DNA of 64,000 nucleotides from Propionibacteriaceae bacterium (GTDB lineage Bacteria; Actinomycetota; Actinomycetes; Propionibacteriales; Propionibacteriaceae), in assembly GCA_025965155.1 (NCBI GenBank), contig JAOPXN010000098.1, positions 1 through 64,000 of the forward strand, read 5' to 3'. Positions 1 through 64,000 of this stretch are shown here, piece by piece. Each line of letters begins with the position of its first letter. Positions within the stretch are counted from its first letter, which is position 1. Below the pieces are notes generated by a model. That model was not told where the DNA came from, ran no database searches, and saw only the letters and a list, made by a program, of their open reading frames with translations. A program made the translations under genes and the position numbers.

Positions 1-654
1 GGCCGGATCCGCCCGGACCGAGGCGATCAGCGCGCGTTCGATCTCGGCGCCGGTCGCGTCGCCTCCCGCGTGCGCGATCCGGTTCCGGTGGTGACCGCCC
101 TCCCTGGTCAGCTCCAGCTCACCGGCGAGATCGCGGTCGAACTCGGCGCCCCGCGCGATCAGCTTGCTGACCTCGTCCGGCCCTTCGGTCACCAGGACGC
201 GGACTGCCTCCTCGACGCAGAGTCCGGCACCTGCGACCAGCGTGTCGTGAACGTGCTGTTCCACCGTGTCGCCTTCGGCCTGCACCGACGCGATGCCACC
301 CTGGGCCCAGTTCGTGGACCCGGCCGCAACGACGTCCTTGGTGACCACCAGGATCCGGCCCAGATCGCGACACTCCAACGCCGCTGTCAGACCGGCGATG
401 CCGGAGCCCACGACAATGACATCGACTTCATGGACCCACCCTGGCTGCTCCGCCGCCATCCGTCGCGGCAGCCGCGGCAGCTCTGGCAGCTCCGGCAGAG
501 CCGGCGGCTGCGACCGAGTCTGCGTTTCGAGCCCATCCGGCTCCGCCGACGGGTTCAACAGATCCGGCTCCACCGGTAGGGCCGGCGGGTGGTCGAGCGG
601 CAGCAGACTGGGCGCGGCGGCGGCAGTCGTCTGCGGCTCGAGGTCAGGCACCAT
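1..654 (-). CDS. nadB: L-aspartate oxidase, N-terminal part (cut by window edge)
   Basis: FAD-dependent oxidation of L-aspartate to iminoaspartate, the first step of de novo NAD synthesis. The minus-strand frame is open from 654 to base 1. It shows the FAD Rossmann motif VVGSGIAGLTAA (about residues 81-92), the family motif NWAQGGIA and the active-site segment GGHHRNRIAHAGGDATG. The remaining C-terminal part lies left of the window. Start choice: ATG 654 has AGGAG 11 nt upstream but gives an unusual 65-residue Pro/Leu-rich extension. ATG 459 (MAAEQPGW) fits the usual family length but has no visible ribosome site. The family call is certain, the start is not. The gene diverges from the methyltransferase at 661. 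Confidence 0.9.
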   Translation of the reverse strand, partial: MVPDLEPQTTAAAAPSLLPLDHPPALPVEPDLLNPSAEPDGLETQTRSQPPALPELPELPRLPRRMAAEQPGWVHEVDVIVVGSGIAGLTAALECRDLGRILVVTKDVVAAGSTNWAQGGIASVQAEGDTVEQHVHDTLVAGAGLCVEEAVRVLVTEGPDEVSKLIARGAEFDRDLAGELELTREGGHHRNRIAHAGGDATGAEIERALIASVRADPA

Positions 655-660
655 GGGGTC

Positions 661-1737
661 ATGCTCTCCTATCCCGGCAGCCCTCGGCACGCCGCTCCCC
701 GTTCCCGGCGGGACGCCGCTGCCCGATCCTGGCGGGACGCGTGGCTGCAGTCGGCCTACGGCGCCGGGGGGCACTGGCTTACTTCCTTACCGGCGGACCA
801 CTTCCGAACCGCCGCGAGGAGTACCTCGGCACTGGCAGAGCTGATCTCGGCGGAGCTACGGGCCCGGCCCGAGATCGGCATTGTCGTGGACCTGGGCGCA
901 GGCGACGGCACACTGCTGAACCAGCTCGCCGGTCAGCCCGGACGGCTGCCGGTAACACCAGACCGCCACCCCGGGCTGCGGCTGTACGGCGTCGACCTGC
1001 GCAGTCGGCCGGACGGGCTGGCTGGGCGCATCAGCTGGTGCCGCGACCTGTGGGATGTGACGGCCGACCGGTGGACCAGCGGCGAGGCGGACCGGATGCT
1101 GGCCGCGCTCGACGCTCCGGCCCTGGTCATCGCGGTGGAGTGGCTGGACGACCTGCCGTGCGTAGTCGCCGAACGTTCCAGTGGCGTGCTGCGCGAGATG
1201 GACATCAGCTGGCACGGTGTCGAGCGTGCAGGCCGACGGCTGACCGGCGAAGCGCTCGAGTGGGCCGACCGATGGTGGCCGTCGGGTCCCAGGATCGAGG
1301 TTGGCCTCAGCCGTGACCGCGCCTGGTCCGACGCGGTCGCCGCACTTCGCCGACACGGCGGGTTAGCGCTGATGATCGACTACGGGCACCTGAGCGGCAG
1401 CCGCCCCCACCATGGCTCGCTCACCGGGTACGCCCACGGCCGGCAGCTCGACCCGCAACCCGACGCCAGCATGAACCTGACTGCGCATGTTGCGGTCGAC
1501 GCGGTGCGCTGGGCCGGTGAGCAGGCCGGAGCCCGAACCGTACGGCAGGCGCGGCTCGCCGAGGTGGTGGCACACCTCCCGGCCGTTGACACAGCCGACC
1601 CGCTGGCGGCGCTGGCGCGGCGCAGTGAACGGGCCGCTCTGGCATCGGGCCGGGTCTGGGGCGGACAGTACTGGTTGCTCCAGCAGGTCACCGCCACCCC
1701 GACGACGGTGAGGCGTCGAGCTGCTGTGGTGGACTAG
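661..1737 (+). CDS. SAM-dependent methyltransferase, MidA/NDUFAF7 family (PF02636-like)
   Basis: About 358 residues. The N-terminal region has the family's HFRTA segment (about residues 47-51) followed by the SAM-binding motif VVDLGAGDGTLL (about 75-86). Later segments such as WLDDLPC and LMIDYG fit MidA-type proteins. In mitochondria NDUFAF7 dimethylates an arginine of the 49-kDa complex I subunit (NuoD homologue). Here the next gene, 4 bp downstream, is NuoD-like, so the same enzyme-substrate pairing is plausible (inference). Start ATG 661 keeps the conserved N-terminus. A longer GTG start at 589 would overlap the nadB 5' end. Transcription is probably coupled with the following gene. Confidence 0.75.
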   Translation: MLSYPGSPRHAAPRSRRDAAARSWRDAWLQSAYGAGGHWLTSLPADHFRTAARSTSALAELISAELRARPEIGIVVDLGAGDGTLLNQLAGQPGRLPVTPDRHPGLRLYGVDLRSRPDGLAGRISWCRDLWDVTADRWTSGEADRMLAALDAPALVIAVEWLDDLPCVVAERSSGVLREMDISWHGVERAGRRLTGEALEWADRWWPSGPRIEVGLSRDRAWSDAVAALRRHGGLALMIDYGHLSGSRPHHGSLTGYAHGRQLDPQPDASMNLTAHVAVDAVRWAGEQAGARTVRQARLAEVVAHLPAVDTADPLAALARRSERAALASGRVWGGQYWLLQQVTATPTTVRRRAAVVD

Positions 1738-1741
1738 CGCC

Positions 1742-2911
1742 ATGCATGCACCGCTGCGGGTCCTGGTCGGCTCACTTGGCCCTGGGATGCTGCCCGACGC
1801 CACAGTCGGCACTCCGCCGGACGGGACCATCCTGCTGGACCTGGGGCCGGATCACCCGAGCCGAGCCGGGCTGCTGGAGCTACGGCTGTGGACCGAGGAG
1901 GACCTCATCTCCTCGGTCGAGGTGGTAGTCGGGGCCATGCACCGGGGCGCCGAGAAGCTGTTTGAGGTGCGGGACTACCGGCAGATCCTGATGCTGGCGG
2001 ATCGGCACGACTGGCAGGCTCCGTTCGCTGGCGAGCTGGGGATCGCCTTGGCCTGCGAGCGGTTGCTCGGTCTGGAGGTGCCGATCCGGGCGGTCTGGCT
2101 GCGGATGCTGCTGGCCGAACACACCCGGATCCTGTCGCACCTCGGTTTCCTCTCCTACGTCTGGTACGCGCTGGGACGTCCGTCTGGCGTCCCGGCGGTA
2201 CGCGAACGGCTCAGGACCCAGACCTACACCCTGACCGGAAACCGGATCCATCCCATGGCCAACCGGCTCGGTGGGCTGGCCGTCGATGCCGACCAACAGT
2301 GGCTGCGGGCTGAGCTGGGGAGCATGGAGGAGGTGCAGCAGCTGGCCGGGGAACTGGTGGCTCTGCTCGCCGGAGACGAGTTCACCCGGCTCAGTGCCGG
2401 GGTGGGGGTGCTGGCTCCCGAGGTAGTGCACCACTACGGAGTAAGCGGGCCGGCTGCCCGATCGGCCGGCGTACAGCTCGATCTTCGCCTGCAGGACCCG
2501 TATCTGAGCTATGCCGAGCTGGCCCCGCTGCTCGTCCCTGCGCCGGTGCCGGCCGGCGGCGACGCGTGGAGCCGGTTTGCGGTGATGGCCCACGACCTTG
2601 CCGTCAGCGTGGAGCTGGTCCGGGCAGCGGCGGACCGGCTCGGCACCGTCGTCGGCCCGGTATCGGTCAAGCTGCCGAAGATCGTGAAGCTTCCCGAGGG
2701 CGAGCTGTACTCGGCCACCGAGGCACCGCTCGGGATGGCCGGGGTCCACCTGGTGTCGCGCGGGGAGAAGACGCCGTGGCGGTTGAAGCTGCGCACCGCC
2801 TCGTTCAACAACGTGGCGTCGCTGGAAACCCTGCTACGTGGCTTACCGACGACGCAGTTGGAGGCGACCTTGGCCTCGATGGGCTACGTAGTCGGCGATA
2901 TCGACAAGTGA
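1742..2911 (+). CDS. Orphan NADH-quinone oxidoreductase subunit D-like protein
   Basis: 389 residues, NuoD/49-kDa family along its whole length: GPDHPSRAG (35-43), GAMHRGAEKLFE (64-75), LAEHTRILSHL, and the C-terminal ATEAPLGMAGVHLVSRGEK with terminal DIDK in place of the usual EIDR/DVDR. No other nuo gene is nearby, so it is not part of a complex I operon here. Compared with Thermus Nqo4, quinone ligand His38 aligns with Ala42 and Tyr87 with Trp91, so a normal quinone site looks absent. Arg68 aligns with the arginine methylated by NDUFAF7 in mammals. It lies 4 bp after a MidA-family methyltransferase gene. The role is unknown; possible ideas are a regulatory paralogue or part of an alternative oxidoreductase. 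Confidence 0.8.
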   Translation: MHAPLRVLVGSLGPGMLPDATVGTPPDGTILLDLGPDHPSRAGLLELRLWTEEDLISSVEVVVGAMHRGAEKLFEVRDYRQILMLADRHDWQAPFAGELGIALACERLLGLEVPIRAVWLRMLLAEHTRILSHLGFLSYVWYALGRPSGVPAVRERLRTQTYTLTGNRIHPMANRLGGLAVDADQQWLRAELGSMEEVQQLAGELVALLAGDEFTRLSAGVGVLAPEVVHHYGVSGPAARSAGVQLDLRLQDPYLSYAELAPLLVPAPVPAGGDAWSRFAVMAHDLAVSVELVRAAADRLGTVVGPVSVKLPKIVKLPEGELYSATEAPLGMAGVHLVSRGEKTPWRLKLRTASFNNVASLETLLRGLPTTQLEATLASMGYVVGDIDK

Positions 2912-2939
2912 CCGACGATATGTCCCCAACCCACCCGGG

Positions 2940-3683
2940 TCAGGCGAACTTACGGTCACCCTCGTAGTTCGGCAGGATCATCGCCGTCTCCAGGGTCCTC
3001 AGGTCGACAACGGTGAGGTGGTCCCGGTCGCCCGACCGCTGGTCGTCCTCCAGCCAGGCAGTGTCAGCCTCGCGCTCAGCGAACACCCTGCGGGGAAGGC
3101 CGTGCACCTCGGCGTCCGCAGCATCCTTGAGCAGCTCTGCTAGCTCCGCCTCACGCGCCCGTACCGTCTCCTGCAGCGACCCGATCGTCAAGCCGCGGTC
3201 GGCCAGCTCGCTCCTGAGGTGCGCGTTGTCCACCCGCAGCGTTGAGACCTCCCCCTGCAGCATGGAGATCTCACCCCGCAGGGTGGAGACAGTGCTGCGT
3301 ACGGTCGAGATCTGCACCTGCAGACCGTTGATGGTCAGGCGCTGCCGCTCCACCTCGGCCTGGGCCGCCCCGGCTCGGTTGGCCAGCACGTCCACCACCG
3401 ACGCGTTGTGGCTGCGCTCATCGGTCAGCGCGCGGCCGTGCCGCCGGGTGGCCTCGAGCATCTGGAGGGCGTGCTCCCGCCGGTTCTGCCGGATCTCGCG
3501 CCAGGCGTACACGCAGGCAACGACACCGGTGGCCACAGCGAGCACCACGCCGACGCGGGTCAGCCACACCGGGCCCAGCGCTGCCGCAAGGGCGAGCACC
3601 GTGCCGGCGACCAGAACAATGAGCGAGGTACGCCTCAGCGGGGACGGCTGAGCCTTGTGGGTGGCGGGGAAGGCAGCTGAAGT
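2940..3683 (-). CDS. Membrane protein with long coiled coil, function unknown
   Basis: About 247 residues from GTG 3683. Two hydrophobic segments near the N-terminus (LIVLVAGTVLALAAAL and VGVVLAVATGVVACVYAW) are followed by a charged heptad-rich region (IS.VRSTVSTLRGEISMLQGEVSTLR and onward) typical of a coiled coil, then a soluble C-terminus. No catalytic motif was recognised. The open frame extends to GTG 3719, but a TAGAAT -10 box lies just before 3683, favouring a nearly leaderless start there. It follows the DUF3180 gene on the same strand. A scaffold or envelope role is possible but not supported by the sequence. Confidence 0.7.
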   Translation of the reverse strand, partial: TSAAFPATHKAQPSPLRRTSLIVLVAGTVLALAAALGPVWLTRVGVVLAVATGVVACVYAWREIRQNRREHALQMLEATRRHGRALTDERSHNASVVDVLANRAGAAQAEVERQRLTINGLQVQISTVRSTVSTLRGEISMLQGEVSTLRVDNAHLRSELADRGLTIGSLQETVRAREAELAELLKDAADAEVHGLPRRVFAEREADTAWLEDDQRSGDRDHLTVVDLRTLETAMILPNYEGDRKFA

Positions 3684-3693
3684 CACGGCGAGA

Positions 3694-3699
3694 ATTCTA
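3694..3699 (-). promoter_or_regulatory. -10 box TAGAAT, near-leaderless promoter
   Basis: On the minus strand TAGAAT ends 10 nt before GTG 3683, so transcription would begin within about 4 nt of the start codon. No Shine-Dalgarno motif is visible. The -35 region is poor. Confidence 0.4.
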
Positions 3700-3734
3700 G
3701 GCCGGTGGGCCATGCGCACTAGGGATTTCGCCCG

Positions 3735-4241
3735 CTACCGTACAGTGTCGGAGTTGGCCTTGTCCTCGTCATCGTCGCCGCCTCCGGGCACCTTGCAGGC
3801 CCGCTCCAGCAGCAGCCCGGCGATCATGAGCGCGACCGCGGTGACCACGGCCACGCCTGCCCGGATCACCCGCTCCCTCGGCGCAGCCGCGTCGAACCGG
3901 CCGACGAACATCAAGGCGAAGGCCAGATATCCACCCGCCACCACGGCTCCGGCCAGGGCCGAGGCCTTTCCCAGTACCAGGAAAGCGACCGCACGCTGCG
4001 GCTCCATCCGCTCCTTGCGAACCTGGATTCGCTGATGGGTGATGTAGCCGAGCGCGCCGACCAGCCCGGTGATGAGCAGCAGACCGATGGGCGCCGTCCA
4101 CGGCACCCTCGGCGGCACCAGGTCGAAAGCGTTGGCCGTCACTACGATCAGCCACCCGGCAAGCGCACCCATCAAGGCCGCGACGGCGAGCGCGCGCGGA
4201 GGCGTACTCGTGACCGAGCCGCCGGAAGGTTCTTCAGCCAA
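3735..4241 (-). CDS. DUF3180 family membrane protein
   Basis: 168 residues with four hydrophobic segments (VAALMGALAGWLIVV, PIGLLLITGLVGALGYI, LAGAVVAGGYLAFALMFVG, AVVTAVALMIAGLLLE) and a charged C-terminal tail GGGDDDEDK. The size, the four-helix layout and the position directly after folK match the actinobacterial DUF3180 family, which habitually sits at the end of the folate operon. It starts 11 bp after the folK stop. No biochemical role is known to me for the family. Confidence 0.8.
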   Translation of the reverse strand: MAEEPSGGSVTSTPPRALAVAALMGALAGWLIVVTANAFDLVPPRVPWTAPIGLLLITGLVGALGYITHQRIQVRKERMEPQRAVAFLVLGKASALAGAVVAGGYLAFALMFVGRFDAAAPRERVIRAGVAVVTAVALMIAGLLLERACKVPGGGDDDEDKANSDTVR

Positions 4242-4252
4242 TGGATGAGTTC

Positions 4253-4813
4253 CTAGTCGGTATCGACCGCGAGATCCTCACGCCGGGACACGCCGGTGAG
4301 GTCAACGGCTGACAAGAGGTCCGCAACCGAGCCCTGGCCAGGCAGCTCGGCCCGCGGGTCGATCTCGGCCCAGGGAGCCAGTACGAAGCCGCGCTCGTGC
4401 GCTCGCGGGTGGGGCAGCTTCATGTCGGGCTCGTCCTTGAAGGTGTTGCCGACGACTACCAGATCAACGTCCAGGGTGCGGGGACCCCAGCGCTCCGTCC
4501 GGACCCGACCGAAGGCGTCCTCCACGGCCAGCGCGCGTTCCAACAGTGTGCGCGGCTCCAGGGTCGTCTCCGCGACGATGACCAGGTTCAGGTACGGCGG
4601 CGATCCTTCGGGACCACCGACCGAGTCGCTCTCATATACAGACGACACATCGACGACGATCACGTCAGGGGTGTCGCGGATGGCGTCAACCGCCCCCTGC
4701 AGGTTCCCCAGCCGGTCGCCGAGGTTGGACCCGAGTGAGTACACAACCTTACGCAGCGGTTTCATACCGCTCAGGGTGTCGGCATCAATCGCATAGGGAT
4801 TGGGGCTAGTCAT
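4253..4813 (-). CDS. folK: 2-amino-4-hydroxy-6-hydroxymethyldihydropteridine pyrophosphokinase
   Basis: HPPK transfers pyrophosphate from ATP to 6-hydroxymethyl-7,8-dihydropterin in folate synthesis. The 186-residue protein has the N-terminal YSLGSNLGDR motif, PPYLN, and the HPPK signature RWGPRTLDVDLV with the two metal-binding aspartates, followed by LPHPRAHERGFVLAPW. Its ATG overlaps the folB stop by 4 bp (ATGA), so the two are translationally coupled. An N-terminal extension of about 22 residues precedes the fold. Part of the ftsH-fol operon. Confidence 0.96.
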   Translation of the reverse strand: MTSPNPYAIDADTLSGMKPLRKVVYSLGSNLGDRLGNLQGAVDAIRDTPDVIVVDVSSVYESDSVGGPEGSPPYLNLVIVAETTLEPRTLLERALAVEDAFGRVRTERWGPRTLDVDLVVVGNTFKDEPDMKLPHPRAHERGFVLAPWAEIDPRAELPGQGSVADLLSAVDLTGVSRREDLAVDTD

Positions 4814-5253
4814 GTCCTACTCCTTGTCAACGTGACTGCCACGTCGGCGAACTCGACCGAGATGGGCGCATCAGGTTTGTGAACCGTGACCTCGACCGTC
4901 TCCACCAGTGGGACGGCCAAGCACGTCTGGGCAATTCTCCCCGCGAGGGCCTCGATGAGGTTCAGCGGGTCCCGCTCGATATCAGACACGATCGCCTCGG
5001 CGAGGGTGCCGTAGTTGACCGTCGCTGCCAGGTCATCGGTCCCGGCCGCGACGGAGAGGTCGAGCCAGCAGACCACATCAACGACGAATCGCTGCCCCTG
5101 CTGACGCTCGAAGTCGAAGACTCCGTGGTGCCCCCAGGCAGCGACCCCTCTCAGCGAAACCCTGTCTCGTCCGAGCAATAAAGCTGGGCTGACCGGCCCT
5201 GGCGATAAAGCTGCGCCGACCGGCCCTGCTGGCGTGAGCGACTCTGCTGTCAT
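4810..5253 (-). CDS. folB: Dihydroneopterin aldolase
   Basis: Converts 7,8-dihydroneopterin to 6-hydroxymethyl-7,8-dihydropterin plus glycolaldehyde. The 147-residue protein contains RGVAAWGHHGVFDFER, VNYG, NLIEALAGRIA and the catalytic-lysine segment VHKPDAPI. ATG 5253 is preceded by a strong GAGGAGG. The first about 27 residues are an unusual Gly/Pro/Ala-rich extension whose DNA is an imperfect tandem repeat (about 5164-5233). It overlaps folK by 4 bp. Confidence 0.95.
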   Translation of the reverse strand: MTAESLTPAGPVGAALSPGPVSPALLLGRDRVSLRGVAAWGHHGVFDFERQQGQRFVVDVVCWLDLSVAAGTDDLAATVNYGTLAEAIVSDIERDPLNLIEALAGRIAQTCLAVPLVETVEVTVHKPDAPISVEFADVAVTLTRSRT

Positions 5254-5362
5254 GGCACCTCCTCATAGTGCGACCCTATCCGACCAGGCAACTGGGCCAG
5301 ATTTCCCTCATACATAGCGACTGTTCATTCTTCCTGACCCGCTGCCGCCGCCGGCCGCGGCG

Positions 5363-6223
5363 TCACCCGCCGATATCCCCTAGCCGGTCGGCAACTGCCA
5401 CGGCGTCGCGGTTCTGCCGTACTGCATGGACCCGGACGCCCCAGACCGGCCGCCTGGCGAGGATTGCGGTCAGCGCCGCCGAGGCGTCATCGCGCTGCAG
5501 AGGCGGGCGCGGCGCACCGTCAGCGTCGGGCAGCAGCGAGCCGAGGAACCTCTTCCGGGAGACCCCGACCAGCATCGGCAGGCCCAGCGCGTCGAACTCG
5601 TCCAGGCGCTGCAGAAGCTGCCAGTTGTGGTCACCGGTCTTGGCGAAGCCGAAACCGGGGTCGATGATGATCGAGCTCGGATCGATCCCCTGCTGCACGG
5701 CTCGCTCCACCTGTTGGGCGAGGTCGTCGATCACTTCGGTGACCACGTCGCGGTAGACCGCGCGGCTCTGCATGTCCTCGGCGTGGCCCCGCCAGTGCAT
5801 GCAGACGTAGGGCACTCCCAGCTCGGCAACCGTGGGCAGCATCGCCGGATCCGCCAGGCCGCCGGACACGTCGTTGATCAGTGCCGCCCCCGCCGCCACC
5901 GCGGCGACCGCGACCCGGGGCCGCATCGTGTCGACGCTGATCACCGCGCCGGCCCGGGTCAGCTCAGTGATGACCGGAAGGACCCGACGCAGCTCCTCAT
6001 CCTGGTCCGGCCGGACTGCACCGGGCCGGGTGGACTCCCCGCCGACGTCGATCAGGTCGGCGCCTTCGGCCATCAGGTCCAGACCATGGCGAATGGCGTC
6101 GGCCGGTTCCAACCACTCGCCACCGTCGGAGAACGAGTCGGGCGTCACGTTCACCACCCCCATCACCAGCGTCCGACCAGGCGAGGGCAGCCCTGGCACC
6201 GCAGGGAGAGGAGAGTTTGCCAC
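5363..6223 (-). CDS. folP: Dihydropteroate synthase
   Basis: Condenses 6-hydroxymethyldihydropterin pyrophosphate with p-aminobenzoate; this family is the sulfonamide target. The 286-residue TIM barrel shows both signatures: MGVVNVTPDSFSDGG with DVGGESTRPGA, and SVDTMRP, followed by LINDVSGG, DPGFGFAK and GVSRKRFLG. It is separated from folE by 23 bp and from folB by a 109-bp gap in which I see no further gene. All expected catalytic segments are present. Confidence 0.97.
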   Translation of the reverse strand: MANSPLPAVPGLPSPGRTLVMGVVNVTPDSFSDGGEWLEPADAIRHGLDLMAEGADLIDVGGESTRPGAVRPDQDEELRRVLPVITELTRAGAVISVDTMRPRVAVAAVAAGAALINDVSGGLADPAMLPTVAELGVPYVCMHWRGHAEDMQSRAVYRDVVTEVIDDLAQQVERAVQQGIDPSSIIIDPGFGFAKTGDHNWQLLQRLDEFDALGLPMLVGVSRKRFLGSLLPDADGAPRPPLQRDDASAALTAILARRPVWGVRVHAVRQNRDAVAVADRLGDIGG

Positions 6224-6246
6224 TGCGCAACCCTATTCGTGTGCGC

Positions 6247-6890
6247 TCAGTGGGAGCGGCTCATGATCAGGCTCATCGCCTCGGCGCGGGTGGCCGGGTC
6301 GCGGAGCTGACCGCGTACCGCGCTCGTCACAGTCCGTGACCCGGGCTTCTTCACGCCGCGCATCGTCATGCATAGGTGCTCGCACTCGAAGACGACGATC
6401 ACGCCGCGGGGCTGCAGGATCCGAACCAGCGCGTCGGCCACCTGGGTGGTCAGCCGCTCCTGCACCTGAGGGCGCTTGGCGTACAGGTCCACCAGCCGGG
6501 CGAGCTTGCTGAGTCCGGTGATCCGGCCGTCGGCGCTCGGAATGTAGCCGACGTGGGCCACCCCGCTGAACGGCACCAGGTGATGCTCACAGCAGCTCCA
6601 CACGGCCATGTCCTTGACCAGCACGAACTCGTCGTGGCCGAGGTCGAAGGTGGTAGCCAGCACGGCTTCTGGATCCTGCCGAAGCCCCTGGAACATCTCC
6701 GCGTACGCGCGCGCCACCCGCTGCGGGGTGTCCCGCAGGCCCTCACGGTCCGGGTCTTCGCCGATCCCGATCAGGACCTCCCGGATGGCGGCGGCGACCC
6801 GGTCGTGGTCGAAGTCGGCGATCGCTGTGGGGCCGAGGCTGAGCGGGTCGACGCCAGCCGCTGAGCCGGTCCGGCCGTCAGTGTCCGAGC

Positions 6891-6894
<4 letters not shown>
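6247..6894 (-). CDS. folE: GTP cyclohydrolase I
   Basis: First step of folate synthesis, GTP to 7,8-dihydroneopterin triphosphate. Zinc ligands and catalytic residues are visible in [20 protein letters not shown] and [31 protein letters not shown] is the family core. GTG 6894 overlaps the ftsH stop in a GTGA tetranucleotide and gives about 215 residues. The longer ATG 6921 would add nine residues lying inside ftsH. I prefer the coupled GTG start. It follows ftsH as in many actinobacteria. Confidence 0.95.
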
Positions 6895-9041
<2,147 letters not shown>

Positions 9042-9130
9042 GACCTGCCTGCTGGTTTTTGAGCCTTAGGAGACGTTACAGACCGCAAGGCTAGCGTTCA
9101 CAACCAAGTGTCCCCTAGTCGGCGAGGGGA

Positions 9131-9155
9131 TGAAAGCCGCGCTCAGAGCGCGGCC
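9131..9155 (-). terminator. Hairpin after hpt, candidate intrinsic terminator
   Basis: Arms GCCGCGCT (9136-9143) and AGCGCGGC (9147-9154) enclose a 3-nt loop. On the minus strand the hairpin is followed by TTTC. It lies about 50 bp after the hpt stop and upstream of ftsH, so it would separate the two transcription units. Confidence 0.5.
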
Positions 9156-9200
9156 AGCAGGTGGCGGATGCCCGTCGCGGCGCCCGCCCGGCCCGGCGGA

Positions 9201-9752
9201 TCAGCTGTACACGTGTCGCGAGAGCGTCCCGACTGAGGTGAGGTTGCGGTACCGGCCGTCGTAGTCCAGGCCGTACCCGACGACGAACTCGTTCGGGATG
9301 TCGAACCCGACGTAGGCCACCTCGACCGCGTTCTTCTGCGCCTCCGGCTTCCGGAACATCGTCATGATGGCCAGGCTCGCCGGGTCGCGCGACAGCAGGT
9401 TGCTGACCAGGTACGACAGGGTCAGGCCGGTGTCGATGATGTCCTCAACCACCAGGACGTGCCGGCCACTGATGTCGGTGTTGAGGTCCTTCAGGATGCG
9501 CACCACTCCAGAGGACTGAGTGCCCGAACCGTAGGAGGAGATGGCCATCCAGTCCATCTGCAGGTGACTCTTCATCGCCCGGGACAGATCCGCCATCACC
9601 ATCACCGCGCCGTTCAGGACGCCGACCAGCAGCAGCTCCTTGCCCTCGTAGTCTGCATCGATCTGGGCGGCTAGCTCGGCGAGCCGATCCGCCACTTCCT
9701 CGGCGCTGTAGAGCACCCGGTCCAAGTCGCCACTGATCTGCGCGTCATCCAC
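9201..9752 (-). CDS. hpt: Hypoxanthine phosphoribosyltransferase
   Basis: Purine salvage: joins hypoxanthine or guanine to PRPP. The PRPP-binding motif VLVVEDIIDTGLTL is clear, with LLVGVLNGAVMVMADL, SYGSGTQSSG and VGYGLDYDGRYRNL. The open frame reaches 9896 but would then overlap tilS. GTG 9752 (VDDAQISG) gives 183 residues, the usual family length, with CTGAGG just upstream. It is downstream of tilS on the same strand, a conserved actinobacterial pairing. Confidence 0.95.
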   Translation of the reverse strand: MDDAQISGDLDRVLYSAEEVADRLAELAAQIDADYEGKELLLVGVLNGAVMVMADLSRAMKSHLQMDWMAISSYGSGTQSSGVVRILKDLNTDISGRHVLVVEDIIDTGLTLSYLVSNLLSRDPASLAIMTMFRKPEAQKNAVEVAYVGFDIPNEFVVGYGLDYDGRYRNLTSVGTLSRHVYS

Positions 9753-9846
9753 GGCCTCAGCCTGCCACACCCGGGCGCCGCCCCCGCACCCCAGGTCGGG
9801 CACCTCCGCGGCGAGATCGGGATCTTTGACGTCGGGGTACCGACGG

Positions 9847-10836
9847 TCAGCCGAGCTGGAGGTGCAGCCTGCCGCCGGAACGGGTGACGGTGCCACCTGG
9901 AACGCCGATACCGCGCTGGCCGCGCCAGCTCAGCACCAGCGCTTCGACCGCCAGTACGTGGCCGAAGCTTGGTTCGGCCACTCCCCTAGTTAGCAGCCAG
10001 CGGCGCAAGGCGCGGCGACGCAGCGCCGCGGGTAGCTCGGCCAGCACCGCGCAGTCCGCCGTCGCGGCATCCGGATGGGCCTGTTGCGCCAGCTGGTCCA
10101 GCAGGTCCGCGTCGTCCCGAGCCAGCTCAGCGGTTCGCGCCAGCGCCGCGGCGACGCCCGGACCGAGCTCGGCCTCCAGCACCGGCAGCACCCGGCGGCG
10201 GACCCGTACCCTCGCGTACCCGGGATCGTCGTTGTGCGGATCCATCCAGGGTCTCAGCCCCAGCTCTGCGCACACCTGCAACGTGTGCCCGCGGGACAGC
10301 TGAAGCAGCGGCCGCAGCCGGCGGCCGGACTGGGCGCTCATCCCCGCCAGCGACCGGGTCCCCGATCCGCGAGCCAGCCCCAACAGCACCGTCTCGGCCT
10401 GGTCATCGAGGGTGTGGCCCAACAGGGTCGTCGCGTCTCGCCGCTCGGCCTCGCGATCCAGAGCCGCGTATCGGGCGTCCCTGGCCGCCGCTTCGGTCCC
10501 CCGGCCCTGGGTCAGGTCGACCTCGACGCTGACCACCACGGCGTCCGAATAGCCAAGGGCGGTGAGCTGCGAGAGCGCCGTCGCCGCTACCTGGGCTGAC
10601 CCTTTCTGGAGGCCGTGGTCAACGACGACCGCCGACAATCTCAGCCTCCGTCGCTGCGCCAGCCGCTGAGCGGCGAACGCGAGCGCCAGCGAGTCCGCCC
10701 CGCCCGAACAGCCGACGAGTACGCCCTCAGCCGGCTCAGCCCCGCCCGCCCGAGCCGCCACCGTGTGGCTGGACCAGGCTGCCTCAACGGCCTGTACGGC
10801 GGCCAGGCTCGCCGGACCCAGTTCGCGACGCGCCAC
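9847..10836 (-). CDS. tilS: tRNA(Ile)-lysidine synthase
   Basis: Modifies C34 of the AUA-reading tRNA(Ile) to lysidine using ATP and lysine. The PP-loop motif SGGADS is at residues 44-49, followed by VVDHGLQ, the DARYAALDREAER segment and GHTLDDQAETVLLGLARG. 329 residues, with a short C-terminal domain as in other actinobacteria. GTG start at 10836, 12 bp after the upstream zincin stop, so probably co-transcribed with the following hpt. Confidence 0.95.
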   Translation of the reverse strand: MARRELGPASLAAVQAVEAAWSSHTVAARAGGAEPAEGVLVGCSGGADSLALAFAAQRLAQRRRLRLSAVVVDHGLQKGSAQVAATALSQLTALGYSDAVVVSVEVDLTQGRGTEAAARDARYAALDREAERRDATTLLGHTLDDQAETVLLGLARGSGTRSLAGMSAQSGRRLRPLLQLSRGHTLQVCAELGLRPWMDPHNDDPGYARVRVRRRVLPVLEAELGPGVAAALARTAELARDDADLLDQLAQQAHPDAATADCAVLAELPAALRRRALRRWLLTRGVAEPSFGHVLAVEALVLSWRGQRGIGVPGGTVTRSGGRLHLQLG

Positions 10837-10848
10837 CGCAGGTGTTCG

Positions 10849-11955
10849 TCAGGAGTCCTGGCCGCCAGCGGGGGCCACCGGTTGGGGATGCACCCGCTTC
10901 ACCCAGGCGTCCGGATCGGCGATCTCTGCCTTCGTCGGGAGAGTTTCCGGCGAGGTCCACACCTTGTTGAGCCCATCCATGCCGATCTGGTCGATCACCG
11001 CCCGGCAGAACGCCGCACCGTCGCGGTACTGCCTCATCTTGGCGTCCAGGCCGAGCAGCTTGCGGATGATCTTGTCGAAGCCCTGGCCCTGCCGACGGAC
11101 GTTGAACTTGGCCCGGATCTCGGCAATGGAGCCGATCACGTCCGGCCCGACGCCGTCCATCACCACATCGGCGTGGCCCTCCAGCAGCGACATGACCGCC
11201 GTGATCCGCTCGACCGTCCTGCGCTGCGCGGGCGTCTGGACCAGATCGACGATGCTGATTTCGGTCTCTCCGCGCACCGCCTCAAGGATCTTCTCGACCG
11301 CGCCTCGCAGCATGGCGGCCAGGGCGGCGCCGTCCAGCTCGGCGGAGTCCACTACCTCGGCGATCTGGCCGTTCATGTACTCGCGCAGCCAGGGTACCGC
11401 GGTGAACTGCACCCGGTGGGTCTCCTCATGCAGACAGACCCACAGCCGGAAGTCCTCGGGCCGGATACCAAGCTCGCGCTCCACCGAGACGATGTTGGGG
11501 GCCACCAGCAACAGCCGGCCACCGGGTTCGCCGGGATTGCCCGGAAAGAACGGGTCGAACTGCCCAAGCACCTTCGGGGCCAGATAGCTGAGCAGCGCAC
11601 CTACCTCGAGCCCGGTGACCCGCGCGCCGACACCAGCCATCGCAGAGCCCTCCAGTCTCCGGGCCGCCTTGGCGGTCAGCGGCAGCAGGATCTGCCGGAA
11701 ACCGTCGACATTGGCCTGGATCCAGCCCGGCCGGTCCACGACCAGCACGGGGGCGGTACCGCCCTCGGCGTGCAGACCGGTGACCTCCCGCACGTACGCC
11801 TCGGCGCGGGCTGCGGACTCCCGCAACGACGCCACCGCGGCCACCGCTCCCTCCCGCGAGATCTCCGGACCCGGCTTGACCAGCTTGCGGGCGGTGCTCA
11901 GCGCGAGGCTCCAGTCGACCGAGGACGTAGGAGTGGACTTGTCGGAGGTGCTCAT
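10849..11955 (-). CDS. Zinc-dependent metalloprotease-like protein, DUF2342/zincin_2 family
   Basis: About 368 residues from ATG 11955. It carries the zincin motif HEETH at residues 176-180 within LWVCLHEETHRVQF, and downstream SLLEGHADVVMDGVG supplies a further candidate ligand region. The family is often annotated as a coenzyme F420 biosynthesis-associated protein because of gene neighbourhood; no F420 gene is in this window. The context dacB - zincin - tilS - hpt - ftsH is typical of actinobacteria. ATG 11955 has no Shine-Dalgarno site but a TAGAGT box 7 nt upstream, suggesting a leaderless transcript. Substrate unknown. Confidence 0.85.
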   Translation of the reverse strand: MSTSDKSTPTSSVDWSLALSTARKLVKPGPEISREGAVAAVASLRESAARAEAYVREVTGLHAEGGTAPVLVVDRPGWIQANVDGFRQILLPLTAKAARRLEGSAMAGVGARVTGLEVGALLSYLAPKVLGQFDPFFPGNPGEPGGRLLLVAPNIVSVERELGIRPEDFRLWVCLHEETHRVQFTAVPWLREYMNGQIAEVVDSAELDGAALAAMLRGAVEKILEAVRGETEISIVDLVQTPAQRRTVERITAVMSLLEGHADVVMDGVGPDVIGSIAEIRAKFNVRRQGQGFDKIIRKLLGLDAKMRQYRDGAAFCRAVIDQIGMDGLNKVWTSPETLPTKAEIADPDAWVKRVHPQPVAPAGGQDS

Positions 11956-11962
11956 GGGGGTG

Positions 11963-12010
11963 ACTCTATGCGCCGATTCCTCGCTGGACCATGAGAGTTG
12001 ACCATGAGAG
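11963..12010 (-). promoter_or_regulatory. Leaderless promoter with 11-bp direct repeat upstream
   Basis: Minus-strand -10 box TAGAGT at 11963-11968 lies 7 nt before ATG 11955. An 11-bp sequence, GACCATGAGAG on the plus strand, occurs twice in direct orientation at 11987-11997 and 12000-12010 (13-bp period), covering about -30 to -55. It could be an operator of a dimeric regulator. Confidence 0.4.
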
Positions 12011-12069
12011 CCCCCGGACTGGCTCACGGTCGCGCCGCAGCGACCGCCGGGGGGAAGGAGGTGCGGGCC

Positions 12070-13488
12070 TCAGCGGCAGCCGCAGCTGCTCAGCGCGGCG
12101 GTCACCCGGTCCAGCCAGACTGTGGCGGCGAAGTCGTTCGCCGTGTTGTTCACCAGGAAGGCAAAGACCATCAGTGAGCCGTCGGCCGAGCGGACCACGC
12201 CAGCCAGGCTGTGCACCTGACGCAACGTCCCCGTCTTGCCGTGGACCAGGCCGATGCCTGCAGCGCTCCCCGGTTCGCCGAACCTGCCGCGGAGGCTGCC
12301 CTCCACTCCGGCCACCGGCAGTCCGGTGAGGACCGCCCGAAGTTCGGGTCGCTCAGGCTCAGCGGCCAACCGGAGCACCCCCACCATCGTCGCCGCTGGC
12401 ACCTTGGACTTGCGGGACAGGCCGCTGCCGTCGTCGATCACCGTTCCGGCCCTCCACGCGCCGAGCGCCGTCAACCGCCCCTTGACCACTGCGCGCCCGT
12501 CGGTGAATGAGCCGGGCCGACCGGCGCCGATGGCGGCCTGCCGCAGCACGACCTCCGCTGCATCGTTGTCACTGACCAGGAGCAGTTGCTCCACGATCCG
12601 CTGCAGCGGCATCGACGAGACCGCCGCTACTGTGCGGGCGGACTTCGCCGCCCGTGCTGCACTGACGCCCGACACGGCGATGCCCTCATGCTTCAAGGCC
12701 GAGGCGAACGCTCGGGCCGCCACCCGAGCCGGATCGGTCTGCCGGGGCCCGGGCGAGAAGCCGTTGACGCGTCCCCCGTCGACCGACAGGGCCGACACTG
12801 GTGTGACCTGATCGCGGTAGCCGCTGGGCCAGCTCGGGCTCCAGCTCGGTCCGGCGAACAACGAGGTGTCGTAGCCCAGGGTCACCTTGGTCTGTTTCGT
12901 CCGCTTCAGCTCGGTCGCGGTGGCCTTGGCCAGCTCGGCCAGCGAGGCACGTTTGGGATAGGTCGCCGCAGTGGTCCGGCTGGCGAGGTACGGGTCGCCG
13001 CCACCGACCAGCACGATGCCCCCTGTCGCGGGACTGACGACTTTGGTGGTGAACTCGTGGTCGGCTCCCAAGATGTCCAACGCGACAGCCGAGGTCAGCA
13101 GCTTCATGGTGGACGCCGGGATGGCGGGAGTCCCGGCGTCATCCGCGTACAGCACGTCGCCGGACCCGACGTCGAGCACCGCAGCACTGACAGTGGCCTT
13201 CATCACCGAGTCGTCGACTGCCGCGATCCTGCTCCGCACCTTGTCCGGGCTCGGCTTGGTGCCGGCAGCCGCCGGGGCCAGCACGGGGGCGAGCGACGGC
13301 GTCCGCTGGACGCTCGGCGAGGGCTGAGGTTTCCCGGCGGTACTGGGGGCCACGCTGGCCTGGGCGGGAGCGGACGCGTCGACCGCCCGGCGGGCCAGGG
13401 TCGAGAAACTGCCCGTGAGCGCACCGGCGACCACGATCGATGCGACGGCCAGCGCAACCAGCGGGACGACGATTCTTCTAGGACGCAC
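12070..13488 (-). CDS. dacB: D-alanyl-D-alanine carboxypeptidase/endopeptidase (PBP4, class C)
   Basis: Trims or cleaves peptidoglycan peptides outside the membrane. All three penicillin-binding motifs are visible: SxxK in PASTMKLL, SxN in VSDNDAA, and KTG in VHGKTGTLR. The N-terminus has one hydrophobic segment ([18 protein letters not shown]) acting as signal or anchor, then a Pro/Ser/Ala-rich linker. The frame is open far upstream, but GTG 13488 (or 13494) after GAGATGAGG gives about 472 residues, as expected. It diverges from ppa. Confidence 0.93.
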
Positions 13489-13581
13489 TGTCACCTCATC
13501 TCGATGCCGATAGGCTCTGTGCCGCTGGCGCTCGGACCCTCGTGGTTCCGCGCGGAACGTGCCCATCATAAGGAGGACGCC

Positions 13582-14127
13582 GTGACCGATCCGACCACAG
13601 AGACGCCGAGGAAGCCTTTCAGTGACCTCACCTTTGACGTCACCGTGGAGATCCCCAAGGGTCAGAAGAACAAGTACGAGGTGGACCACAAGACCGGACG
13701 GATCCGTCTCGACCGCACCTTGTTCACCTCGACCGCCTACCCGGCCGACTATGGGTTCATCGAGGGCACCCTGGGTCAGGACGGCGACCCGCTGGACGCC
13801 TTGGTGCTGGTCTCCGAGCCCACTTTCCCGGGCTGCCTGATCCGCTGCCGAGCCATCGCCATGTTCCGGATGACCGATGAGGCCGGTGGTGACGACAAAG
13901 TGCTCTGCGTGCCCTCGGATGACTACCGCCGCGACCACCTCCGCGACATCGAGAACGTACGCGACTATCTGCTGCTGGAGATTGAGCACTTCTTCACCGT
14001 GTACAAGGATCTCGAGCCGGGTAAGTCGGTTGAGGGAGCCACCTGGACAGGTGTGGAAGAGGCCGAGGCCGAGGTGCGCGCCAGCTTCAAGCGGGCCCAG
14101 GACAACCCGGACTTCTGGCAGCACTGA
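13582..14127 (+). CDS. ppa: Inorganic pyrophosphatase
   Basis: Soluble family I pyrophosphatase, hydrolysing PPi to phosphate. Metal and substrate residues are in [25 protein letters not shown], the signature [11 protein letters not shown], and VPSDD. 181 residues from GTG 13582, which sits 5 nt after a perfect AGGAGG. The enzyme is complete to FWQH. It is divergent from dacB, an arrangement common in actinobacteria. Confidence 0.96.
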
Positions 14128-14237
14128 CGCCGGAGCCCTGTCTGGGACCTGCCCGTCCCCTCTGCCACTTCGCGACTCGAGGACCCGCATGCGATGCCAG
14201 TGGTCGAGAAGCTCTGCTCCTGCAGGGCTCCTTTGTT

Positions 14238-14243
14238 TAGTAT
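14238..14243 (+). promoter_or_regulatory. -10 box TAGTAT, leaderless promoter
   Basis: TAGTAT ends 6 nt before ATG 14250, with no Shine-Dalgarno motif between. The -35 region is unrecognisable. Confidence 0.4.
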
Positions 14244-14249
14244 TCCGCC

Positions 14250-15233
14250 ATGTTCACTAGGGAACCTGGGCCGGACGCGGTCATCATCGGCGCGCCGAAG
14301 GCGGGCACCTCGGCGCTGCACGCGGCCCTGGCCCGCCACCCCCAGATCTTCGCCTCGCCGATCAAGGAGCCGAAGTATTACCTGTGCGGCGGAGCCCCGC
14401 CGCCGGCCTACCGCGGTCCCGGGGATGCCCACAGCCGTCAGGAGTGGGTGTGGCGCCGCTCCGACTACCAGAGTCTGTTCGCCGGCGCGCCGGAGCAGTC
14501 GGTTCGGCTGGAGAGCACGCCGTTCTACCTCTACTCCGCCGACGCACGCCGCCGGATTGCCGATGATCTGCCCCAGGCGCGGCTGATCGCAGTCATCAGG
14601 GACCCCATCGACCGTGCGTACTCGAACTGGATGCATCTGTGGGTGGACGGTCTGGAACCGGAGCCCGACTTCGCGGCTGCCTGCGAGCTTGAGCAACAGC
14701 GGATCACGGCCGGCTGGGCGCCGTTCTGGCACTACCGACAGATGGGCCGGTACGGCGAGCAGCTGGCCGACCTGTTCGCCCGAGTAGACCGCGACCGGGT
14801 GCTCGTACTGCGCTATCGCAAGCTGGTCGAGGAGCCGGACCAGACGCTGAACCTGGTCAGCCGCTTCCTGGGCATCGGGGAGAACCAGATCCCGTCCATC
14901 CCCGCCGACAACTCCCGAGTCTTCGTCGGCCGCGGCCTGCGTACCGTTGCGCTCGGCCGGATGATCCGGCTCGGCGCGGCCGCCGGCAGCCTGGTCCCCC
15001 CGCAGGTATGGCGCAAGGCCAGCAGCCCGCTGGTGGCGGCGCTGCAGTCAGGCAGCAACGAGCGTCGGCCGAAGCTGACCGAGGAGCAGCGCGAACAGCT
15101 GCTGCAGCCGCTGATTGCCGACATCGACCTGCTCGAGCAGGTTCTCGGCCAGAGCTTCGCCGACTGGCGCTCGCGGACCGGTCGCGGGTCCTTCGCCGAT
15201 AGGGCTCCCAAGCCCGGGATCGGCCCCGGGTGA
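14250..15233 (+). CDS. Sulfotransferase (PAPS-dependent)
   Basis: 327 residues. The 5'-phosphosulfate loop is at residues 11-23 (VIIGAPKAGTSAL) and the 3'-phosphate motif at about 116-128 (VIRDPIDRAYSNW), in the order seen in Golgi-type and bacterial sulfotransferases. It would transfer sulfate from PAPS to a carbohydrate or lipid hydroxyl; the acceptor cannot be read from sequence. It stands alone, without PAPS synthesis genes here, 6 kb from the polysaccharide island, so a sulfated surface glycan is only a guess. Confidence 0.85.
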   Translation: MFTREPGPDAVIIGAPKAGTSALHAALARHPQIFASPIKEPKYYLCGGAPPPAYRGPGDAHSRQEWVWRRSDYQSLFAGAPEQSVRLESTPFYLYSADARRRIADDLPQARLIAVIRDPIDRAYSNWMHLWVDGLEPEPDFAAACELEQQRITAGWAPFWHYRQMGRYGEQLADLFARVDRDRVLVLRYRKLVEEPDQTLNLVSRFLGIGENQIPSIPADNSRVFVGRGLRTVALGRMIRLGAAAGSLVPPQVWRKASSPLVAALQSGSNERRPKLTEEQREQLLQPLIADIDLLEQVLGQSFADWRSRTGRGSFADRAPKPGIGPG

Positions 15234-15248
15234 CACACTCGTCGGGCC

Positions 15249-15298
15249 GGTCAGCCCTGGCTGAAGCAGCGATCCATGCCGGTCAGCCTTGGCTGACC
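15249..15298. repeat. Two copies of a short palindrome at a convergent gene junction
   Basis: GGTCAGCCCTGGCTGA (15249-15264) and GGTCAGCCTTGGCTGACC (15281-15298) are near-identical. The second is a perfect hairpin (GTCAGCC TT GGCTGAC) and contains the stop codon of the minus-strand gene. It may act as a bidirectional terminator. Confidence 0.45.
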
Positions 15299-16179
15299 GA
15301 GGTCATCAGGTCATGTGAGCCGTCGGCGCGAGCTGCCTCGAAGTAGAAACGGGTTCGGCCGTCCGGCAGCGGCACCACACAGGCGTAGCGCAGGGCCTGG
15401 TCGCTGTCACTGGACAGCGCGACCGGGCCGTCGCCGCACGGCTGCAGCACGCCGCCGACCTCCTTGGCGACTCCGGTGGTCTCGAACCAGTTCGCCTCGG
15501 CGCTGGCTCGGCCGTCGTAGAGGACGGTGAGGGGTTCCTGCTCGAGTACGGCTGAGACCCGGGCACCACGGGCGTCCCACTCCCCGGGCCGGCCGCTCAG
15601 CACAGTCCCGTGGTCGAGCCAGGTCAGGCCGTCGGCGCTGGTCAGGAAGGACGTGCTCATCCGGTCCTCATGCCCGGGCTCAGCCAGCGGGTGGCAGCAG
15701 GCCCACATCAGCCAGCCGTCCCGGCCAGCGACGATCACCGGGTCCTTGACAGCGACCTCGGCACTGCCGGGCAGAACCATCGTCCGCCGTCCCTGCGGCA
15801 GGCCGGCCACCTCGTCGGCCTCCAGAGCTTCGATCCACCAGTGCTTGGAGTCGGGGGTGGCGCAGCTGAGATAGAGCCGCCAGCCGACTCCCTCCACCGG
15901 CACCAGCGCCGGGCGTTCGAAGGAGGCGGCGCCGAACATCTCGCGGCCCACCTCGCAGACTGTCTCGAAGCGGACGCCGTCGTCGGATCGGGCCACCACC
16001 ACGCTGACGCCGCGACCGGCCGCCACCGGCCGGCGAACCCGGTAGGTGAGCCAGAAGACACCGTCGACGAGGAGCGCGCTGGCGGCGCCGGCCCAGTTGC
16101 CCGGGCCCGTCTCGGGCGCCTTGACGACCACTACGGCGTCGTCGTATCGGGGAAGCTCGACGTCTACGCACGTGCTCAT
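15283..16179 (-). CDS. Five-bladed beta-propeller protein, GH43/GH32-like
   Basis: 298 residues with repeated propeller strand motifs: FWLTYRVRRP, FERPALVPVEG, GWRLYLSCATP, VKDPVIV, GWLMWACCHP, SADGLTWLDHG, LTVLYDGRAS, TRFYFEAARADGSHD. The pattern of acidic residues and SADG blades resembles glycosidase families GH43/GH32/GH130, but I cannot assign the catalytic acids. No signal peptide, so it is likely cytoplasmic. Start ATG 16179 is preceded at 6 nt by TAGGGT, suggesting a leaderless mRNA. Substrate unknown. Confidence 0.6.
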   Translation of the reverse strand: MSTCVDVELPRYDDAVVVVKAPETGPGNWAGAASALLVDGVFWLTYRVRRPVAAGRGVSVVVARSDDGVRFETVCEVGREMFGAASFERPALVPVEGVGWRLYLSCATPDSKHWWIEALEADEVAGLPQGRRTMVLPGSAEVAVKDPVIVAGRDGWLMWACCHPLAEPGHEDRMSTSFLTSADGLTWLDHGTVLSGRPGEWDARGARVSAVLEQEPLTVLYDGRASAEANWFETTGVAKEVGGVLQPCGDGPVALSSDSDQALRYACVVPLPDGRTRFYFEAARADGSHDLMTSVSQG

Positions 16180-16185
16180 GGGTCG

Positions 16186-16191
16186 ACCCTA
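16186..16191 (-). promoter_or_regulatory. -10 box TAGGGT, leaderless promoter
   Basis: Minus-strand TAGGGT ends 6 nt before ATG 16179. No ribosome-binding site is visible. Confidence 0.4.
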
Positions 16192-16258
16192 GGTGATCTG
16201 CCGGGTCGAAGGCGTACCGGCTGCGGGGCGTGCCAGCGGCAAGACCTCCCGCGTCGGC

Positions 16259-16630
16259 TCACCACTGCGCCCCGATCCACCAGCCGAGCGCGGCTGCGGC
16301 GACCGCCAACACCAGCATCCCGAGGCCGTTGCAGACCGCCGCCGCCCATCGCCGCCGTTGAGCCAGTACGACCGTCTCCACCGCGGCGGTACTGAAGGTG
16401 GTGTAGCCGCCGAGGAATCCCGTGCCGACCACCAGCTGCACCGTTTCGGGGAGCAGCCGACCGACGGTGGCGCCGAGGACCAGTCCCAGCAGCAGGGACC
16501 CGGACACGTTGATCAGGGTGGTGCCCACCGGATAGCTGCTACGCACCCGGGCTCGGATGAACCCGTCCAGCAGAAACCGGGCGACCGCGCCAAGCCCACC
16601 AGCGACGGCTATCAGCAGCGGAAGCATCAT
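16259..16630 (-). CDS. crcB: Fluoride exporter subunit CrcB/Fluc (second of pair)
   Basis: 123 residues, four hydrophobic helices. Family motifs are GGLGAVARFLLDG near the N-terminus, GTTLINVSGSLLLG, and GTGFLGGYTTFSTAAVE, the phenylalanine-box and central sodium-site region. It exports fluoride as a dual-topology or heteromeric dimer. Its ATG overlaps the stop of the neighbouring crcB in an ATGA, so the two polypeptides are made together and probably form an obligate heterodimer of opposite orientation, as in other actinobacterial crcB pairs. Confidence 0.93.
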   Translation of the reverse strand: MMLPLLIAVAGGLGAVARFLLDGFIRARVRSSYPVGTTLINVSGSLLLGLVLGATVGRLLPETVQLVVGTGFLGGYTTFSTAAVETVVLAQRRRWAAAVCNGLGMLVLAVAAAALGWWIGAQW

Positions 16631-17046
16631 GGGCTCCGGGTGGCATGCAGCCGTCGGGCCAGCAGCATGCCGGTAGCGGCTCCGACCAACCCCAGCGCGA
16701 GAGTGCCCAGCGCGTACGCCGACGCGGCCAGCACCCGACCGTCCCTGATCAGGACGTCGGCGTCGACCGCCAGCGCGCTGTAGGTGGTGAACCCTCCGAG
16801 GAAGCCGGTGCCGAGCAGCAGTCGAAGCAGCCGCCGCCGGCCGCGGTCCGGCCCGCCCAGCGCCAGCACCTCCAGCAGCAGCCCGAGCAGCAAGGCGCCT
16901 GATGCGTTGATTCCGCAGGTGATTACCGGCACGCCGGACCAGTCGTGGGTCAGCAGCGTCAGACCGTACCGGCTGAGCGTGCCCGCCGCGCCGCCGATGA
17001 AGACGAGCCCGACGTCAGCGCTGGGTCTGGTGGGCACCGGCCGCAC
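16627..17046 (-). CDS. crcB: Fluoride exporter subunit CrcB/Fluc (first of pair)
   Basis: About 139 residues from GTG 17046, preceded by AGGGG. Motifs are GGAAGTLSRYGL, CGINASGALLLGLLLE and GTGFLGGFTTYSALAVD, with four hydrophobic helices. The frame is open to 17208 but the extra part is Arg/Gln-rich and would run under the divergent gene. No fluoride riboswitch consensus could be recognised in the short upstream region. Confidence 0.92.
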   Translation of the reverse strand: MRPVPTRPSADVGLVFIGGAAGTLSRYGLTLLTHDWSGVPVITCGINASGALLLGLLLEVLALGGPDRGRRRLLRLLLGTGFLGGFTTYSALAVDADVLIRDGRVLAASAYALGTLALGLVGAATGMLLARRLHATRSP

Positions 17047-17087
17047 TTTACGCCCCTGCCACCGGCGGCACGGTTGTGCCGGCGGGA

Positions 17088-17093
17088 TACTCT
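17088..17093 (+). promoter_or_regulatory. -10 box TACTCT before a leaderless mini-ORF
   Basis: TACTCT ends 7 nt before GTG 17101. This would be the promoter of the methyltransferase transcript, placing the 27-codon ORF at the very 5' end of the mRNA. Confidence 0.35.
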
Positions 17094-17100
17094 CGCCCGG

Positions 17101-17184
17101 GTGATCGTGAACACGCTGCTGCTGCCCGACGACCCGGCCGTCACCGGCTTGGTCCTGCGCCCGACCGGAAGCGGCGGCCGATGA
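17101..17184 (+). CDS. Possible 27-residue leaderless leader ORF
   Basis: GTG 17101 opens an ORF (MIVNTLLLPDDP...GSGGR) ending at TGA 17182-17184, which overlaps the ATG 17181 of the methyltransferase as ATGA. A TACTCT -10 box lies 7 nt upstream. The methyltransferase itself lacks a good ribosome site, so coupled re-initiation is plausible. No homology can be judged at this length; it may be only a translational leader. Confidence 0.4.
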   Translation: MIVNTLLLPDDPAVTGLVLRPTGSGGR

Positions 17185-18203
17185 GCGACGTCGTGATGTT
17201 GCTCGCACCCTCGAGCAACCGGGTCTACTCCGGGGCTGCGGACACGCTGGTGGCCGCCGAGCTAGGCGTGCTGCTGGGGGCCGGCGGCGGACCCGTTCCC
17301 GAGATCCGACCTACCACCATCGCCGGCGTGCCGTACCTCAGCGTCGACCAGAGCGAGCTGGATGACCGACTGGGCGAAGCCATCGCCCGGCTGTCCGGCC
17401 TGTTCGCCGTCTTCACCCGCGACCAGCAGCTGCTCATCCCGGTGCAGGTCACCCCACCCGACCTGTTCCCCGACGATCTGGTCACCATCCCGAAGTACCC
17501 GGGCAAGACCAACGAGCAGTTCACCAGGTTGCTGGTGAACGTCACCCTGGCCTCCATCCGGCGTGAGCCCCAGGACAGCTGGTCCCTCCTCGACCCAATG
17601 TGCGGGCGAGGAACCACCTTGAGCACGGGGCTGATTCTGGGCCACGAGGTGAGTGGCGTGGAGATGGACCTGAAGGCGATCGAGGCGTACTCGGCGTACC
17701 TGAAGACCTATCTGCGGCGCAAGCGGCTCAAGCACACCGCCGACATGACCCCGGTCAAGCGCGAGGGCAAGAGCCTGGGGCGCCGACTCGATGTGGAGGT
17801 CACGCCGCCGACCGCCGACCGTACGCTCAAGCTGACTGCCTTCTCCGGAGACACCCGGCAGTCGGCCGCGCTGTACGGCAAGCGCCGGTTCGACGCGGTC
17901 ATCACTGACGCCCCGTACGGTGTCGTCCACGGCAGCCACACCGATGTACGCGGCGTCAGCGGCAAGCGGGACAGGTCGGCGGCGGGTCTGCTGCGTGAGG
18001 CCCTGCCGGTATGGAGTGGCCAGCTAAAGCGCGGCGGCGCTCTGGGGCTCTCCTGGAACACCTACGGACTCTCGCGGGAAGACCTGAGCCAGCTAGCGGT
18101 CGAGGCCGGGCTGACCCCGCTGACCGACGGGCCGTACCTGGAGTTCGGCCACCGGGTCGACGCCTCGATCCACCGCGACGTCTTCGTGGCCGTCAAGGAC
18201 TGA
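17181..18203 (+). CDS. THUMP/Trm-G10-type RNA methyltransferase-like protein (UPF0020 family)
   Basis: About 340 residues. An N-terminal region without clear motif is followed by a Rossmann methylase core: LLDPMCGRGTTLSTGLILG (motif I, about residues 136-148), VSGVEMDLKAIE, and the catalytic-type motif ITDAPYGVVHG (motif IV, DPPY-like, about 241-251). This matches N2-guanosine or related tRNA/rRNA methylases. Position-specific target unknown. The start overlaps the mini-ORF stop (ATGA). Confidence 0.75.
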   Translation: MSDVVMLLAPSSNRVYSGAADTLVAAELGVLLGAGGGPVPEIRPTTIAGVPYLSVDQSELDDRLGEAIARLSGLFAVFTRDQQLLIPVQVTPPDLFPDDLVTIPKYPGKTNEQFTRLLVNVTLASIRREPQDSWSLLDPMCGRGTTLSTGLILGHEVSGVEMDLKAIEAYSAYLKTYLRRKRLKHTADMTPVKREGKSLGRRLDVEVTPPTADRTLKLTAFSGDTRQSAALYGKRRFDAVITDAPYGVVHGSHTDVRGVSGKRDRSAAGLLREALPVWSGQLKRGGALGLSWNTYGLSREDLSQLAVEAGLTPLTDGPYLEFGHRVDASIHRDVFVAVKD

Positions 18204-18215
18204 GCCCGGCGAGGG

Positions 18216-19220
18216 TCAGCCGAACAGCCGGCCGAACCAGTCGAGCTGGGCGTTGAGCTGGTAGCCGGCACCACCCTCGTGCTGGTTGTGGGAGTACACC
18301 TTGATGTCCTTGCTGATGTCGCCGGAGGCACGCGAGCCGTAGTGGTTGTACGCGGCGAACACGGTGGACGGCGGGCAGACGTCGTCCATCAGTCCGACCG
18401 AGAACAGCGCGGAGGCTGTGGCCCGGCGACCGAGGTTGACCCCGTCGAAGTAGCTGAGGGTCCGGTAGACGGCGTCCTCATGGTCGCGCCATCCGGCCAG
18501 GTACTCGGTGATCTCCGCATACGGGAGCCGGTCGGTCAGCTGGGTGGCCCGCCGGAAGTGGCACAGGAACGGTACGTCGGGAGCGGCGCCCAGGAGGTCG
18601 ATGCCGGCGAGCGGCGCGATGCCGGCCGCCGCCAGGGTGATGCCGCCACCTTGGCTGCCGCCGGTGACGACGATCTTCGCCGGGTCAACCAGCGGGCTCT
18701 CCCGGGCTGCCTCCAGCAGCCGGATCGCGTCGGCGTACACCCGCCGGTAGTAGTAGCTGGCCGGGTCGGTGATGCCCGCGGTCATGAAGCCCGGCGTGTG
18801 GATCAGGCCTGCGTCGATGGAGGAGTCGGGCGTGCTGGAGCCGCCGCCGACACTCCATCCCTGACCGCGGGTGTCCATCACGAAGTGGGCGTACCCGGCT
18901 TGCGCCCACAACGTGTAGGAGTGCGGGAAGCCCCGCCCTCCGGAGTAGCCGTGGTACTGCACGACCGTAGGCAGCGGACCGGATGCGCCGGCCGGTACGT
19001 GCAGCCACGCCTTGACTGCAGATCCGCCGAAACCGGAGAAGGTGACGTCGTAGGTGTCGATCAGCGCCAGCTTGTTCTCCATCAGGGTGAACTCGGCGGC
19101 CAGCGGGAACGAGCGGGCGTCGGCAACGGTCTCGGTCCAGAACGCGTCGAAGTCAGCGGGCTCGGCAACCTCGGGGCGATAGCTGACAAGGTCGTCCAAC
19201 GGAAGATCGAACATCGGCAT
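18216..19220 (-). CDS. Acetylxylan esterase / cephalosporin-C deacetylase (CE7)
   Basis: 334 residues, alpha/beta hydrolase of the AXE1 family. The nucleophile elbow is GGSQGGG (about residue 187), the family RGQG motif is in MDTRGQGWS, and the catalytic histidine is in HNQHEGGAG (about 311); the acid is probably in GLMDDVCPP. Such enzymes remove acetyl groups from xylo-oligosaccharides and related esters, usually in the cytoplasm; no signal peptide is present here. Start ATG 19220 has TAGACT 7 nt upstream. Convergent with the methylase gene. Confidence 0.9.
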   Translation of the reverse strand: MPMFDLPLDDLVSYRPEVAEPADFDAFWTETVADARSFPLAAEFTLMENKLALIDTYDVTFSGFGGSAVKAWLHVPAGASGPLPTVVQYHGYSGGRGFPHSYTLWAQAGYAHFVMDTRGQGWSVGGGSSTPDSSIDAGLIHTPGFMTAGITDPASYYYRRVYADAIRLLEAARESPLVDPAKIVVTGGSQGGGITLAAAGIAPLAGIDLLGAAPDVPFLCHFRRATQLTDRLPYAEITEYLAGWRDHEDAVYRTLSYFDGVNLGRRATASALFSVGLMDDVCPPSTVFAAYNHYGSRASGDISKDIKVYSHNQHEGGAGYQLNAQLDWFGRLFG

Positions 19221-19227
19221 GGACCGG

Positions 19228-19233
19228 AGTCTA
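19228..19233 (-). promoter_or_regulatory. -10 box TAGACT, leaderless promoter
   Basis: Minus-strand TAGACT ends 7 nt before ATG 19220; no Shine-Dalgarno motif. Confidence 0.4.
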
Positions 19234-19271
19234 GGACCGTCCCAGCAGCCTCGGGCGGCGGGTCACATCCG

Positions 19272-19347
19272 CCGAGTAGTCAGATCCGCCGACTGGGCAG
19301 CTCCGCGGGGACACGCCGACGATGGGGCGGAGGGTCCGACTACTCGG
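19272..19347. repeat. Intergenic palindromic repeat, copy 1
   Basis: CCGAGTAGTC (19272-19281) and GACTACTCGG (19338-19347) are perfect inverted arms. An inner pair, CTCCGC (19301-19306) with GCGGAG (19327-19332), nests inside. The core GGACACGCCGAC recurs in copy 2 at 48030-48090. It lies between divergent genes, just upstream of the AlkZ-like start. Confidence 0.6.
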
Positions 19348-19361
19348 GGGAGGATGGGTTC

Positions 19362-20486
19362 ATGACTGCGACCGCGACCCGGCGGGAGGTGATCGGGTAC
19401 CGAGTGCATGCCCAGCAGCTGGACCAGCCGGCGGACAGCGTGAGGATCACCGATCCGGCCATCCTCGACCTGGGGGTCCAGGACTCCGGCAGTGACGCAG
19501 CCAGCTGGGCCCTGGCTAACCGGGGGGCCCGGCTCGCAGGTGTGGGGTCGCTGCAGCAGTCAGCGGACGTGGCGCTGGCCTGGACGCTGCGGGGCGCGCC
19601 GCACTACTATCGACGCTCCGAGCTTGCCGACGTGCAGGTCGCCACCTCGCCGTACTCGGACGCCGACGCGGGTAAGCGGATCTTAGACGCCAACCGCCCG
19701 CTGAAAGCGGCCGGGATTCCTCCGCGGCAGGCGCTGACCGAGATCGCCGGCCAGATGCGCGACCTCGTGGCTACGCCCCGGGTCAAGGGCGATGTGTCGG
19801 GCGCCTTGGCGGAGCGGATGAGCCAGCCGTACCTGCGCTTCTGCCGACCCTGTCAGGCAGTGCATCTGTATGAGATGCCGTTCCGGCTGGGTGCGCTGCA
19901 CGCCGGACTTGAGCTGGAGCCCGGCACCTCTCCCCCGGTCCTGCGCCGGATCCCCGACTGGCCGGACCACGTACTCGGCCCGGCTGAGGACCCAGACTTC
20001 GCTCCTGCGTCGCTCCAGCCGATCCGGGCGTACCTGCGGTTTCTCGGGCCTGCCACCCCGGCGGAGGTCGCCGCCTTCCTGGACGCGCCGGTGGCGGATA
20101 TCAAACAGCGGTGGCCCCAGGACGCCACACCGGTCACGGTTGAGGGTGAGACCTTGTGGACGCTGGCTGAGCAGCTGGCCCAGCCCACCGATCCGGTGGT
20201 CCGGCTCCTCGGTCCGTTCGACCTGCTGCTGCAGGGCCGGGACCGGCACCGGCTCGTTGAAGACGCGTCCCGGCACAAACAGCTCTGGCCCACTCTGGGC
20301 CGTCCAGGGGCGGTGCTGAGCGGCACCGACATCGTCGGAACCTGGCGACCGAAAGCGGCCGGTAAGAGGTTCTCGGTGCGGCTAGAGCCGTGGGCGCAAC
20401 TGTCGAAAGCCGTCCGAACAGCGGTCGAGGAGCAGGCAGAGCGGCTGGCCGCACATCGCGGGCTCACCTTCGCCGGGGTCGGCTGA
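19362..20486 (+). CDS. AlkZ/YcaQ-like winged-helix DNA glycosylase family protein
   Basis: About 374 residues from ATG 19362, preceded by GGGGGAGGA. The N-terminal YRVHAQQLDQP, the central LRFCRPCQAVHLYEMPFR, and the C-terminal LLGPFDLLLQGRDRHRLV, GTWRPKAAGKRFSVRLEPW segments match the HTH_42 family, whose characterised members AlkZ and YcaQ excise interstrand cross-links or bulky alkylated bases. Catalytic residues cannot be confirmed by eye. It stands alone. Confidence 0.7.
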   Translation: MTATATRREVIGYRVHAQQLDQPADSVRITDPAILDLGVQDSGSDAASWALANRGARLAGVGSLQQSADVALAWTLRGAPHYYRRSELADVQVATSPYSDADAGKRILDANRPLKAAGIPPRQALTEIAGQMRDLVATPRVKGDVSGALAERMSQPYLRFCRPCQAVHLYEMPFRLGALHAGLELEPGTSPPVLRRIPDWPDHVLGPAEDPDFAPASLQPIRAYLRFLGPATPAEVAAFLDAPVADIKQRWPQDATPVTVEGETLWTLAEQLAQPTDPVVRLLGPFDLLLQGRDRHRLVEDASRHKQLWPTLGRPGAVLSGTDIVGTWRPKAAGKRFSVRLEPWAQLSKAVRTAVEEQAERLAAHRGLTFAGVG

Positions 20487-20513
20487 GTCGCGGATCCGGG
20501 CCATGGGGCGTCG

Positions 20514-20542
20514 TGCACACGATCCCCGGGGCGTCCTAGGCT
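20514..20542 (+). promoter_or_regulatory. Candidate promoter TGCACA-17-TAGGCT, leaderless
   Basis: -35 TGCACA (20514-20519), 17-bp spacer, -10 TAGGCT (20537-20542), then 6 nt to ATG 20549. No ribosome site is visible. Confidence 0.45.
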
Positions 20543-20548
20543 CGACGT

Positions 20549-21049
20549 ATGACGCCGACGCGTACGCTGCTGCTGCTCCGCCATGCCCAGGCCCAGGAGA
20601 CTGCGCCGGGTAGGACCGACGCCCAGCGGGAGCTCACCGCGGCCGGACATGCGCAGGCGGCCGCGGTCGGTCGCTGGCTGCAGAGTGCGGGACTCACCGT
20701 TGACCACATCCTCTGCTCGGCCGCGGTCAGGACGCAACAGACGATGCAGGATCTGCAGCTGACCGGCTCGGTCGAGATCACCGACGCCCTCTACAACGCC
20801 GGCTCCGACACCATCATCGAGCTGATCCACGGCCTGCCCGACGACGTCGAGGTAGCACTGGTGATCGGCCATGCTCCTGGGATCCCGCAGGCAGCGCACG
20901 AGCTGGCGCATCCGCTCAGCTCCGATCCCGGCGCGGTGGCGACCGTCGAGCACCGCTTCCCACCGGCCACGATTGTCCGGCTGGAGACGCCCGGAAGCTG
21001 GAGCACGCTCGACCGGGCCGCTCTGACGCAGGCCCAGCTGGCCGGTTAG
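20549..21049 (+). CDS. Histidine phosphatase superfamily protein, SixA-like
   Basis: 166 residues. The RHG-type active-site motif appears as LLLRHAQAQ at the N-terminus, and the second catalytic histidine in VIGHAPGIPQ. Size and motif match SixA, a phosphohistidine phosphatase, though many such proteins act on small phosphoesters. DHILCSAAVRTQQTMQ is the typical arginine-containing segment. The start has a 6-nt-spaced -10 box. It lies just upstream of the gmd promoter but is probably a separate transcript. Confidence 0.85.
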   Translation: MTPTRTLLLLRHAQAQETAPGRTDAQRELTAAGHAQAAAVGRWLQSAGLTVDHILCSAAVRTQQTMQDLQLTGSVEITDALYNAGSDTIIELIHGLPDDVEVALVIGHAPGIPQAAHELAHPLSSDPGAVATVEHRFPPATIVRLETPGSWSTLDRAALTQAQLAG

Positions 21050-21118
21050 GACTCACGCTGCGGGTCGGAACGCCCGCGGGAGCTCTTTGACTCAGCAGCC
21101 GTTACAGTTCGATCAGCG

Positions 21119-21148
21119 TTAACCGGTCGTATCCGAACCCGTTATGCT
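21119..21148 (+). promoter_or_regulatory. Candidate promoter of the gmd-fcl operon
   Basis: TTAACC (21119-21124), 18-bp spacer, TATGCT (21143-21148) in a locally AT-richer stretch. A leader of about 40 nt precedes the AAGGA ribosome site of gmd. Confidence 0.4.
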
Positions 21149-21197
21149 TACCGCGCAACTTCTGGCAAGCCCAAACGGGACAATTCGAAGGATCTAG

Positions 21198-22229
21198 ATG
21201 ACGAAGCGCGCGTTCATCACTGGCATTACGGGCCAGGACGGCTCATACCTCGCCGAATTGTTGTTAAACAAGGGCTATGAAGTTCACGGACTCATCCGCC
21301 GAGCTTCCACCTTCAACACCGCACGTGTTGACCACCTGCTCCTCGACCCGCACGACCCTCGGGCCAGGCTCTTCCTCTATTACGGCGACCTGAGCGACGG
21401 CGTCCGGTTGATTACGCTGCTGGCCGATATCCAGCCGCACGAGATCTACAACCTTGCTGCCCAGTCCCACGTCCGAGTGTCATTCGACGAGCCCGAGCAC
21501 ACCGGCGACACGACTGGCGTCGGCACCATGCGGCTCCTTGAGGCGGTTCGGGTCTCCAAGGTCGAATGCCGGTTCTACCAAGCATCATCGTCGGAGATGT
21601 TCGGGGCGTCGCCGCCACCACAGAACGAACAGACGCCGTTCTACCCGCGCTCCCCCTACGGTGCGGCGAAGGTCTATTCCTACTGGGTTACCAAGAACTA
21701 CCGCGAGGCTTACGACATGTTCGCGGTGAACGGAATTCTGTTCAACCACGAATCCCCCCGCCGCGGCGAGACATTTGTCACCCGCAAGATCACCCGTGCT
21801 GTCGCTGCAATCAAGGCCGGTCAACAAGACGCCCTCTACATGGGCAACCTGGATGCGATTCGCGACTGGGGATACGCCGCAGAGTACGTCGAGGGCATGT
21901 GGCGGATGCTCCAGGTCGACGAGCCGGACGACTACGTGCTCGCCACGGGTCAGGGGATCAGCGTCCGGGAGTTTCTGACGACGGCCTTCGAGCACGCCGG
22001 GCTGGACTGGGAGAAGTACGTCAAGTTCGACCCGCGGTACCTCCGGCCGACCGAGGTTGACTCGCTGATCGGCGACGCTTCCAAGGCCCATTCCAAGCTG
22101 GGCTGGAAGGCCACCGTGGACCCGCAGTCCCTGGCCCGCCTGATGGTCGATGCCGACATCGAATCCCTGAACCATGCCGGCTCGCACTGGATCGACAAGG
22201 TCGACCTCGACAGCTGGAAGAACGCATGA
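21198..22229 (+). CDS. gmd: GDP-mannose 4,6-dehydratase
   Basis: Converts GDP-mannose to GDP-4-keto-6-deoxymannose, the precursor of GDP-fucose. 343 residues: NADP Rossmann motif [26 protein letters not shown], and the catalytic YGAAK in [12 protein letters not shown], with [16 protein letters not shown] diagnostic for GMD. Codon 23 is TTA (21264-21266), rare in such high-GC genomes, and the 5' part is locally less GC-rich. The stop overlaps fcl by 4 bp. First gene of the polysaccharide island. Confidence 0.97.
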
Positions 22230-23236
22230 CGCCGGCCTCGACCGGCTTGTCCGGCACGACCGGAACCACCGCAGCGCAGGCGTCGACGTTGCGGTTGGAC
22301 CGGGACGCCCCTATCTACGTCGCCGGCCATCGTGGTCTCGTCGGTTCCGCGATCTGGCGGCGGCTGACCAATGACGGCTTCCAGAATCTGATCGGGTTGT
22401 CGTCCTCGGAGCTGGACCTGAAGGACCGGCAGGCAACGTTCGACTTCTTCGCCGAGGCCAAGCCGACCACGGTCATCCTGGCCGCAGCGAAGGTGGGTGG
22501 GATTCTGGGAAACAGCCAGTATCCAGTCGACTTTCTGAGTGAGAACCTCCGGATCCAGGTCAATGTGATGGACGCCGCTTTGGAGCAGCGGGTGTCGCGT
22601 CTGCTGTTCCTCGGTTCGTCGTGCATCTACCCCAAGATGGCGCCGCAACCGATCCGCGAGGAGTACCTGTTGACCGGCCATCTTGAGCCGACCAACGATG
22701 CGTACGCAATCGCGAAGATCGCCGGGATCCTGCACGTGCAGTCGGTTCGCCGGCAGTACGGGCTGCCCTGGATCTCCGCCATGCCGACCAACCTGTACGG
22801 CCCCGGCGACAACTTCTCCGCGACCGGCTCGCACGTACTGCCGGGCCTGATCCGCCGCTACCACGAGGCCAAGCGGACCGGCGCGACGGAGGTTACCAAC
22901 TGGGGCAGCGGCTCGCCGCGGCGCGAGTTCCTGCACGTCGATGACATGGCGGACGCCTGCCTGCACCTGCTCGAGAACTACGACGGGCCAGAACAGGTCA
23001 ACATCGGCACCGGCACTGACGTGTCGATCAAGGAGCTGGCCACCATGGTCGCGAACGCGGTCGGCTACTCCGGCCAGGTCAAGTGGGACACCACCAAACC
23101 TGACGGAACACCCCGCAAGCTGCTCGATGTGAGCAAGCTCGAGGCCGCGGGCTGGAAGGCTCGCATCCCGCTCCACGAAGGTATCGCCAGCACGGTTGAC
23201 TGGTTCCTCCAGCACCACAGCGAGATCCGGACCTAG
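22226..23236 (+). CDS. fcl: GDP-L-fucose synthase (epimerase/reductase)
   Basis: Epimerises and reduces GDP-4-keto-6-deoxymannose to GDP-L-fucose using NADPH. 336 residues with an N-terminal extension of about 27, then [43 protein letters not shown], and catalytic Tyr/Lys in [10 protein letters not shown]. Start ATG 22226 overlaps the gmd stop (ATGA). Together with gmd it strongly implies fucose in the surface glycan. Confidence 0.96.
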
Positions 23237-23337
23237 TTCCTGCCGTCTCAGCTGCGTACCCGCTGGTGGCCCGTCGGGCCGGATGCAGCTAGCGCATGAC
23301 CCGCAACGACAATGAGCACCTTCACAGAAGGATTCCC

Positions 23338-24585
23338 GTGGACACTGACCTAGCACCCGGCGTCGTCGTGATCGGGCTCAACTACGCTCCGGAACCGACC
23401 GGGATTGCGCCGTACACAGCCGGGCTTGCGCAGGGTCTGTCCAAAGCCGGGCACCCGGTGCGGGTGGTGACGGCCTTTCCGCACTACCCCCAGTGGCGGG
23501 TTTACGACGGCTACACGGGCAGCAGCCGGCGCGAGGTCGTGGACGGGATACCGCTCGTGCGACTGCGGCCGGTGGTCCCGACCACCCCTCGGCTGGTTGA
23601 CCGGCTGCTGATGGAGGTGCTGTTCGGCACCAGGTCCGTGGTCACCTGGTGGGGCCGACCCGACGTCGCAGTGCTGGTCTCTCCGGCTCTTTTCGCGGCT
23701 GGCCTCGCCTCCTTGGCCGCACGGCTGCGACGGATCCCGTCGGTCATCTGGGTCCAGGACATCTACAGCCTCGGACTGGCCGAGACCGGACGGGCCCGGC
23801 TCGCCGGGGAGGCGATCCGCGCGGTCGAGCGCACGGTCTTGAAGTCGGCGACCACTGTCGTGGTCATCCACGACCGGTTCAAGCGGTATCTGGTGGAGGA
23901 GCTCGGAATCGAAGCAGACAAGGTCAAGGTGGTGCGCAACTGGTCGCATCTTGACCCGACACCGGCCGTGGACCGCCGCGCAACCCGCGCAGAGCTCGGC
24001 TGGGGCGATGACGAGATCATCGTGCTGCACGCCGGAAACATGGGAGCCAAGCAGGGGCTGGAGAACGTCGTCGACGCGGCCGCGCTGGCCGCTGATCGCG
24101 GCTCCTCTGTCCGCTTTGTGCTGCTGGGCGATGGGAACCAGCGCACCGAGCTGGAGCGACGGAGCAGGGGCGACCACATCACCTTCGTCGATCCACTGCC
24201 CGATGAGAAGTTCACCCAGGCGCTCCACTCGGCCGACATCCTGCTGGTCAACGAGCGACCAGGCCTGACCGAGATGTCAGTGCCGAGCAAGCTCACCTCC
24301 TACTTCAGCTCCGGTCTGCCTGTCATCGCCGCCACCGACCGCTCCAGCGTCACCGCGGACGAGATGGAGAGCGCAGGCGCGGGCATCCGGGTGGACGCCG
24401 CGAACCCCGAGGCCCTGCTGGTCGCTGCCGAAACTCTGGCCACCGACCCGGACCAGGCCATGCGGTACGGCGAAGCAGGCAAGGCCTATCGGGCCGAGCG
24501 GCTATCGGAGGATGCAGCCATCCAGGCATTCCGGCACGTCCTGGCTGAGACGGTCGGTTCGCAGAATGCCAGCGGAGCCCAGTAG
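23338..24585 (+). CDS. GT4-family glycosyltransferase, WbuB-like
   Basis: About 415 residues from GTG 23338, which has AAGGA 5 nt upstream (ATG-like start at 23296 is longer and lacks such a site). Two Rossmann halves: LNYAPEPTGIAPYTAGLAQ at the N-terminus, VIWVQDIYSLGLAE, LHAGNMGAKQGLENVVDAA, and the donor-site region SVPSKLTSYFSSGLPVIAA. WbuB-type enzymes add L-fucosamine or fucose-type sugars in O-antigens, which fits the adjacent GDP-fucose genes, but specificity is inference. Confidence 0.85.
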   Translation: MDTDLAPGVVVIGLNYAPEPTGIAPYTAGLAQGLSKAGHPVRVVTAFPHYPQWRVYDGYTGSSRREVVDGIPLVRLRPVVPTTPRLVDRLLMEVLFGTRSVVTWWGRPDVAVLVSPALFAAGLASLAARLRRIPSVIWVQDIYSLGLAETGRARLAGEAIRAVERTVLKSATTVVVIHDRFKRYLVEELGIEADKVKVVRNWSHLDPTPAVDRRATRAELGWGDDEIIVLHAGNMGAKQGLENVVDAAALAADRGSSVRFVLLGDGNQRTELERRSRGDHITFVDPLPDEKFTQALHSADILLVNERPGLTEMSVPSKLTSYFSSGLPVIAATDRSSVTADEMESAGAGIRVDAANPEALLVAAETLATDPDQAMRYGEAGKAYRAERLSEDAAIQAFRHVLAETVGSQNASGAQ

Positions 24586-24611
24586 CCAACACAAGATCAA
24601 GATCTTCATGA

Positions 24612-26102
24612 TCATGAGACGGTAATCGACCGGAACTGGACCGGCGGACCTTCGTTATAGTTTTTGCACAACGAGAAGTACCCGCCGCGGTACTTGGAGT
24701 CCTGCACCTCGAAGTCCCAGATATCCAACCCCTCGCGCCCGACCGAGATCCGGTCCGGAGTGACCCGTACGGTGAACTTCATCCACTGCCCCGGGACGGC
24801 CGCAGTCGTCGGGGCCGCCTCGAGCCGGGTTCCTTCGACCGAGTTCGCCTGCCTGGCGAAGAGCTCCAGCACGCCGTTGGCTCGGAAGATCACGTGGTAG
24901 CCCGCGACCTCGCTCGGCACCCTGACCCGATAGGCGCTGTCATCGGGTTGTCCGAAGGCGATACCGACGTGATCCGCCTCAGCCGGCAGCCCGTCCGGCC
25001 ACCTGAGCTCGAACGACAGCTCGTAGGTGTCCTTCTCGATCGGGGCCATGGATCCCATCACATAGCTCTGGATCCCCGCTTTGCCGATCGTCAGCGCCGA
25101 GGTGATCAGATCGAAGGAGGGCTGGTACGACCAGCCCTTGCTGGTGGTCCAGGGCAGGTCCCCGGCCGCGCGTACCCCCGAGCCGAAGGTGTCGGCAGCA
25201 GCCCGCACATTCTTGGTGAGGTACGGGATGTTGGCGCACATCATGCCCTGGACGCCCAGCTTGGACAGCCGGTCCCGTACCGAGCGGGTGTGCACCTCCC
25301 AACCGACCACCGGCTTGCCGAAGCCGACGAGCGCCTCGACCTGGTTGTCGGAGGCGGTGGTCGGCACTCCGAGGTAGTCGAACCGGGCCTGAAGCTCCTT
25401 GATCCGGTACATGATGTCGGTCGTGAAGTAGCCCCAGCGCTTGTATCCCCGTGCCAGCGGACGGTCGTACTGCCTGGAGCCGGCCCACTGCTTCCAGACG
25501 AAATGCGATGTGGAGTCCTTGTAGGTGTCCATCAAGTCCAACACTGCGCCGGTATTGGTGCCCTGTTTGTCCTCGATGAAGATCACATGAGTCTCCGCGA
25601 AGGCATCCAGCACGTCGCTGAGGCGCGGAATCGGTTTCGGCTCGACACTGGGGCCCAACCATTCCCGGGCGTCGTTCGGGATGGTGGACAGCTCCGCCCA
25701 GGTGGTCCTGGAGATCGTCACCGACTCCTTGCTGAGACGCCGTGTGGTCGGGTCGTGGTGGCAGACCAGAACACCGTCGGAGGTCGCGTTCACCGAGATC
25801 TCGATGGCCCGGGCGCCGGCCCGGACGGAGTTGGCGTATGCGTCCCAGCTCTGCTCCACCCAGTTGTCTGCCGACCCTCGGTGCGCAACGTAGAACAGGT
25901 CGCTCTTCAGCAGATCGAAGATCGTCCAGTTGCCCTTGATCGGTGGCGCTGCCGTCTGGTGGTCCTCCTTCGGCGGCGGAGGCTGGTCGGCACTGCACCC
26001 GCCGAGCAGCAGGGCCGAGGCTCCAGCCATCAAGAACTCACGACGTCGAAGCTGAACGGGTCTCCGAGTCGGCACGGTCTGCCCGGCTGCCTGGCGAGTC
26101 AC
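24612..26102 (-). CDS. Tat-type lipoprotein with glycerophosphodiester phosphodiesterase domain
   Basis: About 496 residues from GTG 26102, which has AAGGAG 7 nt upstream (the ORF reaches 26120). The N-terminus has RRREF (19-23), a hydrophobic stretch and lipobox LLGGC with Cys36, so it is likely an exported lipoprotein. The GDPD domain shows AHRGSADN (73-80), LVCHHDPTTRR and FIEDKQG. The C-terminal about 170 residues look like a beta-sandwich (ELSFELRWPDG, IAFGQPDD, FTVRVTPDRISVG). It may cleave glycerophosphodiesters at the cell surface. Convergent with the GT4 gene. Confidence 0.85.
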   Translation of the reverse strand: MTRQAAGQTVPTRRPVQLRRREFLMAGASALLLGGCSADQPPPPKEDHQTAAPPIKGNWTIFDLLKSDLFYVAHRGSADNWVEQSWDAYANSVRAGARAIEISVNATSDGVLVCHHDPTTRRLSKESVTISRTTWAELSTIPNDAREWLGPSVEPKPIPRLSDVLDAFAETHVIFIEDKQGTNTGAVLDLMDTYKDSTSHFVWKQWAGSRQYDRPLARGYKRWGYFTTDIMYRIKELQARFDYLGVPTTASDNQVEALVGFGKPVVGWEVHTRSVRDRLSKLGVQGMMCANIPYLTKNVRAAADTFGSGVRAAGDLPWTTSKGWSYQPSFDLITSALTIGKAGIQSYVMGSMAPIEKDTYELSFELRWPDGLPAEADHVGIAFGQPDDSAYRVRVPSEVAGYHVIFRANGVLELFARQANSVEGTRLEAAPTTAAVPGQWMKFTVRVTPDRISVGREGLDIWDFEVQDSKYRGGYFSLCKNYNEGPPVQFRSITVS

Positions 26103-26177
26103 GGGGCCACTCCTTCCCACTGGTGCGGCTTACGCATCGGCTGTCGTCAATAGGAACTAGGTGGTGCAGAGACAGCC

Positions 26178-26218
26178 GCGCCGGTAACGAAGCTCGCGAG
26201 GAGCTCCGCTACCGGCGC
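26178..26218 (-). terminator. Strong stem-loop after the large secreted protein gene
   Basis: GCGCCGGTA (26178-26186) pairs with TACCGGCGC (26210-26218), and inner AGCTC (26191-26195) with GAGCT (26201-26205). It lies about 80 bp after the stop at 26298 and before the GDPD gene. No U-tract follows, so termination is inferred. Confidence 0.45.
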
Positions 26219-26297
26219 AACGGTTAGATAGTTGGCATGCCTTCCGGTCTGCACTAGCCCCGTTCCGACTGCCCTAACGCCCGACTGGTCGACACGC

Positions 26298-29200
26298 TTA
26301 CTTGTAGGTCAGGATCAGCACCGGACGGTTGGCGGCCGCCGCCTCCGACGACCACAAGCGTACGTTGTCGGTGCTAGTCCCGACGATCCCAACCGAGGCG
26401 GTCGACTCACCGAGCGCGGCGACCGCTGCGGCGTCCAGGGTCGACGTGTAGGTGGTGTTGATCGCGGTGGCGGTGAAGGTGCCAAGCGTCGCGCCCAGTC
26501 CCTTCGGCCGGTTGTTCCACGTCACCGTCGCCTCGTCCCACGTTCCGGTCAGCAGCTTCACGCTGTACGGATCAGGTGACGCCGACGCGGCATCGGTGGA
26601 GGTACGGACCTGCAGCGTTGCCCCGGTCAGCACCTTGCCTGCCGGTGCAGCCGGGAGGCTGAACCGGAGGTAGGTCTCGTTGGCCGAGGTACCGCCGCGT
26701 GAGGCCAGGTAAGTTGCCGTGCCGTAGTTGGTGGCGCCTGCAGCCTGGGCGACCATCGAGTCCTCGGTCGGCGTAAGCCGGACGACTGTCGGCGGCACCG
26801 TCGGAATCGTGACGGTGACCTTCGCTGCATCCGATGCCGCGCTTGCGTTGGAAGCGGCGTCGGAGGCAACCACCTTGTAGTACTGATCACCGGCTGCGAC
26901 GTTGGAGTCGGTGTAGGTAACGCCGGAGGTGACGTCAGCGACCTTGCTCGACGCGTCCGGCGTGAAGCCGACCGAGGCGCCGCGGTAGACGGTGTACTTG
27001 GTCACCCCGACCGCGTCGGTCGAAGCCGTCCACTTCAGCGTCACGGTCTGGCCGGACGCAGTCGCCGTCAGCCCGCTCGGCGCGGTGGGGGCAGTCGTGT
27101 CGCTCACCTCTGCCGAGGCGGACGGAGAGGCCGAGCTGGCGTTGCCGGCTGCGTCGAGCGCCACCACCTTGTAGTAGTACGTGCCCACCGCAAGGTCAGC
27201 GTCGGTCACGGTCAGGCCCGTCACCCCCTCCTTCACCCGGTTCGAGTCGGACACGGTGAAGTCGGCACTGGAGCCGCGGTGGAGCGCGTATCCGGTGACC
27301 GCGGTGTCATCGGTGGAGGCCGACCAGTTGACGGTCACGCTGCTGCCGTCGACCGAGGTGGTCACGTCTGCGGGCGCCGCCGGTGCCGTCGTGTCATTGA
27401 CGATGACCGATGCGCCGGCCGAGGCTGCGCTGGCGTTCCCGGCAGCGTCGACAGCCACGACCTTGTAGAAGTACGTGCCCTTCGCCGGGTGGGTCGTGTC
27501 GGTGAAGCTCGGTTCGGTAGCCGTGCCCACCGGGGTGCTGGTTGGGCTCACCGCGAAGTCAGCGGTGGCGCCGCGGTGCACCTGGTAGGTGACCCCTGGG
27601 GCGTTGTCGGTGGAGGCCGACCAGGTCACCTTGGGAGCGCCGGCAACGATCGACGCCGCCACGTCGGCGGGTACCGACGGTGCCGCGGTGTCCTTAACAT
27701 CGGCCTTGACCGACGCCGAGGCAGCACTCGCGTTGCCGCCGCCGTCGACCGCGATGACCTTGTAGTAGTAGCTGCCGGGTGTCAGAGCGGCATCCTTGAA
27801 GTTCAGCCCTGGGACCGAGGCCACCTGGCTGTCCTTCGACACCGCGAAGTCGGCCGTGATGCCGCGGTGCACCTGGTAGCTGGCCACACCGTTCGCGTCC
27901 GTCGACGCCGTCCAGCTCACCGTCACGTCGCTACCCGCCACGGTTGCGGTGACCCCAGCCGGAACCGACGGAGCAACGGTGTCGTTGAGGCCCGCCGCGT
28001 AGTGCGAGGCCACATCGGACGCCGACAGGCCGTGAGCGTAGACCGCGACCTCGTCGATGGTGCCGGTGAAGTTGGTTGTGGTCGGCTTGCCTGGCCAGTT
28101 GGTCAGGTTTCCTCCGCCTACCTTCCAGTACCCGTCGAAGGTCTGGTTCGTCGTGGCGGTGTGCGTGCCCTCGAGCCGTCCGTCCACGTACAGCTTCTGT
28201 CCGGTCAGGTCCTGGGTCGACACGATGTGGTGCCACTTGTCGTCGTTGAAGGTTCGGGTGGTGGTGATGCTCCGCACCCCTGCACTGTAGGTACCGAAGA
28301 CGATCTGACCCGTGTTGGTCATGTAGGTCGCCTTGTCGTAGCTGGTCCCGTTACCGGTGGCGGTGTTCTCGAACCCGATGATCTTGCCGCCGGTGGTGGT
28401 GGCGGTCTTGATCCAGGCCTCGGTGGCGAACTGAGACGGGTTCGCACCCAGCGGGCTGGCGATCATGCTGGTGGCTGCGGCCCCGGTCCTGGCGGCCTTA
28501 CCGTCGTTGACCGTGGCACGCTGCGCCAGCTGCACGCCGGCGCCGATCGTTCCCGGCTTCTGACCGAAGTAGGAGGAGTCGCTCGCGGCTGTGCCGGTCG
28601 CCTCCTCGAGTCGCCAGTACAGATCGGGCTCTGCGTTGAAGACGGCAGCGCCGTAGCTGTCTGTCGGTGCGGCGTTGACCTTGGGCGCACCGCCGCCGAG
28701 CACGTAGTGGTTGGACACCTGCCGAGCCGTCAGCACGCTGCCGTAGACGGCGGTCTCGTCGATGGTGCCCTTGAACATGTCGCTGGTCGGGCGGTTCGGC
28801 CAACCGGCCAGGTTGTCGCCACCGACATGCCACACGCCGAAGTAGGCCTGGGCGGTTGTGGTCGAAAGCCGACCGACGGAGAGGCCGTCGACGTACAGGT
28901 TCATGCCGGTCGAGCCCTGGGTGGCGACCACGTGGTGCCACTGGTTGTCGTTGTAGGCCGTGGCGGAACGGATCATCTTGAGACCACCGCTGTTCACGCC
29001 GAACTGGAGCTGGCCGGTGTTCTCCATGTAGATGTGCCGGTCGTAGGCGCCGCTGAGCATGGTGAGGCCGTTGTCGGTCCGCGGACGACCATTGCCGAAG
29101 CCGATGATCTTGCCGCCGGTCGTGGTGTCGGTCTTGAACCAGGTCTCCATCGAGTACGTGGTCGGTGCGGCCTCGAGCTGGTCGTTCCACACGTAGTCGT

Positions 29201-30953
29201 CGATCCCGTCGAAGGTAGCCGCGGGGCTGGTGTCGTTGGCGAGGGCTCCGGCCGCACCCATGGTGAGGCCGTTGACGGCAAGGCCGTTCTTACCGGCGGC
29301 GTCGCCGGACTTGTCCTGGATCCAGGCACCGGAAGCCTCGTCGTAACGCCAGAAGAGCTTGGCTCCGTCCTTGATCACCTGCGTCGGGTAGTTGACCGGT
29401 CGCTCCTGCGCAACGGCGCTGGAGGTGGCCGAGAGTGCGCTGACGTTCTTGCCGTCGCTCGCTGTCACGCGGTAGCCGTAGCTGGTGCCGGCGACCACGC
29501 CGCTGTCGACGAAGGTCACCTGCGGCCGGGTCCACCACATCGACTTGACCGTGCCGGTCCAGATCGGCGTCGCGCCGCCGTTGCGGTAGACGCTGTAGGT
29601 CAGGTCGCTGTCGTCGGTGTCCACCACGGTCCGGAACCGGACCTGGATCGCACCGGAGGTCAACGGCTCAGCCACCACGGATGGCGTGGGCGGCCTGTTG
29701 TTGTCGTCGGGGCCGAACCGGGTCAGGCTCTGCTGCGCGACACCGTTGACCTGGGTGAACTCGCCGCCGTACCAGAGGTAGTCCTTGCCGGTGGTGGCGC
29801 CGGTGGCGACGGTCATGGCCCGGGGACCGATGCCCTCGCCGATGCCGTCATTGCCGCGCGGGCCCCACTGGTACATCTTTCCGTCGACGGTGCTCTGTGC
29901 GTTGAAGTAGTTGCGGGACCCGTCCTGGAACGCGTTCATGCTGGCGCAGTTGTGCGCGTGGCTCGCCGCGTAGAGCGTGTCCTTATAGACCAGGACGGCT
30001 TGGGTCGCGCCGAGGCAGGTGTCGCGCCACTTCTGGTCCAGGGTGCCCCAGTCGATCGCGAACCGGCCGTCGAAGACGCCGCCGCCGGTGCCCTCGTTGC
30101 CGCCGTAGAGCGTGTTGCCGCTGGTGTGCAGCGTCTTGGTGATCGAGTTGGTGTTGATGAATCCGGTCGGGTAGTTCTTGACGATCGCACCGGTGACCGC
30201 ATCGACGACGGCAATGGAGTGGGAGTCCGCGCCGTTGATCGTGTCGAACTCGCCGCCCAGGGCTACCTTGCTGCCGTCCGGGGAGACTGCCAGCGCCCGA
30301 CCGTCTGGTGCCGCAGTGGCGGCACGGCCGACCAGCGCGGAGTCTGCGATGAACGGCAGCACGGCTCCGGTGGTCGCATTCACCGCGGCGAACTGCTGCC
30401 GCGGCTGACCAGCGACGCTGGTGAAGCTGCCCGCGAGGTACAAGCTGTTACCGGAAACGGCCATCGAGTGCACGAATGAGGAGACGCCGCTCACCCGCAG
30501 CGGCTTAACCGTGCATGCCTGCACGTCGATGGCGGCGACCCGGCTGACGCTCACGCCGCCGACGTTGCTGAAGTTGCCGCCGATGTAGACGGTGCCATCT
30601 TCGGCGGTGATCACGGAGCGGACGGTGGCCGTACCTCCGGCCAGGGTCACGTTCAGCTGGCAGCTGTCCGGGTTCCCGGTTTCGGCGTTGAAGATCGCCA
30701 GGTTGCTACGGGCCTGCACAGCGGCGGTGTTGCCGGCCGGCGGGCGGACCTCAGTGAAGGTTCCACCGGCGACGACCTTGCCCTTGGACTGGCCGACGGA
30801 CCAGACGATCCCGTTGGCCTGCCAGGTGGGCAGGTTCTCCGCGCTGAAGGAGACTCCGGCTGACAGAGCTGAAGCTGACTGGACTGCTGGTCCGACGCTG
30901 AGCGCGGTGGCGCCGATGGCCACTGCAGCAAGGATGGCGGCAGGCTTGCGCAA
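26298..30953 (-). CDS. Giant secreted multidomain protein: propeller, LamG x2, FnIII x5, CBM96/DNRLRE-like
   Basis: 1551 residues with signal peptide (about 1-30, ILAAVAIGATALSV...). Order: beta-propeller-like repeats with VVAGGTFTEV, YIGGNFSNVGG, LAGSFTSVAG (about 35-410); FnIII-like module (about 418-530); two LamG/concanavalin-type domains (about 575-750 and 770-980, each with METWFKT or TEAWIKT and WHHV/WHHI); four tandem FnIII-like modules of about 98 residues starting NDTVAPSVP, KDTAAPSVP, NDTTAPAAP, SDTTAPTAP; C-terminal DNRLRE/CBM96-like domain from about 1386. No sortase motif. Start is TTG, with GGGGGGA upstream. Probably an extracellular carbohydrate-binding or adhesive protein tied to the surrounding glycan genes. 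Confidence 0.85.
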   Translation of the reverse strand: MRKPAAILAAVAIGATALSVGPAVQSASALSAGVSFSAENLPTWQANGIVWSVGQSKGKVVAGGTFTEVRPPAGNTAAVQARSNLAIFNAETGNPDSCQLNVTLAGGTATVRSVITAEDGTVYIGGNFSNVGGVSVSRVAAIDVQACTVKPLRVSGVSSFVHSMAVSGNSLYLAGSFTSVAGQPRQQFAAVNATTGAVLPFIADSALVGRAATAAPDGRALAVSPDGSKVALGGEFDTINGADSHSIAVVDAVTGAIVKNYPTGFINTNSITKTLHTSGNTLYGGNEGTGGGVFDGRFAIDWGTLDQKWRDTCLGATQAVLVYKDTLYAASHAHNCASMNAFQDGSRNYFNAQSTVDGKMYQWGPRGNDGIGEGIGPRAMTVATGATTGKDYLWYGGEFTQVNGVAQQSLTRFGPDDNNRPPTPSVVAEPLTSGAIQVRFRTVVDTDDSDLTYSVYRNGGATPIWTGTVKSMWWTRPQVTFVDSGVVAGTSYGYRVTASDGKNVSALSATSSAVAQERPVNYPTQVIKDGAKLFWRYDEASGAWIQDKSGDAAGKNGLAVNGLTMGAAGALANDTSPAATFDGIDDYVWNDQLEAAPTTYSMETWFKTDTTTGGKIIGFGNGRPRTDNGLTMLSGAYDRHIYMENTGQLQFGVNSGGLKMIRSATAYNDNQWHHVVATQGSTGMNLYVDGLSVGRLSTTTAQAYFGVWHVGGDNLAGWPNRPTSDMFKGTIDETAVYGSVLTARQVSNHYVLGGGAPKVNAAPTDSYGAAVFNAEPDLYWRLEEATGTAASDSSYFGQKPGTIGAGVQLAQRATVNDGKAARTGAAATSMIASPLGANPSQFATEAWIKTATTTGGKIIGFENTATGNGTSYDKATYMTNTGQIVFGTYSAGVRSITTTRTFNDDKWHHIVSTQDLTGQKLYVDGRLEGTHTATTNQTFDGYWKVGGGNLTNWPGKPTTTNFTGTIDEVAVYAHGLSASDVASHYAAGLNDTVAPSVPAGVTATVAGSDVTVSWTASTDANGVASYQVHRGITADFAVSKDSQVASVPGLNFKDAALTPGSYYYKVIAVDGGGNASAASASVKADVKDTAAPSVPADVAASIVAGAPKVTWSASTDNAPGVTYQVHRGATADFAVSPTSTPVGTATEPSFTDTTHPAKGTYFYKVVAVDAAGNASAASAGASVIVNDTTAPAAPADVTTSVDGSSVTVNWSASTDDTAVTGYALHRGSSADFTVSDSNRVKEGVTGLTVTDADLAVGTYYYKVVALDAAGNASSASPSASAEVSDTTAPTAPSGLTATASGQTVTLKWTASTDAVGVTKYTVYRGASVGFTPDASSKVADVTSGVTYTDSNVAAGDQYYKVVASDAASNASAASDAAKVTVTIPTVPPTVVRLTPTEDSMVAQAAGATNYGTATYLASRGGTSANETYLRFSLPAAPAGKVLTGATLQVRTSTDAASASPDPYSVKLLTGTWDEATVTWNNRPKGLGATLGTFTATAINTTYTSTLDAAAVAALGESTASVGIVGTSTDNVRLWSSEAAAANRPVLILTYK

Positions 30954-30981
30954 TTTACTTTCCCCCCCGGGTAAGCCGAAT

Positions 30982-31003
30982 CCTCTGAGTTGGAACTCAG
31001 AGG
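30982..31003. promoter_or_regulatory. Perfect 10-bp palindrome in the leader of the giant gene
   Basis: CCTCTGAGTT (30982-30991) and AACTCAGAGG (30994-31003) flank a 2-nt loop, about 30 bp upstream of the TTG start. It could be an operator or a leader hairpin. The rest of 31004-31152 holds no gene that I can support. Confidence 0.45.
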
Positions 31004-31152
31004 CGCGGCATTGAAAAATAGATCTGCAGTGTGACCAGTCTTACTTCTGAGCAGGTTGGTGACGTCCGCTCCAGATTCTGAATCCACCAGACTGTGGAGA
31101 CCCTAACATAGGCATCCGGCTAAGAACTAACTGAGCGGATACAAAAGGGTAA

Positions 31153-32589
31153 CTAAGGTTCAGGACTGCTTCGGCGGCCGCTAATAAGTACCAGCGACCC
31201 GATGATGACCACCAGAGTGCCCATCGCCTGGAGCAGTGATCCACGCAACAGGATGAGCAGGAAGAACGGCAGCACGGACGCTGCTATAGCGGAGGTTCCC
31301 GATCCGTTGGCGGATCGGAAGGACAGATCCAGCCGGCCAAGCCCGACGCCGACCAGGACTGAGGCGACCACAACACCCACCAGGCCGAAGTTCAGCAACA
31401 TCTCAGCCCAGATCGGAGCCGACAGGTTGGTGAAGTTGTAGCCGCGGAACTGCGCCAGCAGAACCCCGGAGCCGGTTGGCTTGTCCGACCAGATGGACCG
31501 GGGAACCCAGAACAAAACCAGCCCGAGCAGCTGACGGCCGAACTGGAGCGGCATGGTCTGGTCGTAGAGGATGGCGTTGGACAGCTGGCCGAAGGCGTCA
31601 TAGTCGCCATTGCCGGCGTACTCCGACAAGAACCCTGTTCGGGCGGCACTGGTGGGAGTCACCCGGCGGAACAGGTCGGCGATCGGGAACAAGAAAAGCA
31701 GCCCTACCACGATCCCGACCATGGTGATCGAGGTCCTGCGCCGGGTCGAGTAGGCACCGAGCGGGCCCAGGAAGCTTCCCCATACCACCCCCGAGGCGTA
31801 CCGCGAGCTGGAGATGGGGTTGGTCACCAGCAGCGTGATGGCAGTCAGCACGGCAGCGATGGTCCGTGCCGACCCCTTATGCTCCGCGCGCCTGGCCACG
31901 CTCCACCAGCCGTGGGCCGCGATCAGGATGGGGAACGACGAAGCCGCCCTGACGATGGCCGCGACAGTCGTATCCGGCCAGTGCTGCTCCTCGATGAGGG
32001 AGGAGGCGGCACGGCTGGAGAAAAGGGTCCCGAGACCCACCTTGCTGACGTAGTAGCCGGCCATGACGAGCCCGATCACCGACAAAAGCATCAGCCGCGG
32101 TCGGTTGATGTCGTACTCACGCATCCGTTTGGGGATGTTCTTGCTCCGGCGGTTGGCGAACGCAAAGCCGACTGCGACAGCGACAATGCCGGCCAGCGCG
32201 AGCGCTGCAGTTGGCACGTCGAGGACCGGGTCCAGGTTGGCCGTCGTCGTCGCCATGGCGTCCGCTCGGATCTGCACGCTCGGTGCTAGCCCGAAGAACA
32301 CATAGCAGAAAAGCCAGAAGATGAACTCGAAGAGCCGACGTTCCCCGTACGAAACCAGCATGGCCAGCCGGGTTGCCGACATCAGCAGGATGAAGAAGGT
32401 GATCCGCCACGCCGTGCTCCGACCGTAGTCGGGGCTGGCCAAAATCATCAGCGGTACGACCAGGGCCAACGCGGCGAAGGTGAGGAAGCCCAGCACGACA
32501 CCGAGGAGCCGGTCACTCTCCAGGGCCGCGGCCGACCCCGGCTGCTCACCGCGAAATCTGACCCGCTTGTTGCTCGGCACCCAGCTCAT
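31153..32589 (-). CDS. Wzy-like polysaccharide polymerase (O-antigen polymerase family)
   Basis: About 478 residues with about ten or more hydrophobic helices (VVLGFLTFAALALVVPLMIL, FIFWLFCYVFFGLAP, ALALAGIVAVAVGFAF, ITMVGIVVGLLFLFPIADL, VASVLVGVGLG, and others) and a large loop near NAILYDQTMPLQFGRQLLGLVLFWVPRSIW. The VPRSIW.DKP segment is common in oligosaccharide repeat-unit polymerases. ATG 32589 overlaps the flippase stop (ATGA), though the frame opens at 32685. Placed with Wzx-, GT- and Wzz-like genes, polymerisation of lipid-linked repeat units is the likely role. Confidence 0.75.
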   Translation of the reverse strand: MSWVPSNKRVRFRGEQPGSAAALESDRLLGVVLGFLTFAALALVVPLMILASPDYGRSTAWRITFFILLMSATRLAMLVSYGERRLFEFIFWLFCYVFFGLAPSVQIRADAMATTTANLDPVLDVPTAALALAGIVAVAVGFAFANRRSKNIPKRMREYDINRPRLMLLSVIGLVMAGYYVSKVGLGTLFSSRAASSLIEEQHWPDTTVAAIVRAASSFPILIAAHGWWSVARRAEHKGSARTIAAVLTAITLLVTNPISSSRYASGVVWGSFLGPLGAYSTRRRTSITMVGIVVGLLFLFPIADLFRRVTPTSAARTGFLSEYAGNGDYDAFGQLSNAILYDQTMPLQFGRQLLGLVLFWVPRSIWSDKPTGSGVLLAQFRGYNFTNLSAPIWAEMLLNFGLVGVVVASVLVGVGLGRLDLSFRSANGSGTSAIAASVLPFFLLILLRGSLLQAMGTLVVIIGSLVLISGRRSSPEP

Positions 32590-33803
32590 CGCACGGCCCC
32601 GCCAGCCTCGGGCCCAGGTCCGGATCGTCGGACCAGCACTAGCCCGCTCAGGCAGGCCACCCCCACCGCGACCGCGAATCCCCACGCCGAGCCTTGGACA
32701 CCGAACAACACGGCGGCGGCCAGCGGCAGTGCCAACGTCAGGGCAGCCAGCACGGCTCTCATTCTGGAGGACAGCGAGTGCAAGGAGCTGGACCTGAAGT
32801 AGCTGAGCAGCACCGTGTATCCGACCATGGCGAGCGACTGGACGAAGTTGGGGAGCCGGAGACCCTTGGCTTCGTCCCAGGTAGCGCCGAGCAGCAGCCG
32901 ACCGGCGGAGTCCGGCAGGAAGAGCACCACCAGTCCCCAGACGACGGCAAGGCCACCCAGGATGGCGCCCGTCTCGAGGAGCCCGCGGCGGTAGCGCTGG
33001 CTGCCCCGGAGCCTGACCAGTTCGGGGATCATGGCGATCCGGACCGCATTGAAGCCTGTGTTGAGTGGGGAGAACAGCAGCGAGGCACCCCGCAGCGCCG
33101 CCACCCCGACCGAACCGAGGGGCCCCGCCAGACCAAACCAGACCAGCGCCGTGGACGCGTTCAGGCTGGCGTACTCGGCGGAGAACCGGATGGAGAGGTC
33201 ACGGTTGGCAACGAACCACCGAATCCCGGCGATGGGCTGCGGGACGGCCCGAGTCAACACAAGGCCGAGGACCGCCGCCACCAGCGCACCCCCGATCCAG
33301 GCCGCGATGATCGCGACGGTCCCAAAGCCGGTAGCTGCGAGGATCAGCATGGCGCCGATCGAGAGCACCGCCCACACCGCGTCGAGGAGGAAGGCGAAGC
33401 CGGATAGCTTGCGGCAGATGAAGACATAGCGCAATACATCCTGAAGCAGTACGGCCGGCATGGACAAGGACAGAGCGAGCCAGACCCCCGATGCCTGCGG
33501 GGTGAGAACCGCGCCGCCGACAAGAACGGCCAGTCCGACCATGCCGACGACCAGCGCCAGCCCCACGGGAGGACGGAAAGCGACTGTGTCGGCGTCAACA
33601 GCCGAGAAGCGGACGAGCAGCACCTCGCCGATCAGCGCCCGCTGCAGGCCCAGGAAGAAGATTAAGACGACGTAGGCGAGCGAAAACTGCCCGAAGCTGG
33701 CCGGTGCCGAGACGTGCGCGACAACCGCCACGAGGAGGAAGTTGGACGCGCTGGAGGCTATCTGGTCGAGAACCGTGACATGCCGTGAGTGGAACCATCT
33801 CAC
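32586..33803 (-). CDS. Wzx-like flippase / polysaccharide export membrane protein
   Basis: About 405 residues, some twelve hydrophobic segments, beginning VLDQIASSASNFLLVAVVAH, the classic N-terminus of MOP-superfamily flippases (VxQ..SS..NFL). Other features are ASFGQFSLAYVVLIFFLGLQRALIGE and GAWI-type helices. GTG 33803 overlaps the stop of the CDP-alcohol phosphotransferase as GTGA and is preferred over 33875. It would flip undecaprenyl-linked repeat units across the membrane. Confidence 0.78.
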   Translation of the reverse strand: MRWFHSRHVTVLDQIASSASNFLLVAVVAHVSAPASFGQFSLAYVVLIFFLGLQRALIGEVLLVRFSAVDADTVAFRPPVGLALVVGMVGLAVLVGGAVLTPQASGVWLALSLSMPAVLLQDVLRYVFICRKLSGFAFLLDAVWAVLSIGAMLILAATGFGTVAIIAAWIGGALVAAVLGLVLTRAVPQPIAGIRWFVANRDLSIRFSAEYASLNASTALVWFGLAGPLGSVGVAALRGASLLFSPLNTGFNAVRIAMIPELVRLRGSQRYRRGLLETGAILGGLAVVWGLVVLFLPDSAGRLLLGATWDEAKGLRLPNFVQSLAMVGYTVLLSYFRSSSLHSLSSRMRAVLAALTLALPLAAAVLFGVQGSAWGFAVAVGVACLSGLVLVRRSGPGPEAGGAVR

Positions 33804-34576
33804 CGAGCGTCGCCGTCGCCCGGGACGCCAGCATGCCAGCGTTGCCGGTCGATCCGCCGCAGCGACAGGTACCACTTACGCAGGAAAACACTGGTCGAAC
33901 CGACCTTGGCGACCGCCAGCAGGCAGTAGACGCCGAAGAACAGCGTGGGCCACGGAACGAGCAGGAACACAACGCAGGTGACACCGTAGTCGACCGGCAA
34001 CATCACAGCGGACCGGAGCGTGGACGGCTTCGGCGGCTCGACCGCCTCGGCGCCGACCGGCTGGGAGGCCGCGTCGAGCTTCTCGAACAGCGTTGCGCCG
34101 AAGAAGACCATCGTCGCGGCCAGCATGAAGGCGGTGCAGACCACCACGGCCAGCTCGGCAGCGACGATGTCGTTTCGGACCAGGAACCACAACGTCGCCA
34201 CGTGCAGCAGCACGATGCGTCCGCTGTCGAGCAGGTGGTCCAGCCACTCCCCGCTGACCGATCCGGCGGCTCGTAGCCTGGCCAGCTGCCCGTCAGCGGA
34301 GTCGAAGAAGAAGCCGACCACCAGACCCACCCCGACCAGAACGGCGGCGGGACCCACGGTGGCGAAGAACATCAGCCAGAACAGCGCCGCGTACGTGAGC
34401 ACGGCTCCGATGATCGTCAGATGGTTCGGGGTTGCCCACGACGGGCTCGCGGCGGCGATCGCCCTCCCTATCGGCCGGTTCACGTACAACGTGTAGAGAG
34501 GAACACCGCGACGCCGCTTCTGCGCCTGTCGTAGCAGGTCGAACCTGCCCCGGAACGTACTGGCTGCCTTAGTCAC
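33800..34576 (-). CDS. CDP-alcohol phosphatidyltransferase family protein
   Basis: 258 residues with several membrane helices. The complete catalytic motif D-x2-D-G-x2-A-R-x8-G-x3-D-x3-D is present: D92, D95, G96, A99, R100, G109, D113, D117. The enzyme transfers a phosphoalcohol from a CDP-alcohol to an acceptor alcohol. In phospholipid synthesis the donor is CDP-diacylglycerol, but its place inside a glycan operon, with cytidylyltransferases in the same island, suggests a glycan or polyol phosphate substrate (inference). Overlaps both neighbours by 4 bp. Confidence 0.9.
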   Translation of the reverse strand: MTKAASTFRGRFDLLRQAQKRRRGVPLYTLYVNRPIGRAIAAASPSWATPNHLTIIGAVLTYAALFWLMFFATVGPAAVLVGVGLVVGFFFDSADGQLARLRAAGSVSGEWLDHLLDSGRIVLLHVATLWFLVRNDIVAAELAVVVCTAFMLAATMVFFGATLFEKLDAASQPVGAEAVEPPKPSTLRSAVMLPVDYGVTCVVFLLVPWPTLFFGVYCLLAVAKVGSTSVFLRKWYLSLRRIDRQRWHAGVPGDGDAR

Positions 34577-35733
34577 GCCTGTCCAACTCCCGCCGCGAGC
34601 TGTCGCTCGTCTCGCTCCAGTTCGGCCCGGTCCATCGAATAGTAATGTTCGAGCACGTCAACGACGGAGGACACGCCGAAGGCCTTGGTTACGGTCAGTG
34701 CGGCCCGTTTCCCGAGCTCGACCCGCCGGTCGCGGTCTGTGGCCAACGACGTGATGGCCCCCGCCAGCTCAGCCGCCTGGTGGTCGAACGTGACCACGCC
34801 GCCCAGCTCGGCCAACCGGTCCGCGATGTGGCAGCTGGTCGAGATGATGCAGGGCACGCCGACCGACATGGCCTCGAGCACGGTCATCGGGAACGGCTCG
34901 TTCAGGCTCGGCAGCACATACACGTCAGCCGCTGCCAGCCTGGCGGGTGCAGTGCCCGGCGGAAGCGCCCCCTCGTACCGGATCACCGCCTCGAGCCTCC
35001 GCTGGCTAATGAAGTCCAAGAGAGCTGTGAGGTCCCCCTCATCCGGGCCGACCACCGTGAACCGGGCCTCGACTCCAGCGGCGGTGACCAGCGCGGCGGC
35101 TTCCGCGAAGAGCATCACCCGCTTTCGCGGCTGCAGGCGGGCCAAGAAGATGAACTCCGGCACCCCGGGGCCGGGGTTGTGCAGGTGGTCCTGGGCCGGG
35201 ACGCCGTTGGGGAGCTCCACGATTGACAGGGCTGAACGACCGACCGCGCCGACTCGTTCTGCATCGGTGCGGTTCAAGGCCAGTACCGAGGCGGACCGGC
35301 GAAGGATGGAGCGGATAGCGAGATCCATCACGCGTGCCACCGGACGGGGGTCAGGCTTGATCATGCCGTGCGTCTGGACGAATACCTTCGGTCCCCGGCG
35401 TACGCCGAGCACCGCGAGGGCGGTCGGCGCGGTGATGAGATCCCTGGAGAGATGGAAGTGCACGACGTCGAACTCGACGGCCCGCCGACGAACCGTCCGG
35501 ACCAGCTGCCCAGACACCAGCCCACTGAACCCGATCGGCAGTCCACGTGTGACTCTGAACAGGTTCAGCTTCACGCCGGGAATGCTGAGCTCGGCCTGGC
35601 CGTCCCAGCCGGCGAAGACCTCGACGTGATGTCCCCGCGCCGCTAACTCCCGACAGTGAGCAACCATGACCGCGAGCGGGCCGCCGTAGGCGCCGTCGCT
35701 GGATACGTAGGTGAGTACGTGGGCGACCCTCAT
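34573..35733 (-). CDS. GT4-family glycosyltransferase
   Basis: 386 residues, GT-B fold. N-terminal LTYVSSDGAYGGPLAVMVAHCRELA, VVHFHLSRD, FVQTHGMIKPD, FLARLQPRKRV, and the donor-binding E-x7-E region EPFPMTVLEAMSVGVPCI. Retaining transferase acting on the cytoplasmic side of the membrane. Sugar specificity is not readable. Stop overlaps the next ATG (34576) and start overlaps the acyltransferase stop (35733), so it is in the middle of a tightly coupled operon. Confidence 0.9.
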   Translation of the reverse strand: MRVAHVLTYVSSDGAYGGPLAVMVAHCRELAARGHHVEVFAGWDGQAELSIPGVKLNLFRVTRGLPIGFSGLVSGQLVRTVRRRAVEFDVVHFHLSRDLITAPTALAVLGVRRGPKVFVQTHGMIKPDPRPVARVMDLAIRSILRRSASVLALNRTDAERVGAVGRSALSIVELPNGVPAQDHLHNPGPGVPEFIFLARLQPRKRVMLFAEAAALVTAAGVEARFTVVGPDEGDLTALLDFISQRRLEAVIRYEGALPPGTAPARLAAADVYVLPSLNEPFPMTVLEAMSVGVPCIISTSCHIADRLAELGGVVTFDHQAAELAGAITSLATDRDRRVELGKRAALTVTKAFGVSSVVDVLEHYYSMDRAELERDERQLAAGVGQA

Positions 35734-36323
35734 GCTCCCTCGCCGGTCCGGAACCTGGTACCGACGATGGTTGGCTCGGGGGCCGACACGACCGAGTTCG
35801 CGGGGATATGGCCCCGGACCACGGTCAGTGGCGAGACGACCGCGGATCGTCCGACGTGCGCACCGCCCAAGACGACACAGCGGGACGTGATCCAGGCTCC
35901 CGACTCGATCACGATCGGCCGGGTGATCAGTGCCATGTCAGTGCGCATGGCATGCGCACCGGTGGTGAGGTAGGTCTCCTGGGACAGGACAACGTCATGA
36001 CCGAGGGTGATCCGATCGCGGTTGTGGAACCAGACGCCGTCGCCGATCCAGCACCGGTCGCCGATCTCGAGGTTCCAGGGCGACTTGACCCGGGTCCTAG
36101 GGCGGAACACGACGCCGGTCCCGATGGTCGCCCCGAACTTGCGGAGCGCCGCCACCCGAAGCCGGGAGCTGATCTGCAGCCGGTTGCTGACCAGCAGAAT
36201 CTCGACCAGCTGCCATGCGTACTGGACGAGCTTGGACTTCCGCAACGTCTCCTGCACCCCGGGCGCCTTGGATAAGTCGATGATCGGGACGTCGGCCAGG
36301 GAATTGTCTGCCGATTCACTCAT
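35730..36323 (-). CDS. Hexapeptide-repeat acyltransferase (WcaF/LbH family)
   Basis: About 197 residues from ATG 36323, which follows AGGAG by 8 nt (the longer ATG 36344 has none). Left-handed beta-helix repeats are seen in IGTGVVFRPRTRV, LEIGDRCWIGDGVWF, ITLGHDVVLSQETYLTTGAHA, IVIESGAWITSRCVVLGGAHVG. HDVVLSQ and TGAHA contain the histidines usual for acetyltransferases of this group. It probably acetylates a sugar of the repeat unit. First coupled gene before the GT4. Confidence 0.85.
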   Translation of the reverse strand: MSESADNSLADVPIIDLSKAPGVQETLRKSKLVQYAWQLVEILLVSNRLQISSRLRVAALRKFGATIGTGVVFRPRTRVKSPWNLEIGDRCWIGDGVWFHNRDRITLGHDVVLSQETYLTTGAHAMRTDMALITRPIVIESGAWITSRCVVLGGAHVGRSAVVSPLTVVRGHIPANSVVSAPEPTIVGTRFRTGEGA

Positions 36324-36357
36324 TGCGTCTGCTCCTCGCGCCATGGCATTTTGCCGG

Positions 36358-37089
36358 TCAATTCGCCGCGTCCAATTCAGTCACCACACGGTCGGCTATC
36401 ACCCGGTGCCCCTCGTCATTCAATCGGGTACCCCCGTTGATCGTCATTGTCTCGTTAAGGAGTCGCGGCGACAAAAGGCTGACGTACGTTGCCCGGACCG
36501 ACTTGGCCGCCGACTGAACCGACGAATCGAGCAACAGGGTTGGCTTACCGGGCGTGGCGGCGTTGCTCCAGGGCCCGACCGCGATGATGGTCGCCTCCGG
36601 CAGTCCGGTCCGCAGAGCCCGGTACAGCTGACTAATGCTGGCTGCCGTCCGCGTGGCGTCCGTACTGTCCTCGCCTCGGCCACCACCGACCACCACAACC
36701 CGCGGCTGGGCCTTGACGATGTCGGCCACTGATGCGGAGTAGCGGGTGCACGGCCGCGCGCCGTCGCAGCCCCCCGCGGCGTTGGTTGGTGCGTATCCGC
36801 TGCCGGTCTTGGCCAGGTTAATTTCTTTCCAGCCGATCTTGCCGGCGACCAGTGTGGTCCAGCGGGCGGCCGGCTTCGAAGCGCCCGCTCCGGCCACCGA
36901 GGAGTCCCCCAGGAACAAGGCCGTGGTCTGCGCCGGGTTCAACCCGACAGCTGGCACCTGGCGCGGCACGGTGGCGTTCTGAACCGGGCGGAGGGCGACC
37001 GTAATCAGCGCGGCCGCGGCGACCAGCAAGGCCGCCAGCCCCAGGTACTTCCAGCCTCGAAATCTACTCCAGGAGCGACGTACGGCCAC
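36358..37089 (-). CDS. Membrane-anchored SGNH/GDSL-type hydrolase
   Basis: 243 residues. A single hydrophobic segment (YLGLAALLVAAAALITVAL, about 15-33) anchors it, with the enzyme outside. SGNH blocks: FLGDSSVAGAG (catalytic Ser), a Gly in NLAKTGSGYA, VVVVGGGRGED in place of the usual GxND, and NDEGHRVIAD with the catalytic Asp and His. The substitution of block III (N usually) is notable. It may remove or transfer O-acyl groups of the polysaccharide. GTG start; divergent from the BY-kinase gene. Confidence 0.8.
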   Translation of the reverse strand: MAVRRSWSRFRGWKYLGLAALLVAAAALITVALRPVQNATVPRQVPAVGLNPAQTTALFLGDSSVAGAGASKPAARWTTLVAGKIGWKEINLAKTGSGYAPTNAAGGCDGARPCTRYSASVADIVKAQPRVVVVGGGRGEDSTDATRTAASISQLYRALRTGLPEATIIAVGPWSNAATPGKPTLLLDSSVQSAAKSVRATYVSLLSPRLLNETMTINGGTRLNDEGHRVIADRVVTELDAAN

Positions 37090-37209
37090 CAGCGAATTCT
37101 TTCTAATAGGACCAGCAAGATGTTTCGGGGACCCTACCTCCTCCGGACTGTTGGTATCCTACTTGTCCATCGCTGTTGGGTCTGCTTCCCGCGTCCCGTC
37201 TCTATCGGA

Positions 37210-38628
37210 ATGGTGTATGTGAACTTTCGCGAAAGCTGGAGTCTCGTCCGAGGGCACTGGGTGAGTGTCATCGCCCTTGCCGCTCTGGGGACCATGCTCG
37301 CCGCCGGATACCTGCTGATCACCACCCCGAAGTACACGGCTAGGACCGAGCTCTTCGTCGCCGTCGACGGCGGCAGCAGCACCGCGGACCTTGCCCAGGG
37401 CAGCAACTACTCGCAGCAGCAGGCACGTAACTACAGCGCTGTGGCGACTCGACAGGTCGTTCTGGAGCCTGTCATCAAGGCCCTCGACCTCAATACGACT
37501 CCGGACGACCTCAGTCGCCAGATCTCGGCGTCCGTCCCGTTGAACACGTCGTTAATCTCGATCTCCGTTACCGATCCGTCCCCCGAGCGAGCAGCGACCA
37601 TCGCTAACGCGGTCGCCACGAGCTTGTCGAACGTTGTGGTGAAACTGGTCCCGAACCGCCGTGACGGTACCAGCCCGGTCCAGCTGGAAACGGTCCAGAC
37701 GGCGGCCGTACCGGTGACCCCGTCCACGCCGAGCAGTCGGCTGCTGCTGGTGTTCGGGGCGCTCGGCGGTCTGGTCGGAGGCGTGGCCTTTGTCATCATC
37801 CGGGAGCGGATCAGCGCCAAGGTGCGCTCCGCCGAACAGATACAGAACATCCACGGAGCGACCGTGCTCGGCTCCATTTCGTACGACCGTCGGACTGCCG
37901 GCAGCCCGATGCTGGCTCGGCGGGCTGGCGACTCACCTCGTGCAGAGGAGTTCCGACAGCTACGCACCAACCTGCGTTTCCTGCAGACCGACGCCCCGCA
38001 CAAGGCGTTCGTGGTCACCTCGTCGATCCCGGGCGAAGGCAAGAGCACCACCTCGGCCAACCTGGCGGCCACCCTGGCCGCGACCGGCAACTCGGTGTGT
38101 CTGATCGAGGCTGACCTGCGCAAGCCGGTGCTGCACAGCTATCTGGACCTGGAGGGAAGTGTCGGGCTTACCACGGTGATGACCAACGAGGCGTCCCTTG
38201 AGGATGCTCTGCAGCCGTGGGGTCCCGACAACCTCAAGGTGCTTCTCTCCGGCGACCTCCCGCCCAACCCCAGCGAGCTGCTGGGTTCCAGCCAGGCTGA
38301 GGCACTGTTCCGGTCCATCACCGAGAAGTTCGACGTGACGATCTTCGACTGCCCCCCGCTGCTGCCGGTAACCGATGCGGCACTGCTGGCAAAGTCGCTC
38401 GGTGGCGCCATTCTCGTCGTCGGTACCGGCCGGGTCGAGGTACGGGAGCTGAAGAAGACGGTCGAGTCGCTTGAGACGGCCGGCGCCAACCTGCTGGGAG
38501 TCATTCTGAACTTCGTCCCCGTCCGGACCGTCGGACAGTACAAGCAGGTGTATGGACGGACGGACAAGAGCCCGAAGTCGGCGCCGTCGGAGGAGCAGGA
38601 CGTCAGCGCCGCCCGATCGATGAGCTGA
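37210..38628 (+). CDS. Wzz-type chain-length/BY-kinase fusion (polysaccharide tyrosine autokinase)
   Basis: About 472 residues from ATG 37210 (or GTG 37219, with CGGAA upstream). N-terminal Wzz domain between two TM segments (VIALAALGTMLAAGYLLI and LLLVFGALGGLVGGVAFVII); cytoplasmic kinase with Walker A SIPGEGKSTT (about 272-281), A' LIEADLRKP (about 299-307) and Walker B VTIFDCPP. The tail has only two tyrosines (QYKQVYGR), not the usual cluster. It controls chain length and export of the polymer with the phosphatase that follows 44 bp later. Confidence 0.9.
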   Translation: MVYVNFRESWSLVRGHWVSVIALAALGTMLAAGYLLITTPKYTARTELFVAVDGGSSTADLAQGSNYSQQQARNYSAVATRQVVLEPVIKALDLNTTPDDLSRQISASVPLNTSLISISVTDPSPERAATIANAVATSLSNVVVKLVPNRRDGTSPVQLETVQTAAVPVTPSTPSSRLLLVFGALGGLVGGVAFVIIRERISAKVRSAEQIQNIHGATVLGSISYDRRTAGSPMLARRAGDSPRAEEFRQLRTNLRFLQTDAPHKAFVVTSSIPGEGKSTTSANLAATLAATGNSVCLIEADLRKPVLHSYLDLEGSVGLTTVMTNEASLEDALQPWGPDNLKVLLSGDLPPNPSELLGSSQAEALFRSITEKFDVTIFDCPPLLPVTDAALLAKSLGGAILVVGTGRVEVRELKKTVESLETAGANLLGVILNFVPVRTVGQYKQVYGRTDKSPKSAPSEEQDVSAARSMS

Positions 38629-38672
38629 GCCGCCATATCGATGAGTCGAAGAGGGCAGACCTGGGGGTTCCC

Positions 38673-39269
38673 GTGGGAGTACCGGCCGAAGGCCGTGGAT
38701 CGATCCTGATCGTCTGCACCGGCAATGTCTGCAGATCGCCCTACATCGAGCACCTGCTGCGTAACGAGCTGACTAAGCGAGGAGTCGACGACATCGACGT
38801 GACCTCGCGGGGCACTGGGGCGCTGCACGGCCATCCGGTTGCCGGTCCCATGGCGCGACTGATGGCGACCGAAGGGTTGGGGTCCGACGCGTTCACGGCA
38901 CGTCAGCTGGAGCCCAGCGACGCACGGGGTGTCGATCTGGTGATCACCGCCGAGCGTGCCCATCGCAGCGCGGTCGCCCGGGTGGCTCCGCGCAGCCTCT
39001 CCAAGATATTCACCCTGCGGCAGCTGGACCGGCTGCTCAGCAACGTCGACCTGCCCCCGGCAACATCGTCGGGAACGCCGGTCGAGCGGCTGCGCAAGAT
39101 CGTTGGTCTCGCGGCAGCCGCTCGTGGGGTTTTCGCGCCGTCGGCGGATTCATCCGATGACGTGATCGACCCCTGGCAGCAAACGGACTCGATCTATGTC
39201 GAGTCCGTTGCCGCCATGCGGGAGCCGATCCTCAGGCTCGCGGACGCCCTCGCGCCCGCCGCTCGTTAG
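38673..39269 (+). CDS. Low-molecular-weight protein tyrosine phosphatase (Wzb-like)
   Basis: 198 residues. The P-loop CTGNVCRS (C15 to R21) is at the N-terminus, and the general-acid loop is DPW at about 166-168 (DDVIDPWQQTD). It would dephosphorylate the preceding BY-kinase and so allow cycling. Slightly longer than classical LMW-PTPs owing to an insert before the DPW loop. GTG start after GGGGG. The stop codon overlaps that of the convergent GH71-like gene (TTAG). Confidence 0.9.
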   Translation: MGVPAEGRGSILIVCTGNVCRSPYIEHLLRNELTKRGVDDIDVTSRGTGALHGHPVAGPMARLMATEGLGSDAFTARQLEPSDARGVDLVITAERAHRSAVARVAPRSLSKIFTLRQLDRLLSNVDLPPATSSGTPVERLRKIVGLAAAARGVFAPSADSSDDVIDPWQQTDSIYVESVAAMREPILRLADALAPAAR

Positions 39270-40819
39270 CGTCCTCGGCTGCTGGCCGAGTAGTACTGCA
39301 GGTCCTGCACCTTGAGCCGGGACATCACCAGGTGCGGCGACTTCACCGAGGCGACGGTCTTGCCGGTGCGCACAGCGGAGGCCGACACCCATCCGGTCTT
39401 GAGCGGTACCGTGGCGGTCCAGATGCCCTTCGGAGCGGAGAAGGTGCGCGATGAGCTGCCGACCTTCAGTGTCACCTTGGCCGGCGCCTTGAGGAACGTG
39501 GTCACCTCGACGGTGTCGCGAGGGGCCGTCCTGGAGCCGCCAAGGTTCGGCGACATCAGCTGGTGCTTCACGAGTGGGGCTGCCTTGTACGACTGCCTGC
39601 GGTGGGTGACATAGATCAAGTCCCGGGTGATGCTGGGCGTCGCGTTCCGCTTGAACCGGGTCGCGTAGTAGGAGCTGACGTCAAGGAACGTCTCGCCATG
39701 GGCAACCGACGGAGCGAACGAGGTTCCCTCGCTGTAGTCGTTCCAGGTCACCAGCTGGACGAAGTCGGACTTCTCCGCGATCGCCTTGTTCCAGGTGGCA
39801 CGCAGGGTCTCCATGTTCCGCGCCTCAGCGTACTTGCGCTGGTTGGGGCGAACATCCTGTACGCCGACGCCGGCCATCCACTTCTTGCCGAGCGAGTGAG
39901 CCTTCGCAGCCCGGTTCGAACGGGCGTACACCCCGACCGGGTTCCGCGTTCCCCAATCACCCAGGGAGTAGCTGATCGGGGCAAAGCGTCGCAGGTTCGC
40001 ATCGCTGGAGTTCAGCAGGATCGCGTTGAGCGCCACCTTGACGCCGTACTGGCTGGCCAGCACCCGATTCAGCTCTTTCCACCAGGCCACGCTCTTACCC
40101 TCAGCCTTGAAGGAGGACAGCATGTACTGGCTGGCGTTGACCTTGTAGGCAGCGGGATAGCGATAGAGCTCGGCCAGCTTCTTGGCGATGGTCGCCGTGC
40201 TGGCACGCGCCGCGCCCGAGTTGGCGTCGAGGTTCGGAATGATCTTGAAGTTCCGGCCCGACAGCTTGGCAGCCTTCATCAGGCCGACCGTGATGTCCCA
40301 GTTCCGCCCCGAGAGGCTCATGATGTTCACCGTGAAGCCGTCGATGCCGGCATCGGACGCCTGACGGATCTCAGCTGTCAGGTCCGCAATGAGCCAGTCG
40401 CCCGTCAGTGGCGCGCGAGGCCGCGGCCGGTCGCGCAGCAGACCGCCGACCTTGGCATGCTTACCCCGCTCACCGGTGGGCGAGAGATAGTTGCGGGTGT
40501 AGTAGTCCTGGGCCGCCGGCTTGTTGTCCAAGGACACCGGGTACGGCGGGAAGTAGTGTGCGAATACCTTCTTGCTCGACGTATTCGACGCCGCGACCGG
40601 GAAGGCGACCTGGCTGGAGGACGGCGCCAGTGCGGCCGCCGAAGTGGTTGCCTTGGCGGTCGCGTGATTGGTAATCGTGGGGACGCCCGTGGTTGCCTGG
40701 GAGAGCCCCACTGAGGGAACGAGGGCGATGGCGAACGCTGTCGCCAGTACGACGGGGAGCCGAACGGCCCCTAGCCGAAGGGCGGCGGGCGCGCTCGAGA
40801 GAGCCTTGTCTTTAGTCAT
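39266..40819 (-). CDS. Secreted GH71/GH99-like glycoside hydrolase (endo-alpha-1,3-glucanase-type)
   Basis: About 517 residues from ATG 40819 (AGGA 6 nt upstream; the frame opens to 41119). Signal peptide VVLATAFAIALVPSVG. Catalytic-domain segments: KVFAHYFPPYPVSLDN, GIDGFTVNIMSLSGRNWD, FKIIPNLDANSG, LVTWNDYSEGTSFAPS. This fits the GH71 family (alpha-1,3-glucanases) or relatives. The C-terminus adds a beta-sandwich-like portion. In the island it may trim or release the polymer. Convergent with the Wzb-like gene. Confidence 0.8.
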   Translation of the reverse strand: MTKDKALSSAPAALRLGAVRLPVVLATAFAIALVPSVGLSQATTGVPTITNHATAKATTSAAALAPSSSQVAFPVAASNTSSKKVFAHYFPPYPVSLDNKPAAQDYYTRNYLSPTGERGKHAKVGGLLRDRPRPRAPLTGDWLIADLTAEIRQASDAGIDGFTVNIMSLSGRNWDITVGLMKAAKLSGRNFKIIPNLDANSGAARASTATIAKKLAELYRYPAAYKVNASQYMLSSFKAEGKSVAWWKELNRVLASQYGVKVALNAILLNSSDANLRRFAPISYSLGDWGTRNPVGVYARSNRAAKAHSLGKKWMAGVGVQDVRPNQRKYAEARNMETLRATWNKAIAEKSDFVQLVTWNDYSEGTSFAPSVAHGETFLDVSSYYATRFKRNATPSITRDLIYVTHRRQSYKAAPLVKHQLMSPNLGGSRTAPRDTVEVTTFLKAPAKVTLKVGSSSRTFSAPKGIWTATVPLKTGWVSASAVRTGKTVASVKSPHLVMSRLKVQDLQYYSASSRGR

Positions 40820-41014
40820 CTGGTGTCCTAGCGGCGACTCGGGACTCGACAACAACGGCGAGCCGGGGCACGGGCATTTTGGCTCTCCTCCCCCCAGGAG
40901 AAGATTAAGAGAATAATAACAGCCCGATAACAATGCTCGCAAACTGGTAACAGCCTTTGATAGTGTTTTCCGCCACGTTGGCCGAGTTGTGTGCCGAAAA
41001 GTCCTCCGAAACGT

Positions 41015-41050
41015 CAATCGACCAGCTCTGTAGGCAGAGCTGGTCGATTG
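41015..41050 (-). terminator. Perfect 16-bp stem hairpin, terminator of the initiating-transferase gene
   Basis: CAATCGACCAGCTCTG (41015-41030), 4-nt loop TAGG, and CAGAGCTGGTCGATTG (41035-41050) pair perfectly. It lies 24 bp after the stop at 41074. On the minus strand it is followed by ACGTTTCGG, a weak T-run. The rest of 40820-41014 is AT-richer and presumably holds the GH71 promoter. Confidence 0.75.
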
Positions 41051-41073
41051 TAATGCGTTACTGCGGTCGCTGG

Positions 41074-42705
41074 TTAGAAGGCGCCGCGCTTGGCTGCTAC
41101 CGCGAAGACGGTCTTCCACAAGATCAGCAGATCGAAGGTGAGCGTCCAGTTCTCCACGTAGCGCAGATCGAGCCGCACCGTCTCCTCCCAGCTCAGTAGC
41201 GAGCGGCCACTAACCTGCCAGAGTCCGGTGAGCCCGGGAGTCACGAGGAGCCGTCGTCGCGCATCGTTGGCGTAGCCGTCTACCTCGGACTGCAGCGGCG
41301 GACGCGGACCGACCAACGACATGGTGCCGGACAAGACGTTGAACAGCTGCGGCAGCTCGTCGAGTGAGAACTTGCGCAGGAGCTTTCCTACCCGGGTGAT
41401 GCGAGGGTCGTCCACCATCTTGAACATCAGCCCCATCTCGGGCTGTTGCGCACGCAGCTCGACCAGCCGCTCCTCAGCATCGGTGTGCATGGAGCGGAAC
41501 TTCCACATCGTGAAAGTGGAGCCGTCCAGACCCACGCGGGTCTGCCGGAAGAACACCGGACCACCGTCGGTCAGCTTGATGGCCGCAGCGATTCCGAGCA
41601 TGACCGGAGAGATGACCAGCAGGCCGACACCGGTCAACGTGAGGTCGGTAGCGCGTTTGACGACACGCCTCCACCCCTTGAACTTCGGCTGCTCCACGTA
41701 GAGCAGTGGCAGACCGACATGCGGACGGATATGCATCCGCGGACCCGCCACCTCGATCAGACCCGGGTGCACGAGCAACTCGACGTTGTGGCCCTCCAAG
41801 GACCAGGCAAGCTCGCGCAGGTAGTTGTGCCGGGTCGCCTCGCCGCTGGTCACCGCTACTGCGTCGCAGCCGATACGGCTGACAATCCCCGCCACGCTTT
41901 CCAGGCTGCCGAGCACGTTGAGGCCCAGCCGCCGGGCCCAGTCGACCTCCGCCGACGGTACGCAGACGCCGAGCACGCTGATGCCGGAGTGTGGTTCGTG
42001 CGCCAACATCCGGCTCAGGTCGGCCGCGCCGGCCGCGCTGCCCACCACCAGGACGCTCCGGACGCTCTTGCCGCGGCGCTGCAGAGCATGCAACACCTTG
42101 CGGGCGACGAACCGGGTGGCAACGCTCAGGCAGACCGCGATCGGGACTGCCACCACCCCGAGGGTCAACAGGCCGATCCTGTTCATGAGTCCAGCCGGAA
42201 AGGCGCCGATGATGATGGCCAAGCCGCCGGCCCTGGCGACCGCACGCATCTCGTCGCCGCCAACTCCGACGCGGGTCCGGTCGTAACCCCGGGTGGACGC
42301 GATGGCGATGGGCCAGAGCAACGGTGCCGCCGCCATTAGGATGGCGTTCTTGGCCGGAGAGAAGTTGAAAGGGCCGCCCCACAGGGAGACCGCCACGGCC
42401 ACCAGCCCGACGAGCATGTCCAAGCCGATGACGCAGGCCATGTACCGCCGGCTCCAGACCGAGAACCGAGCAGACCGCGCACGCGGAGCCAGGTCGGTGA
42501 ACGCGGGTAGCGCGTACTCGTCCCGGAAGCCGGGATCGGTCGCGTCGTTCGATGTCCGTGGGCGACCACCCAGCTCGGTCGAGGCGTCGGCCCTGATGTC
42601 GTTCGGTGCCGGGCCGCCGAGCACGTCCGCGCTGGACGGCCCAGTGCCGCCGGTGAAGACACTTGGCACCGGTGAAAGCAACACGGTGCTGTTCTGCTGT
42701 TCCAT
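41074..42705 (-). CDS. Polyprenyl-phosphate glycosyl-1-phosphate transferase (WcaJ/WbaP/CpsE type)
   Basis: About 543 residues. Start ATG 42705 lies 9 nt after GGGGG; ATG 42714 is also possible but has no spacing. N-terminal part has four hydrophobic helices and a CoA-binding-like domain (VLVVGSAAGAADLSRML). The C-terminal catalytic domain has FFRQTRVGLDG, MWKFRSMHTDAEE, RKFSLDELPQLFNVLSG, MSLVGPRPP and TPGLTGLWQVSGRS. It puts the first sugar phosphate on undecaprenyl phosphate and so starts repeat-unit assembly. First sugar unknown. Confidence 0.95.
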   Translation of the reverse strand: MEQQNSTVLLSPVPSVFTGGTGPSSADVLGGPAPNDIRADASTELGGRPRTSNDATDPGFRDEYALPAFTDLAPRARSARFSVWSRRYMACVIGLDMLVGLVAVAVSLWGGPFNFSPAKNAILMAAAPLLWPIAIASTRGYDRTRVGVGGDEMRAVARAGGLAIIIGAFPAGLMNRIGLLTLGVVAVPIAVCLSVATRFVARKVLHALQRRGKSVRSVLVVGSAAGAADLSRMLAHEPHSGISVLGVCVPSAEVDWARRLGLNVLGSLESVAGIVSRIGCDAVAVTSGEATRHNYLRELAWSLEGHNVELLVHPGLIEVAGPRMHIRPHVGLPLLYVEQPKFKGWRRVVKRATDLTLTGVGLLVISPVMLGIAAAIKLTDGGPVFFRQTRVGLDGSTFTMWKFRSMHTDAEERLVELRAQQPEMGLMFKMVDDPRITRVGKLLRKFSLDELPQLFNVLSGTMSLVGPRPPLQSEVDGYANDARRRLLVTPGLTGLWQVSGRSLLSWEETVRLDLRYVENWTLTFDLLILWKTVFAVAAKRGAF

Positions 42706-43046
42706 TCTTAACATCCCCCGATGAGTACGTCGCCCCCGCTGACGACTACCTGGGTGGAGGGGGATCGCGACCGTGGCCGCGGATCGAAAAGAATGTGTTC
42801 CCACTCTGCGACGAGTGATGAACTTTCCGTTGCCTCGATCTAACTCCCCCGTGAAATCCAGGCGGTGTAAGAGTATCCTGCGTAGCGCCTCGTCTACGAC
42901 CATTGAGATCAGATCGTGATATGAGACTCGCCACATGTGCCGTGGTGCCGGCTTTTTGGGTGCTAGGCCCCTGTTTCGTGTTGATTGACGCCCAGACGGA
43001 GGCGTTTGGTTGCCCGTGCTGTGACTTTCCCCTAGCCGGTAAAACT
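42706..43046. other. Non-coding stretch upstream of the initiating transferase
   Basis: No convincing gene. A 77-codon plus-strand frame (42903-43136) runs through the downstream terminator and lacks a ribosome site. The stretch is less GC-rich than its surroundings and is presumably the promoter and leader region for the minus-strand gene. Confidence 0.4.
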
Positions 43047-43084
43047 CAAGTTAGCCCTGTGGTTCACACCACAGGGCTAACTTG
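43047..43084 (-). terminator. Perfect 17-bp stem intrinsic terminator
   Basis: CAAGTTAGCCCTGTGGT (43047-43063), loop TCAC, ACCACAGGGCTAACTTG (43068-43084). On the minus strand it is followed by AGTTTTACC. It lies 40 bp after the cytidylyltransferase stop at 43124 and should end that two-gene transcript. Confidence 0.88.
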
Positions 43085-43123
43085 CACTAACCCAAGATCA
43101 GGACCCGTTGAGCCGAGCTCACA

Positions 43124-43552
43124 TCACACTCGCTGAGTGATGAGCTCTCGCAGGGCCGAGCTTGACGTGTGAGAGGTGTATGGGAAGTACCGAACCTCGA
43201 CGCCAACGGTGGCCATGTCAGCCTCGAGCTTGAGACCCTTCGCAGTCCCACGCCAGTCATCACCTTTGAAGATCACGTCGAAGCGGTACCGCTTCCAGGC
43301 GTCCACCTTGTTGTTGGTGAAGTCTGGGACAACCCGGTCGACGATCTTCAAAGACGCCACCATCTCCATCCGCTCCTCCAGTGGCACGACCGGATGCTTG
43401 TTCTTCACACTGAACAACACCTCGTCGCTCACGACCGCGGCAATGAGCTCGTCACACAGCTTTCTCGCCCGCAAGATGATGTTCAGGTGGCCGACGTGGA
43501 ACATGTCCCAGCCGCCCGGCAGGTAACCCACAATTTTTTGATCTTGGCTCAT
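43124..43552 (-). CDS. Cytidylyltransferase-like protein (TagD/GCT family)
   Basis: 142 residues from ATG 43552 (GAAGAAGG upstream; an ATG at 43612 overlaps the previous stop). HxGH nucleotidyltransferase motif HVGH at residues 19-22 in GGWDMFHVGHL, VPLEERMEM, VIFKGDDWRG and a C-terminal SHTSSSALRE matching the RTxGIST-type nucleotide loop. Glycerol-3-phosphate cytidylyltransferases share this layout, making CDP-glycerol or a similar CDP-alcohol. It could supply the CDP-alcohol phosphotransferase of the island. Confidence 0.85.
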   Translation of the reverse strand: MSQDQKIVGYLPGGWDMFHVGHLNIILRARKLCDELIAAVVSDEVLFSVKNKHPVVPLEERMEMVASLKIVDRVVPDFTNNKVDAWKRYRFDVIFKGDDWRGTAKGLKLEADMATVGVEVRYFPYTSHTSSSALRELITQRV

Positions 43553-43608
43553 GACCTTCTTCTCTTCGGTGGGTCGAGGGTGCAGTTCAGATTGGCCATG
43601 AGGGCCGA

Positions 43609-43995
43609 TCATGCAACCGCCGAGCGCGGGAGTGGGTTGAGTGCGTTCTGCAGCAGTCGGCTAGACGTTTCACGATTAGGCACCAAGGTGATCACGTAGT
43701 CGCCCTCGACCTGCACGACGTCGTCGGAGACACAAAACAAGACTGTGTCATCGCTGCTGATGGCCGGCTCCGAGCCTGAATGCACAACCACCTCATCGAC
43801 GCCACGAATATGGCTTAACAGCGCAACTCGATCGTGAAGTGGCACTAGTGGCGCACGGCCGTAAACGTCGGTGATGAACTCGTCGGAGAACACACCGGCG
43901 ACGAGTCGTGTGCAAAGTGCTCTTGCTTGGGCGATCAACTCCAGATCGCGCACATTGAGCATGTCGAAAGAGCAGGCAAGATAGCCAACGCTCAT
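43609..43995 (-). CDS. Degenerate cytidylyltransferase paralogue (HxGH motif lost)
   Basis: 128 residues from ATG 43995 (GGGGGGA 5 nt upstream). It aligns with its neighbour: CSFDMLNVRDLELIAQARALC against GGWDMFHVGHLNIILRARKLC, VAGVFSDEFI against IAAVVSDEVL, VPLHDRVALLSHI against VPLEERMEMVASL. The catalytic HVGH is replaced by NVRD, so it should not be catalytic. The frame is intact, including a TTA codon at 43816-43818. It probably acts as a pseudoenzyme partner; it is not a decayed fragment of the next gene. Confidence 0.75.
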   Translation of the reverse strand: MSVGYLACSFDMLNVRDLELIAQARALCTRLVAGVFSDEFITDVYGRAPLVPLHDRVALLSHIRGVDEVVVHSGSEPAISSDDTVLFCVSDDVVQVEGDYVITLVPNRETSSRLLQNALNPLPRSAVA

Positions 43996-44032
43996 GAGAA
44001 TCCCCCCGAATCTCCGTAATCCCCCAATTACG

Positions 44033-44051
44033 ATTCGCACCTAGTACGAAT
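44033..44051. promoter_or_regulatory. Imperfect palindrome upstream of the cytidylyltransferase pair
   Basis: ATTCGCAC (44033-44040), CTA, GTACGAAT (44044-44051), one mismatch, about 40 bp upstream of ATG 43995. A candidate operator. The remainder of 44052-44309 holds no supported gene. Confidence 0.3.
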
Positions 44052-44309
44052 ACGTCACGAACCCTACACCCCCGACACCTGCCCCTATGTCGAGAACCCC
44101 CAACCTGAGGGCAGAATCACACGGAAAGTTACTAAGGCGTGACGATGTATTCGGGTGAGTGTACCCTGCCTACCCCGGGGGCCGCCAGATCGACCGGCTC
44201 CGGCCCCGTTCAGATCGCACGGGTGTTCGACACAACAGTCACAAGGGCACCGCCGTCACCGTTGTCCTCACCCGGTGCCAGCGTCGCTGTGGCGGACGAG
44301 CGACCGCGG

Positions 44310-44984
44310 CTACGCCGGTAGTGTGGGCTCGGTCTCAACGCCGGCCACGATCACCAGGTCTGGCCGGTTCTGCGCTGCGTCTACCAGCCGTGCGTTCTTC
44401 TCATCGCTTCCGAGCGTTCTGTCCAGCGCCGCCGCCTGGCTGCGACCGAACCGCTGATGCCGAGCGCTGAGCCGCTGACGGCGGACCGTATCGTCCAACC
44501 TGACGAACCATGCCTCGTCCAGCAGCGCGCGCACCTGGTTCCAGGGCGGCTGCGGCAGGAGAAGGTAGTTCCCCTCGGTAATCACCAGCTGCACCGCTGG
44601 CGAGATCTCGACGTTGCCGGCGATGGAGTCCTCGATCTCTCGGCGGAACTCTGGGGCGTAGACCGCGCCTGACTCTGTCTTCAGCCGTCGGAGGAGAGCG
44701 ACATACCCCTCGGCGTCGAAGGTCTCCGGGGCGCCTTTGACCGAGGCCAGACCGTGCTGCTCCAGAACTCGCTGAGCCAGATGAAAGGCGTCCATCCCGA
44801 CCAGCGTGGCTCGACCGGGGTGTTCCACCTCCAGCGCGGCGAGTAGGTCCGTAGCCAAGGTCGACTTACCCGATCCAGGGGCGCCTGCTATCCCCAGGAT
44901 CGTGCGGCGACCCGAGAGGAGGAGGGCGAAAGCACGCTCCCGCAGCACGGGAAACCCTGGGCTGGACGACTGCCTCGCGCTCAC
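44310..44984 (-). CDS. P-loop nucleoside/sugar kinase, uridine-kinase-like (FrcK/YggC type)
   Basis: 224 residues. Walker A GAPGSGKST at 34-42, VGMDAFHLAQRVLEQ as the acceptor-binding segment, VITEGNYLLLPQPPW as Walker B equivalent, and the lid DDTVRRQRLSARHQRFGRS. This matches the uridine kinase/pantothenate kinase-like group often found with fructose transporters, although no transporter is beside it. GTG start; a TAGCCT box 8 nt upstream suggests a near-leaderless mRNA. Substrate unknown. Confidence 0.8.
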   Translation of the reverse strand: MSARQSSSPGFPVLRERAFALLLSGRRTILGIAGAPGSGKSTLATDLLAALEVEHPGRATLVGMDAFHLAQRVLEQHGLASVKGAPETFDAEGYVALLRRLKTESGAVYAPEFRREIEDSIAGNVEISPAVQLVITEGNYLLLPQPPWNQVRALLDEAWFVRLDDTVRRQRLSARHQRFGRSQAAALDRTLGSDEKNARLVDAAQNRPDLVIVAGVETEPTLPA

Positions 44985-45021
44985 GAGAGCACAGGCTAGC
45001 GCGGCCGGGCCCAGATGCGGC

Positions 45022-46383
45022 TCAGGAGTCCAGCTGGTCAGCGGCGATGATCACCGCCGCCGCCGCCCACGCCAGCGGTGCCACCGAGGCCGGCGTACCG
45101 TCGGACAGGACCTTTTCCGGCAACGACCCCTGCGCGGTGCGGTGGCGGTCCAGCCACCGAAGCCAAGCCACCGCCTCGTGCCGTTCACCAACGAACGCCG
45201 CGGTCATCGCGTAGCTGGACGTAGCCGTGTTCCAGCTGACTCCGTCGTCGCGCCAGGAGGCTCCGGGGGACAAGCCGCCGGCCGCCCGCCTCATCGGCCC
45301 GGCAGCCGCTCGCCACACGTCGACTGTCCCGTCCTGAGGTGACGGCTCAGCGAACGGCGGCAGCAGGAAGGCGACCCCGAGGTCGACGCTGCCCGCCTTG
45401 CCGCCGAGGCGGCGGGGGTAGCCGTCCGGGCCGAAGGAGACCTCGATGGCTTCGGCTAGTCGGTCCGCGGCCTGGTCCCGGTGCGACGCCTCGGCCGTAG
45501 CCCCCACCACCCGATACAGGACCGCGGCCGCGCTCAGTCCGGAGCGCAACAGCGCTGCAGTGGCCAGTGTCGGCCGGCGCTCCGGGACCTCCCAGTAGTC
45601 AGGAGACGCCGGCGGCAGTCCGGTGTCGCGGTCGATCGAGTCCACGATCGCTACGGATGAACGATCCAGCAGTTGCCGGTGCCGTTGCACAAAGGCGGCT
45701 TGTCCGGCGGCCGGTAGCTGCTCCATCACCTGTCGCATTGCCCACAGGGACCAGCCAAGGCCGTCCAGCTGTACTCCTCTGTCATCGGGCACGCCGCTCC
45801 CATCGGGCAGGTATCTGGCGTGGAACAGTCCTGACGCGGGCTGGACCCGCTGAAAGAAGCTGACTGTTCGTTCGGCGTCAGCCAGATGCCCGGTGCGAGC
45901 CAAGGCGCTGGCCACCAGCGCCGCGTCGCGGGGCCAGACGTAGTGCCACGGACCCGACCAGCCGGCCACGGCGACCCCGTGCTCGCGACTCAGCATGTGC
46001 AGGTCCAGCAGCGCGTCTCGGACCAGGCTGGACTCCCCCAGCTCCGTTACCGCGGGCACGAAGCCCGCAGCGAGCCAGGCGCGCTGCGCAGCGACCTGCC
46101 GGTCGGCGTCGGGCACCCCGCGGAGTACTCGCGTTCCGGGCACCAACAGCTCCGGATCGTCCGGGACGGCCTGGACCAGGCCATCGCCTCCGACGGCGAT
46201 CGTCCCGGCATGGAGGTCCAGCCGCGCGGGCCTCTGGGGAAGCGCAGCGCAGGACGTGGCACCGGCTAAGCTGAGCATGAGGGTGGAGCAGGCCAGTACC
46301 CGGCCCCACCGGCGCACCCGGTCCCAACCGCGCACCGGCGGGCGAGCTCGGTTTGCCCCGTACGTTGGGCTCCCTGCCGACAT
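45022..46383 (-). CDS. GH15/glucoamylase-like (alpha/alpha-barrel) exported protein
   Basis: 453 residues. N-terminal hydrophobic segment and a possible lipobox ending at Cys45 (LAGATSC, weak). The (alpha/alpha)6 family motifs: GPWHYVWPRDAALVASAL (WPRD at 150-153), LDGLGWSLWAMRQ, and the GH15-like LPEKVLSDGTP. The catalytic base glutamate is plausibly in LPEK, the acid not certain. Probably hydrolyses alpha-glucans at the cell surface. TAGGCT lies 6 nt before the ATG, suggesting a leaderless transcript. Confidence 0.75.
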   Translation of the reverse strand: MSAGSPTYGANRARPPVRGWDRVRRWGRVLACSTLMLSLAGATSCAALPQRPARLDLHAGTIAVGGDGLVQAVPDDPELLVPGTRVLRGVPDADRQVAAQRAWLAAGFVPAVTELGESSLVRDALLDLHMLSREHGVAVAGWSGPWHYVWPRDAALVASALARTGHLADAERTVSFFQRVQPASGLFHARYLPDGSGVPDDRGVQLDGLGWSLWAMRQVMEQLPAAGQAAFVQRHRQLLDRSSVAIVDSIDRDTGLPPASPDYWEVPERRPTLATAALLRSGLSAAAVLYRVVGATAEASHRDQAADRLAEAIEVSFGPDGYPRRLGGKAGSVDLGVAFLLPPFAEPSPQDGTVDVWRAAAGPMRRAAGGLSPGASWRDDGVSWNTATSSYAMTAAFVGERHEAVAWLRWLDRHRTAQGSLPEKVLSDGTPASVAPLAWAAAAVIIAADQLDS

Positions 46384-46389
46384 GCAGCG

Positions 46390-46395
46390 AGCCTA
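46390..46395 (-). promoter_or_regulatory. -10 box TAGGCT, leaderless promoter
   Basis: Minus-strand TAGGCT ends 6 nt before ATG 46383, identical to the box before the SixA-like gene. Confidence 0.42.
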
Positions 46396-46496
46396 GTAGC
46401 CGCCCGTACCGCGCCCTCCATCGCTGTAGGGTCTGACCGTCCACTCCCCCAAGACCGTCTTCGGCGTAGCCGCCGGACCCCTGTGATCGGACCGCC

Positions 46497-48005
46497 ATGT
46501 CAGCCAGCGCACCAAACCCCATCCCGGATCACTCCTCCACCTCGGTCCTAGCGGCACTTCGCTCGCCGCGACGGCTTCGAACCGAAGTGCTCGCGGGTCT
46601 TGTGGTTGCACTGGCGCTCATCCCGGAGGCGATCTCCTTCTCGATCATCGCCGGCGTCGACCCCCGCGTCGGGCTGTTCGCGTCGTTCACGATGGCGGTC
46701 ACCATCGCGGTCGTCGGTGGTCGGCCGGCGATGATCTCCGCCGCAACCGGTGCCGTGGCGCTCGTGGTGGCACCGTTGACCCGCGCTCACGGCGTCGACT
46801 ACCTGATCGCCACTGTGATCTTGGCCGGACTGCTGCAGATCACCCTGAGCCTGCTCGGGGTAGCCAGGCTGATGCGGTTCATCCCTCGAAGCGTCATGAT
46901 CGGTTTCGTCAACGCGCTGGCGATCTTGATCTTCAGCTCCCAGCTGCCGCACCTGCTGGGCGTTCCCTGGCTGGTCTACCCGATGGTGGCTGTCGGAATC
47001 GGAGTCATTGTCGGTCTGCCCAAGATCAGCACCATGGTGCCGAGCCCGCTGGTCGCGATCGGGCTGTTGACGGTGATCACCGTCGCTTTCGCCGTGGCAG
47101 TGCCCACGGTAGGCGACCAGGGCCAGCTGCCGGACAGCCTGCCATCACTGCTGCTGCCGCAGGTGCCGCTAACCTTGGAGACCCTCCGGATCATCGGCCC
47201 GTACGCGGTCGGCGTTGCCCTGGTCGGACTGCTGGAGTCCCTGATGACGGCGAAGCTGGTGGACGACATCACCGACACTGGTTCGCCGAAGACGCGCGAG
47301 GCCTGGGGCCAGGGCGTGGCCAACGTGGTCACAGGTCTCTTCGGCGGCATGGGCGGGTGCGCCATGATCGGACAGACCATGATCAACGTGAAGGTCTCCG
47401 GCGCGCGTACCAGGATCTCCACGTTCCTGGCAGGCGTGTTCTTGTTGATCTTGGTCGTCGTTCTCGGGGATCTGGTCGGCGTCATCCCGATGGCCGCGCT
47501 GGTGGCGGTGATGATCATGGTCTCGGTGAGCACCTTCGACTGGCACAGCGTCCGGCCGTCGACGCTGCGACGGATGCCGTACAGCGAGACGTTGGTGATG
47601 GTGGTGACGGTGATCGTCACAGTCGGCACCCACAACCTCGCCTTCGGCGTCATCGCCGGGGTCGTCGTCGCAATGGTGCTGTTCGCCCGGCGGGTGGCCC
47701 ACTTCACCGAGGTTGTCCCGCTCGACCGACCGGAGGAGCACACCCAGGTGTACGCGGTCCGCGGTGAGCTGTTCTTCGCCTCAAGCAACGACCTGGTGAC
47801 GCAGTTCGACTACGTCGGCGACCCCGACCACGTGGTGATCGATATGTCACAGTCCCACATCTGGGACGCCTCCACGGTGGCAGCGTTGGACGCGGTGGTC
47901 CACAAGTACGCGTCCAAAGGCAAGCACGCCGAGATCGTCGGGCTGAACGCGGCTAGCAGCGAGCGCCACGATCTGCTTAGCGGCCAGCTGGGCGTTGAGC
48001 ATTGA
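46497..48005 (+). CDS. SulP-family anion transporter with C-terminal STAS domain
   Basis: 502 residues. Multiple hydrophobic helices with the SulP start VLAGLVVALALIPEAISFSIIAGVDP and the conserved GLFGGMGGCAMIGQTMINVKVSGA segment. The C-terminal STAS domain begins about residue 415 (YAVRGELFFASSN; IDMSQSHIWDASTVAALD). Members carry sulfate, bicarbonate or other anions; specificity is open. A gap of 491-bp-free context: it diverges from the GH15-like gene with about 110 bp between. Confidence 0.9.
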   Translation: MSASAPNPIPDHSSTSVLAALRSPRRLRTEVLAGLVVALALIPEAISFSIIAGVDPRVGLFASFTMAVTIAVVGGRPAMISAATGAVALVVAPLTRAHGVDYLIATVILAGLLQITLSLLGVARLMRFIPRSVMIGFVNALAILIFSSQLPHLLGVPWLVYPMVAVGIGVIVGLPKISTMVPSPLVAIGLLTVITVAFAVAVPTVGDQGQLPDSLPSLLLPQVPLTLETLRIIGPYAVGVALVGLLESLMTAKLVDDITDTGSPKTREAWGQGVANVVTGLFGGMGGCAMIGQTMINVKVSGARTRISTFLAGVFLLILVVVLGDLVGVIPMAALVAVMIMVSVSTFDWHSVRPSTLRRMPYSETLVMVVTVIVTVGTHNLAFGVIAGVVVAMVLFARRVAHFTEVVPLDRPEEHTQVYAVRGELFFASSNDLVTQFDYVGDPDHVVIDMSQSHIWDASTVAALDAVVHKYASKGKHAEIVGLNAASSERHDLLSGQLGVEH

Positions 48006-48029
48006 CCTTCGTTGGGGAGATGAGCTGCG

Positions 48030-48090
48030 CCGAGTAGTCAGTTCTGCCGGGACACGCCGACAAGATGGCGGAGGATGCGACCAGTCGCGG
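48030..48090. repeat. Intergenic palindromic repeat, copy 2
   Basis: Begins CCGAGTAGTC (48030-48039), followed by GGGACACGCCGAC, ATGGCGGAGG and GACCAGTCGCGG. It is shorter than copy 1 and its right arm is imperfect. It lies between the convergent SulP and CNNM-type genes. Confidence 0.6.
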
Positions 48091-48097
48091 AAGTGAG

Positions 48098-49153
48098 CTA
48101 GGACAGATGTTGCGCGGCATCTCGGACCTCACCCACCAATTCCTCCAGCACGTCCTCCAACGTCACGAAGCCGAGGAGCCGGCCGTCGTCGTCAACGACG
48201 CGTGCCATGTGTGAGCCACGGGCCTGCATCACCTTGAGCGCCTGGCTTAGCAGGCTGTCGCAGCCTAGCGTCGCCATCGGACGGATCCACTTCGCCGCGA
48301 TCGGCTGACTCTGGTGTGCCGGATCAGGGTCCAGCACGTCCTTGATGTGGAGGTAGCCAAGGGCCTCGATCCCGCCGTGCCCCTCGGGCCTGATGACCGG
48401 GAACCGCGAGTACCCGGTCTCGGCGCAGAGCCGCTCGACGTCGGCCAGCGTTGAGTCGAGGCTGAGCGACTTCACCGTCTCCAGCGGCAGCAGGACCGAC
48501 GACACGGTTCGACCGGTGAAGCTCAACGCTCCGGACAGCAGCTCGTAGGCGTTGTCGTTGATCATTCCTTCCTGGCGCGACTCGTCGACCAGGCCCCGCA
48601 CCTCCTCGGAGGTGAACGTCGAGCTGACCTCGTCCCGGGGTTCCACTCCGAGGGCGCGTACTGCCAGGTTCGCCAGCTTGTTGAGCAGCCAGATCAGCGG
48701 CTTCAGAATCGTCACCAGAAAAACCAGCGGCGGGGCCAGCATCAGCGCGGTGCGTTCCGGGGCGGCCAGGGCAATGTTTTTCGGCACCATCTCGCCGACC
48801 ACCACGTGCAGAGTCACCACGATGAACAAGGCAACAGCGAAGGAGATTGGATGGAGGAGCACCTGCGGTATGCCGACCAGGTGGAACAGCGGGTCGAGCA
48901 GATGGGCGACCGCAGGCTCGCCGATAGCGCCCAGGCCGATCGTGCATGCAGTGATTCCGAGCTGAGCCCCAGCCATCATCATCGACACGTTCTCCAGCGC
49001 GCGGAGGGTGGTGCGCGCCCGGGCTGAGCCGGCGCGGGCTGCCGGCTCGATCTGGGTCCGCCGGGCGGAGATGAGCGCAAACTCGGCCGCGACGAAGAAG
49101 AAGTTCAGGGCCAGTAGCCCTATCGCGATGGCAACGCCGGCGAGATTGCTCAC
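48098..49153 (-). CDS. CNNM/CorC family membrane protein with CBS pair (second of pair)
   Basis: 351 residues. DUF21/CNNM transmembrane domain (GLLALNFFFVAAEFALISARR, AQLGITACTIGLGAIGEP, HVVVGEMVPKNIALAAPERTALM) then two CBS motifs (VSSVLLPLETVKSLSLDSTLADVERLC; ARVVDDDGRLLGFVTLEDVLEELVG). Shorter than its neighbour: it lacks the CorC_HlyC C-terminal domain. Family members move Mg2+ or similar cations. Coupled to the upstream gene by ATGA. Confidence 0.9.
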   Translation of the reverse strand: MSNLAGVAIAIGLLALNFFFVAAEFALISARRTQIEPAARAGSARARTTLRALENVSMMMAGAQLGITACTIGLGAIGEPAVAHLLDPLFHLVGIPQVLLHPISFAVALFIVVTLHVVVGEMVPKNIALAAPERTALMLAPPLVFLVTILKPLIWLLNKLANLAVRALGVEPRDEVSSTFTSEEVRGLVDESRQEGMINDNAYELLSGALSFTGRTVSSVLLPLETVKSLSLDSTLADVERLCAETGYSRFPVIRPEGHGGIEALGYLHIKDVLDPDPAHQSQPIAAKWIRPMATLGCDSLLSQALKVMQARGSHMARVVDDDGRLLGFVTLEDVLEELVGEVRDAAQHLS

Positions 49154-50559
49154 TCTTCGCTCCCCGGGCCGCGACGCTCGGTCCGGTCGGTGACCTCGGG
49201 ATTGACGAGGTCGTCCTGCACATCCATTTTGATCCGGTCGAGTCGACGACCCTGCAGTCGCTCGACCGTCAGCGTCACTTTCTGTTCGCCGACGGGGTCG
49301 GGTCCGTCGGAGTCGAGGTCGATCTCCCGCGGCAGGCTCAGCTCCACCAAGTCCCCGACCTCGGGGATGGAGCCGAAGCGCTCCTGAACCAGTCCGGCCA
49401 GGGTCTCGTAGTGCTCGCCTTCCGGCAGCTTGGTGCCGGTCAGCTCAGCCACCTCGTCCGGCCTGAGCAAGCCGGACAACGACCAGCTGCCGTCGCTGTG
49501 CTGCCGGAAGTGGGCGCCGTGCCGGTCGTGCTCGTCGATGATCTCCCCGACGATCTCCTCGACGACGTCCTCCAGCGTCACCACGCCGGCCGTGCCGCCG
49601 TACTCGTCGACGACGATGGCCAACTGCATGCCCCCGGCCCGCAACAGCGTCAGCAGCGAGTCGACCGGCAGCGTCTCGGGTACCAGCAGCGGCTCCTGCT
49701 GGATGCTTCGGACTGGGACCGTGCTGCGGTCCGCGGGCGGCACCGCGACCGCATGCTTGATATGCACGGTGCCGACGATCTCGTCGGCACTGGACTCCAC
49801 CACCGGGAACCGCGAGTGGCCGGTCTCGCGGGCGGCTTGGATCACCGACACCACCGGGTCCTCGGCGCGGACCGAACGCATCCGCACCCGCGGCGTCATG
49901 ATGTCTTCGGCCGTCTTCTGGCTGAGGGCGATGGTCCGCTGGACCAGCGAGGCGGTGTCACGGTCCAGCACCCCTTCGCGGGCCGACCGGCGGACCAGTG
50001 AGGCGATCTCCTCGGGGCTACGGACGGAGCGCAGCTCCTCCTGTGGTTCGATTCCAAGCGTACGGACGATGGCGTTCGCGCAGCCGTTGAACAACCTGAT
50101 CGGCCAGGCCATTGCCGCGGTGAACCCGCGCTGGAACAGCTGGGTGGCGGTACTGACACGCACCGGGTCGGCGATGGCCAGGTTCTTGGGGACAAGCTCA
50201 CCGAACACCATCGTGAGGACGTTAGCCAGCACGAACGCCACGGTCACGGACACGGTGCTCACGGCCGACTTCGGTACGCCGATTGCGGTCAGTGGCGTCT
50301 CGAGCAGTACCGACAGCGCGGGTTGGGCCAGGAACCCGATGGCCAGGTTGGTCAGGGTAATGCCGAGCTGGGCGCCGGACAACTGTGTCGACAGGGATCT
50401 GAGGGCTTTCAGCACCCCGGCGGCGCGGCGGTCCCCAGCGCCCGCGGCGCGTTCGACCGTCGCCCGGTCGACGGTGACGAAGGCGAACTCGGCCGCGACG
50501 AACACGCCGCAGGCCAGGACAAGGAACAGAGCAACGGCAAGCAGAATCCACTCGGTCAT
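49150..50559 (-). CDS. CNNM/CorC family membrane protein with CBS pair and CorC_HlyC domain
   Basis: 469 residues: DUF21 domain (LFLVLACGVFVAAEFAFVTVDR, GAQLGITLTNLAIGFLAQPAL, FGELVPKNLAIADPVRVS), CBS pair (AEDIMTPRVRMRSVRAEDPVVSVIQ; LAIVVDEYGGTAGVVTLEDVVEEIVGEIIDE) and a C-terminal CorC_HlyC domain ending about 440. ATG 50559 has GGAGA 6 nt upstream. With the second gene it forms an operon, probably a hetero-oligomeric Mg2+/Co2+ transporter. Confidence 0.92.
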   Translation of the reverse strand: MTEWILLAVALFLVLACGVFVAAEFAFVTVDRATVERAAGAGDRRAAGVLKALRSLSTQLSGAQLGITLTNLAIGFLAQPALSVLLETPLTAIGVPKSAVSTVSVTVAFVLANVLTMVFGELVPKNLAIADPVRVSTATQLFQRGFTAAMAWPIRLFNGCANAIVRTLGIEPQEELRSVRSPEEIASLVRRSAREGVLDRDTASLVQRTIALSQKTAEDIMTPRVRMRSVRAEDPVVSVIQAARETGHSRFPVVESSADEIVGTVHIKHAVAVPPADRSTVPVRSIQQEPLLVPETLPVDSLLTLLRAGGMQLAIVVDEYGGTAGVVTLEDVVEEIVGEIIDEHDRHGAHFRQHSDGSWSLSGLLRPDEVAELTGTKLPEGEHYETLAGLVQERFGSIPEVGDLVELSLPREIDLDSDGPDPVGEQKVTLTVERLQGRRLDRIKMDVQDDLVNPEVTDRTERRGPGSEE

Positions 50560-50604
50560 CGCTCGTCTCCAGCCGAGTGGGAAGTCTGAAGACGGCGGGT
50601 ACTA

Positions 50605-50684
50605 CCAGGGGGGTCGTTGAGCATGATCTGACAAGGCTAGCAACGAGACGGGACCGTCGCGCCGCGCCGTGGCGACCCCCCTGG
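50605..50684. repeat. 80-bp element bounded by perfect 12-bp inverted repeats
   Basis: CCAGGGGGGTCG (50605-50616) and CGACCCCCCTGG (50673-50684) bound 56 bp. It lies between the peroxidase stop and the CNNM start. Inner sequence shows no further symmetry. No target-site duplication was seen. Confidence 0.5.
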
Positions 50685-50708
50685 CGCCCTCCAGTGCGCC
50701 AACGGGGC

Positions 50709-52430
50709 TCAGTCGATAGTTCCGGGCAACGGCTCAATCGCCTCGGGTTCGCCCACTTCGTCGTCGTCCACTGGCACCGGGTCGGGATCGGGCTCAGGAT
50801 CAGGGTTCTTGATGCGGGCCCGCGGGTCGATCGCGTCAGCCATCAAGATCAGATCCCCGGTCGTGAACGAACCGCCCGGGTTGAAGGACGGGTTCGCGTT
50901 GAAGTATGAGGTGTTGTCCAGGGCGATCAGACCCAGGATGACCTCGGCGACGATTCGACCTCCGACCGGACCCAGCTTCTGTCCGCCGAGCAGCTCCGCC
51001 TCCTTCAAGACGTAGAACCACAGCGGCGCCTTGCCCTTCCAGCCGGCCTCGGTCAGGCCAAGCTGGGCGTTGCTGAGGGGTTTGATCCCCATCGCCGTGG
51101 CGACATCCTGTCCGGCGGGCAAGCCGAGCCGCTTACCGCGGAGCAGGTTGCGTTCGGACAGGGCCACAATGGCTCCGGCGGTTGCCGCCACCACGGTGGA
51201 GGGCAGCTTGGCCAGCGGAAGTGAGATCTGGGTGTCGATCTTCCGTGCCATGTTGCGGTCGTCGGGGGTGTCCATCCCCGGGATGTCGAAGAAGTAGTTC
51301 CAGTCGATCCACAGGTTATGCGGGATGGGACGGTTTCCGCGCAGGTCCTCGTACCCGTCGGGCCCGAAGATCGGCACGGTGTGGCCGTCCTGCACCTCGT
51401 ACTCAGCCCTGATCATGCTGTGCCCGAACCGGAAGGCGGCGCCGGAGTACTCGATCGGCATGTACGGCTTGTTGGGGTTCTTCGGCTTGTAGTACTTGCC
51501 GGCGAACTGGATCGGGCCCGATCCGGTGCGGCGCAGCAGGCTGCGGACCACGTCCGCACCGACGATCCGACTCAGATAGTCGTTGACGATCAGCCACTGG
51601 AAGTGCCAGCGGCAGAGCTGCTGGGCGGCCGCGAAGGTCTTGCCCTGGTCGCGGTACTTGTTGTGCAGGCGCAGGAAGACGGTGTGGAGCTGCGCCACGA
51701 TGAGGTTCTCGTCGTTGCGGGGATCTCCCAGGAACGCGGCGCCGACGTCGTCGCGGGGCAGGTCAAACAGACCGTCATGTTCGTTGACGAGCAGATAACC
51801 GGGTCGAGCCGGGTCGTAGAGTTCCGGACTTCCCGTTGGCCCCTTGCCGTAGACGCTTCCCAGGTCGAACCGCGGCGTGTCGTAGTTGATCATTCCGTCG
51901 ACGTCCTGCTTCTGCTGCGCCAGCGGGGTCTTGTCGAGCGTCATGTCGTGGTCGATGAACTGGCCCAGATAGACGTACCCGGCGGGGATCGCCGCGATGT
52001 CGAAGGCAGTGTCACTGTCCTTGACGTCGCTGAGCGGCTGCTTGCCGTCGTTCATCCTGGCCGCCAGCTTCGTCAGCAGCGCGTCCGGCGTGTTGTAGGC
52101 CGGCAGTTGCTTGAACATCAGGCCGAAGCGGGCCTCCTTGGCACGACCGCCCCTGACTGCAATGCGCAAGCCGCGGAGCTCTTGACCGTGGCTGCCCTTC
52201 AGTGCCCGCCGGGCAGCCTTCGCCGCCTTCCTCGCCGATCCCGCTGCGGCAGCGGTGCCGCCTCGTCCCCCGACTAGCGGCACCGCTGCCAGACCGGCTA
52301 GACCTGCGAGGAACCCTCGCCGACCAAGTCGCTTTCTTTCGTCCCCAGATGCCACACCTGCCGTAGCCACACTGGCTGTAGCCCCACTGAACGGACAGGT
52401 GCGCGCCGAAGCGCCGTCGCCATGCTGCAT
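50709..52430 (-). CDS. Tat-exported animal-type haem peroxidase
   Basis: About 573 residues from ATG 52430 (AGGAG 7 nt upstream). Tat signal RKRLGRRGFLAG (RR at 37-38). The animal/myeloperoxidase-like fold is recognised by distal QFIDHDMT (Asp160, His161), RNDE (Arg238, Glu241, matching the MPO RxxE) and proximal RFGHSMI (His337). Asp160 and Glu241 are the positions that form ester links to haem in mammalian enzymes. The C-terminal tail is Pro/Asp-rich. Probably oxidises halides or phenolics outside the cell; substrate unknown. Confidence 0.88.
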   Translation of the reverse strand: MQHGDGASARTCPFSGATASVATAGVASGDERKRLGRRGFLAGLAGLAAVPLVGGRGGTAAAAGSARKAAKAARRALKGSHGQELRGLRIAVRGGRAKEARFGLMFKQLPAYNTPDALLTKLAARMNDGKQPLSDVKDSDTAFDIAAIPAGYVYLGQFIDHDMTLDKTPLAQQKQDVDGMINYDTPRFDLGSVYGKGPTGSPELYDPARPGYLLVNEHDGLFDLPRDDVGAAFLGDPRNDENLIVAQLHTVFLRLHNKYRDQGKTFAAAQQLCRWHFQWLIVNDYLSRIVGADVVRSLLRRTGSGPIQFAGKYYKPKNPNKPYMPIEYSGAAFRFGHSMIRAEYEVQDGHTVPIFGPDGYEDLRGNRPIPHNLWIDWNYFFDIPGMDTPDDRNMARKIDTQISLPLAKLPSTVVAATAGAIVALSERNLLRGKRLGLPAGQDVATAMGIKPLSNAQLGLTEAGWKGKAPLWFYVLKEAELLGGQKLGPVGGRIVAEVILGLIALDNTSYFNANPSFNPGGSFTTGDLILMADAIDPRARIKNPDPEPDPDPVPVDDDEVGEPEAIEPLPGTID

Positions 52431-52554
52431 GATCTGTCTCCTGTCGCCCACGCAGACACGCGAGCTTCGCCCCCCGAATGCCGACTCCAGGTACGTCGGC
52501 CGATTACTCACTACAGCCTTAGCGATCATCCGCCTGGCTTCAACCCCAACCTCC

Positions 52555-52581
52555 GGGGGGTCGGCCCCCCCAATCTGGGGG
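52555..52581. terminator. Mutually exclusive G/C hairpins
   Basis: GGGGGG (52555-52560), TCGG, CCCCCCC (52565-52571), AATCT, GGGGG (52577-52581). The middle arm can pair with either neighbour. Located 67 bp beyond the nhaA stop. Possibly a termination or RNA-structure switch. Confidence 0.35.
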
Positions 52582-52647
52582 ATCTGGCAGTCGGCGACTG
52601 CTGAAAGTGGTATAGCCGCTGAGTGCCAGGAGGGACGGACCGGCTGA

Positions 52648-53982
52648 TTACGCCCCGTCGTGCCGGTTCTGCGTCTCGTACACGTCGGGCGTGCCGTTCA
52701 AGCCAGTGTCGCGTTCCTCTTCCTCGCACAGTCGCCGGTAGATACGGTTCCGCGCTCGCAGGATGACTGCGGCGATGACGGCCGCCAGCAGCGATCCGCA
52801 CAGTACGCCCACCTTCACATGGTCGTCCCGCACGCTGCCGGTGCCGTACGCCAGCTCGCCGATCAGCAGCGAGACGGTGAAGCCGATGCCAGCCAGGACC
52901 GAGACGCCGCCGACGTCGACCCAGCGCAGCTCGTCATCCAGGGTGGCTCGGGTGAACCGCGCCACCAGGTACGTCGATGAGAAGATGCCGACTGTCTTGC
53001 CCACCACAAGCCCCGCCACGATTCCCAGCGCCACCGGGTCGCTGAGCGATCGGGTCAGACCGGTGAGCCCACCCACGGTGACGCCTGCAGCGAAGAAGGC
53101 GAAGACGGGAACCGCGAAACCAGCTGACACCGGGCGGAGCCGGTGTTCGAAGTGCTCAGCCAGTCCCGGTCCGGCATCGGGGCCTCCTGCGGCTGTGCTG
53201 CGGATGACGGGAACGGTGAAAGCCAACAGCACCCCAGCGACCGTGGCATGGACCCCCGAGGCGTGGAACAGCGTCCAGGTGGCACCGGCCAGCGGTAACA
53301 GCAGCCACCAGGACCGAACCCGACGCTGGACCAGGAATGCGAAGACGGCCAGTGGCACGAGCGCCAGCCCGAGATACTGCAGATGCAGGTCGCGGGTGTA
53401 GAAGAGGGCGATGACGGTAATCGCCAGTAGGTCGTCGACAACGGCGAGGGTCAGCAAGAAGGTCCGGAGCGCAACGGGCAGATGGGTGCTGACCACAGCC
53501 AGCACCGCCAATGCGAACGCGATATCGGTGGCCGTCGGGATGGCCCAGCCCCGAGCAGCGTTGTCGCCAGCGCGCGCCGCGATCGCTAGGAAGACCAGGG
53601 CGGGTACCGCCATCCCGCAGACCGCCGCAATCACCGGCAAGGCGGCCCGACGTGGGTCGCGCAGGTCTCCGGCGACGAACTCCCGCTTGAGCTCAAGTCC
53701 GGCAACAAAGAAGAAGATGGCCAACAGCCCGTCGCCCGCCCACTGGCCGAGAGTGAGATCCAGATGGAGTGCTGCGGGCCCAAACCGGAAGTCGCGGAGC
53801 GCGCTGTACCCGGCCGACCAGGGCGAGTTCGCCCAAGCCAGCGCCAGCACGGTGGCCACCAGCAACAGTGCACCACCGACCGTCTCCCGACGGAGCAGCT
53901 CCGAGACGCGGGACACCTCCGGCCAAGACCCGCGCGGAAACAGGGACCCGCGGGGAAACCGCGGAGGAAGGGTCGGCGTCAT
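52648..53982 (-). CDS. nhaA: Na+/H+ antiporter NhaA
   Basis: Electrogenic antiporter, sodium out for protons in. About 444 residues from ATG 53982, which follows AGGAGG by 6 nt (the frame extends to 54057). NhaA signatures: [54 protein letters not shown], the twin aspartates in [11 protein letters not shown], and [15 protein letters not shown]. Complete fold with a charged C-terminal tail. It is followed by the competing hairpins. Confidence 0.96.
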
Positions 53983-54097
53983 TGTGGGCCTCCTCATGGT
54001 CGACGAAACGATCGCCGACCAGACTTCCCGGCACACCGGGAACAATCCTAGGTGCACGGGCCCGTGCGCCTAGCCAACGCAGGTCCCCCGAGGGGCC

Positions 54098-54103
54098 TAT
54101 CGT
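54098..54103 (+). promoter_or_regulatory. -10 box TATCGT, leaderless promoter
   Basis: TATCGT ends 6 nt before GTG 54110; no Shine-Dalgarno motif between. Confidence 0.4.
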
Positions 54104-54109
54104 TTCTTC

Positions 54110-54985
54110 GTGGCCGAGCAGACGGAGCATCGACTCGGGAGCCTGCTGCCAGAGCAACTCGACCCCGATGAACGACTGGGCGCCCGTTCCCGGATGGAGC
54201 TCTGCGGGGTGCTCGACCGGCTGAGCCGCGAGGCGCAGTGGGCGCTGGGTGAAAACTTTGTCGGAGCGTACCTGCTGGGCTCGTTCGCGCTCGGCCACGG
54301 AGACGAATCCAGCGACGTGGACTTCCTGGTCGTCACCGACGACGAACCGAGCACACGGCAAGAGCGTGCGCTGCGGGAGCTGCACGCACGGTTTCCCGAC
54401 TCAGGCGTGGCCTGGGCTCAACACTTGGAAGGCAGCTATGTCACTCGCGCCGAGCTGCGGCAGCTGAACAGCCGCCGGCGTGCCTGGCTGTACGTGGACA
54501 ACGGGCAGCGTCAGATGGAGCGCTCACGCCACGACAACACCGTTGTGACCCGGTGGGTGATGCGGGCCCATGGCATCGTCCTCAGCGGCCCCCATCCGGG
54601 CACCTTGATCGACCCCATCCGGCCGGAACGGATCCAACGGGAGGCACTCCACACGATCGAAGCCTGGTCTGCCTCTCTCAAGGACAACCCCGGCGACATC
54701 AGCACGGCCTGGGGCCAGCCGCATGAGGTTCTCGGAATGTGCCGCTTCCTGTTCTCGCTGGTCACTGGAGCGGTGACGTCGAAGATACCTGGGGGCAGGT
54801 GGGCGATGGCAGCGCTCGACCCGGCATGGCGACCACTGATCCAACGGGCGATCGACGACCGGCCCGACCCCTGGGGCCGAGTGCAGCGCCCGGCGGACCC
54901 GGAGCTTCTCGAGCCCACCAGACGCTTCGTTGCCTACGTGCTGCACTACGCCCAAGCAGCCGCCGCGCCGCGTGACCGCAGCTAG
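54110..54985 (+). CDS. ANT(3'')-like nucleotidyltransferase with DUF4111 domain
   Basis: 291 residues. The pol-beta-type motif GSFALGHGDESSDVDF (Gly57-Ser58 and Asp69/Asp71) is followed by the DUF4111 helical region (HEVLGMCRFLFSLVTGAV). This resembles aminoglycoside 3''/9-adenylyltransferases, but resistance cannot be inferred from sequence alone, since many chromosomal homologues are of unknown role. GTG start with leaderless-type box. Its stop overlaps that of the minus-strand acidic protein (CTAG). Confidence 0.78.
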   Translation: MAEQTEHRLGSLLPEQLDPDERLGARSRMELCGVLDRLSREAQWALGENFVGAYLLGSFALGHGDESSDVDFLVVTDDEPSTRQERALRELHARFPDSGVAWAQHLEGSYVTRAELRQLNSRRRAWLYVDNGQRQMERSRHDNTVVTRWVMRAHGIVLSGPHPGTLIDPIRPERIQREALHTIEAWSASLKDNPGDISTAWGQPHEVLGMCRFLFSLVTGAVTSKIPGGRWAMAALDPAWRPLIQRAIDDRPDPWGRVQRPADPELLEPTRRFVAYVLHYAQAAAAPRDRS

Positions 54986-55263
54986 GTCCGCGGTACGTCA
55001 GGCTTGGTGCCGGCCATGTCTGGCATCGGGTCAGAGGAGCTCGTCGGGGCGTCCCCGATGCCGCTCCCGCTGACACTTCCGGCCTCGGCGGCGCGGTCAG
55101 CATCTAGATCGTCCGACGGATCGCTGCCAGCTGGCTGCTCGGCCAGCCCTTCATCGAGCCCTTGCAGGTTGGGCAGTCCGGACTCGTTAGGCGTACCACC
55201 GGAGGCAGCATCCGGAACGCCTTCTGCTCCGTCGCCGCCCGCGCCTCGAGCGAACTCGCTCAT
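54982..55263 (-). CDS. Small acidic disordered protein, function unknown
   Basis: 93 residues, rich in Asp, Gly, Ser, Ala and Pro, no Cys, no hydrophobic segment, probably disordered. ATG 55263 is preceded by GAGGAGG at 4 nt, strong evidence for translation. Convergent with the DUF4111 gene with a 4-bp stop overlap. Confidence 0.6.
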   Translation of the reverse strand: MSEFARGAGGDGAEGVPDAASGGTPNESGLPNLQGLDEGLAEQPAGSDPSDDLDADRAAEAGSVSGSGIGDAPTSSSDPMPDMAGTKPDVPRT

Positions 55264-55368
55264 GTCGCCTCCTCACTCCGCAGTTGTGATCTCATGAATG
55301 ACCTACCCCGCGGGACCGCCGCAAAACGGCTGACCGCGCTTGCCGCCCGACAGCTCGAGGAGGAAAAC

Positions 55369-55776
55369 GTGACCACAGCTGAGCCCAGGTTCGTCTACGA
55401 GACGACGATCGCCACCACCCCGGACCGGCTCTGGGAGGCGCTGACGGACGGCTCGCTGACCCGGTCGTACTGGTTCGACCGGAGGATCGAGTCCGACTGG
55501 GCCGTCGGTTCACCGGTGCGGTTCTTCGACGGCGCCGGCGACACCGTGACCGACAGCGGCGAGGTGCTGGAGTACGACCCACCACGGAGGCTGGCATACA
55601 CGTTTGCGCCGGTCGGCTACCCGGCCACCCGGGTGAGGTTTGATCTGGAGCCTCAGCCGGGCGGCGTCCGGCTCCGGCTGGTACAGGACCGGCTCGCCGA
55701 CCCGGCCGATGTCGAGGCCTGGCGAAAGGGCTGGACCCCGATCCTCACCAATCTGCAGCGGTTCCTTGAGGGCTGA
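55369..55776 (+). CDS. SRPBCC/AHSA1-like domain protein
   Basis: About 135 residues. GTG 55369 has AGGAGG 5 nt upstream; a longer ATG 55294 would add a helix of LTALAARQLEE type. FVYETTIATTPDRLWEALTDG, YWFDRRIESDWAVGSPVRF and the C-terminal GWTPILTNLQRFLEG match the activator-of-Hsp90-like/START superfamily with a hydrophobic pocket. Ligand unknown. Confidence 0.85.
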   Translation: MTTAEPRFVYETTIATTPDRLWEALTDGSLTRSYWFDRRIESDWAVGSPVRFFDGAGDTVTDSGEVLEYDPPRRLAYTFAPVGYPATRVRFDLEPQPGGVRLRLVQDRLADPADVEAWRKGWTPILTNLQRFLEG

Positions 55777-55819
55777 GCGAGCGGCCTGTGCGAGCCGGCG
55801 AGTAGGAGGAGATACCGGG

Positions 55820-56737
55820 TCAGCCGACCGCTGCCCGGCCCATCTTCCAGTAGCCCATGAAGGACATCCTTATCTTGTCGAGGGCGACATCGCTGGCCAG
55901 GTGCCTCCGCAGGCCGTTGATAGCGCCTGCCTCACCAGCGAGCCAGACGTACGGTCCGTCGGAGCTTCCGGCGTCGGCTTCCTCCCACAGCAGGCTGCCT
56001 TCGGGGAGCTGCGTCGAGGGATGAAGCGTGTCGACACTCTGGGAGGCGCGGCTTCCAGACCAGTCGTACACCGCTTCGGCTAGCCGGGAGCCGATCGGCT
56101 GCCGGTGGCGCGGCAACCACCGCACGACCACCCCGCTGGCGGTGGTGATCGGCTGGATGTCGGCCCGATCCACGACCTCAAGGAACGCGTGTCCGGCGAC
56201 GCCGGCCGGAAGCGACTCGAGAATGCTGCAGATGGCCGGCACAGCGGTCTCGTCTCCGGCAAGCATCACCTCGGTGGCTGCACCGGGCCGCCAGGTGATG
56301 CCCTGCTCCACCGACTGCGGCACGTCGCGGTCAGGTCCTACCATGATCAACCGATCCCCCGCCACGGCTGTCAGCGCGAACCGTGACGCTGGCCCGTTCG
56401 CCCCGTGACAGGCGAAGTCGATGTCCACCTGACGCAGGTCCTGCCGCACCGACCGGGCCGTGTAGGTCCGCATCGGTGGCCGTTGTTCGGCGTCCAGCTG
56501 GAGCCACCAGGCGTACCAGTCGAAATCGGGATCCGCCGAACCGCGGTCGAACTGCGCCACCAGCTCGGGGCCGGCGAAGATCAACTTCAGCCGTTGGTCC
56601 AGGCAGGTGTCGCCGCACCGGTCCAGGTCATCGCCGGTCAGGGTGATCCGGATGAAGTGCGGCCCGAGGACCGTACGCTTCGTCACCGTGACGGCGAAGG
56701 GCCGATATGAGCTCCGGCTGCGAGTCGTTGATGTCAT
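55820..56737 (-). CDS. Siderophore-interacting FAD-dependent reductase (SIP family)
   Basis: 305 residues. FAD-binding N-terminus (RITLTGDDLDRCGDTC, RTYTARSVRQD, FACHGANGPASRFA, GDRLIMVGPDRD) and the C-terminal NAD(P)H-binding domain (VMLAGDETAVPAICSIL, WLAGEAGAINGLRRHL, GYWKMGRA). It reduces the ferric siderophore in the cytosol after import, releasing iron. ATG 56737 overlaps the permease stop (ATGA), so it is the last gene of the iron-box operon. Confidence 0.93.
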   Translation of the reverse strand: MTSTTRSRSSYRPFAVTVTKRTVLGPHFIRITLTGDDLDRCGDTCLDQRLKLIFAGPELVAQFDRGSADPDFDWYAWWLQLDAEQRPPMRTYTARSVRQDLRQVDIDFACHGANGPASRFALTAVAGDRLIMVGPDRDVPQSVEQGITWRPGAATEVMLAGDETAVPAICSILESLPAGVAGHAFLEVVDRADIQPITTASGVVVRWLPRHRQPIGSRLAEAVYDWSGSRASQSVDTLHPSTQLPEGSLLWEEADAGSSDGPYVWLAGEAGAINGLRRHLASDVALDKIRMSFMGYWKMGRAAVG

Positions 56738-58845
56738 GCCTTGACCCTCCCGAGGAGCCAGACGAAGTAGGGAGCGCCGACGAGTGCCGTCACCAGGCCG
56801 GCGGGAAGCTGCATGGGCGCCAGTGCGGTCCGGCCAAGAGTGTCAGCCAAGAGCACCAGGAGTGCACCCAGCAGGGCGGCCATCGGCAGCATCCAGTGGT
56901 GCTGTCGGCCGATCAGAAGCCTGGCGGCATGCGGGGCCACCAGGCCGACGAATGCGATCACCCCCACCGAGGCAGTGGCGGCGGCGGTCAGCAGGACCGC
57001 AACGCTGAGGACGACCAGGCGCGTCGGGCCAACGGCCACTCCCAAGATGTGCGGCGTCTCCTCGTCGAGCTGCAGCAGGTCCAGGTCTTGACGGGCGCCG
57101 GCGAGTATCGCCAGTGAGACCACCAGGGCCACGATCATCGGCAGCTGCTGGACCCAGGTCGCGCCGAACGTGGAGCCGCCCAGCCAGGTGATGGCCCTCG
57201 TCTGGTTCCACGGCTCGGTGCCGACAATCATCAAGGTGGTAAGGGCGGCGCCTCCTGCGCTCACCCCAATACCGACCAGCACCATCCGGGTCTGGTCCAA
57301 GGAGCCGCCGGCAGACAGGCCGAAGACGACGAGCGCGGCGACCAGGGCGCCGAGGATCGCGCCCCCGAGGATGGCAGCGAACGACGCGCCCGACACGAAC
57401 AGCAAGACGGTGATCCCACCGGCCCCGGCGCCCGCACTGACACCCAGAAGGCCGGGGTCGGACAGCGGGTTACGGGTGACCGCCTGGACAACGGCTCCGG
57501 CAATCGCCAGGCTGGCGCCGGCCAGCAGCGCGGCAGCGATCCTCGGCATCCGCGCGTCGAGGATCAGCGTGATCCTGGGCGAGGCGACGTGGTTGAGCCA
57601 GTTGGAGACGTCGCCGAGCAGCAGCCAGCTGTCGCCCACCAGTACGGCAGAAATGATCAAGCCGGCCAGCACCACCGCGGTGATCGCAACCAGGGGTCCG
57701 GGATGCCGGAGGCCGAACCGGCTGCCGGCCCTCATTGTCGCGAGCGAGCCCGGGCCGCCGCCGGGACGCATCCGCTGCGCAAGCAGGACCAGAACGATGG
57801 CGCCCACGAAGGTGGTAACCACGCCGGTGGGGATCTCAATGCCGCTGATGGGTCCCGCGACGGCGCGAAGCAGAACGTCGGCGGACAGCACCATGGCGAC
57901 GCCGGCTAGCCCGGATATCAACACCATCAGGCGGTGCCGGCGCAGTGCGGGCACCCAGCGGACGCTGATCCGGACCAAGGCAGGCGCACACAGCCCTACA
58001 AAACCGATCGGTCCGGACACGGTCACTGCCGCGGCCGACAGCAGGACGGCGACCACTACGAGCACAGCCCTGGTGCCGCTGACGTTGAGCCCAAGCGCCT
58101 GCGCTGCCTCGTCGCCCAGCTGGAGCAGGTCCAGTCGCCGGCCCATGGCGATCACCGCGGCAACGGCCAGAGCCACCACGACCGACATCCACGCCACAGA
58201 GGACAACCCGCTCTGGCCGAGTGAGCCGGCCCCCCAGGCGAACAGGCCGCGGGACTCCTGGCTGAAGATCAGCAACAGTACCGAGCTGATGCTGGCCAGG
58301 CCGAGGGCGATCACCGAGCCGGCCAGAACCAGCCGGATGGTTGCGGCGGCCCCACCGGCGGAAAGTCCGAGAACGACGGCGGCAGCCGCCAGGCCGCCCA
58401 GGAAAGCGATGCTTGCGCTTCCAAACAAGGGAAGGCTGATACCGAAGGCCGCGCACGCGGTCAGCGCCAGGTACGCGCCAGCGTTGACAGCTAGCGTGTC
58501 CGGCGCTGCGAGCGGGTTGCGTACGACAGCTTGGAGGACCGCTCCAGCGACGCCGAGCGCCATTCCGACCACCAGCCCGGCTAGCAACCGGGGCACCCGA
58601 GATGCGAGCACCACGGCAAGTGCCTGGTCGCTGCCCTGGCCGGTTGCAACCCGCCAGACGTCAACGGGTCCAACCTCGGAGGTTCCCTGTGTCAGATGAA
58701 CGGTGCCGATGACCGCGAGCCAGCCAACCATGATCACCACGAAGGCGCAGGCGGTCACCGGCGTGGGCCGGCGGACCGACCGGAGGTCGGGTCGGGCAGC
58801 CTCGGACCGGGTGGTGATCTTGGAGGGCTTGACTGTCACCGCCAT
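56734..58845 (-). CDS. Fused double FecCD/BtuC-type siderophore ABC permease (FhuB-like)
   Basis: 703 residues made of two homologous permease halves (about 30-360 and 385-700), each with about ten helices. Each half has the typical segments: RVPRLLAGLVVGMALGVAGA and RMPRIAAALLAGASLAIAGA, RNPLAAPDTLAVNAGA and RNPLSDPGLLGVSAGA, DLLQLGDEAAQALGL and DLLQLDEETPHILGV. Usually two separate proteins form this channel; here one chain may do it. Starts 3 bp after the binding-protein stop. Confidence 0.95.
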   Translation of the reverse strand: MAVTVKPSKITTRSEAARPDLRSVRRPTPVTACAFVVIMVGWLAVIGTVHLTQGTSEVGPVDVWRVATGQGSDQALAVVLASRVPRLLAGLVVGMALGVAGAVLQAVVRNPLAAPDTLAVNAGAYLALTACAAFGISLPLFGSASIAFLGGLAAAAVVLGLSAGGAAATIRLVLAGSVIALGLASISSVLLLIFSQESRGLFAWGAGSLGQSGLSSVAWMSVVVALAVAAVIAMGRRLDLLQLGDEAAQALGLNVSGTRAVLVVVAVLLSAAAVTVSGPIGFVGLCAPALVRISVRWVPALRRHRLMVLISGLAGVAMVLSADVLLRAVAGPISGIEIPTGVVTTFVGAIVLVLLAQRMRPGGGPGSLATMRAGSRFGLRHPGPLVAITAVVLAGLIISAVLVGDSWLLLGDVSNWLNHVASPRITLILDARMPRIAAALLAGASLAIAGAVVQAVTRNPLSDPGLLGVSAGAGAGGITVLLFVSGASFAAILGGAILGALVAALVVFGLSAGGSLDQTRMVLVGIGVSAGGAALTTLMIVGTEPWNQTRAITWLGGSTFGATWVQQLPMIVALVVSLAILAGARQDLDLLQLDEETPHILGVAVGPTRLVVLSVAVLLTAAATASVGVIAFVGLVAPHAARLLIGRQHHWMLPMAALLGALLVLLADTLGRTALAPMQLPAGLVTALVGAPYFVWLLGRVKA

Positions 58846-58848
58846 CGG

Positions 58849-59832
58849 TCAGCCGGTGATCGCTGTAGCGACATCGTCAACCCACTGCCCCATCGATGCA
58901 GGGCCCCCGTACACCCAAATCTTGTCCGCAGCCTTTGTGACATTGCCGTTCCGAACGAAGCCCAGTCCCTTCCACACTCCGTTCTTCGCAAGCGTGCCGT
59001 TGACCGGATCGCTGTCGGCATTGCCCCAGTACAAGAACTCCGTGTTGGCGGGCAGCTTGGTCAGGGCCTCGATATCGGCGTCCGACAAGCCCCACTGGTC
59101 ATCGCCCGGGTCGGACCAGGCGTTCTTCAGACCGAGCTGGTCGACGAAGTACCCCGGCTGGGAACGCACGCCGTGCATCCGCAGCCCGATCTGGTTACCC
59201 GTCTCATAGATGTAGGCGAAAACGTACGGCGCACCAGCCTTGCCCGCCGCCTCGACCTTCGCCCTGGCAGCGTTGATCCGAGCATCGAGCTCAGCCAAGA
59301 TCGTCCCAGCCTCGGCGTCCTTGCCCAGCAGCTTCGCTGTGGTGGTGAAGTTGTGCCGCATCAACTCGAACGGCGCTTTTGTATCGGCGCCCTTAAGCAC
59401 GACCACGGGGGCGATCTTCTCCAGCTGCGCCATGGCGCTTTCCGGAATGCTGTCCATGATGCCGAGGATCAGGTCCGGCTTCGCCTCGGCCACTGACTCT
59501 AGGCTCGGCTCCCCGCGCAGGCCGACGTCGACCGGCGGCGTGCCGGAGATAGCGGCGCTTGAAACCCAGCCGCGATAGCCCTTGATGTCGGCCACGCCGG
59601 CTGGCTGGACACCGAGCGTGATCAAGTCCTCGGTGTTGCCCCATTCGAGCGTTACCACCCTGCTGGCCGGTTTGGCGAGCCTCACCTGCTTGCCACGGCC
59701 ATCCGTGACGGTGATAGTGCCCGCTGCACTAGTCGAGGCCTGCGGTTGCATTGCTTCCTCGGTCGTGCCGCATCCGACGAGCGGGTACGCGAGCGTTGCG
59801 GCCCCCAGGGCAATGAAATAACGACGATCCAT
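58849..59832 (-). CDS. Iron-siderophore binding lipoprotein (FecB/FepB-like)
   Basis: 327 residues. N-terminal RRYF Tat-like motif and lipobox LVGC (Cys21). The binding-protein fold shows RVVTLEWGNTEDLITLGV, VGLRGEPSLESVAEAKPDLILG and FAYIYETG. It catches ferric siderophores outside and hands them to the permease. ATG 59832 with AAGGA 5 nt upstream; 21 bp after the ATPase stop. Confidence 0.93.
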   Translation of the reverse strand: MDRRYFIALGAATLAYPLVGCGTTEEAMQPQASTSAAGTITVTDGRGKQVRLAKPASRVVTLEWGNTEDLITLGVQPAGVADIKGYRGWVSSAAISGTPPVDVGLRGEPSLESVAEAKPDLILGIMDSIPESAMAQLEKIAPVVVLKGADTKAPFELMRHNFTTTAKLLGKDAEAGTILAELDARINAARAKVEAAGKAGAPYVFAYIYETGNQIGLRMHGVRSQPGYFVDQLGLKNAWSDPGDDQWGLSDADIEALTKLPANTEFLYWGNADSDPVNGTLAKNGVWKGLGFVRNGNVTKAADKIWVYGGPASMGQWVDDVATAITG

Positions 59833-59853
59833 GACAGTCCTTCGATAGTTGGT

Positions 59854-60687
59854 TCAGCGCGCCAGCAGGTTGCGCGCGTTGTGCCGGCCTCGGGGCCGGA
59901 CATGCAGCTCACCTGTGGCAGGTTCGATCTGCACTTCGATCGCGATCTCGTACACGGCGCTGAGCAGGTCGCTGGTCAGCACCTCAGCGGGAGTCCCGGC
60001 AGCCACGACCTCTCCGTCGTTCAGCAACACCACCTGGTCGGCAACCGCTGCGGCCTGACCAAGATCATGAAGAACCAGACCCACGGTCACTCCGTGCTGG
60101 TCGGCGAGATCCCTGACGACATCAAGCAGCTCGACCTGGTAGCGCAGGTCGAGATGGTTGGTCGGTTCGTCGAGCAGCAGCACCGCCGTGTCCTGGGCTA
60201 AGCAGCTCGCCAGCCAGACGCGCTGGATCTGTCCTCCGGATAGGGAATCCACGGTGTGTGTTGCCAGCGGCGTCAGGCCGGTGAGCGCCATGGCCCGCTT
60301 GACCGCCGCCGCACCACCCGCGTCGTTGTGCCGCCACCGTCCGCGGTGCGGATGACGTCCGAGCTCAACGGCATCCTGCACGGTGAGCCCCTGCGGAGTG
60401 GGCCTGGACTGGGCCAGCACGGTCAGCCGACGCGCAAGATCACGACGCGACAGGCGCAGCACGTCCAGGTCCTCGTCGAAGATCACCGCGCCGGCGCTGA
60501 TCTTGAGCAGCCGAGCCAACCCGCGCAGCAACGTCGATTTGCCGCTCCCGTTGGGACCGACCAGCACGGTGACCTTGGCCGGCGGCAGGACAACTGAGAC
60601 ATTCCTGACCACGTCGCCGTTGCCGTACCCCACAGACACCGAGGACGCCCGCAGACCAGAGGCGGCAGTAGAGTAGGTAAGGCTCAC
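59854..60687 (-). CDS. Iron-siderophore ABC transporter ATP-binding protein (FecE/FepC-like)
   Basis: 277 residues. Walker A VGPNGSGKST, Q-loop, signature LSGGQIQRVWLA, Walker B VLLLDEPTNHLD, H-loop VLHDLG. It powers import through the fused permease. GTG 60687 lies inside the iron box; a downstream GTG at 60639 is possible, but would remove part of the first beta strand (LRASSVSVGYG). First gene of the operon. Confidence 0.95.
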   Translation of the reverse strand: MSLTYSTAASGLRASSVSVGYGNGDVVRNVSVVLPPAKVTVLVGPNGSGKSTLLRGLARLLKISAGAVIFDEDLDVLRLSRRDLARRLTVLAQSRPTPQGLTVQDAVELGRHPHRGRWRHNDAGGAAAVKRAMALTGLTPLATHTVDSLSGGQIQRVWLASCLAQDTAVLLLDEPTNHLDLRYQVELLDVVRDLADQHGVTVGLVLHDLGQAAAVADQVVLLNDGEVVAAGTPAEVLTSDLLSAVYEIAIEVQIEPATGELHVRPRGRHNARNLLAR

Positions 60688-60691
60688 CTAA
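60673..60691. promoter_or_regulatory. Iron box, IdeR/DtxR-type operator
   Basis: GTAGGTAAGGCTCACCTAA matches 16 of 19 positions of the iron box TTAGGTTAGGCTAACCTAA. It overlaps the start of the ABC ATPase gene, consistent with repression of the uptake operon by iron-loaded regulator. The gap 60692-60916 also holds promoters for both divergent genes; I could not fix them. Confidence 0.8.
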
Positions 60692-60916
60692 GTGAGGATG
60701 CCATAGCTGAGTTTCAGTTGCCAACACCGCCGCGCCTGCCGGAGCGAGGTCGTTGACGGTTAATCCTCCGTTCATGTTCGGTTCCCTAACCTGACAGAGG
60801 TCGATCAAGGAGATCGGCCTGGTGTACCTGCCATCCAGGCGAGCCGGTTTACCGGTATCGACAGGATCGAGCTCAGCTCGGCCGGCTTCACCAGTAGCAC
60901 CGAAGGTGAGGCGTCT

Positions 60917-62134
60917 GTGCCTGACCATGCCGAACTGGGCCGCGATGCGGCAGCACAGCGGGAGCACCCGGCAACGAGCTCCAGCAAACCTGGGGTGCTG
61001 GTAGACCAGCAGCTTCCTGGCCTTGCCCTGTTGGTGGATGACGGGCCGTTGCGGGTCTGGTTGACGGCACACGGTGAGGTGTTGGAGCGGCGCTGCTACG
61101 TCAGGTACAAGCAAGGCATCAGCTGTGTCGCCGCCCTCCGGCTTCGATCCGGCCCCGCCTTTCTGCTGGCTGTCTCGGCAGCCGCACAGCCCAAGCTGGA
61201 CAAGGCGGTCCTGAAGGCGCCGCCCTCGGCGGTACTGATCCAGGATCCCGACCGCCGGCTGCTGCTGGCATCGCTCACCGCAGACCGGGACCTTCCCGCG
61301 GTCCGGGACTTAGACGACACGGTGACGAGGCTGCTGGAGCTGGATCCGAGCGGTCATCACATCGAGACGCTGGTCTACAACCCGCAGCGACGCTGGGTCG
61401 GCGTGACCGGGCGCGGCGAGCAGCAGGCCCAGATCTTGCTGCGTGCCTACCGCCGTCAGGAAGTAGATGATGCGGTGGAACGACTGGGGGTTGCCGGCCT
61501 CGCCGCCGGTGCGCTGCGGGTTCCTAGGCTGCTCGCAGCAAAGCGGCGGTCCGGTCTGTTGGCTCTTGACTACCTTCCTGGGGTGTCAGTGGACGTTGCA
61601 ATGGCAGCTGGTTCCGCGTCGACCGACGTCGCAGCCGCTGGCGAGGCCCTGGCCAAGGTGCACCAGGTGGAGGCGCCCGGAGCCCTCCCAGCCAAGGTGA
61701 GCCGAGCTAGCGACACAGCACGGCTGGTCGGCACACTCGCACCCGGACTGGCTGAGCGGCTCGAGCGCGTGGTGGACACCCTGGAGCGGCACCGGCCGAG
61801 TCCGGCTACGCCGACACTGTGCCACGGCGACTTCTCCCTCGATCAGGTCATCGTCAGCACGGACGAAGAGCTCGGCCTGGTGGACTGGGACCGAGCCGGC
61901 CGCGGCCAACCCGCCGCCGACCTAGCCTCTGCTGCCGCCGCGGGGCTTGACGATCCGGCGATGGAGCAACTCTTGGGTGGCTACGAACGGATCCGACCGG
62001 TCCCACCGGACCTCAGCTGGCATCTGGCTCACGCGCGGCTGCAGCGGCTGGCCGAGCCGTTCAGGATGGGCTCCCCCAGCTGGGCGGCGGAACTCCATCA
62101 ACGGGTCACGGCCCTGGAGTCCGCGCTGCCGTGA
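60917..62134 (+). CDS. APH-fold phosphotransferase with N-terminal extension
   Basis: 405 residues. The C-terminal half has the APH catalytic loop LCHGDFSLDQVIV (about 302-312) and LVDWDRAGRGQPAADLA as the metal-binding DxD-like loop; the usual Asn of HGDxxxxN is Gln here. The first half (WLTAHGEVLERRCYVRYK, LLASLTADRDLPAVRDLDD) looks like a pseudo-N-lobe or extra domain. Could be a maltokinase- or aminoglycoside-type kinase; substrate unknown. GTG start with GGTGAGG upstream. Tail overlaps the DUF2127 gene by 29 bp. Confidence 0.75.
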   Translation: MPDHAELGRDAAAQREHPATSSSKPGVLVDQQLPGLALLVDDGPLRVWLTAHGEVLERRCYVRYKQGISCVAALRLRSGPAFLLAVSAAAQPKLDKAVLKAPPSAVLIQDPDRRLLLASLTADRDLPAVRDLDDTVTRLLELDPSGHHIETLVYNPQRRWVGVTGRGEQQAQILLRAYRRQEVDDAVERLGVAGLAAGALRVPRLLAAKRRSGLLALDYLPGVSVDVAMAAGSASTDVAAAGEALAKVHQVEAPGALPAKVSRASDTARLVGTLAPGLAERLERVVDTLERHRPSPATPTLCHGDFSLDQVIVSTDEELGLVDWDRAGRGQPAADLASAAAAGLDDPAMEQLLGGYERIRPVPPDLSWHLAHARLQRLAEPFRMGSPSWAAELHQRVTALESALP

Positions 62135-62615
62135 CTGGGTTCAGCCGACGCCTCCGTTGTTGGCCGTACTCGCGCCAGGTCAGCGTAACGATGATCAGGT
62201 CGAAGACGGTGAGGGCGATGAGGGCGACGGCCGGGTTCAGGGCGATGCGGTACAGCTGGTAACCGATGAAGATGATCAACACCGCAATCATCCACGGGTA
62301 CGCCCACATCTTGTTCAGCAGGAGTGCAATGACCAACACCACCTTGACGGCGCCATGCGCCAGTAGGTAGATGGCTCCGAAGAGCACCGCCTGCCCGGTG
62401 AGCCCGTTGGCGGTGTGCAGGATTCTGTTGGCAACGAAATCTCTCGGGTGATCCGACAGCTCGACCTGGGTCAGTGCGACTGCGACGCGATGGATCCGGT
62501 CAGGGCTGAGGAACAGCAGGATCACACCACCGATGATTTCGGCAAGCCCGTTCAAACCCTTTCCGATGATGCCAATTTCGAAGAGTCGGTCCAGCCAGTT
62601 CTGAGGTGTGAACAT
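62106..62615 (-). CDS. DUF2127 family membrane protein
   Basis: 169 residues, about four helices. DUF2127 signature FEIGIIGKGLNGLAEIIGGVILLFL and IYLLAHGAVKVVLVIALLLNKMWAYPW. Function of the family is not established. ATG 62615 has AAAGGG 7 nt upstream. It overlaps the tail of the upstream large gene by 116 bp on the same strand. Confidence 0.88.
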   Translation of the reverse strand: MFTPQNWLDRLFEIGIIGKGLNGLAEIIGGVILLFLSPDRIHRVAVALTQVELSDHPRDFVANRILHTANGLTGQAVLFGAIYLLAHGAVKVVLVIALLLNKMWAYPWMIAVLIIFIGYQLYRIALNPAVALIALTVFDLIIVTLTWREYGQQRRRRLNPVTAARTPGP

Positions 62616-64000
62616 ATAACGACCCTTTGCTCCAACGTTGTCGGTGGTAGATCCGATCGATCAACAACGCCGACACGATGATCGTGAACGATGCCGTGAC
62701 GGTAAGCCACACGCTGACGCCGCCGTCGTTCAGCAGCGTGCCAAGAACCGCGACGCCGAACGCTGCCACGGCCACCGCACGGAGGGTCACGCACGCGTCG
62801 GCGAGTGCCGGAACGGCATAGCGGAAGACAATCACCCACAACACGGCCCCGATGATCAGCGAGCCGATACCGAGGGGAGCCGTCAGGGAAAGTCCTGCAG
62901 CGACCGCCTTCCGGATGATGACGTCCTGAGCGTCCCCGTCGATGACCCGTTGGACGAAGGCTCCCAAGTGGCTTCGACCCGCCCCGCGCCGCCAGTCCAG
63001 CCAGGAGATCGTCGCACCGAGCAACGCGGCGGCAGCGCCGGCGGATAGCACCTTGTGCCAGGTGATCGGCACGCCCGACAGGGCGCCGAGCAGCCACAGC
63101 ACAGCCGGGGTCAGCACCAGCACACCGCCGAAGTCGGCGCCCATTGATGGCCAGCCCTCGACGACAACAGCGCCGAAGCCGAGCAGCGCGACGGCGGCAA
63201 GAGCGGCCGAGCGGTGGCCCGCCCGCTGCAACCGCTCGGCGAGATAGCCGGCAACCACCAGCGTCGCGACTGCGTACACCGCGAACGTGACGTTGCCGAA
63301 GCCGTACCACCGTCCGCCGTCGACCGGTCTGGAGTTGAGCATCGAACCCGGCTGCATCGCCGCACCCAGCGCGGCGTCTACGGTCAACGTCGCCACCGTC
63401 ACCGCAGCCCCGACGACCGCAACAGGGAGGCGGCGACGGTTGGCCACGGTGATGACCAAGACGGTCAGTCCGACGGCCCAGGCCACGACCGCGAGGGTAA
63501 GAACCGGACCCGGTGAGCGTGCCGCCCACCAGCGCACAACACCGGTCAGCACCATGGCGGCCGGGAGCACGCATCCAAAAGCCAGTATCACCCTTGCTGC
63601 CGCAAGTCTGCCCGTTGCCACGCTGGCCACCAGCAGCACGAACACAGCGACGCCTCCGACACCCAGGGCCAGGTCCCCGCGCAGCACCGCGTCGGACAGC
63701 GCGGCCACCGCTGCAAGATGACGGGAGAGAGCATCGGCCCTGACCTCGCCGGGACGGACCTGAAGTGGGGCGCCATCCACCGGCGCTGCATGGCCGGCGG
63801 TACCGCGCTGGCCGAAGTCAATGAGGGTGCGGGTCAGGTCGGTCAGGTTGACGACGCCGTCACGCCGGGTGCTCGCGGAGGTCAGCCACCCGGCAGGTGT
63901 TACCGGGACGGCATAGAGAATCTGCAGCTGGGGATCGCGGGAGCCGGCCACCGGCCCGATCCCGGTGACCACGACGGTGGTGTCGGGCCGGTCTGCCAGC
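62500..64000 (-). CDS. Large membrane protein, 5' end beyond window; alkaline-phosphatase-like N-terminus suspected
   Basis: The minus-strand frame is open to base 64000, giving at least 500 residues. The visible N-terminal part (VVVTGIGPVAG, GWLTSASTRRDGVVNLTDLTRTLIDF) looks like the end of a phosphatase-type extracellular domain, followed by about ten helices (VAVFVLLVASVATG, VILAFGCVLPAAMVLTGV, VVAWAVGLTVLVITVAN, LIIGAVLWVIVF and others) and the motif SMLNSRPVDGGRWYGFGN. The terminal about 38 residues lie within the DUF2127 gene in another frame. Function unknown; partial. Confidence 0.65.
   Translation of the reverse strand, partial: LADRPDTTVVVTGIGPVAGSRDPQLQILYAVPVTPAGWLTSASTRRDGVVNLTDLTRTLIDFGQRGTAGHAAPVDGAPLQVRPGEVRADALSRHLAAVAALSDAVLRGDLALGVGGVAVFVLLVASVATGRLAAARVILAFGCVLPAAMVLTGVVRWWAARSPGPVLTLAVVAWAVGLTVLVITVANRRRLPVAVVGAAVTVATLTVDAALGAAMQPGSMLNSRPVDGGRWYGFGNVTFAVYAVATLVVAGYLAERLQRAGHRSAALAAVALLGFGAVVVEGWPSMGADFGGVLVLTPAVLWLLGALSGVPITWHKVLSAGAAAALLGATISWLDWRRGAGRSHLGAFVQRVIDGDAQDVIIRKAVAAGLSLTAPLGIGSLIIGAVLWVIVFRYAVPALADACVTLRAVAVAAFGVAVLGTLLNDGGVSVWLTVTASFTIIVSALLIDRIYHRQRWSKGSLYVHTSELAGPTLRNWHHRKGFERACRNHRWCDPAVPQP

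Follow-up and report, generated by a model that had tools for sequence, protein, structure and literature searches.

The locus at the start of the 64,000-nucleotide window (the whole stretch of DNA analysed, from a Propionibacteriaceae bacterium) raises the question of why a gene for a MidA-type methyltransferase stands directly before a gene for a NuoD-like protein, and what such a NuoD does away from a nuo operon. The two genes are as follows.

661..1737, forward strand: MidA/NDUFAF7-family methyltransferase gene (PF02636); the reading frame is open from GTG 589, and ATG 661 is the likely start.
1742..2911, forward strand: nuoD2, encoding the 49-kDa subunit that goes with a second complex I in its short, membrane-less form, as assigned from profile, alignment and gene-content evidence.

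Neither reading frame (589/661-1737; 1742-2911) is interrupted; they share a strand and are separated by 4 bases. The MidA protein belongs to Pfam PF02636 Methyltransf_28 with 43.5 bits (cut-off 23.3); its best PDB sequence match is 1zkd 'DUF185' (E 7e-4), and alignment A3 shows no variation at one glycine of what we presume to be its SAM-binding site motif. The NuoD2 protein scores 143.7 bits against Pfam PF00346 Complex1_49kDa (cut-off 24) and is thus a 49-kDa family member, and it falls under the cut-off of all seven NuoD-type NCBIfam models (best 241.2 versus 360), so it is not the canonical equivalog. Its AlphaFold model has a mean pLDDT of 87, and Foldseek with this model returned complex I or NDH 49-kDa subunits throughout, among the 50 matches listed. 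We saw no other nuo genes in the window's first 12 kb; the upstream view covers about 660 bases, as the window begins at the contig end. The open reading frames and Pfam matches therefore bear out the original prediction of a MidA-type gene 4 bp upstream of a NuoD homologue outside a nuo operon. A search of genome_contigs yielded 462 related stretches, which argues that the arrangement is not due to chance; 80 were kept as loci, and from their titles we take all 80 to be Actinomycetota. One of these loci (L007), from the short-form species Microlunatus flavus, carries both genes.

Two other identities were discarded. [NiFe] hydrogenase large subunits carry two CxxC nickel-binding motifs; NuoD2 has a single cysteine (C105), and hydrogenase models match it with E values of 0.019 and 0.27. 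An apparent MidA-NuoD fusion in Kitasatospora griseola (L033) forms a single open frame, but contains an assembly gap (a run of X) and a scrambled MidA part.

The name nuoD2 was given in 2013 in Streptomyces to a D subunit encoded apart from the rest of a second complex I, one without NADH module (PMC3765725, PMC8388888; papers cited here by PMC number were read in excerpts). Among 148 genomes of the class, NuoH2 was present in 39, and all 39 carried NuoD2. Genome G188 has a nuo2 cluster without D, adjoining KorAB. Genome G167 has nuo2 A, B, C, H, I, J, L, M and N together with NuoD2 (K was not sought) and no canonical NuoD, and its second NuoB and NuoH are the sole ones. The window gene is thus nuoD2: it encodes, at a distance from its partner genes, the 49-kDa subunit of this complex I that has no NADH module, and many Actinomycetota possess the complex in full with its membrane arm (NuoA2, B2, C2, D2, H2 to N2). 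The description of the gene as an orphan NuoD of unknown function is consequently not supported: since nuoD2 is a detached D subunit, the MidA-NuoD2 pair is one corner of a larger system that includes NuoB2, C2, I2 and KorAB.

The window's own genome (G000) has a nuo operon elsewhere, on contig C59, where nuo genes named by reading the sequences, without an annotation run, form a canonical operon with its own 454-aa NuoD reading frame. Its single NuoH lies inside that operon, and the second set consists of a short NuoB-NuoC-NuoI (B-C-I) cluster alone, which shares the contig with the canonical operon; NuoD2 is on a different contig. The membrane arm that marks 11-subunit complex I (NuoA, H, J-N) is therefore absent from the second set of G000 and present in G188 and G167. 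We considered whether NuoD2 might take the place of canonical NuoD as the 49-kDa subunit of the ordinary 14-subunit complex I, MidA serving to mature this isoform. The shared contig in G000 and the presence of canonical NuoD in nearly all NuoD2 genomes would suit such a replacement; yet G167 has NuoD2 with just the second NuoB and NuoH, NuoD2 tracks NuoH2 and short NuoB, 77 of the 148 genomes have a NuoD-like match and no NuoD2, and the short forms have lost quinone-pocket columns. We regard replacement as very improbable.

The residues in question have the following codons, with coordinates computed arithmetically from the start at 1742.

1865..1867, forward strand: Ala42, aligned with His38, a quinone ligand in Thermus Nqo4.
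1943..1945, forward strand: Arg68 (HRGxE motif), aligned with bovine Arg85, which NDUFAF7 modifies (motif and modification: PMC8042128, PMC3750175).
2012..2014, forward strand: Trp91, aligned with Tyr87, a quinone ligand in Thermus Nqo4.
2168..2170, forward strand: Ala143, in the column of Thermus Asp139.

Alignment to Thermus Nqo4, in which H38 of the window NuoD2 equals Thermus H34 and the HRG arginine R68 falls on Thr64, places Ala42, Arg68 and Trp91 in just the columns that had been predicted. With Ala42 and Trp91, the window protein lacks the His38 and Tyr87 pair of canonical NuoDs, and the pair occurs in no homologue across 80 loci and 78 genomes. The Trp91 column holds Trp in 80/80 loci and 78/78 NuoD2 genomes versus Tyr in 21/21 canonical NuoDs; the Arg68 column holds Arg in 78/78 NuoD2 versus Thr in 21/21 canonical NuoDs. 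The joint replacement of His and Tyr is thus true of the window protein but not of the group, in which His is mostly kept and Trp alone is universal. Loss of the quinone His is confined to the window's family and two genomes of another family, while 19 of 21 non-family genomes without NuoH2 keep His38. At the Asp139 column, Glu stands in 28/28 NuoD2 read from NuoH2 genomes versus 4/21 from non-family genomes without NuoH2. Genomes G197 and G070 give no NuoH2 match, yet in both NuoB2 is full-length, His38 is kept and the Asp139 column has Glu; G197, whose 20-kb stretch contains no arm genes, counts among the stages of decay. Overall, 32 NuoD2 columns are fixed where NuoH2 is present and relaxed where it is not, and 45 are nearly invariant throughout. 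The columns near N2, including R68, R88, D90 and W91, are strictly kept, and Arg68 itself is retained in 25/25 family genomes read.

We read 41 short clusters (24 from the family and 17 from elsewhere, covering ten family codes), and every one is B-C-I. Of the 57 genomes in the window's family, 24 have short NuoB (E <= 1e-24), in every case together with NuoD2; it is found in 0/30 genomes without NuoD2. None of the 24 family short clusters read contains membrane-arm genes; genome-wide absence of NuoH2 was checked in 4 family NuoD2 genomes, and the others were judged from the clusters read. The ligand cysteines, four for N2 and eight in NuoI, are kept in 41/41 short clusters, so the electron path of 11-subunit complex I (N2 in NuoB, two [4Fe-4S] clusters in NuoI) is there in each. 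The NuoB segment RHDxxRxG is found in 0/41 short clusters versus 8/8 full-length NuoB2. Read at the level of sequence, the short forms retain every Fe-S-ligand cysteine, and the quinone-side segments are gone.

A quick NuoD2 tree (SH-aLRT only; family rows labelled arm-less from clusters, G042 and G055 by assumption) implies at least three changes of membrane-arm presence. Rooted with an outgroup, and with three long-branch rows excluded, the tree has a weakly supported root inside the short forms, and our claim is accordingly limited to that minimum. Gene content shows that the window lineage and several others have lost the membrane arm and retain NuoB2, C2, D2 and I2. We predict that these four form a soluble module, mostly encoded beside KorAB. 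Could the short forms instead be functionless, decaying remains of nuo2? Stages of decay, which accord with arm loss as well, are visible, with a NuoH remnant in G082 and a broken NuoD2 without short NuoB in G035; moreover, MidA has been lost repeatedly and branches on the NuoD2 tree are long. These signs stand against the complete cysteine sets across ten family codes, the 45 nearly invariant NuoD2 columns, and the joint retention or loss of NuoD2 and short NuoB across the family, except in G055 (NuoD2 present, short NuoB and KorA not found). In G060, short NuoB is present and NuoD2 was not found. We consider functionless decay quite unlikely.

KorAB, recognised from gene order and its Pfam domains (POR_N, POR, TPP), lies within the stretch of 30/41 short clusters and, in 21/24 family genomes, at most about 2.4 kb from short NuoB. 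KorA was found in 26/27 family NuoD2 genomes and also in 22/30 family genomes without NuoD2, which does not support it as a partner lost along with NuoD2. The proximity, and the resemblance of NuoI2 to a two-cluster ferredoxin, would also fit a simple relay in which NuoB2-C2-I2, scaffolded by a NuoD2 without catalytic site, replaces the usual ferredoxin-type subunits of KorAB. KorAB, however, occurs without the NuoBCDI2 module, and the strictness of R68, R88, D90 and W91 near N2 suggests chemistry at NuoD2; a mere relay seems to us unlikely.

As for the methyltransferase, 59 of the 148 genomes have MidA and 58 of these 59 also have NuoD2, compared with MidA in 1/83 genomes without NuoD2 (association tests treat genomes without kinship correction). 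In 55 of the 58 genomes carrying both, the genes lie on one contig at most 11 kb apart, so that the usual linkage the original prediction relied on is found, and in 11 of the 55 linked pairs they remain close despite opposite strands. That MidA and NuoD2 are enzyme and substrate is well supported, albeit indirectly, by co-occurrence, linkage and the contrast of Arg with canonical Thr; it is weakened by the window's own family, where a counterpart of the window's MidA was found in 8/27 NuoD2 genomes and not found in 19/27, and Arg68 stays. The same persistence of Arg68 without detectable MidA would be expected if MidA had another target and the linkage reflected a shared old locus between nad/pan and fol genes, which appears syntenic in the loci read. 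The residue after Arg68 is Gly in 54/55 MidA-containing versus 14/22 MidA-free genomes (Fisher 1e-4; G001 and G042 left out), but its loss together with MidA was dropped as a claim because the tree offers too few pairs that are independent, a point in favour of another target. Given the near-absence of MidA where NuoD2 is missing and the closeness of pairs on opposite strands, we hold a different target to be doubtful. A structure model of the pair (alignment A3) reached pTM 0.59 with no usable interface; Foldseek with it gave only 49-kDa matches among the 50 listed, which has no bearing on the methyltransferase fold.

We therefore favour, with moderate confidence, the reading that NuoD2 is a subunit of a complex I lacking the NADH module and that the window lineage keeps a soluble NuoB2C2D2I2 carrying electrons from KorAB to a soluble acceptor, with MidA methylating Arg68. 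KorAB would oxidise a 2-oxoacid, probably 2-oxoglutarate, and pass electrons, directly or via ferredoxin, to NuoI2 with its two [4Fe-4S] clusters, from which they would reach N2 in NuoB2 at the interface with NuoD2. From N2 they would go to a soluble acceptor rather than to quinone bound as in complex I; loss of the membrane arm would explain loss of the quinone His and its surrounding pocket. The MidA-type enzyme would methylate Arg68 as NDUFAF7 symmetrically dimethylates NDUFS2 Arg85, setting up or tuning N2, a step presumably dispensable in some relatives. From genes we infer the methylation of NuoD2, its electron acceptor and the physical NuoBCDI2 complex. Weighing against this reading are the location of NuoD2 and B-C-I on different contigs in G000, KorA in family genomes without NuoD2, the family NuoD2 genomes in which MidA was not found, the His38 kept in most non-family genomes without NuoH2, and the exceptions G197, G070, G055 and G060. 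For the broader proposal, that several actinobacterial lineages turned a pumping complex I into a cytosolic, KorAB-fed NuoBCDI2 with a soluble acceptor and, where kept, a MidA-set arginine, we see the chances as evenly balanced. Such a membrane-less Q-module, if real, would be a natural experiment splitting the electron-transfer core from quinone reduction and pumping. In open-licence PMC literature we found no report of a membrane-less NuoBCDI beside KorAB or of the MidA-NuoD2 pair in actinobacteria; "NuoBCDI" in PMC7117926 and PMC12142623 denotes, in the excerpts, a Q-module whose complex has its membrane arm.

Among known systems, Streptomyces nuo2/nuoD2 (PMC3765725, PMC8388888) is likewise a second complex I set without NADH module and with nuoD2 apart. 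The topic of those papers is antisense RNA, their excerpts contain no mention of MidA, KorAB or a membrane-less form, and the window's genome differs in having no membrane arm. The 11-subunit complex I-like enzymes (Desulfitobacterium, PMC11238625, which cites Moparthi and Hagerhall 2011) combine Q-module and membrane arm without NuoEFG, and ferredoxin is the suspected donor; actinobacterial nuo2, by comparison, is often beside KorAB, has D detached and in many lineages lacks the arm. The donor of NADH-module-less complexes is reported there as unresolved, and KorAB is a candidate. The Mycobacterium tuberculosis KOR (KorAB) is likewise a two-subunit actinobacterial 2-oxoacid:ferredoxin oxidoreductase, for which, according to PMC2773412, the physiological electron acceptor had not been identified; the NuoBCDI2 module, in other actinobacteria, is a candidate acceptor and thus a candidate answer to how such enzymes pass on electrons. 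Finally, NDUFAF7/MidA with NDUFS2 Arg85 (PMC3829151, PMC3750175, PMC8042128) involves the same methyltransferase family and the same HRGxE arginine beside N2, whereas MidA-NuoD2 is a separate bacterial pair with predicted methylation, and the canonical actinobacterial NuoDs checked have Thr. The pair may thus serve as a bacterial NDUFAF7 model with a control built into one cell, canonical NuoD with Thr versus NuoD2 with Arg.

The orphan NuoD gene of the window stands directly behind a methyltransferase gene:

661-1737, + strand: MidA/NDUFAF7-family methyltransferase gene (PF02636)
1742-2911, + strand: NuoD homologue (NuoD2) gene (PF00346)

As originally noted, the open reading frames are adjacent on the same strand with a 4-base gap, and we take the flanking genes to be nadB-like on one side and folK-, folB-, folP-, folE- and ftsH-like on the other. 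A canonical nuo operon, sought elsewhere in the genome (G000), is present on contig C59 with its own NuoD, a separate 454-aa ORF (sequences named by reading). The structure model of the window NuoD2 shows the 49-kDa fold with a mean pLDDT of 87 (residues 68-70 below 50), and all 50 Foldseek matches listed are 49-kDa subunits. When MidA and NuoD2 were modelled together, no interface could be placed reliably.

We searched NuoB and NuoH in 14 genomes. A second NuoB and NuoH adjoin each other in G080, G098, G104 and G188, and G082 has a second NuoB plus a NuoH fragment. Four genomes lacking NuoD2 (G005, G041, G078, G125) carry one NuoB and one NuoH each, and the Propionibacteriaceae ("family") genomes G000, G018, G022 and G056 have a single NuoH, yet extra weak NuoB matches. 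The second cluster of G188, an NADH-module-less complex I (nuo2), comprises A2, B2, C2, H2, I2, J2, L2, M2 and N2 with D absent (K was not sought), and is divergently oriented relative to KorAB, a 2-oxoacid:ferredoxin oxidoreductase. G167 carries a nuo2 cluster and NuoD2 without a canonical NuoD; KorAB was not found in the stretch read around that cluster. Among 148 genomes of the wider class, NuoH2, a membrane-arm subunit, occurs in 39 (E < 1e-90), all within the 65 with NuoD2 (E <= 1e-58). Passages of a 2013 paper describe Streptomyces nuoD2 as the sole gene apart from its cluster (PMC3765725; also PMC8388888). Given the D-less nuo2 clusters, the co-occurrence of NuoH2 with NuoD2 and the detached Streptomyces gene, the orphan NuoD of the window is NuoD2.

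Alignment bore out Ala42 and Trp91 at the Thermus His38 and Tyr87 columns. Arg68 likewise falls in the column of bovine Arg85, which holds Thr in Thermus and in the canonical NuoD of G000. Across homologues the His/Tyr pair is never kept: the Tyr87 column is Trp and the Arg68 column Arg in 80/80 related loci and in 78/78 further genomes (25 from the family and 53 from the class, leaving aside 11 other class genomes with NuoD2 and the broken copy of G035). The His38 column is His in 71/80 loci and in 51/78 genomes, being Gln in G112 and G203 and His in none of the 25 family members. Canonical NuoD has Thr/Tyr/His/Glu at the Arg68/Tyr87/His38/Asp139 columns in all 21 genomes compared, G000 included. 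Since Trp and Arg are invariant and His38 varies, the alignments indicate that the former mark the NuoD2 protein family and that His loss is lineage-specific.

The putative partners of the window NuoD2 lie in a second cluster of G000:

C59:10504-11830: NuoB-like, NuoC-like and NuoI-like genes, beside KorA and KorB

Its Pfam matches are PF01058, PF00329 and Fer4, with POR_N/POR and TPP_enzyme_C for KorAB. NuoD2 is present in 27 of the 57 family genomes. The short NuoB (48-99% identity, E <= 1e-24) is found in 24, all carrying NuoD2, and in 0 of the 30 NuoD2-less ones (3 of them < 83% complete), one of which, G050, gives a weaker, different NuoB-like match (E 8e-14). The exceptions are G042, whose contig terminates at what is only a fragment of NuoB; G055, which has NuoD2 but neither short NuoB nor KorA; and G035, where NuoD2 is in pieces with an in-frame stop (L198, G035:C1:289500-294500) and short NuoB was not found either, so that module components were lost together.

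Clusters were read in each of the 24 family genomes with short NuoB and in 17 NuoH2-less class genomes (ten family codes in total), the genome-wide NuoH2 search covering the 148 class genomes plus family G018, G022 and G056. Gene content is B-C-I in 41/41. Twenty of them gave nothing for A, H, J, L, M or N at E <= 1e-3. The other 21 contain no A or H match; 11 of these stretches give J/L/M/N-like matches weaker than those of nuo2 itself, which we take as the canonical operon. KorAB lies within the stretch read in 30/41. All 41 retain the four N2 cysteines and eight NuoI cysteines. The NuoB RHDxxRxG segment occurs in 0/41 short clusters versus 8/8 full-length NuoB2 (G167, G188, G104 and G098 with NuoH2; G197 and G070 without a NuoH2 match; G082 with a NuoH remnant; G116, its cluster cut by a contig edge), and 21 short NuoI, inspected by eye, show no recognisable counterpart of the N-terminal segment found in full-length NuoI2. 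The G167 NuoB2 (L160:13721-14989) also extends at its C terminus into a long tail of repeats resembling 'DDERAARIAEARRKARERKAE'.

Intermediate stages are visible. In G082, the genes for NuoC2 and NuoI2 flank a 123-aa ORF (L165:8930-9301) that retains parts of NuoH; it is a NuoH2 with an internal deletion and shows the membrane arm in the course of decay. G197 has B2, C2 and I2, with arm genes absent from a 20-kb stretch. Both represent ongoing decay of the arm, whose presence changes at least 3 times on the NuoD2 tree (G116 not counted). We compared NuoD2 columns among 28 NuoH2-bearing genomes, 26 family rows including the window and 21 other NuoH2-less genomes, excluding G070, G082, G116 and G197. 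Forty-five columns, Arg68, Trp91, Arg88 and Asp90 among them, are near-invariant in all three groups (>= 97, 95 and 90%, respectively). A further 32 are fixed (97%) across the NuoH2-bearing group, with retention of at most 30% in the family rows and at most 60% in the third group; 20 of these map to Thermus positions 26-61 or 127-152, in the surroundings of His38 and Asp139. His38 itself is retained in 19/21 NuoH2-less genomes outside the family.

In the class, MidA follows NuoD2. PF02636 matches 59/148 class genomes, 58 of them with NuoD2 (Fisher 5e-32, kinship ignored) and G115 the sole one without; seven NuoD2 class genomes lack a match, although in one of them, G169, our own model picks up part of a MidA gene where a contig breaks off. 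Linkage was recovered in 55/58 genomes having both, on the same contig within 11 kb; in 44 MidA precedes NuoD2 in the same orientation, and in 11 the two genes lie on opposite strands. A same-strand upstream MidA match occurs in 61 of the 80 named loci, including L033, and not in 19, several of which end early. The apparent MidA-NuoD fusion of Kitasatospora griseola (L033:4933-7143) was rejected as an assembly artefact, with a gap and scrambled reading frame. Passages of PMC8042128 and PMC3750175 report the arginine as dimethylated in mammals, yeasts and Paracoccus, not in E. coli, with Thr in Thermus, and a Yarrowia mutation of it that removes N2. With the window MidA as query, 8/27 family NuoD2 genomes matched (divergent copies may be missed); a ninth match, in NuoD2-less G016 (E 1e-3), looks spurious. 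Arg68 persists in family genomes without a MidA match, which speaks against a strict MidA requirement. MidA presence changes at least 8 times on the tree, and among 14 control genomes only Caulobacter, Synechococcus and Haloferax have PF02636.

Other observations concern separate genes. A tandem pair of small nucleotidyltransferase-like ORFs occupies 43124-44040 (-); the first has an HVGH-type motif, replaced by NVRD in the second, which therefore seems to be a paralogue that has lost its catalytic activity. GDP-mannose dehydratase-, GDP-fucose synthase- and glycosyltransferase-like genes (by eye) at 21198-24585 (+) probably belong to a surface polysaccharide cluster, and an ORF of 1551 aa at 26298-30953 (-), which opens with a segment resembling a signal peptide, is predicted to encode a large secreted protein. 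Distant NuoD-like and NuoB-like matches side by side in five family genomes (G030:C175, G006:C75, G025:C213, G044:C22, G050:C4) are possibly membrane hydrogenases and do not belong to nuo2.

Gene content, co-occurrence, retained cysteines and lost quinone-side segments form the basis of a mechanism in which NuoB2, C2, D2 and I2 would assemble as one soluble particle, electrons would pass from KorAB through NuoI2 to N2 and, on the side of NuoD2, reach a soluble acceptor, and MidA would act on Arg68. Since KorAB also occurs in NuoD2-less genomes (KorA in 22 of 30 in the family), the module would serve KOR as an outlet that is optional. The idea of an isolated substrate-enzyme pair stands in that MidA tracks NuoD2 (58/59) and falls in that NuoD2 is part of nuo2. 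Of wider reach is the complex I derivative itself, which lacks the membrane arm as well as the NADH module and persists in several actinobacterial families. For the M. tuberculosis KOR, a passage of PMC2773412 states that the physiological acceptor is unidentified. The NuoB segment missing from the short clusters matches in position, by eye, the mammalian stretch that, in a passage of PMC3750175, bears a hydroxylated arginine near the quinone.
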